Source: a virus | Virus record (IMG/VR): IMGVR_UViG_3300034022_000380 | Coordinates: 1-27,352 of that record | Length of the DNA stretch: 27,352 nucleotides | Strand: one strand, 5' to 3' | Part shown: in pieces, positions 1 to 27,352 of the stretch | Numbering within the stretch: the stretch's first letter is position 1 | Layout: each line of letters opens with the position of its first letter | Program-made: the position numbers and the translations under genes | Notes under the pieces: generated by a model | What the model saw: only the letters and a program-made list of their open reading frames with translations | Databases searched by the model: none | Told to the model about the DNA's origin: nothing

Positions 1-2
1 AT

Positions 3-89
3 GGGTTTGCGGATCACACTCTTTATGTGCCGTCGGGGATGGTGGAAAGTGTGCAGTTTCTGCAACCGTTTAGCGCACCTCTAGAGTAA
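3..89 (+). CDS. C-terminal end of a probable phage structural protein (partial)
   Basis: Frame 3 is open from the left edge to a TAA at 87-89 and encodes about 28 residues ending FSAPLE. The other two forward frames stop at 70-72 and 82-84. The short peptide is polar with a few aromatics, as expected of a tail or minor structural protein. It is followed by a strong hairpin, which fits the end of a late operon. The slice ends in the tape measure gene, so this could be the last gene of the tail module in a circularly permuted or circularised map. That is inference; the fragment is too short to assign to a family. Confidence 0.45.
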   Translation, partial: GFADHTLYVPSGMVESVQFLQPFSAPLE

Positions 90-135
90 AGTTTTATTGG
101 GTCGTTCCCTGTCTGCGCCGGGGACATTTTCGCAG

Positions 136-166
136 GGTTGGGGGTTTTCCCCCTTCTCCCCCAACC
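136..166 (+). terminator. Strong GC hairpin after the structural module, with an alternative inner hairpin
   Basis: GGTTGGGGG at 136-144 pairs perfectly with CCCCCAACC at 158-166. An exclusive alternative is GGGGG-TTTT-CCCCC at 140-153. No U-tract follows, so this is either a non-canonical terminator or an RNA with two competing folds. It lies 46 bases after the partial structural gene and before the first early gene. Confidence 0.5.
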
Positions 167-224
167 TTGCACCCCTCAAAGTCTCTTAAATTAGCGGTTT
201 GCTAAATGTACAGCTTCCCTAGAT

Positions 225-244
225 TTTGTGTATAGGATGTTCCT
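225..244 (+). promoter_or_regulatory. Promoter-like start signal, copy 1
   Basis: TTTGTGTATA at 225-234 stands exactly 10 bases before the ATG at 245. The same 10-mer at the same distance precedes the ATG at 6365. TATAGG at 231-236 could serve as a -10 box, and AGGA at 234-237 could alternatively be a ribosome binding site. No clear -35 box is seen. Confidence 0.4.
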
Positions 245-466
245 ATGACAACAACAACCGGTTATAACGGCTTCATAGTTATGTTGCCGATCAAACAAGT
301 ATCAAAAACTAAATGGGTTTGTGCAGGAAAAGAAATTGAATATCGCAGGGTAGAAAACACATATCAAATGTTGTATTTCTATACATCAGGCGACCACACG
401 TTGGCTTTTCTTTCTTTAGAACACGCACATAGAGACATTTGTGAGATTGAAATGTTAGATATCTAA
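245..466 (+). CDS. Hypothetical protein, MTTT-start family
   Basis: A 73-residue protein of unknown function, mixed in composition, with a Cys at residue 26 and another near the end, and no membrane segment. Its first codons (ATGACAACAACA) match the starts of the genes at 6398 and 7093, and its upstream sequence matches the region before 6365, so the start is well supported. It is the first gene after the left hairpin and therefore probably the first early gene of this operon. I do not recognise the family. Confidence 0.6.
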   Translation: MTTTTGYNGFIVMLPIKQVSKTKWVCAGKEIEYRRVENTYQMLYFYTSGDHTLAFLSLEHAHRDICEIEMLDI

Positions 467-483
467 TATGAAAGTGAATATAT

Positions 484-627
484 ATGGGTAGGAAAATATC
501 TTCTGAATGTGGCACGTTCGGTGCTTATCGTCGTCATCTGCGTAACAAGGAAACACCTTGCCAACCATGTAAAACTGCTAACACGCAGTACCTGAAAAGC
601 AGGAAAGCGCATATCACACCCATTTGA
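484..627 (+). CDS. Small CGT-motif putative zinc-binding protein
   Basis: A 47-residue basic protein. It has C9-G-T-x-x-A-Y-x-x-H18-x-R, then P25-C26-x-x-C29-K. The spacing of C9, H18, C26 and C29 would suit one zinc site. Small proteins with the pattern CGT..GY..H.R..E.PC..CK are common in actinophage genomes, with no established role that I can name; DNA or RNA binding is a reasonable guess. It starts with ATG 17 bases after the previous stop and lies before the recombination genes. There is no strong ribosome binding site. Confidence 0.6.
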   Translation: MGRKISSECGTFGAYRRHLRNKETPCQPCKTANTQYLKSRKAHITPI

Positions 628-662
628 TTTAATACAAACAACAACTAATGAAGGGAACAATA

Positions 663-1598
663 ATGAAAGCAATACCAAAACCGATACACGGTACTCAAGA
701 TTGGTTAAACCTCAGGCATCGTGACCACAACGGCAATGTCATTTTCGGCGCATCAGAAGCAGGTGCGTTGATGGGTGTCAGCGAGTTTACAAGTCAATTA
801 GATTTGGCGGTATCAAAATTATCGCCACCTGTAGTGACACCACCTACAGCAGCGATGATCAAAGGAATTATCTTTGAACCGGCTTTAGGAGAATATGCGT
901 CACGAGAATTAGGGATGCAGTTAATCACTCCTGACGAAATGTATCTAAAAGGTCGATGGATCGCTACTTTAGATTTCGTGAATCAACACGACGCCCATAT
1001 CGTTGAAGCGAAGGTGACAAGTGCCTATGCGATTGATTCAGCAGAAGATTTGCCTGCATCATGGATTATGCAGGGTCACGTGCAACATTGGTGTACAGGA
1101 TATTCAGTAAGCTTTGTGGTATTTGATAAACGCCAACGCTTAGTGCTAGTTGATATGCCTATCAAGCGTGAATTAATTGATGAACTCAACTATGCCTCTG
1201 AAGAGTTAGGGGAATTTCTCGACCAAGGTGTAATACCTGAACAATATAGAGAATGGTTGACAGCAGAACAAATACAAGGTTTATACAAACCTGCTGCCGG
1301 CACGACGATTGAAGCAGATGAAGAGTTAGTGAACTGGATTACAGATTACGAAACTTCACGCAAAATGCGAATGGATGCTGAAAAAGCAGAGAAGTTTGCA
1401 AAAGACATGATCGCCCAAAGGATGCTAGATGCCGAATCAGTAGTGTCAAACGGCTTTACTGTACTTTCATGGAAACAGCAAAAAGGCAGAACATCATTTG
1501 ATCAGGCACGTTTTGAAACAGAACATCCTGACCTATATAGCAAGTATTTAAGAACGGGTTCACCAATCAGGGTTATGCGTTTAGGAAAGGGGAAATAA
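663..1598 (+). CDS. YqaJ-type recombination exonuclease
   Basis: A 311-residue member of the YqaJ/lambda-exonuclease fold (PD-(D/E)XK), which resects double-stranded DNA ends for annealing-based recombination. Visible signatures in order are the N-terminal W and R, FGASEAGALMG, KGIIFEPALGEYASRE (early Glu), WIATLDF (metal-binding Asp), IVEAKVTS (E-x-K core) and ASWIMQGHVQHW (conserved Gln region). ATG 663 is preferred over the in-frame ATG at 648 because AAGGGA at 651-656 sits six bases before 663. It pairs with the annealing protein three bases downstream, giving an exonuclease/annealase two-gene system. The C-terminal 100 residues are helical and less conserved. Confidence 0.85.
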   Translation: MKAIPKPIHGTQDWLNLRHRDHNGNVIFGASEAGALMGVSEFTSQLDLAVSKLSPPVVTPPTAAMIKGIIFEPALGEYASRELGMQLITPDEMYLKGRWIATLDFVNQHDAHIVEAKVTSAYAIDSAEDLPASWIMQGHVQHWCTGYSVSFVVFDKRQRLVLVDMPIKRELIDELNYASEELGEFLDQGVIPEQYREWLTAEQIQGLYKPAAGTTIEADEELVNWITDYETSRKMRMDAEKAEKFAKDMIAQRMLDAESVVSNGFTVLSWKQQKGRTSFDQARFETEHPDLYSKYLRTGSPIRVMRLGKGK

Positions 1599-1601
1599 AT
1601 C

Positions 1602-2234
1602 ATGGCATTTGATATGAGCAATTATGTTGATGTGGCAGAACGGTTGAAGTTGGCGTTAGAAAAATGGGGGGAAGGATTACGCATCCAATGCGACCCACCT
1701 AAAGTCGTCACAATCAATGACCGTACATTTATTGAGGTCACAACGAGGGCATGGCGTACACCCGATGACCCTCTTCCATCTGTCGCTACTGCATGGGAAC
1801 CATTTCCCGGTCAAACTACATTCACGAAGAACAGTGAAATGATGAACTGCGAAACGAGTTCGCTCGGTCGCTGTTTAGGAATGATGGGCGTTGGGGTGCG
1901 TAACAGCATCGCTACCTTAAACGAAGTGCGTAATAGGCAAAGCGAAGAAGAACTTCACCCCACTGCACATAAACCTCAACAACGTGTCGCTGCCGACAAA
2001 CCGAAAGCCGATACGAACGTAATCCCTATCGGTGAAAAAGTAGGTGGCGGTGGAATTTCTACCGCTCAAAAAAACTTTGTCGCAAAACTCGTACGGGAAT
2101 GCAAACTAGATTCGGTTGATGCAGTAGCAACTAACACTATCGGTAGAGAAATCACATCTGTTGAAGATTTGACTACTCGTGAAGCTTCATTGGTAATCAA
2201 AGCACTTACAGAACTGAAAGAGGCTTTGAAGTGA
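1602..2234 (+). CDS. Phage single-strand DNA annealing protein (ERF/Sak-like)
   Basis: A 210-residue protein with the actinophage annealase pattern: YVDVAERLK at the start, a TRAWRTPDDPLPSVATAWE stretch, FTKNSEMMNCETSSLGRCLG with its conserved Glu-Thr-Ser and Gly-Arg, then MGVGV. Around residues 110-155 is a polar linker. Residues 158-210 form a small helical C-terminal domain (ISTAQKNFVAKLV, then LTTREASLVIKAL) often found at the end of phage annealases. Position directly after the exonuclease supports a role in recombination-dependent replication. Exact superfamily (ERF, Sak or RecT-like) cannot be fixed from sequence reading alone. Confidence 0.75.
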   Translation: MAFDMSNYVDVAERLKLALEKWGEGLRIQCDPPKVVTINDRTFIEVTTRAWRTPDDPLPSVATAWEPFPGQTTFTKNSEMMNCETSSLGRCLGMMGVGVRNSIATLNEVRNRQSEEELHPTAHKPQQRVAADKPKADTNVIPIGEKVGGGGISTAQKNFVAKLVRECKLDSVDAVATNTIGREITSVEDLTTREASLVIKALTELKEALK

Positions 2235-2491
2235 AGCAGGTACAACCAGGTATATATATTTCTGGTCTGCCATTGTTGAAGAAGTTTGATGGTGTGCCTG
2301 ATCATATTGTCGCTGAACGATTGGGGGTTGGCCGTATGACAGTCATGGAATGGCGACATGGCAGGAGGATTCATTGGCGTAAAGCGGATGAGTACGCTTG
2401 CAGGATAGGGTTGCACCCTTATTCTGTGTGGGGTGATGAATGGTTTTTGGGTGCTTTCAGTAGTCGTAGAAATAGAAAGAAGGTGGCGTGA
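2231..2491 (+). CDS. Small helix-turn-helix DNA-binding protein
   Basis: An 86-residue basic protein. Residues 20-45 read as a helix-turn-helix: PDHIVAERLGVGRMTVMEWR is typical of Xre-like or MerR-like binding helices, followed by ADEYACRIGLHP. The start is GTG, overlapping the previous stop by four bases (GTGA), with GAAAGAGG eight bases upstream. Likely a small transcription regulator or excisionase-like accessory factor; the target is unknown. Confidence 0.65.
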   Translation: MKQVQPGIYISGLPLLKKFDGVPDHIVAERLGVGRMTVMEWRHGRRIHWRKADEYACRIGLHPYSVWGDEWFLGAFSSRRNRKKVA

Positions 2492-2658
2492 TGAATGACC
2501 CTATTTTGTTGAGGGCTTTGGCTGATGAGTTTGCGTTGGGTAAGGGCAGTGATCAGATTGCGTCGTGGGCGTTGCATGAGTGCGCTGACTACATCGACAA
2601 ACTGCGTACCACTATCCAAATGTTGATGGAAGAACCGGTTGCTGATGAACAAGAATGA
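2491..2658 (+). CDS. Hypothetical small helical protein
   Basis: A 55-residue acidic protein starting with an ATG that overlaps the previous stop by one base (TGATG). It is predicted by eye to be two helices (ILLRALADEFALG and IASWALHECADYIDKLRTTI) with an acidic tail. AAGAAGG at 2476-2482 gives a good ribosome binding site. The reading frame is clean and both junctions overlap, which is why I accept it despite its size. Function unknown. Confidence 0.55.
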   Translation: MNDPILLRALADEFALGKGSDQIASWALHECADYIDKLRTTIQMLMEEPVADEQE

Positions 2659-2995
2659 TTTGGTGTCACGGTTCAGAGAGAAGCAAGATAAGCATTGGCA
2701 TCCGTTTATGGGTGTTGATACGACCATTGAAAAGAAGGCAGACATGGCAGTTATGACGGAAGAAGATCATTACGAGATCAAGGTTTACCCAAAAGGCAAC
2801 AGGATCGTTCTTAGGTTTGTTGGCGATTGTTGGGACAAATACAATTACGAAATGACCTACAACACTTTTGTTGCACCGTTAGTAAGGCGGTATTCACAAG
2901 ATTGGATGACTTGGGATACACGCATCACACTCACTCACGGCTATTACGTGTGGACATGGGAGAAGCGTGAACTTGACATTAAAGGCGATGGTTGA
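2645..2995 (+). CDS. Hypothetical protein
   Basis: A 116-residue protein rich in aromatic residues, with a likely beta-strand core (YEIKVYPKGNRIVLRF, later ITLTHGYYVWTWEK). The ATG at 2645 overlaps the previous gene by 14 bases and has GGAAG upstream; a TTG at 2639 would add two residues. No catalytic motif is recognised. It lies between the HTH gene and WhiB in the recombination/regulation operon. Confidence 0.6.
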   Translation: MNKNDLVSRFREKQDKHWHPFMGVDTTIEKKADMAVMTEEDHYEIKVYPKGNRIVLRFVGDCWDKYNYEMTYNTFVAPLVRRYSQDWMTWDTRITLTHGYYVWTWEKRELDIKGDG

Positions 2996-3297
2996 TGGGT
3001 GATCTGTCGTGGCGTGACAGAGCGGCCTGCAAAGGTGCAGAAACAAAAATCTTTTTCCCACATGACACTTTAAAACAAGATAGATGGGACGAAGGTTTAG
3101 CGTTCTGCTACACCTGCCCTGTACGTTTGCCTTGTCTTGACCTAGCTTTACAAATAGATTCTGTCGATGATCGTTGGGGATTGTTCGGGGGTTTATTACC
3201 GGGTGAACGACGGCAGATGAGGCGTGGGTACGGTAACTTTGAAAGACAGTTTGCTGATGGCAGCATCGTCGGGATAAGGACTACACGGAATGTCTGA
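2995..3297 (+). CDS. whiB: WhiB-family iron-sulfur transcription regulator
   Basis: A 100-residue WhiB-like (Wbl) protein. The four cluster-binding cysteines are at 12, 38, 41 and 47 (C-x25-C-x2-C-x5-C), followed by the diagnostic RWGLFGGLLPGERR turn and basic residues. Wbl proteins bind a [4Fe-4S] cluster and usually act on transcription through the primary sigma factor; they are confined to Actinobacteria and their phages, so this gene is the best host indicator here. The ATG overlaps the previous stop (TGATG); a TTG at 2992 is also possible. It may redirect host RNA polymerase or mimic a host Wbl. Confidence 0.93.
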   Translation: MGDLSWRDRAACKGAETKIFFPHDTLKQDRWDEGLAFCYTCPVRLPCLDLALQIDSVDDRWGLFGGLLPGERRQMRRGYGNFERQFADGSIVGIRTTRNV

Positions 3298-3715
3298 TCT
3301 AGTTGGTGGCGTAAAAGCAGATTGTGTTTGCGGATGCGGATTGTTCGGTACACCTAGAAAAAGGCCATTGGGTCACATCAGGGCATGTGATTGCCCTAAG
3401 TGCAGGGGTAAACGCAATAGATCAAAAGGTGACAGCAAAGCACGGGTTGCACGCAAGCAATTAGGTATTGGTGGTGTTAATTCACGCCATGAGGAGTTGT
3501 GGGGTGGTGATGTGCGTGTTGAAATTAAAGCAGGCGCACAAATAAAACCGGTTTTGACTGCGTTCTTGCGTTGTGAAATGCAATCAGAAGCAGCGAGACC
3601 TGTAGGCGATCATCGACCGTTCATGCTCGTAGCTATGCCCGATGGCATGAAAGATGGTCTCGTAGTCATGTGGTTGTCAGATTATGTTCAACATCACGGA
3701 ATTGAACCTGTGTGA
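3290..3715 (+). CDS. Putative Holliday-junction-resolvase-like nuclease with N-terminal zinc module
   Basis: A 141-residue protein. The N-terminus is Cys-rich (C12-x-C-x-C, then C33-x-C35-x-x-C38) and is followed by a basic stretch (RGKRNRSKGDSKARVARK). Around residues 73-87, RVEIKAGAQIKP resembles the E-x-K core of PD-(D/E)XK nucleases. A later GDHRPFMLVAMPDG segment is also conserved in actinophage proteins of this type. Location in the recombination operon, after the exonuclease and annealase, favours junction resolution or DNA processing. The nuclease call is inference from the short motif. ATG 3290 overlaps whiB by eight bases, with ATAAGGA upstream. Confidence 0.5.
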   Translation: MSDLVGGVKADCVCGCGLFGTPRKRPLGHIRACDCPKCRGKRNRSKGDSKARVARKQLGIGGVNSRHEELWGGDVRVEIKAGAQIKPVLTAFLRCEMQSEAARPVGDHRPFMLVAMPDGMKDGLVVMWLSDYVQHHGIEPV

Positions 3716-3755
3716 TTTCTTACTGCACAGGTATAGAGTGCCGTTCAAGTTAAAA

Positions 3756-3782
3756 CCCCCACACAGCGCAAACTGTCGGGGG
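3756..3782 (+). promoter_or_regulatory. Hairpin in the leader of the next gene
   Basis: CCCCC (3756-3760) and ACAG (3763-3766) pair with CTGT (3773-3776) and GGGGG (3778-3782) around a CGCAAA loop, with a small internal asymmetry. It ends one base before the first possible ATG of the next reading frame. It could be a terminator without a U-tract or a translational control element. Confidence 0.4.
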
Positions 3783-3834
3783 CATGACCAAACATAAGGA
3801 GTGTTTGATATGGAAAGTTTATACGAGCTTAGCT

Positions 3835-4215
3835 GTGAATAGTGCAGAGATTGAACTACTCGTAGATCGCCTTATGGGTGCATACCCATCAACAAAAGTT
3901 GGTGACGTTAAGGTTAAAGCCTTGTGGACTCGCAGGGCAGAGTTGTTGGGTTTCCCGACTGATCGTGCTGCTGATCTTATTGATCAAGTTTTAAATGCCT
4001 GTAGGTTTTTCCCTTCGTTGCCTGAAATGGTTGCCTGTATTGAAATGGTGCTTGCACCCCGGCGTGATTCTTATGAGTGTCAGAAGTGTGGCGGTACAGG
4101 CTTTGTCGTAATCACAGATGAACATGGTGATGTAAAACGGTTCCCACACAGGAACTTTCCTGAAGGTGCAGCCGTATATACGAGGGCAACTAACTGCGAT
4201 ATTTGTAATAACTAG
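3835..4215 (+). CDS. Putative replication protein, helicase-loader-like, with C-terminal zinc finger
   Basis: About 126 residues from a GTG at 3835; the frame is open back to an ATG at 3784. The helical part (AEIELLVDRLMGAYP, VKALWTRRAELLGF, then FFPSLPEMVACIEMVL) resembles the small phage helicase loader/inhibitor family typified by SPP1 G39P, in which a Trp and an FPP/FPSL motif recur. The C-terminus adds CQKCGGTGF and CDICNN, a four-Cys zinc site. The start is uncertain: AAGGAG at 3796-3801 is ideally spaced for the out-of-frame ATG at 3810, which opens a ten-codon ORF ending at 3842. Reinitiation at GTG 3835 is one explanation. The functional call is tentative. Confidence 0.4.
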   Translation: MNSAEIELLVDRLMGAYPSTKVGDVKVKALWTRRAELLGFPTDRAADLIDQVLNACRFFPSLPEMVACIEMVLAPRRDSYECQKCGGTGFVVITDEHGDVKRFPHRNFPEGAAVYTRATNCDICNN

Positions 4216-4297
4216 ACGATCCACGCAAGTGGTGGAGCATTGCGCTAACCCCAACATGAACTGATATGTAGTTGGGCATGTGATTCGTGACCTGAAA

Positions 4298-4313
4298 GGG
4301 GGATCGTTCCCCC
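4298..4313 (+). terminator. Compact GC hairpin in a gene-free gap
   Basis: GGGGGA (4298-4303), a four-base loop TCGT, and TCCCCC (4308-4313). There is no U-tract. It sits in the 150-base gap between 4216 and 4365, in which I see no convincing ORF or tRNA, and may terminate or attenuate transcription ahead of the lysozyme and methyltransferase genes. Confidence 0.35.
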
Positions 4314-4365
4314 ATATCCAAAACGCCTTCATGCCAATGAAGATACGTCGGGAAAGGAACAAAAG

Positions 4366-4512
4366 GTGTCGGCTAGAAACGTCACGGCCACCTGCAGAAA
4401 TGCGAAGCGTGGGGGGACACGTTCTCGTTCTACAACATTCATCAAATTGGTGGTGAATACTGCCACCAACAAATATGAATATAAACACAGAACCTGTAGA
4501 TGTTGTGACTAG
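4366..4512 (+). CDS. Small Cys-containing basic protein
   Basis: A 48-residue basic protein from a GTG with GGAAAGGA at 4351-4358 as ribosome binding site. It contains TC10RNAKRGGTRSR, then CRCCD at the end, so up to four cysteines could hold a metal. The CRNA.RG.TRSR pattern is reminiscent of very small actinophage zinc-finger proteins. A different-frame ORF (4331-4456) overlaps but lacks such motifs. Function unknown. Confidence 0.5.
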   Translation: MSARNVTATCRNAKRGGTRSRSTTFIKLVVNTATNKYEYKHRTCRCCD

Positions 4513-4630
4513 GATATTCCTAACAACTAGAGGTGAGTCAGGAAGTAATACCTGCATCAATTGTCGGCTACGACTCATCCACATTATTCATGGCACAGCA
4601 TGGCTGTTTGACCGTAGGAGAATCTGTTGA
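4475..4630 (+). CDS. Possible small Cys-containing protein overlapping the lysozyme start
   Basis: A 51-residue ORF from ATG 4475, with a GTG alternative at 4505. It contains C27-x-x-C30 and a hydrophobic or aromatic run (LRLIHIIHGTAWLF), ending in Cys. Its stop overlaps the TTG start of the next gene by four bases, a junction type repeated elsewhere in this genome. It has no clear ribosome binding site and overlaps the previous small ORF by 38 bases, so it is less certain than its neighbours. Confidence 0.35.
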   Translation: MNINTEPVDVVTRIFLTTRGESGSNTCINCRLRLIHIIHGTAWLFDRRRIC

Positions 4631-5055
4631 AAAAGTTTTTCGTAGTTCTATTTGCGTTATCTGTAATGAACCCTGTATCGGTTGAAGCAAAATATGATGC
4701 TCCGCCGGCGTGGTTAGTAAAAAGAGTGCAGCAAGGGGATAGGTGTAAAAAACTTGAACCTGATATTGCTGAGGCAGGCCTTCCTGTCACCTATTTTACT
4801 TATATCGCATGGCGTGAATCACGCTGCCGAATCAACGCTATAAATGCTCGGTTCAACAAGCAAGGTAAAGTAGTGTGGGCATTGAATAGGAATGGTACAT
4901 TTGATTCAGGAGTATTTCAAATCAACTCCTCATGGAGAACTAAAACTCGTAAGGTATGCGGGGGTGATATAAAAAAGTTGATGCAATGGGAATGTAACCT
5001 AGCTATGGCAGTGAATTTATATCGTGATGGTGGATTGCACCATTGGGGTTTTTAA
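4627..5055 (+). CDS. Exported lysozyme-like transglycosylase (endolysin candidate)
   Basis: A 142-residue protein. Residues 1-21 form a signal peptide (MKKFF, hydrophobic core, cleavage after VEA). The mature part shows the SLT/goose-lysozyme pattern: Y-I-A-W-R-E64-S with the likely catalytic Glu, GVFQINSSW around residues 95-103, and WECNLAMAVNLYRDGGLHHW near the end. Cysteines 40, 67, 111 and 123 could form disulfides, consistent with an exported enzyme. It would cleave cell-wall glycan for host lysis. The start is TTG with AGGAGA seven bases upstream. No holin is adjacent, so a signal-peptide-driven lysin is possible; a role in cell entry is the alternative. Confidence 0.8.
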   Translation: MKKFFVVLFALSVMNPVSVEAKYDAPPAWLVKRVQQGDRCKKLEPDIAEAGLPVTYFTYIAWRESRCRINAINARFNKQGKVVWALNRNGTFDSGVFQINSSWRTKTRKVCGGDIKKLMQWECNLAMAVNLYRDGGLHHWGF

Positions 5056-5070
5056 ATAAAAGGAGAAGGG

Positions 5071-6228
5071 ATGAAGTTTGGCAGTTTATTTGCCGGCGTT
5101 GGTGGTTTTGATCTCGGCTTTGAAGCAGCAGGAATAGAATGCTGTTTTCAAGTTGAATGGGATAAATACTGTCAGCAAGTTTTGGCGTACCATTGGCCTG
5201 ATGTGCCACGTTGGTCAGATGTAAGTGATGTAAAGGGTGCGGATTTACCACCTGTTGACATAATCACATTTGGTTCGCCATGTCAAGATTTGAGCATTGC
5301 AGGGAAACGTGCAGGGCTTGATGGGGGTAGAAGTAATTTGTTTTTTGAAGCAACGAGAATAATAAGGGAGATGCGTGATGCAACAAATGGAATTTTTCCG
5401 AGAGTGGCAGTTTGGGAGAACGTGCCGGGTGCCTTCTCATCTAATGGTGGAAATGATTTCGGATCAGTCTTGGACGGGTTGGCAGACGTCGGGGCGATGG
5501 GAATTGAATGGGCAGTGCTGGATGCGAGATGGTTCGGAGTCCCCCAACGCAGACGACGTATCTTTGTCATCGCTGAATTTGATCCTGCAAGAGCCTTCAG
5601 AGGTGGAGAACCTTTACTTGCTGTCGGCAAAGGCAGCGCAAGGGATCTTGAGAAGAACCTCAAACAAAAAGCAGACGCTGCCGGCAAAACTATCGGAAGC
5701 ATTAAAAATGGTGGCATCACAAAATCCCTCTCAGTAGCGGATCTCACCAAAGGGCAAACCAATAATCAAGCCGTGCAATCAGGTTTGCTACAAGTAGTAG
5801 AACAACCACTGCTTTTTGATGGCACACGGGTCAATGATGTTCGTGTCACAGATAGTGAAACGTCACCGACATTGACTAGCAGGATGGGGACGGGTGGGAA
5901 TACTGTGCCAATGATGGCGATACCTATTCAAGGCACAATCATCGGAAGGCAAGATCACAACGGACCGGGTAAAGGTTTCGGCGATGATGGTTCACCTATG
6001 TACACGATCACGCAGGCAGATACACATTTCGTAGCTACACAATACGAAGTAAGAAGATTGACTGAAATTGAATGTGAAAGGTTGATGGGATGGCCTGATA
6101 ATCACACTCTGCACAGGGCAGACGGCAAACGAACCCCTGCTACCCAAAGATACAAGATGTGTGGAAACGGTGTTGCTAGTCCTGTCGCTAAATGGGTTGC
6201 AGAACAAATAATCGCTGCCGAACCCTAA
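5071..6228 (+). CDS. DNA (cytosine-5) methyltransferase
   Basis: A 385-residue C5-cytosine methyltransferase that transfers a methyl group from S-adenosylmethionine to cytosine C5. Motifs in order: I, FAGVGGFDLGF (residues 7-17); IV, GSPCQD with catalytic Cys71; VI, ENVPG (116-120); VIII, QRRRRIF (159-165); a variable target-recognition region (about 175-325); IX, RLTEIECERLMGWPD; X, GNGVASPVAKWV. It appears complete. A strong AAGGAG lies upstream. No partner endonuclease is adjacent, so it is an orphan methyltransferase. Because a TET/JBP-type dioxygenase and a glycosyltransferase lie 3.4-4.3 kb downstream, it may supply 5-methylcytosine for further modification. Target sequence cannot be read from the protein. 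Confidence 0.97.
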   Translation: MKFGSLFAGVGGFDLGFEAAGIECCFQVEWDKYCQQVLAYHWPDVPRWSDVSDVKGADLPPVDIITFGSPCQDLSIAGKRAGLDGGRSNLFFEATRIIREMRDATNGIFPRVAVWENVPGAFSSNGGNDFGSVLDGLADVGAMGIEWAVLDARWFGVPQRRRRIFVIAEFDPARAFRGGEPLLAVGKGSARDLEKNLKQKADAAGKTIGSIKNGGITKSLSVADLTKGQTNNQAVQSGLLQVVEQPLLFDGTRVNDVRVTDSETSPTLTSRMGTGGNTVPMMAIPIQGTIIGRQDHNGPGKGFGDDGSPMYTITQADTHFVATQYEVRRLTEIECERLMGWPDNHTLHRADGKRTPATQRYKMCGNGVASPVAKWVAEQIIAAEP

Positions 6229-6344
6229 AAAACACCCGTTTAAACGTCCTTTAAGGCGTTCAAATTGACTGTTTGGTATATAGGTGCAGGGCTTTTAAAG
6301 GCATGATTTAAAAAATGTGAACAAAAGATGCCACGCCTGATCCA

Positions 6345-6364
6345 TTTGTGTATATACTAAATGT
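6345..6364 (+). promoter_or_regulatory. Promoter-like start signal, copy 2, possible leaderless start
   Basis: TTTGTGTATA at 6345-6354 is identical to 225-234 and again stands exactly 10 bases before an ATG (6365). TATACT at 6353-6358 is a good -10 box six bases before that ATG, so transcription could begin at or next to the codon. No good -35 box is seen. The gap 6229-6344 also holds a CGTTTAAACG palindrome. Confidence 0.5.
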
Positions 6365-6397
6365 ATGGCAACAACGCCTAGACAGGGAGACAACAAC

Positions 6398-6883
6398 ATG
6401 ACAACAACATTTACACTTAAAAATCTCAAAGTATGCGAATGGGCATCAGAAGAAACCACCTGCTTCACAGCAACCCTCTATGTAGATGGCAAGCGTGTAG
6501 GCGAATGCTCAAACGATGGGCATGGTGGTGCAGACCGGTACGGATTTAACGAAAAACCATTTGCAGAAATTGCCACAGAATGGTTGTATCAAGACCACAT
6601 TGAAGCCGCTCACAAATATGGTTGGAGTGTTCTAGACCGTTCAGATTTCACACCAAATTTTGAAGTACTGATTTGTGAGTTAGTACAGAAATCACTTTTA
6701 GTCAAAGATTGCAAAGCATGGAAAGCAAAATTGGTAAAAAAATATCCAGCAGCAGAATCCATTTCCGTTTATCTTGATGGCGACAAAATGTTCGCCTCTT
6801 TTTCTGCAGAAGAAACATTACAGATTCTCGCAAAAAACCCTTCAGCACGACCTGCACCAACTGAAGCAAAGGTGGTCATCTGA
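6398..6883 (+). CDS. Hypothetical accessory protein, MTTT-start family
   Basis: A 161-residue protein beginning MTTTF. The start at 6398 has GGAG nine bases upstream, and the whole initiation region is repeated before the gene at 7093. An in-frame ATG at 6365 would add 11 residues and is placed where a leaderless transcript would begin, so two starts are possible. The N-terminal 60 residues (ASEETTCFTATLYVDGKRVG, then SNDGHGGADRY) look like a beta-rich domain seen in other phage hypothetical proteins; the rest is helical. First gene of the accessory operon. Function unknown. Confidence 0.7.
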   Translation: MTTTFTLKNLKVCEWASEETTCFTATLYVDGKRVGECSNDGHGGADRYGFNEKPFAEIATEWLYQDHIEAAHKYGWSVLDRSDFTPNFEVLICELVQKSLLVKDCKAWKAKLVKKYPAAESISVYLDGDKMFASFSAEETLQILAKNPSARPAPTEAKVVI

Positions 6884-7080
6884 TGTACATAATCACTGCG
6901 GTAGGCAAAGGCAAAAACGGGTGGTATCACATCTCGCACCCGGTTTATGGATTCATCAAACAGGTGCGTGGATACAGCAACGCAATACAGCAGGTCGGGT
7001 TCTTAGATTCGCACCCACCAAAGAAAAAATCAAGAACATTCAGCACTGACGCTTACATTCAATCAATCATCAAGAAATAA
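6883..7080 (+). CDS. Hypothetical small basic protein
   Basis: A 65-residue basic protein with a likely beta-strand N-terminus (MYIITAVGKGKNGWYHI) and a Lys-rich tail (PPKKKSRTF). The ATG overlaps the previous stop by one base (TGATG). Function unknown. Confidence 0.6.
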   Translation: MYIITAVGKGKNGWYHISHPVYGFIKQVRGYSNAIQQVGFLDSHPPKKKSRTFSTDAYIQSIIKK

Positions 7081-7092
7081 GGAGACAACAAC

Positions 7093-7437
7093 ATGACAAC
7101 AACACCTACCTACAGCATGGAAGCAACAGAACTCATTCTGTACACAGAAAATGATCGGGGTACATACTTTGCATACCTTGAACCAATGTTGAGAGCAGCA
7201 ACAAAGCATTACGAAAAAGGGCAGGGGGATTACGAGAAGCTTCTTAAAGGTTTTCTGCGAGTCGCAACTGCTAGCGCAAAACAGTACACATTGGAACATG
7301 GTTCAATGGCAGAAGCATGGAACCGGGTTTTCCCGATGTCAGTTCGCAAAGAAGTAGCAAGGCATTTTGCTGAATACTTTTTGTGGGAATACCGTGCAGG
7401 AAATAAATGGGAAATAGTGAAAGGCAACAACAAATGA
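7093..7437 (+). CDS. Hypothetical accessory protein, MTTT-start family
   Basis: A 114-residue protein. Its initiation region (GGAGACAACAACATG and onward) is identical over 24 bases to that of the gene at 6398. The body contains LILYTENDRGTYFAYLEPML, a YEKLLKGFLRVATASAKQY helix, W..VFP, and VRKEVARHFAEYFLWEY. This arrangement recalls a small family of phage and plasmid proteins of unknown function that often travel with antirestriction and other accessory genes; the ArdA-like gene overlaps it immediately downstream. Confidence 0.65.
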   Translation: MTTTPTYSMEATELILYTENDRGTYFAYLEPMLRAATKHYEKGQGDYEKLLKGFLRVATASAKQYTLEHGSMAEAWNRVFPMSVRKEVARHFAEYFLWEYRAGNKWEIVKGNNK

Positions 7438-7727
7438 ACTTTTTTATGGATAAAACAGACAGAACTGCTTTCAAGTTATTTTGCGAAAACCAACATCTTG
7501 ACCACACCCAAGAGCGGCCAGGTGAAGAATTTGAACATTCTTTCCTAGGAACGTATAAATCTTTTCAGGCATTTGTGGAATACACATTTGAGGAAATATA
7601 TGAAATACCTGATTACGTTCGCAAATACATTGATTACGATTCTATGGCGCATGATTGGGAACAATCAGGGGACTATTGGTATGAAACAGTAGAAAACGAT
7701 TGCTACGTTTTTGATGGTTGCCCATGA
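7434..7727 (+). CDS. Short ArdA-like antirestriction protein
   Basis: A 97-residue acidic protein from an ATG that overlaps the previous stop (ATGA). Residues 36-93 match the ArdA pattern: SFLGTYKSFQAFVEYTFEE, an IPDYV stretch, YIDYDSMAHDW, then YVF at the end. ArdA proteins are acidic DNA mimics that inhibit type I restriction enzymes. Typical ArdA is about 160-170 residues, so this is roughly the central or C-terminal part only and may be a minimal or degenerate form. Its accessory-operon position, on a phage with a probable DNA modification pathway, fits host-defence evasion. Confidence 0.65.
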   Translation: MNFFMDKTDRTAFKLFCENQHLDHTQERPGEEFEHSFLGTYKSFQAFVEYTFEEIYEIPDYVRKYIDYDSMAHDWEQSGDYWYETVENDCYVFDGCP

Positions 7728-8062
7728 TGAACCGCCCGACACTTTTTGACGAACAGTTAGCGATGGCATTGGCACAGCAGGCAATCAACCAAGTTGAAGA
7801 AAATGCTAATCAACAATGGATGGATGAAGCATTAGAGGTAGTTAAAAGACTTTCAAAGACTTTCAATTTATTTACTACAGATGATGTGTGGAATTGGATG
7901 CAGTATCTTCACCCTGATTCAGAAACACATGATAATCGTGCGATGGGTGCAGTAATGCGCAAAGCCGCTCGGGGCAAGCTTTGTATTCCAACAGATAAAT
8001 ACATTAAATCCAACCGCACATCTTGCCACCATCGCCCGATCAGGGTATGGAAAGGTATCTAA
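7724..8062 (+). CDS. Hypothetical protein with a winged-helix-like C-terminus
   Basis: A 112-residue protein from ATG 7724 (ATGA overlap); ATG 7727 is equally possible. The C-terminal half (FTTDDVWNWMQYL, then RAMGAVMRKAARGKLCIPTD, then SCHHRPIRVWKGI) follows a pattern common in phage accessory proteins: helix, helix, then a beta wing that ends in C-H-x-R-P-x-R-V-W. That suggests a small DNA-binding winged helix, but the role is not established. Confidence 0.6.
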   Translation: MMNRPTLFDEQLAMALAQQAINQVEENANQQWMDEALEVVKRLSKTFNLFTTDDVWNWMQYLHPDSETHDNRAMGAVMRKAARGKLCIPTDKYIKSNRTSCHHRPIRVWKGI

Positions 8063-8112
8063 TGAACAAGCAAAACACCATAAACCGGCAAATCAACCAG
8101 AAGGAGAAATAA
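8062..8112 (+). CDS. Possible 16-residue leader ORF
   Basis: ATG 8062 overlaps the previous stop by one base and opens a 16-codon ORF rich in Lys, Gln and Asn. Its last codons (AAG GAG AAA TAA) contain the ribosome binding site of the gene at 8114, so it could couple translation. It may equally be chance. Confidence 0.2.
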   Translation: MNKQNTINRQINQKEK

Positions 8113-8113
8113 A

Positions 8114-8326
8114 ATGGGAGTTCAAAGATCATTCACTGCACAATGCGACAAATGCGGTTTTCACGCTGACCACTTCGCATACAAAACAGCGACAGAACTA
8201 CGGAAAAAGTGTTTAGGAAACCTGTGGACTATATCAGGCAACAAATTCACCTGCCCTACTTGTAACAAAAAGAACCCTGAATACGTCAGGTACTACGAAA
8301 TGGTAGCGAACAATGAGAGTAACTAA
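8114..8326 (+). CDS. Small zinc-ribbon protein
   Basis: A 70-residue protein with two zinc knuckles: C11-D-K-C-G near the start and C47-P-T-C50-N near the end, separated by about 33 residues. This is a classical four-Cys zinc ribbon, usually a nucleic-acid or protein-binding fold. There is also a lone Cys at 33. AAGGAG lies seven bases before the ATG. No specific role is recognised. Confidence 0.65.
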   Translation: MGVQRSFTAQCDKCGFHADHFAYKTATELRKKCLGNLWTISGNKFTCPTCNKKNPEYVRYYEMVANNESN

Positions 8327-8513
8327 CCAAACTAATTGGAACAGAACAAAAAAGTTCATGATCTTCATCCTTGTGCTAGCAGCATTAGGGATGGTTGGTG
8401 GACTTAACGAATCAATGGATGTTGAGATATCCGCTGATAGGTACGGCTTCGCATATTTATTTATGGGTTGTGCCGGTTACTTAGTGTTCACCATCATGCG
8501 CAAACCACACTAA
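8313..8513 (+). CDS. Small membrane protein with two predicted transmembrane helices
   Basis: A 66-residue protein from ATG 8313, overlapping the previous gene by 14 bases. A basic N-terminus (WNRTKK) precedes a hydrophobic helix at about residues 15-31 (FMIFILVLAALGMVGG), a short acidic loop, then a second helix at about 47-62 (AYLFMGCAGYLVFTIM) and a basic end. This would suit a class II holin, but it is 3.3 kb from the lysozyme gene and such small membrane proteins have many roles. It is the last gene before a strong terminator. Confidence 0.55.
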   Translation: MRVTNQTNWNRTKKFMIFILVLAALGMVGGLNESMDVEISADRYGFAYLFMGCAGYLVFTIMRKPH

Positions 8514-8538
8514 ATATATTCTCCCCCCTGAGAAGTAG

Positions 8539-8571
8539 AAAGCCTCACCTGAAAGATGGTGGGGCTTTTTG
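8539..8571 (+). terminator. Rho-independent terminator
   Basis: AAAGCCTCACC (8539-8549) pairs with GGTGGGGCTTT (8558-8568) through 11 base pairs with a single T-G wobble, around the loop TGAAAGAT. The run of five T from 8566 completes the signal. It closes the accessory operon that begins near 6365. Confidence 0.9.
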
Positions 8572-8585
8572 CTATCCCCAACCTG

Positions 8586-8604
8586 ATGTGATCTAGAGTC
8601 ACAT
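8586..8604 (+). promoter_or_regulatory. Operator-like inverted repeat upstream of the second accessory operon
   Basis: ATGTGATCTAGAGTCACAT has perfect 6-base half-sites (ATGTGA and TCACAT) separated by 7 bases. It resembles CRP/FNR-type sites, but their spacer is usually 6. It lies between the terminator and the ATG at 8609, where an operator for the operon leading to the dioxygenase and glycosyltransferase would be expected. Confidence 0.45.
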
Positions 8605-8608
8605 ATCT

Positions 8609-8755
8609 ATGAAGATCGCAGACATTGAATCAGCAATCTATTTCCTGCAAAGAGTCGTGCCTAGAGGCGACAACGAAACCGATGAACTCCTCAGAACAGT
8701 GTTCATCTTGCAGCAGGAGATAAACAAACGCCGAAAGCCTGTGGATAAATCCTAA
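8609..8755 (+). CDS. Small helical protein
   Basis: A 48-residue charged protein beginning MKIADIESAIYFLQ and ending with a basic helix (EINKRRKPVDKS). It is the first ORF after the terminator and the inverted repeat at 8586-8604. There is no clear ribosome binding site, but the ATG is close enough to the putative control region that leaderless translation is possible. Composition is protein-like throughout. Function unknown. Confidence 0.5.
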   Translation: MKIADIESAIYFLQRVVPRGDNETDELLRTVFILQQEINKRRKPVDKS

Positions 8756-8777
8756 ATGTATATGGCAGACTTTGGGC

Positions 8778-8996
8778 ATGGGTGAATCATACGAAGCCGA
8801 TTACTACAAGAGCGTCACCGACGACTTGAGGGTGAGTAACGAGCGGTTGAACGAAACTGTCACAGAGTTACGCCATCGGTGCGCTACAGGTGATAAGGCA
8901 ATCTCTTTAATCCTGCAATTACTCAATTGTTTAGAAGATGGGCGACCTATAGAAGATAAAATCGCAAAAATGCACCATTTCATTCACGCTGAATAA
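8778..8996 (+). CDS. Small coiled-coil-like protein
   Basis: A 72-residue acidic protein. Residues 8-35 (YYKSVTDDLRVSNERLNETV and following) show a heptad-like spacing of hydrophobics, followed by a helical hydrophobic segment (AISLILQLLNCLEDG). ATG 8778 is preferred over the in-frame TTG at 8772. Upstream ribosome binding is weak. Function unknown. Confidence 0.5.
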   Translation: MGESYEADYYKSVTDDLRVSNERLNETVTELRHRCATGDKAISLILQLLNCLEDGRPIEDKIAKMHHFIHAE

Positions 8997-9022
8997 TCAA
9001 AACCTGCTAACAAAGGAAACCT

Positions 9023-9643
9023 GTGATCCGTCCTGAAATACAAAGCCTTGCTACCCCGATTGCCAAGTTAAAAGCACACCCGAATAACGTGCGACAGGGC
9101 GACGTCGGAGCAATCAGTCAATCGCTTGAACAACATGGGCAGTATCGCCCAATCGTGGTGCAACAATCAACCGGTTACATTCTTGCCGGCAACCACACAT
9201 ATAAAGCCGCCGTCGCCCTAAAGTGGAAAGAAATAGCAGCCACTTTCGTTGATGTAGATGACGAACAAGCATTGCGAATACTGCTAGTGGACAACCGTGC
9301 GAACGACTTAGCTATGTATGATGACGCAGCATTAGCAGAAGTTTTGAAATACCTCGACTCAACGAATGCAGGGCTTGAAGGCACTCTTTTTGACGGTGAC
9401 GATCTTGATGATCTCATGTTCAGGTTGAACGGCACACTCGGTTCTGGCCATGAAACACTCTCAGCGCAAGATGCATTAGAAGGTTATCTAGGCAGAGATA
9501 CTAAAACGCTCGCACTACCTTTTTCATCTGATGATTATGAATCAGTAATTACACAATGTAATGAAATGCGTAAAAAGTTGAAGATTGAAACAAATAGCCA
9601 ATTATTTCAACATTTGCTCGGTCAAAAAAATGTTGATCGTTAA
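9023..9643 (+). CDS. ParB-fold (ParB/Srx) nuclease-like protein
   Basis: A 206-residue protein from a GTG with AAAGGA upstream. Residues 9-100 are a ParB-type domain: IAKLKAHPNNVRQG, SLEQHGQYRPIVVQ, then GYILAGNHTYKAAVAL with the GNHR-like loop, and LLVDNRANDLAMYD. It is not a partitioning ParB: there is no central HTH and no ParA. Phage proteins of this fold are thought to bind nucleotides or DNA, and some have been proposed as nucleases or as partners in DNA modification. It overlaps the dioxygenase gene by 14 bases, so the two are translationally coupled. The C-terminal 90 residues have no recognised motif. Confidence 0.8.
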   Translation: MIRPEIQSLATPIAKLKAHPNNVRQGDVGAISQSLEQHGQYRPIVVQQSTGYILAGNHTYKAAVALKWKEIAATFVDVDDEQALRILLVDNRANDLAMYDDAALAEVLKYLDSTNAGLEGTLFDGDDLDDLMFRLNGTLGSGHETLSAQDALEGYLGRDTKTLALPFSSDDYESVITQCNEMRKKLKIETNSQLFQHLLGQKNVDR

Positions 9644-10487
9644 AAAGGAATATGATCTAAATAATTTGCAAGGCATCACGAGGAATAAAACCGTTCCTGA
9701 TCATCGTGATGGCACAGACCAAGATTTGATAATCATAGATTCTGTAACCAAAGAACCGGTCGTATTGCAAATCACACTCAATCAATTAAAGCCAGATATG
9801 CGTGAACTAGCTAGGCAGTTACGGTTCCTGAAAATCAATTGGTCTGACCCACACGGAAAACTTACTAAATCTGAACGGCTGTCTGGCATAGGTTCAAACA
9901 ACGTCACTTTCGGGCACACAGCTCCAAACGCAATGTACAAACGCCACGCAGCAAGGATCGCCCCGATCCACCTTGAATCACCGACAACTGCAAATTTATT
10001 GACATCCTTAGTGAAGCCGGCATGGGAACAATTTCAGTTACACCTGCCTGAAGTAGCGCAAAAGCATCAACAATCAACATCAAACGCCATACACAATGAT
10101 TGGCTGCTAGAACAAACACCCTTCACATCAGGCATTTGCAACCACACTTCTGTATTGCCATATCACAAGGATGCAGGCAACCTTTCAGGTGCATGGTCAA
10201 TGATGCTATGCAGTAGAAAAGACGTTGATGGGGGTGGGCTACACATTCCCGAATACGATGTGACGCTAGCTATCCCAGATTGTTCACTCACCATTTTCTG
10301 TGGCCAGAAACTGCTACATGGCGTGACACCATTAGTTTACAAGAAAAAAGGTGCTTATCGGTTCACAATCGTTTACTACACGAAACAAGCATTATCTAAC
10401 TGCGGAGCCGCAGCAGACGAAACACTCAGGGCTCAAAAACGTGCAACAGCGATAACAGAAAGACAACTAAGCAGGAATGCAGACTGA
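9630..10487 (+). CDS. TET/JBP-family 2-oxoglutarate/Fe(II) dioxygenase (5-methylpyrimidine oxygenase candidate)
   Basis: A 285-residue double-stranded beta-helix dioxygenase. The iron ligands are H179-K-D181 and H230; R244 would bind 2-oxoglutarate. Surrounding sequence matches the TET/JBP pattern rather than generic prolyl hydroxylases: FTSGICN (165-171), YHKDAGN (178-184), GGGLHIPEYDVTLAIPD, FCGQKLLHGVTP, YRFTIVYYTK and a C-terminal Cys258. TET/JBP enzymes oxidise 5-methylcytosine or thymine in DNA. ATG 9630 is chosen over an upstream TTG at 9585 inside the ParB-like gene. It is followed, with an 11-base overlap, by a glycosyltransferase. A C5 methyltransferase occurs in the same window. 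Substrate is inferred, not seen. Confidence 0.82.
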   Translation: MLIVKKEYDLNNLQGITRNKTVPDHRDGTDQDLIIIDSVTKEPVVLQITLNQLKPDMRELARQLRFLKINWSDPHGKLTKSERLSGIGSNNVTFGHTAPNAMYKRHAARIAPIHLESPTTANLLTSLVKPAWEQFQLHLPEVAQKHQQSTSNAIHNDWLLEQTPFTSGICNHTSVLPYHKDAGNLSGAWSMMLCSRKDVDGGGLHIPEYDVTLAIPDCSLTIFCGQKLLHGVTPLVYKKKGAYRFTIVYYTKQALSNCGAAADETLRAQKRATAITERQLSRNAD

Positions 10488-11436
10488 CAAAAAAATATTC
10501 ATCCTTTATGCTGCAAAGCCAAACTATGGTGGATGGATCACCTTCACTGCACACCTTTATAGAGGTTTACAAAAAGCAGGATTTAAACCCGTCCTGTTAA
10601 AAGCAGGCAATAAATCAGAACAAAAAGTAAGACCCTTCGGCCGTGGTATCTACTACCAAAACATCGCACCATCAGATCTAGTGAAGATAGCTGCTCAACA
10701 GCCATTCTTGATATCTGCGATGGATAAGCACCATCACAAAGTAGTCGCACAACTATTAGAACAAAACGCATCAATAGTCGTGCATGATCCAACTGAAATG
10801 AAACCCGGCATCACTGAACTGCTGCAACAAGCGAGAACCGTAGTCATCAGGGAAACGATGCTGAAACACCTACCGAAAGCAACATTTATCCTGCACCCAT
10901 ACGATCCTGCATCGCCAAGAGTAAAAGACAAACGCAAGATGGCAGCATCCATATCACGGATAGATTTCGATAAACACACCGAAATCATCGTCAAAGCTAA
11001 CCAACAACTGCATCAACCGATAGACATATACGGCTTCCGCAACCCAACGTTCGCACACTTCACACTGAACGAAATAGATCCTCAATGGAAGAACAACTAC
11101 TTAGGGCAGTTTGAAACAAGAAGCCTATGGTCTGCAGTACAAATCGCAACACACTATGAGACGATCGTAGATATGAGTGCAATCAAAGGCGACGGTGGTG
11201 GCACACAATACACATTCCTAGAAGCGATAGACGCCGGCGCCAACCTGATACTCAACACCAAATGGGAAGCACAGGGGTTATTGGCAGAGTACGCAGAACA
11301 CGTTTCCGACCCTGAAAGTCTAATGGCAGCACTATCACGGCCTTACAGACCTACCCCACAGCTAGGACAGCAAATACTCGCACTACACAACGCAGCAGAG
11401 ATCGCATCCAAATACTACGAAACCATCACGGCTTGA
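10477..11436 (+). CDS. GT-B glycosyltransferase, putative DNA base glycosyltransferase
   Basis: A 319-residue GT-B-fold enzyme. The N-terminal domain starts KIFILYAAKPNYGGW (glycine-rich acceptor loop near residue 18) and continues TFTAHLYRGLQKAGFKPVLL. The C-terminal donor domain carries KGDGGGTQYTFLEAIDAGAN (residues 238-255), the GT4-like segment with its conserved Glu249. There is no signal peptide or membrane segment, so it acts in the cytoplasm. Overlap with the TET/JBP gene strongly suggests joint action, by analogy with phage operons in which such enzymes add sugars to 5-hydroxymethylcytosine. Donor sugar is unknown. Base usage here is A/C-rich, unlike the late genes. Confidence 0.75.
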   Translation: MQTDKKIFILYAAKPNYGGWITFTAHLYRGLQKAGFKPVLLKAGNKSEQKVRPFGRGIYYQNIAPSDLVKIAAQQPFLISAMDKHHHKVVAQLLEQNASIVVHDPTEMKPGITELLQQARTVVIRETMLKHLPKATFILHPYDPASPRVKDKRKMAASISRIDFDKHTEIIVKANQQLHQPIDIYGFRNPTFAHFTLNEIDPQWKNNYLGQFETRSLWSAVQIATHYETIVDMSAIKGDGGGTQYTFLEAIDAGANLILNTKWEAQGLLAEYAEHVSDPESLMAALSRPYRPTPQLGQQILALHNAAEIASKYYETITA

Positions 11437-11439
11437 ACA

Positions 11440-11736
11440 ATGAAGATACCAAAGCCCTGCCTCACCTGTGGCACAGCAACCACTCACGGCTCACGATGCC
11501 CCGAATGTGAGAGCGAAAGACAAGCGAGACGCAACCAACGCAGAACCCACTACCAAGGCGACTACAGGCAAAGAGCCAAACAAGTACGACAGAACGCTGT
11601 CATCTGCTGGATATGCCACGAACCACCAAGACCCAACGACCCTTGGCAAGCAGACCACATAGACCCGGCAAACCCCAACAGCCCACTAGCACCCGCACAT
11701 AGGTCATGCAACATCAAACGACGCTTCAAACCATGA
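11440..11736 (+). CDS. HNH endonuclease
   Basis: A 98-residue protein. An N-terminal zinc ribbon (C7-x-x-C10, then C20-x-x-C23) is followed by a basic linker. The HNH motif is at the C-terminus: CWICHE, then WQADHIDP with the catalytic His, a PNSPLAP loop, and AHRSCNIKRR. Phages with HK97-type heads commonly encode an HNH protein directly before the terminase, where it aids genome packaging and cleavage. Here the small terminase follows after 141 bases. It starts three bases after the glycosyltransferase stop. Confidence 0.9.
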   Translation: MKIPKPCLTCGTATTHGSRCPECESERQARRNQRRTHYQGDYRQRAKQVRQNAVICWICHEPPRPNDPWQADHIDPANPNSPLAPAHRSCNIKRRFKP

Positions 11737-11755
11737 CCACGCAAAGTGGTTACAC

Positions 11756-11775
11756 CCCCATACGCTTTATAGGGG
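11756..11775 (+). promoter_or_regulatory. Hairpin at the boundary between accessory and late genes
   Basis: CCCCATA (11756-11762) pairs with TAT-a-GGGG (11768-11775) around CGCTT. A second small hairpin, GGGT-CAAA-ACCC, follows. The 141-base gap 11737-11877 is where strand base skew changes, and it may contain a terminator and the late promoter; I cannot identify convincing -35/-10 boxes. Confidence 0.35.
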
Positions 11776-11877
11776 AGTGGGTCAAAACCCGTATAGACAC
11801 GCCATGCAGTACCCAATGGCAGGCAGGCGTATGCGATGGCAGCGAAAGATGTTTTATGATTACCACAAGGAGTGTTT

Positions 11878-12348
11878 ATGGGTGGTAAAGGTTCAGGTGG
11901 TGCAAACCGTAAACCTGTTGAACAGAAACTTAGAATTGGGAACCCCGGTGGTAGGGCTTTGCCTAAGGCTGATGTGATTGCTTTCCCTGTGCAGCAGGCC
12001 CCTGAACCGCATCGACCTTTGGGGAAGGTGGGTACTGAGTTGTGGGAACGGGTGTGGTTGGCTGCTGCTGCATGGTTGAAACCTCAGGCTGATGCTGAAT
12101 CGGTGTTGCTTCTTTGTGAGGCATCGGATGAAAGAACATCGTTGAGGTATCGTGTTATGTCTGATCCTGATGCGTGGCGTGAACGCAAGGCGTTGAGGGA
12201 TTTGGAGAAGCAGATTCAGTCAGCTTTGGGTGAGTTGGGTTTGAACCCGGTTGATCGTGCAAGGTTGGGTGTAGCAGAGATAAGGGAGAATGAGTTTGCC
12301 AAACTCCACGCAAAGATTGCGCAACGACGGAACCAAGCCCAAGCCTGA
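11878..12348 (+). CDS. Terminase small subunit, P27-like
   Basis: A 156-residue protein. The N-terminus MGGKGSGGANRKP leads into GNPGGRALP, a hallmark of P27-type small terminases, then LGKVGTELWERVW, AAAWLKPQADAESVLLLCEASDER, and LEKQIQSALGELGLNPVDRARLGVAEI. It would recognise phage DNA and hand it to the large subunit for packaging. ATG 11878 has AAGGAG five bases upstream. It overlaps the large subunit ORF by 59 bases. From here on base usage is G/T-rich. Confidence 0.85.
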   Translation: MGGKGSGGANRKPVEQKLRIGNPGGRALPKADVIAFPVQQAPEPHRPLGKVGTELWERVWLAAAAWLKPQADAESVLLLCEASDERTSLRYRVMSDPDAWRERKALRDLEKQIQSALGELGLNPVDRARLGVAEIRENEFAKLHAKIAQRRNQAQA

Positions 12349-13789
12349 TTGGTCGCCTAAATACTTCACTCCTGCTCTTAGCGCATTGTCTGATGGGGAT
12401 GATCTGATTGCGTTTGCTGAGAACTATTGCACGGTAACTAAAGGGTTTCAGGCAGGTCAGCCTTTGACGTTTACTGATTGGCAGGCGTGGTTGTTACGTC
12501 GGATCTATGAGCGTACAGATGATGGGCGTTTGAGATATCGACGGGTTTATGTGGAGTTGCCACGTAAGAACGGTAAAAGCCTGTTGGGTTCCACGATTGC
12601 TTTGTATTCTTTGTTCGCAGGTGAACCCGGTGCAGAGGTGTATTCAGCTGCAGGTGACAGGCAGCAGGCACGGATCGTGTTTGGTGAAACTAAGGCACAG
12701 ATTTTGTCTAACCCGTTGTTGGCTTCAGAATGCAAAGTGTATAGGGATGCTATTGAGGTTCCGTTGTTTGGTTCCGTGTACCGTGTCCTTTCATCTGATG
12801 GGAAATTGGCGCAGGGCTTGAATCCTTCAACGGTCATCTTTGACGAACTCCATGTGCAACCCAATGCAGAACTTTATGATGCTTTGACGTTGGGTTCAGG
12901 TAACAGGATTGAACCGTTGATGGTGGGGATTACCACACCGGGTTTTGATCTTGATTCTTTGTGTGGTGGCCTGTATCAGTATGGGAAGAAGGTCGCTGCA
13001 GGTGAGGTTGATGATCGGCAGTTTGGTTTCTTTTCATGGCAGGCTGATGATGATTGTGATGTGAACGATGAAGCCCAATGGCATCAGGCGAACCCTAATC
13101 TTGCTGAAGGTTTGCTTGATCTTGACGATATGAGATCATCGGTAAAGCAGTCATCAGAGACTTCCTTTAGAAGGTTCAGGTTGTCGCAATGGGTGCGTTC
13201 TCAGGAATCGTGGCTACCTGCCGGGAGTTGGGATCGTTGCACGGGTGAACAGAAGTTGATTGATGGGCAACCAACATGGGTTGGTGTCGATATGGCTTTG
13301 AAGCATGACTCTATTGCGATTGTTTCTGTTCAGAAGCAGGATGGCGTTTTGGTTATGCAATCAAAGATTTGGTTCCCTGATGGTGACAATGTTGATGTGG
13401 TTGAGGTAGAGAACTATTTGCGTGGCCTGCATCAACGGTACGATTTGCAAGAAGTGGCGTTCGACCCTGCCTTTTTTCAGCGTTCAGCTGAGGTGTTGCA
13501 TGATGACGGGTTGCCTATGGTGGAGTTCCCCCAATCCGCTAATCGTATGGTGCCTGCCTGTGGGCAAGCCTACGAACTGATCGTTGGTGGCAAAGTGGTT
13601 CATGACGGTTCGCCATCGTTCACAGATCAAGTGTTATCGGCAGCGCAACGCATGACAGATAATGGGTGGCGTTTATCTAAAGGCAAATCCCGTCGCAAGA
13701 TTGACGCTGCTATAGCAATGGTGATGGCGTTGGATCGGGCAACAACCCGTTCTGCACCTGAACTTGTACCTCAGTTCTTTAGTGTTTAG
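12290..13789 (+). CDS. terL: Terminase large subunit
   Basis: About 499 residues. The ATPase domain has a Walker A-like ELPRKNGKS (residues 89-97), Walker B VIFDELH (D185, E186), and the coupling-motif region VGITTPGFD. The C-terminal RNase H-like nuclease shows GVDMALKHDSIAIV (D334, D340), AFDPAFF and KIDAAIAMVMALDRA. It translocates DNA into the prohead and cuts it. The start is uncertain: AGGGAG at 12283-12288 is only one base from ATG 12290 but seven from TTG 12296. Confidence 0.95.
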   Translation: MSLPNSTQRLRNDGTKPKPDWSPKYFTPALSALSDGDDLIAFAENYCTVTKGFQAGQPLTFTDWQAWLLRRIYERTDDGRLRYRRVYVELPRKNGKSLLGSTIALYSLFAGEPGAEVYSAAGDRQQARIVFGETKAQILSNPLLASECKVYRDAIEVPLFGSVYRVLSSDGKLAQGLNPSTVIFDELHVQPNAELYDALTLGSGNRIEPLMVGITTPGFDLDSLCGGLYQYGKKVAAGEVDDRQFGFFSWQADDDCDVNDEAQWHQANPNLAEGLLDLDDMRSSVKQSSETSFRRFRLSQWVRSQESWLPAGSWDRCTGEQKLIDGQPTWVGVDMALKHDSIAIVSVQKQDGVLVMQSKIWFPDGDNVDVVEVENYLRGLHQRYDLQEVAFDPAFFQRSAEVLHDDGLPMVEFPQSANRMVPACGQAYELIVGGKVVHDGSPSFTDQVLSAAQRMTDNGWRLSKGKSRRKIDAAIAMVMALDRATTRSAPELVPQFFSV

Positions 13790-13797
13790 GAGACAAT

Positions 13798-13947
13798 GTG
13801 AAGAAGATTAAAATGGAAGAAGCGTGTGAAGTGGCAGGGTTGGCTAGTTTGACCATCGGCTGTTTCGTGTGGGCGATACCTGTAGGCTTCATTGTGTTGG
13901 GGATTTCTTTGGTATCTTGGGGAGTCGCTGCAGGTCGCAAGAGGTAA
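13798..13947 (+). CDS. Small membrane protein between terminase and portal
   Basis: A 49-residue protein from a GTG, with TAGGAGA (13787-13793) overlapping the terL stop codon. After a short charged N-terminus it is hydrophobic from about residue 12 to 43 (AGLASLTIGCFVWAIP then GFIVLGISLVSWGVAA), enough for one long or two short membrane helices, and ends GRKR. Small hydrophobic ORFs at this place occur in other actinophages; the function is unknown. Confidence 0.65.
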   Translation: MKKIKMEEACEVAGLASLTIGCFVWAIPVGFIVLGISLVSWGVAAGRKR

Positions 13948-13950
13948 TTG

Positions 13951-15300
13951 ATGCTTGATCGTTTATTCCCCACAAGTTCAGAGAATCGTGCTATCTCGTT
14001 TCAATCTATTTGGGGTGCAGGTGATTCTTATGCGGTGACCACCAACTCAGGAACGATTGTTACGCAAGAGAACGCAATGAAAATTGCAACCGTTTATGCG
14101 TGTGTGCGTTTGATCTCTGATTCCATTTCAACGTTGCCTGTAGGCGTTTTCCGTCGCATCAATGGTGAGCGTGTGCCTGTGTTCCCTAGACCTATATGGC
14201 TTGATTACCCTGAATCGGGGATGACCCGTACAGATCATTTCCAAGAAGTGTTGGTGTCAATGCTGTTGGATGGCAACGCTTTCATTCGTGTTATTCGTGA
14301 CGATTCAGGTGTTGTAGGGCTTACCGTGTTGAACCCGTTGCGTGTTGATGTGAGCCGTGATGCTTCACGCAGAATCATCTACACCCTCAGAGATACGCAG
14401 GGTGCAGCAATCATGGCTGAAGATATGATTCACATTTCTGAGATGCGCCTACCGGGTGAACTTCGTGGGCGTTCCCGTATCGATCTTGTCAAGGAAACAT
14501 TGGGCCTAGCAAAAGCCTTAGAAGAGTTTGCTGCACGGTTCTTTGGGCAAGGCTCAACCACATCAGGAATCATTGAGTTCCCCGGCAACCTGACCCGTGA
14601 ACAAGCAAAGAATCTTGTTGATGGTTTTGAGGAAGGCCACAGAGGTTTGCGGAAAGCCCATCGACCCGGCATCCTTGCAGGTGGCGCAACTTTCACCAAA
14701 ACGGGTGTTGATCCCGATGCAGCCCAAATGATTGAATCACGCAGAATGAGCATTGAGGAGATTGCACGAGTGTTCCGTGTACCGCCATCAATGTTGTCTG
14801 TGACTACGCCGGGCGCAATGTCGTACGCATCGGTTGAACAGAACGGTATTCATTTCGTTACCCATACTCTCAGGCCTTACATCGTGAAGTTGGAAGATGC
14901 TTATACAAGGCTTCTCCCTGAAGGCGTGTTCCTGAAGTTCAATGTTGATGGGCTTTTGCGTGGCGATAGTGCAGCAAGAGCTGCAACCTATTCCTCAGGT
15001 TTGCAGGCAGGTTACCTGTCGATCAATGATGTTCGCAGGTTGGAAGATTTTGCTGCCGTTGAAGGTGGGGATGTTTTCCGTGTTCCTTTGGCAAACGTGA
15101 ATGTGGCTGCTGCCAATCTGACTGAAACTGAAACAAAGGTTTCTATGGCACAGAAGTTGATTCTCTCAGGCTTTGATCCTGCCTCTGTTCTATCTGCAAT
15201 GGGTTTGCCTTCTATCGATCACACGGGTGTTCCTTCTACGCAACTGCAACCGTTGGTGACTCTTGACCCTGCTGATCCTCAGAGTGCGTACGAGGTCTAA
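13951..15300 (+). CDS. Portal protein, HK97 family
   Basis: A 449-residue portal protein that forms the dodecameric DNA gate of the head. Diagnostic segments include QENAMKIATVYACVRLISDS, ISTLPVGVFRR, the DGNAFIRVIRD strand, FFGQGSTTSGIIEFPG, and IEEIARVFRVPPSMLSV. Length is normal. The start is ATG 13951 with AAGAGG six bases upstream. Confidence 0.93.
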   Translation: MLDRLFPTSSENRAISFQSIWGAGDSYAVTTNSGTIVTQENAMKIATVYACVRLISDSISTLPVGVFRRINGERVPVFPRPIWLDYPESGMTRTDHFQEVLVSMLLDGNAFIRVIRDDSGVVGLTVLNPLRVDVSRDASRRIIYTLRDTQGAAIMAEDMIHISEMRLPGELRGRSRIDLVKETLGLAKALEEFAARFFGQGSTTSGIIEFPGNLTREQAKNLVDGFEEGHRGLRKAHRPGILAGGATFTKTGVDPDAAQMIESRRMSIEEIARVFRVPPSMLSVTTPGAMSYASVEQNGIHFVTHTLRPYIVKLEDAYTRLLPEGVFLKFNVDGLLRGDSAARAATYSSGLQAGYLSINDVRRLEDFAAVEGGDVFRVPLANVNVAAANLTETETKVSMAQKLILSGFDPASVLSAMGLPSIDHTGVPSTQLQPLVTLDPADPQSAYEV

Positions 15301-15302
15301 TT

Positions 15303-15566
15303 GTGACGATCAGCTCAGGTCAGACCTCTGTGGGTACTTCACCAACTTTGATTGATGGTTTAGAAGTGAACCCGTTTCGGTTGCATCTGCACAACAATGA
15401 TAATACCGATGAGGTTTTTTTGGGTGGTTCTGCTGTCACTACAACAACAGGTTTGAAAATACTGAAACAAGATTCAATAGAACTGATCATTAATCCTTTA
15501 GAAGCGTTATATGCGGTTTCTAGCAAAACAGGTCACGTAGTTTCGTGGCTGAAGCAGACGGAGTAA
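15303..15566 (+). CDS. Small beta-rich head-associated protein
   Basis: An 87-residue protein from a GTG two bases after the portal stop. It is rich in Thr, Val and Asn, with alternating strands (PFRLHLHNNDNTDEVFLGG, GLKILKQDSIELII, LYAVSSKTGHVVSWL), resembling small beta-barrel decoration or head-stabilising proteins. Its place between portal and protease supports a structural role, but I cannot name the family. Confidence 0.6.
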   Translation: MTISSGQTSVGTSPTLIDGLEVNPFRLHLHNNDNTDEVFLGGSAVTTTTGLKILKQDSIELIINPLEALYAVSSKTGHVVSWLKQTE

Positions 15567-15569
15567 AAA

Positions 15570-17078
15570 ATGCCGTACTACATCAAACTAGGTGCTATCG
15601 GCTGTGATGGTTGGGCAACAATAAAAGAAGATGGTGAAGTTATTGGGTGCCATCAATCAAAGGCTGACGCTATAGCGCAGATGGTCGCTGTTTCTCTTGC
15701 TGAGGATATGGAACCCGGTGGGGAACGTGCGTTGCCTGACAACTACCGACCTGCTTTAGCAGAAGATGTACCTGATGGCAGGGCTTGTGGGAACTGTGTT
15801 TTCTACAATGAGGATCGACAGAATGATGATGGCACTAAAGCATGGTGTGAGAAGTGGGCTGATTTCGTGGATGGTGGCTACTACTGCAATGCGTGGCAAC
15901 CCTATGAAGAAGAAGATGAAGATGATTTAAGTGGTTCATACAAGGATGATGAAGAAACCCGTGCAGTAGATTTGGGCGCACCTGAATACATGGTGGCTGC
16001 TGCCAAACGTGGGTTGCGTCTTTATGCCGATGGCGAAGCAGGTGCAGGGCTACAGGATTCGACAGTTCGTGATGCAAGGGCTATGGCACAAGGAACGATA
16101 AGTGAACCCAAATGGCGCAAGATCGGGCCTTGGATAGCACGACACATTGATGATCTAGATGCTGTGGATGCTGAAACACCAATCACACCGGGGTTGGTTG
16201 CTCACTTGCTGTGGGGTTCAGGCCCATCTAAGTCTGATGCGCTGAGAGCGCAACGATATGCAGAAGGTGTTGTGGAAAGATTGAATAGTGAACAAGACAG
16301 AAGTATGAACAAAACATTTCATATTTCTAGGCGTGAGGAGATTGAACAGATGAGAACGCAAACTGAGGAACCTACACAGGTTGAAACCCGACGGGTGACG
16401 GTACAAGAGTTTGAGTTACGTGCAGGTGAAACAGGCTCAATGAGTTTTCGTGGTTACGCTGCTGTATATAACTCCCCTAGTGAACCGTTGCCTTTTACAG
16501 AAACGATTGCGCCGGGTGCGTTTGATAAGACTCTTCGTGCAAGAAACAACGTGAAGATGTACCTGAACCATGATTCAACGCTTGTGTTGGCTTCAACCCG
16601 TGCCAAAACAATGAAACTCACTTCTGACTCTAAAGGCTTGCTAGTGGAATCTGATTTGCCTGATACGTCGTATGCACGGGATCTTGCTGTGCTGATGGAA
16701 CGTGGCGATGTGGATTCAATGAGTTTCGGTTTCAGCGTTCCTAGTGGCGGTGATCGTTGGAGTCCTGACGGTATGACCCGTGAACTGAAGCAGATACGTT
16801 TGCATGAAGTGAGTGTGGTTACAGGGTTCCCTGCCTACTCTGCTACTTCAGCTGCTTTGCGTTCTTTAGATATGTTGGCTGATGCCACAGGTTTAGATGC
16901 GAACAAACTTGCTGAAGCATTAACAATGTTGGAGAACGGCAAAACCCTTTCAACCGATCATGCTGACCTGCTCGCAGAAACAGTGAACAAACTTCGTGCA
17001 GAACCACAACCAACAGAGGTTGCCGGGTCTCTAGCAATTAAACGCAAGCAGATTGATTTGTTACTTAATCGCATCTAG
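15570..17078 (+). CDS. HK97-type prohead protease with a long N-terminal extension
   Basis: A 502-residue protein. The C-terminal third is the HK97 prohead protease (S78 type): GYAAVYNSPSEPLPF, ETIAPGAFDKTL (311-322), YLNHD with catalytic His334, and DVDSMSFGF with likely catalytic Ser385. The first 245 residues are additional. Residues 1-45 form an actinophage-type module (GCDGWATIKEDGEVIGCHQ). Residues 73-106 hold C73-x-x-C76, C93 and C106, which could bind metal or iron-sulfur. Residues 133-240 are a helical domain (AAKRGLRLYADGE, then GPWIARHIDDLDA and HLLWG). An internal ATG at 16305 could give the protease alone. Confidence 0.88.
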   Translation: MPYYIKLGAIGCDGWATIKEDGEVIGCHQSKADAIAQMVAVSLAEDMEPGGERALPDNYRPALAEDVPDGRACGNCVFYNEDRQNDDGTKAWCEKWADFVDGGYYCNAWQPYEEEDEDDLSGSYKDDEETRAVDLGAPEYMVAAAKRGLRLYADGEAGAGLQDSTVRDARAMAQGTISEPKWRKIGPWIARHIDDLDAVDAETPITPGLVAHLLWGSGPSKSDALRAQRYAEGVVERLNSEQDRSMNKTFHISRREEIEQMRTQTEEPTQVETRRVTVQEFELRAGETGSMSFRGYAAVYNSPSEPLPFTETIAPGAFDKTLRARNNVKMYLNHDSTLVLASTRAKTMKLTSDSKGLLVESDLPDTSYARDLAVLMERGDVDSMSFGFSVPSGGDRWSPDGMTRELKQIRLHEVSVVTGFPAYSATSAALRSLDMLADATGLDANKLAEALTMLENGKTLSTDHADLLAETVNKLRAEPQPTEVAGSLAIKRKQIDLLLNRI

Positions 17079-17093
17079 TCTTGTCCAATCGGA

Positions 17094-17143
17094 TGTGAGG
17101 AACCTCTGTCGATGCTCGTGGTGTGCGGAACCGCTACCTCACA
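17094..17143 (+). promoter_or_regulatory. Stem-loop in the capsid gene leader
   Basis: TGTGAGG (17094-17100) pairs with CCTCACA (17137-17143), enclosing 36 bases that include a small GCGG-AA-CCGC repeat. It lies in the 96-base gap ahead of the major capsid gene and may stabilise or regulate its mRNA. Confidence 0.35.
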
Positions 17144-17174
17144 AAACTAAACCATCTATCCAATAGGAGAAACT

Positions 17175-18362
17175 ATGTCGTACATCGACCGTCAAGTAGA
17201 ACTCCGCAACCGTGCATGGGAAGAGGCTAAAGCCCTTCTTGATGTTGCGGAAGCAGAGAAGCGTGATTTAAGCGCAGAAGAAGAAGTTAAGTATGCTCGT
17301 ATTAACGAGGATCTCGGAAAACGTGCTGAAGTAATTGCAAGCCTTCGTGCTGATGAAGAGCGTGAATTGCGTTTGTCAGAAGCAACCCGTGGCATTGAAG
17401 ATCAGGTTCGACCTGTTGCAGGCAAATCTGTAAGCAATGATGCAGAGACAATCCGTAGCCTTGCTCGTGGAGAGATCCGTTCAGCAACATTTGAGAAGCG
17501 TGACGTAATCACGACTTCAACAGGCGCACCTGTACCAACGTCGTTCTACGATCAGATCGTTGAACACATGGTTCTTGTAGGCCCAATGTTGCAGACCTCT
17601 ACAGTTATCAATACTGCAGGTGGCGAAGCATTGCAGATCCCACGCACCAACGCATACAGCACAGCAGCACTCACTGCACAATCGTCAGCATTCGCTGAAT
17701 CAGATCCAACCTTCCAAGCCTTTACAACTTTGAACGCTTACAAGTACGGTTTCTTGATCCAAGTTTCTGCTGAAATGGTTGCCGATAGTGGCGTTGATCT
17801 TTTGGGCTTCCTTGCTCGTGAAGCAGGAATCGCAATCGGCGTTGCTGTAAACACGGCACTCACCACAGGTACTGACACCACAATGCCAAACGGTATTGCC
17901 GTTGCTGCAGGTTCAGGAGTAACAGGTTCAACAGCTGTCTCAGGTGCATTCACTGCAGACAACTTGATTGACCTTTCTTACAGCGTGAACTCAATGTACC
18001 GTCGTCAGCCCGGCACAGGTTGGATGTTGAACAACACCTCACTTGCTGCTGTACGCAAACTCAAAGACACCACCAATCAGTACCTCTTCCAACCATCGTT
18101 GCAGATGGGTCAGCCCGATATGCTTTTGGGCTTCCCAATCTTTGAGAACCCTGATGTGGTTTCTCCTGCAACTTCGGCTAAGAGCGTTCTGTTTGGTCAC
18201 ATGCCTTCGTACTACGTACGTCAGGCAGGCGGAATCAAGTTTGACCGTTCAGACGAATACGCATTTGCTAACGACCTGATCACCTTCCGTGCGTCAATCC
18301 GCATCGATGGCGATTTGCCACAAACGTCAGCAATCAAATACTTCGTTGGTGGGGCTTCCTAA
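17175..18362 (+). CDS. Major capsid protein, HK97 fold
   Basis: A 395-residue HK97-type capsid protein. Residues 1-80 are a charged coiled-coil delta (scaffold) domain (RAWEEAKALLDVAEAEKRDL and RAEVIASLRADEERELRL). The shell domain begins near residue 105-118 (KRDVITTSTGAPVPTSF), where the prohead protease would cut. Further signs are VEHMVLVGPMLQTSTVI, ALQIPRTN, KYGFLIQVSAEMVADS and the final FRASIRIDGDLP. AGGAGA lies just upstream. Codon usage appears stronger than in neighbours, as expected for the most abundant protein. Confidence 0.96.
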   Translation: MSYIDRQVELRNRAWEEAKALLDVAEAEKRDLSAEEEVKYARINEDLGKRAEVIASLRADEERELRLSEATRGIEDQVRPVAGKSVSNDAETIRSLARGEIRSATFEKRDVITTSTGAPVPTSFYDQIVEHMVLVGPMLQTSTVINTAGGEALQIPRTNAYSTAALTAQSSAFAESDPTFQAFTTLNAYKYGFLIQVSAEMVADSGVDLLGFLAREAGIAIGVAVNTALTTGTDTTMPNGIAVAAGSGVTGSTAVSGAFTADNLIDLSYSVNSMYRRQPGTGWMLNNTSLAAVRKLKDTTNQYLFQPSLQMGQPDMLLGFPIFENPDVVSPATSAKSVLFGHMPSYYVRQAGGIKFDRSDEYAFANDLITFRASIRIDGDLPQTSAIKYFVGGAS

Positions 18363-18377
18363 CTAACGAAAACAGAT

Positions 18378-18414
18378 GTGGGTGTACTAGACAGCGCAGG
18401 GCTAGTACACCCAC
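18378..18414 (+). terminator. Perfect 13-bp hairpin directly after the capsid gene
   Basis: GTGGGTGTACTAG (18378-18390) pairs without mismatch with CTAGTACACCCAC (18402-18414); the loop has 11 bases. No T-run follows. It could terminate most transcripts after the capsid gene or protect the capsid mRNA 3' end, lowering expression of the glycosyltransferase cassette. Confidence 0.7.
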
Positions 18415-18453
18415 TCTTGCGCACTCCTGCCAATTAACTGCGGAAAAGGGATT

Positions 18454-19698
18454 ATGGGTAATGCTCGTAAACATAAAAGGAACAATCGTGGAACTCCCGA
18501 TACCGGAAGCACAACAACTTCTGAGGTTGGGTTACGCACAGGAACTAGAAACAGCAACAATGGAAACGGGAGACAGATTCTCTTCTACTCCAATGCGCCG
18601 TGGTCAGCAACAGGCTACGGGCAACAAACAGCGCAACTCTGCACAAGGCTCAAAGAAGCAGGGAACAATGTTGCCATCCACGCCAACTACGGATTAGAAG
18701 GCGCAACTACCGTTTGGAACGGTTTCACGGTTTACCCTAAAGGCAACTCTGTTTATTCTGATGATGTAATGGTTGCCCATTATCTGCATTGGGCGCACAG
18801 GGAACCCGATATCAAACCTTTGCTGATGACTCTTTACGATGTGTGGGTTTTCAAATCGCAATCGTTTGATGCTGTAGAACAGATCGTTTCGTGGGTTCCT
18901 ATAGATCACACTCCTTGCCCCCCTGATGTGTTGGCGTGGTGCAATCGACCTAACGTGACCCCTGTAGCGATGAGCCTGTATGGGCAGAAGATGTTGCATC
19001 AGGCAGGTGTTGATGCTTTGTATGCCCCTCACGGTATTGAACGTGTGTTCAAACCTACGCCGGGTGGTAGGAAGATTTTGGAGATCCCTGAGGATCGGTT
19101 TGTTGTGATGATGACTGCAGCGAACAAAGGCGCAAGCCCACCACGTAAAGCATTTGCTGAGAACATTCTTGCATTTGGTGTTTTCTGTAAGAAGCATCCT
19201 GAAGCGTTGCTGTATTTGCATACAGAAAAACATGGGGTTCATGGCATCAATCTCATTGATTTATTGAAAGCGTGTGGGGTTCCTGAAGCCAACTATCAGT
19301 TCGTGGATCAGTACGCCTACCAAATGGGTATATCTCAGGAAGTGCTTGCATCGTTCTATACAGCTGCTGATGTGTTGTTGGCTGTGTCGATGGGTGAGGG
19401 TTTCGGTATTCCTGTTGTCGAGGCGCAAGCGTGTGGTACACGGGTGATTGTTTCTGATCAGACTGCTCAACCTGAACTTGTTGGGGATGGGTGGCTTGCC
19501 AAATCTCAACCGTTTTGGGATCACGCTCAGAGAGCGTTTTTCCATACACCTTTCACGGAATCTATTTTGGAATGCCTAGAGTCAGCGTGGGATGCACCCC
19601 GTACAACGTCGCAGGATGCGCTAAACCACGCAAAGCACTATCAGGCAGATGAAGTGTTTAGAAACCATTGGAAGCCGATTATGGGGCTTCTCAGTTGA
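18454..19698 (+). CDS. GT4-type glycosyltransferase with anomalous N-terminus
   Basis: A 414-residue GT-B enzyme. From residue 40 it looks normal: QILFYSNAPWSATGYGQQTA, then the C-terminal GT4 signature MGEGFGIPVVEAQACG (E-x7-E, near residue 314), and SDQTAQPELVG. Residues 1-39 are Asn/Thr/Gly/Arg-rich and unlike a glycosyltransferase start. This stretch is the shifted-frame reading of the small ORF at 18461. No other start codon exists in this frame before the enzyme core, so translation begins at ATG 18454, or arises by -1 frameshifting from 18461, or an indel is present. Substrate could be DNA-linked sugar or a virion protein. Confidence 0.8.
   Translation: MGNARKHKRNNRGTPDTGSTTTSEVGLRTGTRNSNNGNGRQILFYSNAPWSATGYGQQTAQLCTRLKEAGNNVAIHANYGLEGATTVWNGFTVYPKGNSVYSDDVMVAHYLHWAHREPDIKPLLMTLYDVWVFKSQSFDAVEQIVSWVPIDHTPCPPDVLAWCNRPNVTPVAMSLYGQKMLHQAGVDALYAPHGIERVFKPTPGGRKILEIPEDRFVVMMTAANKGASPPRKAFAENILAFGVFCKKHPEALLYLHTEKHGVHGINLIDLLKACGVPEANYQFVDQYAYQMGISQEVLASFYTAADVLLAVSMGEGFGIPVVEAQACGTRVIVSDQTAQPELVGDGWLAKSQPFWDHAQRAFFHTPFTESILECLESAWDAPRTTSQDALNHAKHYQADEVFRNHWKPIMGLLS
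18461..18697 (+). CDS. Small head-connector-like ORF overlapping the glycosyltransferase in another frame
   Basis: ATG 18461 has AAGGG ten bases upstream. The first 33 residues (LVNIKGTIVELPIPEAQQLL, then RLGYAQELETATM) read like a genuine small phage head or connector protein, and share a GTIVE and Gly-hydrophobic pattern with the small protein at 23045. From about residue 38 the sequence turns into low-complexity Ser/Gln/Lys (RRGQQQATGNKQ), the shadow of the overlapping glycosyltransferase, up to the stop at 18697. The N-terminal part is probably real; the tail may not be. Confidence 0.45.
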   Translation: MLVNIKGTIVELPIPEAQQLLRLGYAQELETATMETGDRFSSTPMRRGQQQATGNKQRNSAQGSKKQGTMLPSTPTTD

Positions 19699-20468
19699 GT
19701 GTGGCTTGGCTTACGCACCATCTCCCCGTTGAGGATACGGGTGGCGGTAGATGGTTGCCGGGCAAATATCGTGGTGGGGCAGAACTTTCAGATCAGGCCT
19801 ACAGGGATTGCGCACCCCCGTGGATAGATATTGAATTGATACCTGCTGCCGAATGGGAACGGGCGTTGGCTCATGAACGCATCGTTATCACAGGCACAGA
19901 CCTGCTAACAGAAGAAGCCATGTGCGTTCTTGCGGAACGGGAACCTATGGTTTTTATCCACCACGAACAAGACGAATCAGGTGGGCGTATGCAGTTGATC
20001 AACAACGCTGCCCCTTTTGTGTGCCATACCCCGGCGCATTTGGAAAGAGAACTGTTATGGACTCAACCCAAATGGACAGAGTTGGTGTTATCCCATTTCG
20101 ACACAAGTGAATGCCACAACCGTGAGAAGCGTGAGTTTGCGCTGTGGGCTGCACGTATGCATCCGTTGAAGGGTTTGAATCAGGCTAAGTTTTGGGCTGC
20201 ATCTGCAGGGTTTGATTTAGCGATTGCCTATCGTTCTAGTCGTGAAGAAGTATTGAACCTGATGAGTTTTGCTGAGGTGTTTGTTCATCTGCCGTTGAAC
20301 TTTGAAAGTGAAGGCAGAGCTGTGATGGAAGCCGTGCTTTCAGGTTGCAGGGTTGTCACAAACAAAAATGTTGGGTTGATCAGCGTTGATGGATGGGATG
20401 ACCCGTTTAGATTGAAAGATATGGTTGATGAAGCAGGCAACAAGTTTTGGGAAATGGTATGCCGGTAG
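19695..20468 (+). CDS. GT-B glycosyltransferase, short form
   Basis: A 257-residue enzyme starting at TTG 19695, which overlaps the previous stop by four bases; GTG 19701 is an alternative. The N-terminus has LTHHLPVEDTGGGRWLPG and KYRGGAELSD, the latter a sugar-transferase loop (GGAE). The central part includes VFIHHEQDESGG and FVCHTPAHLERELL. The donor domain ends FESEGRAVMEAVLSGCRVVT, like GT4 but with changed spacing. It is shorter than usual (350-400 residues). Translational coupling to the preceding glycosyltransferase suggests sequential sugar addition. Confidence 0.75.
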   Translation: MSVAWLTHHLPVEDTGGGRWLPGKYRGGAELSDQAYRDCAPPWIDIELIPAAEWERALAHERIVITGTDLLTEEAMCVLAEREPMVFIHHEQDESGGRMQLINNAAPFVCHTPAHLERELLWTQPKWTELVLSHFDTSECHNREKREFALWAARMHPLKGLNQAKFWAASAGFDLAIAYRSSREEVLNLMSFAEVFVHLPLNFESEGRAVMEAVLSGCRVVTNKNVGLISVDGWDDPFRLKDMVDEAGNKFWEMVCR

Positions 20469-21112
20469 CAATACTGATCCCGACATATCACCGGGCGCAC
20501 AAGATTGCTGAGGTGACGTTGAACGCTTTAGATTCCACAGATCATGCCAACGTCTATTTCATTGTTGAGCCTGATGACCATGAATCCATTACTGCTGTTG
20601 TGGGTACGGTTGGGGCAAACCTAATATTGAATCGACGCAAGAACAACTATGCCGGGGCTATCAATACGGGTGTGATTGATACTGATGAACCGTATGTGTT
20701 TGCAGGTGCAGATGATTTGAACTTTCATCAAGGATGGTTTGAGGCTGCCGTAGCATTAATGAAGAAACCGATTGAGGTTGTTGGCACTAACGATCTAGGC
20801 AACCCCTCTGTGATGCGTGGGGAACACGCCACCCATTATCTTGTTTCCCGTAACTATGCGACACAAGGCGTAGCAGACAGGGAAGGCATCATGCTGCATG
20901 AGGGCTATGACCATAATTGGACAGATACAGAGTTTATTGAAACCGCTAAATGGCGTGGGCGTTTTGCCCCCTGTTTAGAAAGCAAAGTGGAACACCTGCA
21001 CGTTGCGTGGGGTAAGGCTCGCATGGATGAGACATACACAAAAGGGTTCTCTAATGAGGGCATGGATGCACGTTTGTTTCAAGAAAGAAGTGAACTATGG
21101 ACTACGCAATAA
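20459..21112 (+). CDS. GT2-like (GT-A) glycosyltransferase
   Basis: A 217-residue enzyme from ATG 20459, overlapping the previous gene by ten bases. It begins PVAILIPTYHRAHKIAEVTL, a classic GT-A start; then NNYAGAINTGV, and FAGADDLNFHQGWFEAA with the Asp-Asp metal/nucleotide-sugar site. A later HEGYDHNWTDTEF segment matches the acceptor side of GT2 enzymes. It is small and has no membrane helices. Third of three coupled glycosyltransferase genes. Confidence 0.8.
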   Translation: MPVAILIPTYHRAHKIAEVTLNALDSTDHANVYFIVEPDDHESITAVVGTVGANLILNRRKNNYAGAINTGVIDTDEPYVFAGADDLNFHQGWFEAAVALMKKPIEVVGTNDLGNPSVMRGEHATHYLVSRNYATQGVADREGIMLHEGYDHNWTDTEFIETAKWRGRFAPCLESKVEHLHVAWGKARMDETYTKGFSNEGMDARLFQERSELWTTQ

Positions 21113-22047
21113 CAGGTGGTGCAGGGTTCATTGGAACCCATGTTGCCCAAAGACTCATTGAACAAGGGCATAGCGTTCATGTGTTTTCTAGACGGCCACC
21201 AACAGATCCTTTCCGCAAACAGGTGTGGGATGAATGCGACACACGCACCATCCTCGACCTCACGAAACAAGTTCCCGATTTCTCACAGATGCACCGGGTT
21301 ATTCATTTGGCTGCCGATATGGGTGGGGTGGGTTACTTCAGCAAAGAGGACTACTACCCTTACATCAACAACAGCAGGATTGATTTCAATGTGTTGCAGG
21401 CGATTGAGCGTTACAAGATTGATCGTTCCTTTGTGGCTTCATCTGCTTGTGCGTACCCTACGGAAGTGCAAACGATAGAAGGGTTTGCCCCCAAACTGCA
21501 TGAAGGATTGTTGGAAACAGGCACACCTGATTTGATGTATGGGCGTGAAAAACTGATGTTGATACGGTTGGCTGAACGTCATCCGCTAGATGTACGGGTT
21601 GGGATACTTCATACCGTTTACGGTATAGGGCAAGAATCTGTTGGGCAGCGCATGAAGTTCCCCACAGCTGCAGCATCTAAAGCGTTACAGGCAATCAAAA
21701 CGAAACGCATTGAGGTTTGGGGCAATGGCAAACAACTGCGTTCCTACCTGTATATCTCTGATGCGGTATCAAAGATTCTTGCTGTGCTAGAAGGCGAATA
21801 CGATGGGCCTGTGAACATTGGTGCTGAAGGTGCTGTGACTTGTGATCAGGTTGTGGAGTTGTGCGCCAAACTTGCAGGTGTCGATTCTTATGAGATTGTG
21901 CATAACCCGGCAGAACCGTCAGGTGTATTGGGCAGGGATTGTGACAATCGCAAGTTCAACAACCTTTATGGCGATCTGCAGGAGTTGGGGTATTCTGAAG
22001 GTTACGGACTCTTGATTGATTGGTTGAGGCAAAATGGCAGTTACTAA
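21097..22047 (+). CDS. NAD-dependent sugar epimerase, GDP-mannose-3,5-epimerase-like
   Basis: A 316-residue extended short-chain dehydrogenase/reductase. The NAD loop is GGAGFIG (7-13). The family-specific AADMGGVGY (72-80), SSACAYP with candidate catalytic Cys118, Y148-G-R-E-K152, GQRMKFPTAAASKA and WGNGKQLRSYLYI resemble GDP-mannose 3,5-epimerase rather than UDP-glucose 4-epimerase. Near the end, SGVLGRDCDNRK is also similar. It would make a GDP-sugar donor, such as GDP-L-galactose or L-gulose, for the glycosyltransferases. It overlaps the GT2-like gene by 16 bases and the connector by 14, so it is built into the operon. Confidence 0.83.
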   Translation: MDYAITGGAGFIGTHVAQRLIEQGHSVHVFSRRPPTDPFRKQVWDECDTRTILDLTKQVPDFSQMHRVIHLAADMGGVGYFSKEDYYPYINNSRIDFNVLQAIERYKIDRSFVASSACAYPTEVQTIEGFAPKLHEGLLETGTPDLMYGREKLMLIRLAERHPLDVRVGILHTVYGIGQESVGQRMKFPTAAASKALQAIKTKRIEVWGNGKQLRSYLYISDAVSKILAVLEGEYDGPVNIGAEGAVTCDQVVELCAKLAGVDSYEIVHNPAEPSGVLGRDCDNRKFNNLYGDLQELGYSEGYGLLIDWLRQNGSY

Positions 22048-22639
22048 TGGGTACACCACGCTTGCAAGTGTGAAGGCTGCTTTGCGTATCACAGATTCAG
22101 TTGATGATGCACTCATTGAATCTTCTATCAACTCTGCTTCCCGTCTGATTGACGGCTATTGCAGTAGGGCTTTCTACAATCAGGGAACAGCAGTACGGTA
22201 CTTTGCCCCACAGGATGATCTCTATTGTGAGGTTGATGACCTTGCAAGCACAGCAATCACTCTTGCTACTGATCCTCAGGCTGATGGCACATTTGAACTC
22301 ACATGGGCTGTATCTGACTATCAGCTAGAACCGTTGAACGGAATCCTTGATGGGCAGCGATGGGCGTTCACACGGATCAGAGCAGCCATGAACTATCTGT
22401 TCCCTGTAACTAACGATCTTGCTTTAGTGAAAGTCACGGGTGTTTGGGGTTGGCCTGCCGTGCCTGCACCTGTGGAAACTGCTTGCATCATCCAATCCCA
22501 ACGCATCTTCAAACGGTTTGACTCCCCATTGGGTGTTGCCGGGTTTGGGGACATGGGTGCTATTCGTGTGACTCGTGCGTTAGATGGCGATGTGGCACAA
22601 CTTGTGGAACCGTTTAGGCGTATGAGGAACATGGCGTGA
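22034..22639 (+). CDS. Head-tail connector protein (gp6-like)
   Basis: A 201-residue protein. The helical start GYTTLASVKAALRI, DDALIESSINSASRLIDGYC and later KVTGVWGWPAVPAPVETACI and AGFGDMGAIRVTRALDGDVA fit phage gp6-like head-tail adaptors that bind below the portal. Overlaps the epimerase by 14 bases, resuming the standard morphogenesis order after the sugar cassette. Confidence 0.87.
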   Translation: MAVTNGYTTLASVKAALRITDSVDDALIESSINSASRLIDGYCSRAFYNQGTAVRYFAPQDDLYCEVDDLASTAITLATDPQADGTFELTWAVSDYQLEPLNGILDGQRWAFTRIRAAMNYLFPVTNDLALVKVTGVWGWPAVPAPVETACIIQSQRIFKRFDSPLGVAGFGDMGAIRVTRALDGDVAQLVEPFRRMRNMA

Positions 22640-23040
22640 CCGCAACTATCACACAGGTCAAGACAGGGTTGGCGACAAGGCTTGCCACCATCACGGGTTT
22701 ACGCACCTACGCTTATCAACCTGATCAACTTAATGCGCCGATGGCGTACAGCAATCTCAACTCCATTACGTATCATCGTACGTTTGGCGGTATGACAGAA
22801 CAAGAATATACAGTTACTGTCATTGTGGCTAGGGCTACAGAGCGCACAGCGGAATCATCAGTTGATGGATACACAGCGTATGACGGAACCACATCGGTGA
22901 GGGCTGCCATTGAAGCGGATCGTACTTTGGGTGGCGTAGTCGATGATCTCATTGTGGAGTCTGCCACAGGTATCCAATCAGTATCTGCAAACGATACCGA
23001 ATACCTTTCAGTTGATTTCGTTGTAAGGGTGTATTCTTAG
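22636..23040 (+). CDS. Tail terminator or head-tail joining protein
   Basis: A 134-residue protein from a GTG overlapping the connector stop (GTGA). Sequence alternates strands and helices; YTVTVIVARATERTAESSV, then TSVRAAIEADRTLGGVVDDL and a final YLSVDFVVRVYS, as in tail terminator/joining proteins. The position between connector and tail tube supports it. Confidence 0.7.
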   Translation: MTATITQVKTGLATRLATITGLRTYAYQPDQLNAPMAYSNLNSITYHRTFGGMTEQEYTVTVIVARATERTAESSVDGYTAYDGTTSVRAAIEADRTLGGVVDDLIVESATGIQSVSANDTEYLSVDFVVRVYS

Positions 23041-23044
23041 CGTC

Positions 23045-23218
23045 ATGGAATATCGCATCATTGGTGAATTGAATGTTCACGATCTGCCCCCCGGCACAAT
23101 CGTTGAAATTGACGATACATGGAATGTAGAGTTTCTGTTGGCGACGGGTCACCTAGAGCCTGTGAAATCTTCTGCGCAAAAAACTAAAACTATTGATCCG
23201 TCGGAATCAGGAGAATAA
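23045..23218 (+). CDS. Small head/tail-associated protein
   Basis: A 57-residue protein starting MEYRIIGELNVHDLPPGTIV. The EIDDTWNVEFLLATGHLEPV stretch is a small beta/alpha module that resembles the N-terminus of the ORF at 18461 (GTIVE, then a helix and Leu-x-x-Gly). The end is Lys/Ser-rich. It lies four bases after the previous gene and directly before the tail tube gene. Many actinophages have a small ORF here; its role is unknown. Confidence 0.65.
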   Translation: MEYRIIGELNVHDLPPGTIVEIDDTWNVEFLLATGHLEPVKSSAQKTKTIDPSESGE

Positions 23219-23221
23219 ATT

Positions 23222-23635
23222 ATGGCTAAGCAAGTTGCTACTAACGTCGTTGTAAAAATCGGTGGTGTGGATCTGAGTTCGTTTGTATCAAACGTCAGCC
23301 TGTCATCATCTGCAGATGCTATTGAAGTCACATCGTTTTCTAGTGCAGGCGCACGTGAACGAGTATCAGGTTTGAAAGATAACTCTGTAACTATCGACTT
23401 CATGCAAGACTTTGCAGCATCAGCTGTAGAACAAACCGTGTACCCTCTCATCGGTTCAACCGCTGTGGCATTTGAAATCTTGCCAAACGGTACTGCCGTT
23501 GGTACTGCGAATCCAAAATACACAGGTTCGTTGATTGTTACCGATTGGACTCCTGTTGCCGGTGCTGTAGGCGAACTGCTTACCGCTTCTGTTACATGGC
23601 CAATCACGGGTGCAATCACTAAAGCAACCGCATAA
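23222..23635 (+). CDS. Major tail (tube) protein
   Basis: A 137-residue beta-rich protein. NVVVKIGGVDLSSFVSNVSL, EVTSFSSAGARERVSGLKDN and SVTIDFMQDF are typical of siphovirus tail tube proteins, as is the closing VTWPITG. It starts with ATG 23222 after AGGAGA and is followed by the tail assembly chaperone, the usual order. Confidence 0.85.
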   Translation: MAKQVATNVVVKIGGVDLSSFVSNVSLSSSADAIEVTSFSSAGARERVSGLKDNSVTIDFMQDFAASAVEQTVYPLIGSTAVAFEILPNGTAVGTANPKYTGSLIVTDWTPVAGAVGELLTASVTWPITGAITKATA

Positions 23636-23665
23636 TTTCATTTCACTACCTGCGAGGAATCTAAC

Positions 23666-23956
23666 GTGAGACAACAAATTGAAGTAACTTTCCTGTCAGG
23701 GCAGACCGTGAGCATGATTGCGGTTTACCCTGACTTTGTTGCGTTTGAAGAGAAGTTTCAGACACACCCAATCGTTTTGACTATGGATGATTTCCGTATG
23801 ACTCATCAAGGTTATTTGGCGTGGGCTTGTCAGCGACGTGAAAAGAAAACTGAACTCTCATGGGAAGAGTGGATCAACACGGTTGAATCTGTGAAGTACA
23901 CAGATGATGAGGATGTTGATCTAGTCCCTTTGGAGAATCCTCAGCGCATTGGTTGA
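23666..23956 (+). CDS. Tail assembly chaperone, zero-frame product (gpG-like)
   Basis: A 96-residue protein from a GTG with GAGGA upstream. IEVTFLSGQTVSMIAVYPDF, EEKFQTHPIVL and YLAWACQRREKK are typical of short siphovirus chaperones that bind the tape measure during tail assembly. A slippery heptamer lies near the 3' end and a second frame continues to 24075. Confidence 0.82.
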   Translation: MRQQIEVTFLSGQTVSMIAVYPDFVAFEEKFQTHPIVLTMDDFRMTHQGYLAWACQRREKKTELSWEEWINTVESVKYTDDEDVDLVPLENPQRIG

Positions 23957-24075
23957 TTGCACGACTAAGCGTTGAGTCAGGTATTGCCCCATCAGTTCTT
24001 CTGCAAGAATCATCTAGAATGATTTGGACAATGAATGCCTACCTGCGGTGGCGACGTATTCACGAAGGTAGATAA
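23666..24075 (+). CDS. Tail assembly chaperone, -1 frameshift fusion (gpG-T-like)
   Basis: After the -1 slip at 23926-23932 the frame runs GESSAHWLIARLSVESGI, then APSVLLQESSRMIWTMNAYL and RWRRIHEGR to TAA at 24073-24075, giving about 136 residues. The WLIARLS, RMIW and YLRWRR elements are typical of the T domain of siphovirus tail chaperones. The extension has no start codon or ribosome binding site of its own, and lies between the chaperone and gp10-like genes, exactly where a T domain is expected. Confidence 0.8.
23926..23932 (+). promoter_or_regulatory. -1 ribosomal frameshift slippery site
   Basis: CCCTTTG in the zero frame reads C CCT TTG, a perfect X-XXY-YYZ heptamer (equivalent to lambda GGGAAAG). 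It is 21 bases before the zero-frame stop and is followed by the long -1 frame of the T domain. Confidence 0.8.
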
Positions 24076-24077
24076 AC

Positions 24078-24767
24078 ATGGCAAGTACCACCCACAAGAT
24101 GACCACTTATGATCTAGGTGCGTTGATTCGTGGTGTTGGCAATGCTGCTCAGGAGTCACAAAAGAAGGCTGTGTTCAATGCTGCTATGCACATGAAGAAT
24201 GTGATTGAGGCAGAACGCAACAAGGCTTTGAAAGGCAAAGATTACTTCTCTGCCATGAACAACCGCAAAACCAAATCAGGGAAGTTCACCGGGGTTCGAC
24301 CACAGAACAACAGGCTTCTTGTGTCGTTCAACGTGAAGGGTGAGTATCACCCAACCGCATTGTTGGTTGCTAAAGGGCCGTGGGGATTGTTAGAGCATGG
24401 TGCAGTCGCTCACGATATCAACGCAAAGTTACCGACGATCAGCGCAAGAGGCGCAACGGATACACGGAAACGCAAGATTGCACAACGAAGGTTAGATATT
24501 GCTTTTGGTGCTTCGGGTACGTTTAGTGGGGCTAGACCTTTGGGTAATGCTCGTAAAGGCTTTGGGCCTGTTTATCGTGTGCGCAAGCACCCCGGCACAA
24601 AAGGCAGGCGCACATTCAGCAAGGCTGTTGATATGGCTACACCTAAAGCCACAGAGATTGCTACCTCTTTGATTCAAACTAATATCATCAGACATTTGCG
24701 TACTCAGTTTGGTTCCACGATTTATCTCACGGGTGATACAGGTTCTTTCAGAGAGTTGGTTGGCTAA
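24078..24767 (+). CDS. HK97 gp10-like tail component
   Basis: A 229-residue basic protein. The N-terminal helix (YDLGALIRGVGNAAQESQKK), the central KGPWGLLEHGAVAHDI, and the KHPGTKGRRTFSKAVD segment followed by a C-terminal helix match HK97 gp10-like minor tail proteins. In many phages this gene lies before the tail tube; here it sits between the chaperone and the tape measure. AAGG nine bases upstream is a weak ribosome binding site. Confidence 0.7.
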   Translation: MASTTHKMTTYDLGALIRGVGNAAQESQKKAVFNAAMHMKNVIEAERNKALKGKDYFSAMNNRKTKSGKFTGVRPQNNRLLVSFNVKGEYHPTALLVAKGPWGLLEHGAVAHDINAKLPTISARGATDTRKRKIAQRRLDIAFGASGTFSGARPLGNARKGFGPVYRVRKHPGTKGRRTFSKAVDMATPKATEIATSLIQTNIIRHLRTQFGSTIYLTGDTGSFRELVG

Positions 24768-27352
24768 TGGCAACAGTTTCACAGCGTTTAGCGTTCCTCA
24801 TATCAGCTAATGCTGATCAGGCAATTAAGGCATTTGATAAGACTGCTAATGCTGCTGAAAAGCAGATGGGCAAAGCCAACAAGAGCATCGACAAAGTTGG
24901 CGCAAGCATGACGAAGTTTGGTGCTGCAGGTTTGGCTGCTGCAGGAACTTTGGGTGCAGGTTTATTCAAGTTGGCTCAGGGTGCTATTGACGATCAGAAA
25001 GCACAAGCCCTACTTGCGCAACAAATGAAAACAACTACCGGGGCAACTAATGCTCAGGTGGCTGCTGTTGAGGATCTGATAGATCAAACCGCTAGGGCTA
25101 CAGGCGTGGTCGATGACGATTTGAGGCCTGCCTTTGCGACTTTGCTCAGAGCGACAAAGGATGTCACTCAGTCACAAGGTTTGCTACAGACCGCATTGAA
25201 CATTAGTGCCGGGACAGGTAAAGATTTGTCTGCTGTCACACAGGCATTGAGTCGTGCAGCGACAGGAAATGTGACTGCACTTACAAGGCTTGGTGTGCCA
25301 CTTGATGCGAACGCAAAGAAAACTAAAGACTTTGATGCCATCATAGGTAGTTTGAATAAGACGTTTGCAGGTGCTGCTGCTACAGCTGCTGATACGTATG
25401 CAGGCAAACTTGCTCGTACAAAGGTGGCGTTGTCTGAAGCAGGTGAAGAAATCGGTATGGCGTTCATTCCTGTTGTGGAGATGGGTGCAAACATTGTCAC
25501 GAAATCTGTGGGTGCGTTTGACAAACTGAATAGTGCTACAGGTAACGCTGCAGGCAAACTTGCTTCGTATGGAACTGTTGCTTTGGGGGCTATCTCAACT
25601 ATCAGTTTGTTGGGTGGGCAAGCAATCAAGACCCGTGACCGTTTTACTTCTTTGGGTGAAGATGGCACTAGGTCGTTGAACAATTTTGGGAAGGCTGCTG
25701 TTGGTGCAGGTGTTGCGCTAACTGCTATTGCTGCCACAGATATTGCTTTCAATGCGATCAACAACATCACTAATGCTTCAGGCAAGGCAACCGACAAACT
25801 GAAAGAGTTGAACATTGCGTTGTCTAAAACTTCTACTGAGGATGCTGTTAGGGCCTTCCGTGAACTTGTTAAGAAGGAAAGTGAAGTGTTGCGGTTTGGC
25901 AACATCATTTCCGATTGGGGCAAGAAGATTGTTATTGCAGGTGGCGAAGGTAGCAAAACGATTGAGGACATTGATCGATCCTTCAAGAAGTTGTTGCAGG
26001 AATCAGGGCCTCAGGCAGCGCAAGCGTTGATTGATGCGTTGAAGGCACAAACCGCAGAACTAGATGTGAACGGTAACCAATACAAAGACAACACGATGTT
26101 GGTTGAACGGTTCCAAAAGAAACTTGATTTAACAACAGGTTCAACTAAGGCTTTAACTGAGATCACCAATGTGAATACTAAAGCAGGGCAGGCTAGTGCG
26201 GAACAGTACAAAGCGTTGAGTGGTGTTTTGACTCAGTTGGCTTTGGATGCTCGTGCTGCTGAAGTGAAACGGGTTGCTGAGGAACAGGAAAAGTTTGCTG
26301 AGGCTACTAGGAAATCTGAAGCTGCTAATGAGGCGTTCAAGAATAAGGTGATGGATGCTGCTAAGGCTTTGAAAGAGAAGTTGAATGTGGCGTTGAAGGC
26401 TGCAGAGGAGAACGCTAAGAACGCTAAAGCAGAGTTTGATGCTTACGCTAAATCGATTGCTGATGCCGTTATGGGAACAATCAATTTGGGGAACGCACAA
26501 GCCACAGCGAACACGAATAGTGAAAAGGTTTCTGAGGCACAGAAGAAGGTTGCTGAAACTTTGACAGCAATGAACCTTGCCCGTGCTAGTGGCGATACAG
26601 AGAAGATTGCTGAAGCAACTAAAGCATGGAGTGACGCAACTAAGGATTTGGCTACAGCACAGAAAGCCCCACAGACTTTCATGGAAGTTCTTAAAGGGCA
26701 GGCTGCTGACGCTAAGAAGTTTGGTGAGAACCTTTTGAGCCTGAGGGGTTTGGGGTTAGAGCAGGCAGCGTTTGATCAGATTGCCGGGGCAGGTGCTGAG
26801 GCAGGTAATCAGATTGCTGTAGGGATTCTCACGGGTGCTGACCCTAAGGGCAAGGTTGATGAGATCAATAAGTTGATTGCAGGCACGAAGGTTGTTGCTG
26901 ATCTTGTTGGGCAGGGTGCTGCAGAAGAATACAAGAAGAATGGCGTGGTTCTTGCTAATGCTTTGGTGGAAGGTATCAGGCAGACTGTTGCTAAGTACGA
27001 ACTGAAACTGAATTGGAAGAACCTAAAGAACCTGAAGAAGCCAATCAAATCAATAGCGGATTTTGCTTCTGCGTTTGGGGACAACATCACAGCACAGTTT
27101 GGTTTGGCAAATGTCGAAGCACCTGCGATGGCGAATGGCGGTATTGTGAACCCACGTACGGGTGGCACAATGGTACGTGTTGGTGAAGCAGGTAAGAGTG
27201 AAGCAATCGTGCCGTTACCGGCAGGGGGTTTGGGTGGGTCTATAACGATCAATGTGAATGCAGGTTTGGGGGCTGATGGTTCTAAGATTGGTCAGTTAAT
27301 TGTTGATGAGTTGCAGGCGTATCAACGTCGTGTTGGTGCGTTACCTTTGAAA
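24767..27352 (+). CDS. Tape measure protein (partial at right edge)
   Basis: Open for 862 codons to the window edge. ATG 24767 overlaps the previous stop. The N-terminus is helical and Ala-rich (LAFLISANADQAIKAFDK, GASMTKFGAAGLAAAGTLGA), followed by a typical TMP domain (GDDQK-like, LSAVTQALSRAATGN, YAGKLARTKVALSEAGEEIG). The middle holds coiled-coil (about residues 460-660). Near the end are NGGIVNPRTGGTMVRVGEAG and SEAIVPLPAG, common at tape measure C-termini, so only a few residues are probably missing. Its length sets tail length. Confidence 0.93.
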   Translation, partial: MATVSQRLAFLISANADQAIKAFDKTANAAEKQMGKANKSIDKVGASMTKFGAAGLAAAGTLGAGLFKLAQGAIDDQKAQALLAQQMKTTTGATNAQVAAVEDLIDQTARATGVVDDDLRPAFATLLRATKDVTQSQGLLQTALNISAGTGKDLSAVTQALSRAATGNVTALTRLGVPLDANAKKTKDFDAIIGSLNKTFAGAAATAADTYAGKLARTKVALSEAGEEIGMAFIPVVEMGANIVTKSVGAFDKLNSATGNAAGKLASYGTVALGAISTISLLGGQAIKTRDRFTSLGEDGTRSLNNFGKAAVGAGVALTAIAATDIAFNAINNITNASGKATDKLKELNIALSKTSTEDAVRAFRELVKKESEVLRFGNIISDWGKKIVIAGGEGSKTIEDIDRSFKKLLQESGPQAAQALIDALKAQTAELDVNGNQYKDNTMLVERFQKKLDLTTGSTKALTEITNVNTKAGQASAEQYKALSGVLTQLALDARAAEVKRVAEEQEKFAEATRKSEAANEAFKNKVMDAAKALKEKLNVALKAAEENAKNAKAEFDAYAKSIADAVMGTINLGNAQATANTNSEKVSEAQKKVAETLTAMNLARASGDTEKIAEATKAWSDATKDLATAQKAPQTFMEVLKGQAADAKKFGENLLSLRGLGLEQAAFDQIAGAGAEAGNQIAVGILTGADPKGKVDEINKLIAGTKVVADLVGQGAAEEYKKNGVVLANALVEGIRQTVAKYELKLNWKNLKNLKKPIKSIADFASAFGDNITAQFGLANVEAPAMANGGIVNPRTGGTMVRVGEAGKSEAIVPLPAGGLGGSITINVNAGLGADGSKIGQLIVDELQAYQRRVGALPLK

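Follow-up and report, generated by a model that had tools for sequence, protein, structure and literature searches.

The overlapping genes for a ParB-like protein, a TET/JBP dioxygenase and a glycosyltransferase (GT) in this virus are read here, with a confidence that falls just on the positive side, as a module for post-replicative hypermodification of thymine. Hundreds of related viral genomes were compared, and they suggest thymine, not cytosine, as the base that is decorated. A more specific picture is offered tentatively, with somewhat less than even confidence: a phage counterpart of base J, in which a ParB-guided TET/JBP enzyme hydroxylates thymine, a dedicated GT-B enzyme glycosylates the product, and the tailoring gene is swapped wholesale between phages.

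In this mechanism the ParB-like protein would bring the dioxygenase to phage DNA. The dioxygenase, whose fold and catalytic residues are described below, would hydroxylate thymine in DNA at its 5-methyl group to give 5-hydroxymethyluracil (5hmU), and the GT-B enzyme would add a sugar to the hydroxymethyl group, giving a base-J-like base. The sugar-bearing base might then shield the phage DNA from host nucleases. A preliminary description of the same DNA had proposed a cytosine pathway, with a C5-cytosine methyltransferase (C5-MT) supplying the substrate of the dioxygenase. Its general idea of DNA hypermodification remains the likely role, given a TET/JBP-type dioxygenase and a GT-B transferase by predicted folds; its choice of base fared less well.

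Gene layout and predicted enzymes

The window, meaning the whole stretch of DNA that was analysed, is a 27,352-bp IMG/VR "linear" virus fragment. The four genes of the preliminary description are present where it had placed them, complete and all on the plus strand (Table 1), the Cys71 it had read in the C5-MT is there, and the ParB-like, dioxygenase and GT genes do form an overlapping string, with overlaps of 14 bp (ParB/TET) and 11 bp (TET/GT). Its suggestion that the four genes could form a full pathway held in part: the reading frames are complete, but the C5-MT lies 2.8 kb upstream, outside the overlapping string, and the pathway is an interpretation.

Table 1. Features of the module and its surroundings in the window
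Feature	Positions	Strand	Details
C5-cytosine DNA methyltransferase (C5-MT), orphan	5071-6228	+	385 aa; PF00145 DNA_methylase 3.7e-61; dcm superfamily; PCQ Cys71
ParB-like (ParB/Srx fold) protein	9023-9643	+	PF02195 ParB_N 1.2e-7; phrog_723 7.3e-41
TET/JBP-clade Fe(II)/2-oxoglutarate dioxygenase	9630-10487	+	285 aa from ATG at 9630; PF12851 Tet_JBP 4e-8
GT-B (GT4-like) glycosyltransferase in slot behind TET	10477-11436	+	AlphaFold/Foldseek/VIA
HNH endonuclease, closes module before terminase genes	11440-11736	+	phrog_144 4.2e-5

On the 3' side of the GT gene the order is HNH nuclease, terminase, portal, protease and major head protein. The HNH gene is kept at the equivalent place in loci L018, L019, L029, L031, L034 and L041; it is a flank of the slot behind the TET gene, outside the pathway, and the genome end is probably near the HNH/terminase junction. 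A second GT gene, at 18454-19698, adjoins the major head protein gene. Relatives occur in phages of Mycobacterium, Gordonia, Microbacterium, Arthrobacter and Rhodococcus, and in genome contigs of Brevibacterium, Corynebacterium and Actinomycetes. This range agrees with the actinobacterial host proposed earlier, and the virus probably infects actinobacteria.

By predicted structure, the dioxygenase is a true member of the TET/JBP clade. Its match to the Tet_JBP Pfam family scored 33.1 bits, just below the gathering cut-off of 34.9 (E 4e-8). The AlphaFold model, built on a 22-sequence alignment, has a pLDDT of 91, and VIA places it closest to TET2 (Z 20.8), NgTET1 (19.7), CMD1 (18.3) and CcTet (17.4), with FTO (15.3) and ALKBH3 (14.6; AlkB about 14) scoring below this group. 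The residues H179-K-D181, H230 and R244 were found again with the numbering first given to them; H179, D181, H230 and R244, forming the HxD...H iron triad and the 2OG-binding Arg, are the same in all 71 of the relatives aligned, and so are N171, N184, Y250 and E264. Structure prediction against TET/JBP had been proposed as a check, and its outcome settles the doubt that the enzyme might be a prolyl hydroxylase, because TET2, NgTET1, CMD1 and CcTet outrank FTO and AlkB and because the residues are invariant. The same ranking rules out an AlkB identity. The name "queuine tRNA-ribosyltransferase", carried by phrog_6059 and many RefSeq records, is also ruled out, since both the Pfam match and the fold are those of TET/JBP.

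The window GT had no significant Pfam, PHROG or NCBIfam match, and its family had no match in any of 50,697 annotated phage records. Its AlphaFold model (pLDDT 88, seven relatives aligned) has the two-Rossmann GT-B fold expected of it and is GT4-like: it matches many GT4 enzymes with Z 19-23 over about 300 residues (VIA), with T4 alpha-glucosyltransferase (AGT) among those that tie for the best score (Z 21.9, about 305 residues). Two stretches, SRxDxDK and DGGGTQYxFLEA, are invariant among the relatives and would fit a GT4 nucleotide-sugar site.

The ParB-like protein has, in translation, GNHT where the canonical motif is GERR. A PDB search by sequence gave no match, and a single-sequence search of viral contigs with the TET or the GT also gave none; the loci compared below came from profile searches.

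The conserved ParB-TET unit and its exchangeable slot

Across 80 viral contigs, the annotated phages and the window, every locus with at least 1.5 kb of upstream sequence (69/69) has a ParB homologue no more than 3 kb upstream of, and just before, the TET gene. TET relatives were found in 89 of the 50,697 annotated phage records, nearly all of them actinophages, with ParB and TET followed by up to three tailoring genes, or by none, and then terminase, and a profile search put the ParB-TET family at about 320 viral-contig candidates. As far as gene order can tell, what is conserved is ParB-TET, and the tailoring enzyme that accompanies it varies. The ParB-like protein is predicted to be a DNA-targeting or regulatory partner of the dioxygenase.

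The gene in the slot directly behind TET varies. It can be a GT-A; a GT-B of the window type; the amino acid:DNA transferase ADDT (PF18724) with P-loop kinase 3 (PF18751); or an FkbM methyltransferase; a TET-ADDT fusion also occurs. The GT-A, of about 270 aa, is TAGT-like by iterated profile and weakly so by hhalign, and matches the phrog_842 alpha-glucosyltransferase at 1.4e-7. In the window no kinase or ADDT match was found, and the slot holds the GT-B. Two pairs of loci display the exchange directly. L031 and L041 share 86% identity both in TET and in the HNH-terminase part, with unrelated slot genes, a GT-A in the one and a window-type GT-B in the other. L036 and L039 have 92.5% nucleotide identity over ParB-TET and 89% downstream, with a PF18751 kinase and a GT-A, respectively, in the slot. 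A tree of 84 TET sequences requires no fewer than 29 changes of slot type and places the seven GT-B carriers at seven separate tips.

The catalytic residues of TET are invariant across all slot types, and TETs with a GT slot differ from those with a kinase slot in no column of the alignment. Because slots are swapped behind near-identical TETs and no column sets these apart, the simplest inference is that TET has one substrate and one product and that the decoration is interchangeable. Families of the ADDT and P-loop kinase 3 type take their names from thymidine hypermodification, though the PF18751 kinases and ADDT that adjoin TET may differ in base specificity.

Which base would be decorated

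The GT-B family has a second home. A profile search found 80 of its loci, and 84 were analysed in all; 42 of these adjoin TET, and 33 lie beside HMUDK_hel and/or a ThyA-like enzyme, often with a radical SAM protein. PF18723, HMUDK_hel (the 5-hmdU DNA kinase helical domain), is present in 31 of the 38 TET-less GT-B records, and C5-MT in none of the 38. A PF12851 search of the same records also gave 0/38, but it matched no control genome either, which makes this a weak negative. When the ThyA-like enzyme beside GT-B is aligned to CMP hydroxymethylase and thymidylate synthase, the position that sets base specificity holds Asn instead of the cytosine-type Asp in all 23 of the sequences that could be resolved; in T4 dCMP hydroxymethylase, Asp at that position decides for cytosine (PMC6400193). 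From these two homes, with TET and with HMUDK_hel/ThyA-like enzymes, one GT family would draw on two sources of hydroxymethyl pyrimidine, of which one is a uracil source. Both homes point to 5hmU, though for the GT-B enzymes with HMUDK_hel as neighbour the sugar acceptor may not be 5hmU itself. According to a 2019 paper, glucosylated 5hmdU was unreported in phages (PMC6449724).

The distribution of C5-MT bears on the same question. A whole-record search with PF00145 found C5-MT in none of 15 complete TET phage genomes and in none of the 35 closest viral TET relatives. It was present in 7/80 viral TET records, in 5/50 records of a second TET clade and, besides the window, in 5/39 TET+GT-B records, three of which are independent once near-duplicates are removed. 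Many viral records are fragments, in which the absence of C5-MT is weak, so it is the 15 complete genomes that make these counts firm. In the reciprocal test, the 50 records with the nearest relatives of the window C5-MT included 1 with a TET. C5-MT was not enriched with GT slots (2/40 for GT slots vs 5/40 for other slots, Fisher p 0.43). Phages at large commonly carry C5-MTs as passengers; one query found C5-MT in 1,641 of 50,697 records (about 3%), over which the 5/39 together with the window are a mild excess.

Because C5-MT and TET are linked in neither direction, C5-MT appears to be a separate orphan enzyme outside the conserved ParB-TET module, although the window phage could still use it. 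TET is kept in phages that lack C5-MT, and therefore its substrate there is not phage-made 5mC. Thymine is the other 5-methylpyrimidine besides 5mC. The preliminary description had C5-MT as the supplier of the TET substrate, a role that these counts disfavour, as do the GT-B family and the genes that replace one another in the slot, which tie TET to 5hmU chemistry. Taken together, the missing C5-MTs, the ADDT and kinase alternatives in the slot and the uracil-type home of the GT-B family favour thymine as the TET substrate.

Several other readings were weighed against thymine hypermodification. Cytosine could be methylated after replication by the C5-MT, oxidised by TET to 5hmC and glycosylated by the GT. 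Phage TETs reportedly oxidise 5mC, and phage systems with C5-MT, TET and GT are reported to run via 5hmC. The three enzymes are intact together in the window genome, C5-MT recurs in the three further independent TET+GT-B records, and the window GT has a close structural match in T4 AGT, an enzyme of 5hmC. Set against this are the missing linkage between C5-MT and TET among the relatives, a C5-MT frequency that shows no difference between GT and other slots, and the other home of the GT-B family in a 5hmU system, and we consider the cytosine route less likely, if still a serious candidate. A TET that takes both 5-methylpyrimidines, making 5hmU everywhere and also 5hmC where a C5-MT is owned, with a GT that glycosylates either, seems to us a good deal less probable again. 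The position HxD+3 of TET, which is Asn in TET2 and Asp in NgTET1, is Asn (N184) in 71 of 71 aligned TETs. An amide side chain can pair with either base, and N184 would be consistent with such a dual substrate, as would the crystallisation of T4 AGT with HMU DNA. No pocket residue that tells T from 5mC was found in the 71-sequence alignment.

The GT might also act away from DNA, on a component of the virion or the host surface, leaving TET alone to make plain 5hmU or 5hmC. Capsids and host envelopes are frequent targets of phage GTs; in the window the second GT, beside the major head protein gene, fits that role better. The GT-B gene overlaps TET, and the 42 GT-B loci with TET and the 33 with HMUDK/ThyA, out of 84, all adjoin genes for DNA-base modification; a target other than DNA is very improbable.

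Meaning and comparison with known systems

Phage TET-based hypermodification is already known. The pairing of ParB-TET with this GT-B family, the connection of the family to 5hmU chemistry and the cassette exchange mapped here are new as far as the literature examined shows. If thymine hypermodification is right, phage TETs would be split by substrate, and the ParB-TET family would be a thymine-oxidising, JBP-like branch. There would also be a bacterial setting for base-J-type chemistry, with new enzymes for attaching sugars to T in DNA. The slot swaps supply naturally paired phages whose main difference is the tailoring enzyme, so that the protective target of each decoration becomes testable. 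A C5-MT elsewhere in a genome is by itself no proof of a cytosine pathway.

The nearest known relatives are the ParB-TET operons of actinophages: the Mycobacterium cluster B phages, Microbacterium phage Matzah, Gordonia phage CaiB and Rhodococcus phage Tonitrus, the last with a ParB-TET-aGPT-kinase set annotated as thymidine hypermodification (PMC11955845). As in the window, ParB stands directly before TET, just upstream of terminase, and the dioxygenases share 29-40% identity. Those operons mostly have a P-loop kinase and an ADDT/aGPT-type transferase, whereas the window has a GT-B. Arthrobacter phages Bolt007, Prairie and Bumble (ParB - TET - TAGT (GT-A) - deacetylase) likewise have ParB-TET followed by a GT; theirs is a GT-A (PF20691-like) with a sugar deacetylase instead of a GT-B, and the gene order relative to terminase differs. 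These three phages are without C5-MT.

The phage 5hmC systems reported in Burke 2021 (PNAS) and Pyle 2024 (Cell Rep) also combine TET, GT and C5-MT in one genome; in the window, by contrast, C5-MT is unlinked to the TET module and the comparison points to thymine. The kinetoplastid base J pathway (JBP1/2 and the J glucosyltransferase) shares the scheme of a TET/JBP oxygenase with a GT acting on the hydroxymethyl group, and the chemistry of the product is predicted to be alike. The two systems are not homologous: the 285-aa dioxygenase of the window has only the Tet_JBP match, with no J-binding or SNF2 domain, and its GT is a GT-B, presumably not of the JGT family. The 5hmdU thymidine hypermodification phages (HMUDK_hel, aGPT-Pplase, ADDT; Lee 2018/2022) are connected to the window through its GT-B family, which adjoins HMUDK_hel, the ThyA-like enzyme and radical SAM at the 33 loci. 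In those phages a hydroxymethylase makes 5hmdU before replication, whereas the window TET would act in DNA.

Accessory genes and a probable genome end in the window

Three further genes of the window are listed in the table. The second glycosyltransferase gene lies immediately 3' of the major head protein gene, a position which makes it a candidate for glycosylation of the virion (capsid) rather than of DNA. The ArdA-like gene is upstream of the ParB-TET module, and the lysozyme/transglycosylase-like gene immediately precedes the C5 methyltransferase. Both + strand skews, GC and AT, flip sharply between the HNH and terminase genes, and a similar C/A-rich stretch is found near the slot-HNH end in L031, L041 and L017, three loci carrying TET relatives. 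A genome end (cos) is probably located at this flip, with the contig reading across it.

Features in the window and in records carrying TET relatives
Feature	Location	Match or label
Second glycosyltransferase	window 18454-19698	phrog_2170, PF00534
Short ArdA-like antirestriction protein	window 7407-7727	PF07275 (2.8e-10), C-terminal part only
Secreted lysozyme/transglycosylase-like protein	window 4627-5055	weak SLT match
Skew flip	window about 11737-11871	
Closest C5 methyltransferase	L053:4338-6794 / L155	69% over N-terminal part
TET-amino acid:DNA transferase fusion	L035:3801-5789	
TET-FkbM methyltransferase fusion	L043:728-2335	
ORF the size of the L043 fusion	L051:3859-5430	same label as L043 (profile)
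Amidoligase and class-II glutamine amidotransferase-like genes	L017:5992-8106, L003:1652-3627	PF12224 (amidoligase)
ParB-TET-GT-A-deacetylase region	L012:7001-7549	

Host range and record names

TET relatives are also present in bacterial genome contigs from an Actinomycetes MAG, Brevibacterium and Corynebacterium (L325, L326 and L327), presumably prophages, which support an actinobacterial host range. In the annotated phages collection, relatives of P-loop kinase 3 occur in 385 phage records versus 89 for TET, and in several cluster B mycobacteriophages the relative is gene 1. The names given to many of these kinases, "terminase small subunit" or "adenylate kinase", apparently stem from PHROG/RefSeq transfer, as does the name "queuine tRNA-ribosyltransferase" given to TETs.

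Layouts in related phages

The methyltransferase closest to the window's is an ORF of 818 aa, in a record which also holds ParB-TET, with a slot of the kinase/amino acid:DNA transferase type. Elsewhere TET and a tailoring domain, either the amino acid:DNA transferase or FkbM, are fused in one ORF. In Arthrobacter phage Bumble (L012), an intact-looking ParB-TET-GT-A-deacetylase region is found in an unannotated stretch of the record. In a close relative, the amidoligase and glutamine amidotransferase-like genes lie upstream of ParB-TET, and the annotation of Arthrobacter phage Ottawa names the same two functions.

Follow-up and report, generated by a model that had tools for sequence, protein, structure and literature searches.

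The 27,352-base virus record analyzed here (the window) carries an HK97-type head module. Downstream of the major capsid protein gene lie two overlapping genes (Table 1): a glycosyltransferase (GT) gene and, wholly within it in another frame, a small gene; the GT frame is −1 relative to the small frame. Both open reading frames are present as the preliminary description of this DNA had claimed. Three further carbohydrate genes follow in overlapping order at 19668-22047 (a second GT4-like gene, a GT2 gene and an NAD epimerase gene), and this sugar cassette sits inside the head module, between the capsid gene and a head-tail connector gene at 22034. A strong inverted repeat at 18376-18416 (MFE −25.2, z −2.9) separates the capsid gene from the nested pair, and Pontimonas phage phiPsal1 has a terminator-like hairpin and a T run at the equivalent position (z −5.7). 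Expression of both genes of the nested pair may lie below the level of the capsid gene.

Table 1. Coordinates of the features of the nested pair and its upstream neighbor in the window
Feature	Position	Strand	Remarks
HK97-type major capsid protein gene	17175..18362	+	Pfam Phage_capsid 5e-56; PHROG major head protein 3e-65; upstream neighbor of the nested pair
Shine-Dalgarno-like stretch GGAAAAGGG	18442..18450	+	From sequence and duplex scan; probably a single site common to both starts
GT gene	18454..19698	+	414 aa; ATG start; GT-B fold, GT4-like
GT-frame start ATG	18454..18456	+	GT-frame start kept in 116/116 distinct 5' regions
GT N-terminal extension, codons 1-40	18454..18573	+	Missing from relatives without the small gene
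Small nested gene	18461..18697	+	78 aa; ATG start; wholly within the GT gene, other frame
Small-frame start ATG	18461..18463	+	7 nt 3' of the GT start; ATG in 114/116, GTG in 2/116
Region I, ordered domain of the small protein, residues 1-38	18461..18574	+	Small-frame codon-position pattern
Region II, GT catalytic core	18575..18694	+	In the small frame a basic tail, predicted disordered

The glycosyltransferase and the small protein

The GT matches Glycos_transf_1 (5e-11, above the family cut-off) and PHROG 2170 (1.4e-33, spanning residues 41-398), and its nearest fold match is MshA (3c4q; 9.8e-16), with the GT-B fold beginning at residue 41. GT4-type enzymes have as a hallmark the EX7E motif, with two glutamates seven residues apart; E315 and E323 of the GT fit this motif and are invariant in 20 aligned sequences. 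Residues 1-37 have a pLDDT below 50, so that region I translated in the GT frame is predicted to yield a disordered extension. For the small protein, AlphaFold2 predicts a strand-strand-helix domain in residues 1-30 (block pLDDT 80-87), while the rest is predicted to be disordered. Thus, in the predicted structures, the ordered part of each protein coincides with the disordered part of the other.

The small open reading frame has no confident match to any library family. Comparisons with small head-tail connector and DUF7210-like proteins gave weak scores, i.e. a best PHROG score of 0.00072 for one relative and 0.094 for the window, 0.2 against DUF7210, and 0.045 as the best Foldseek score. 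A stand-alone version of the small gene was found neither by tblastn in the phage collection nor in IMG/VR profile scans with the first 40 and the first 35 residues (among the best 80 of 107 and the best 80 of 152 matches, respectively), nor by a small-family HMM applied to control loci (8989 stop-to-stop frames), where the top match (0.031) was the GT gene of phage TJE1 read out of frame. In a Demequina prophage, a related capsid gene is followed by a free-standing gene of 92 aa (L377:4262-4540), whose product has VELP and a basic tail; it is similar to the small gene by eye, but homology finds no support in the HMM.

Relatives of the GT also exist without the small gene. All 39 phiPsal1-type relatives that were examined (80 were returned) have their own start at the enzyme core and lack the small-gene motif, and the GTs of phiPsal1 and Mae-JY09 likewise start at the core. 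Like the window, phiPsal1 has a homologous GT (39.9%) and a homologous capsid protein (46.0%) encoded in the same order; unlike in the window, its GT starts at the core and the small gene is missing. Because the relatives without the small gene begin at the core, we suggest that the GT extension of ∼40 residues is derived.

Conservation of both starts

The comparison with homologous phages that the preliminary description had called for revealed that 350 of 354 loci share this arrangement, with two open frames that each have their own start codon; the remaining four loci are cut off at the 5' end. Many of the 354 loci are the same contig recovered by several scans and, therefore, we collapsed them to 116 distinct 5' regions. 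Both starts are kept in all 116, at most 10 nt apart, and the dual arrangement is kept by all nine small-protein lineages (defined at 70% identity); these lineages are related by descent and, consequently, the counts are not independent. As a control, a start in the third frame occurs in the same stretch in just two of the 116 regions. What varies among the relatives is the identity of the start codons and their distance, which is +4, +7, +10 or −2 nt (Table 2). The scan with the GT returned 80 loci, and all 76 with an intact 5' end keep both frames, with the GT-frame start (63 GTG, 12 ATG and 1 TTG) 7 or 10 nt 5' of the small start; further lineages were added by the scans with the small protein. 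A separate record (contig L001) encodes a GT protein identical to that of the window. In one sub-lineage (L126, L145, L345 and L347), the small frame stops ∼7 codons early, giving a protein of 65 aa, and in L418 and L422, the GTGTG start pair is accompanied by an additional third-frame ATG two bases upstream.

Table 2. Start codon pairs and distance from the GT start to the small start in the 116 distinct 5' regions
GT start/small start	Distance (nt)	Regions
GTG/ATG	7	61
ATG/ATG	7	17
GTG/ATG	10	15
GTG/ATG	−2 (ATGTG)	10
ATG/ATG	4	5
GTG/ATG	4	5
TTG/ATG	7	1
GTG/GTG	4	1
GTG/GTG	−2 (GTGTG)	1

The preliminary description had considered three options, i.e. dual coding, a frameshift fusion and an assembly indel. 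Of these, dual coding is strongly supported by the maintenance of both frames, while the other two fared poorly. An assembly or sequencing indel that artificially joins two genes would account for nothing except the sharp switch of frame, and the sharing of the arrangement by independent relatives from many records refutes it; we regard its probability as practically nil.

The enzyme frame was also said to have no start other than ATG 18454. This holds in the window, where the frame is without ATG, GTG or TTG from 18454 to the FYSNAP motif, and likewise for 96 of 128 relatives, which have no internal GT start before the core; the other 32 have one.

Coding frame along the overlap

We analyzed substitutions in 121 codon-aligned sequences (of 128, with seven short ones dropped) using a tree built from the downstream part of the GT. 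In region I, the substitutions at GT codon positions 1/2/3 number 434/200/142, which correspond to small-frame positions 3/1/2, whereas in region II they number 117/55/303; in the downstream GT, the ratio is ∼4:2:14 per site. The switch from one frame to the other lies close to GT codon 41, at ∼18575. Based on this pattern by codon position, we conclude that region I encodes the small protein and region II onward encodes the enzyme. The transition agrees with the shift in coding signal that had been noticed near this position and with the PHROG match, which also begins at residue 41. Variable-site counts within lineages give the same switch in most lineages with enough variation; the exception is a small L103-like set, in which region II (5/0/4) is without the pattern.

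These data bear on two alternatives. According to the first, which the preliminary description had favored, a programmed −1 shift of the ribosome at around 18570-18580 yields a fusion of small protein and GT and, hence, a virion-tethered enzyme. Where the shift is predicted, the coding signal does move into the −1 frame; however, frameshifting needs neither the GT start, which is conserved in 116/116 regions, nor an open GT frame upstream, which is present in 121/121 sequences. In addition, a canonical X_XXY_YYZ heptamer is absent from 111 of the 121 sequences and in the remaining 10 is located either 99 nt upstream of the beginning of region II or 30 nt downstream of it, and the small frame continues open for ∼30 codons beyond. 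Altogether, we consider frameshifting improbable. The second alternative is a defunct small gene, whose remnants are simply translated as part of a GT that starts upstream; this would fit with the lack of a confident library family for the small open reading frame. It is extremely improbable, however, given that the first and second positions of the small frame are conserved while the third positions change freely, and that not a single small-frame stop occurs in region I across the 350 loci.

Constraint on the overlapping frame

A GT-frame stop occurs in region I in 0/121 sequences, although one arises in 95% of the trials on average (78% for the lowest sequence) when synonymous codons for the small gene are drawn at random. 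Similarly, ∼8% of the changes that are synonymous in the small frame would create a stop in the GT frame, i.e. ∼35 of the 434 would be expected and none was seen. The amino-acid-matched ratio for region I is 0.80, which points to a weak additional constraint on the GT frame past the avoidance of stops. Based on these patterns, the open frame of the GT extension appears to be maintained, while the identity of its residues probably matters little.

In region II, random recoding of the GT introduces a small-frame stop in 85% of the trials, compared with 4 of the 121 sequences observed. Because the third frame in region II is likewise stop-free in 120/121 sequences (with a stop expected in 40%), the open small frame alone is no proof of selection on the tail, and for this reason we used the amino-acid-matched test. 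By this test, the rate of change at the third GT codon positions of region II is 0.60 of the expectation, lower than in any control window (0.83 to 1.16), arguing that the small tail is constrained too. The slowdown derives mainly from two blocks, which the small frame translates as RYESS and as the tail K-x-R-K-S-x-G-S-x-K; the four-fold sites that are conserved in region II (7 codons) show no slowing. These substitution data argue for selection on both frames, more weakly so for the tail of the small protein.

A probable shared ribosome-binding site

The duplex scan placed the best anti-Shine-Dalgarno duplex upstream of both starts. This duplex is weak in the window, and in most relatives the Shine-Dalgarno sequence is AAGGAG or AGGAGG. 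In the commonest lineage, GAAGGAG ends 6 nt upstream of the GT start (GTG), and the distance from its end to the small start (ATG) is 13 or 16 nt; a Shine-Dalgarno spacing of 13-16 nt exceeds the textbook range. In the lineage with ATGTG, the matching sequence is AGGAGGA, and the distances from its end to the two starts are 2 and 4 nt.

In most relatives, this spacing favors the GT start, as would be expected if the GT were the sole product and the small open reading frame a by-product. We find this very improbable, because the evolution of region I follows the small frame rather than the GT frame, a small-frame start is present in 116/116 regions, and a folded domain is predicted for the small protein. 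Rather, we suggest that one Shine-Dalgarno site recruits the ribosome for either the GT start or the small start; the choice of start would set the frame and, therefore, the product. We infer that both proteins are made through such start competition.

Origin and implications of the nested pair

The explanation that we consider highly likely is that two genes were joined out of frame and have since been maintained as a nested pair with dual starts. In the order of events that we propose, a single out-of-frame joint would have connected a small gene located after the major capsid gene to a GT4-like gene; at this joint, the small gene would have lost its own end and now run on into the enzyme, while the enzyme would have lost its own start and now read through the small gene. 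This scenario can accommodate the earlier suggestion that a small gene was truncated in the joining. An ancestor with separate small and GT genes was not found in the searches made for it.

A literature search in a collection of PMC articles returned no report of this pair of small gene and GT. In the portions of PMC9841429 considered here, rnpA-rpmH of Thermus is described as the only bacterial ambiguous start known before the Escherichia coli cases, and ATGTG and GTGTG starts are reported as able to give two frames in E. coli, with the cellular expression of the alternative open reading frame of pqiA left open. As far as these portions describe it, the Thermus system shares with the phage pair a small gene (rpmH) fully nested out of frame at the 5' end of a longer gene for an enzyme subunit (rnpA), as well as one initiation region with starts a few nucleotides apart (PMC9841429). 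Unlike in Thermus, the phage genes lie beside a capsid gene, the partner is a GT, the start distance varies by lineage from −2 to +10 nt, and the system is known here from sequence. With the AUGUG and GUGUG starts of E. coli (pqiA, tamA and narQ; PMC9841429, same portions), the phages share ATGTG or GTGTG in 11 of the 116 regions, with both frames open; unlike in the E. coli cases described there, both frames carry family-wide conserved proteins in the phages. By analogy, the best reading is that the phage pair may work like Thermus rnpA-rpmH and the AUGUG/GUGUG starts of E. coli (PMC9841429).

Where a gene caller avoids long overlaps, one gene of such a pair would be expected to be lost. We also speculate that, throughout this environmental phage family, one ambiguous start permanently divides ribosomes between a GT and a capsid-region protein, and that the basic extension of the GT and the basic tail of the small protein, each born from the other frame, are now useful, e.g. 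in bringing the enzyme to the head; we hold this idea to be rather unlikely at present. Finally, the phages provide a natural series of more than 100 sequence variants (ATGTG, GTGTG, and start distances of 4, 7 and 10 nt). As evolution has maintained both frames throughout this series, the rules of start choice should be readable from nature and testable with reporters.
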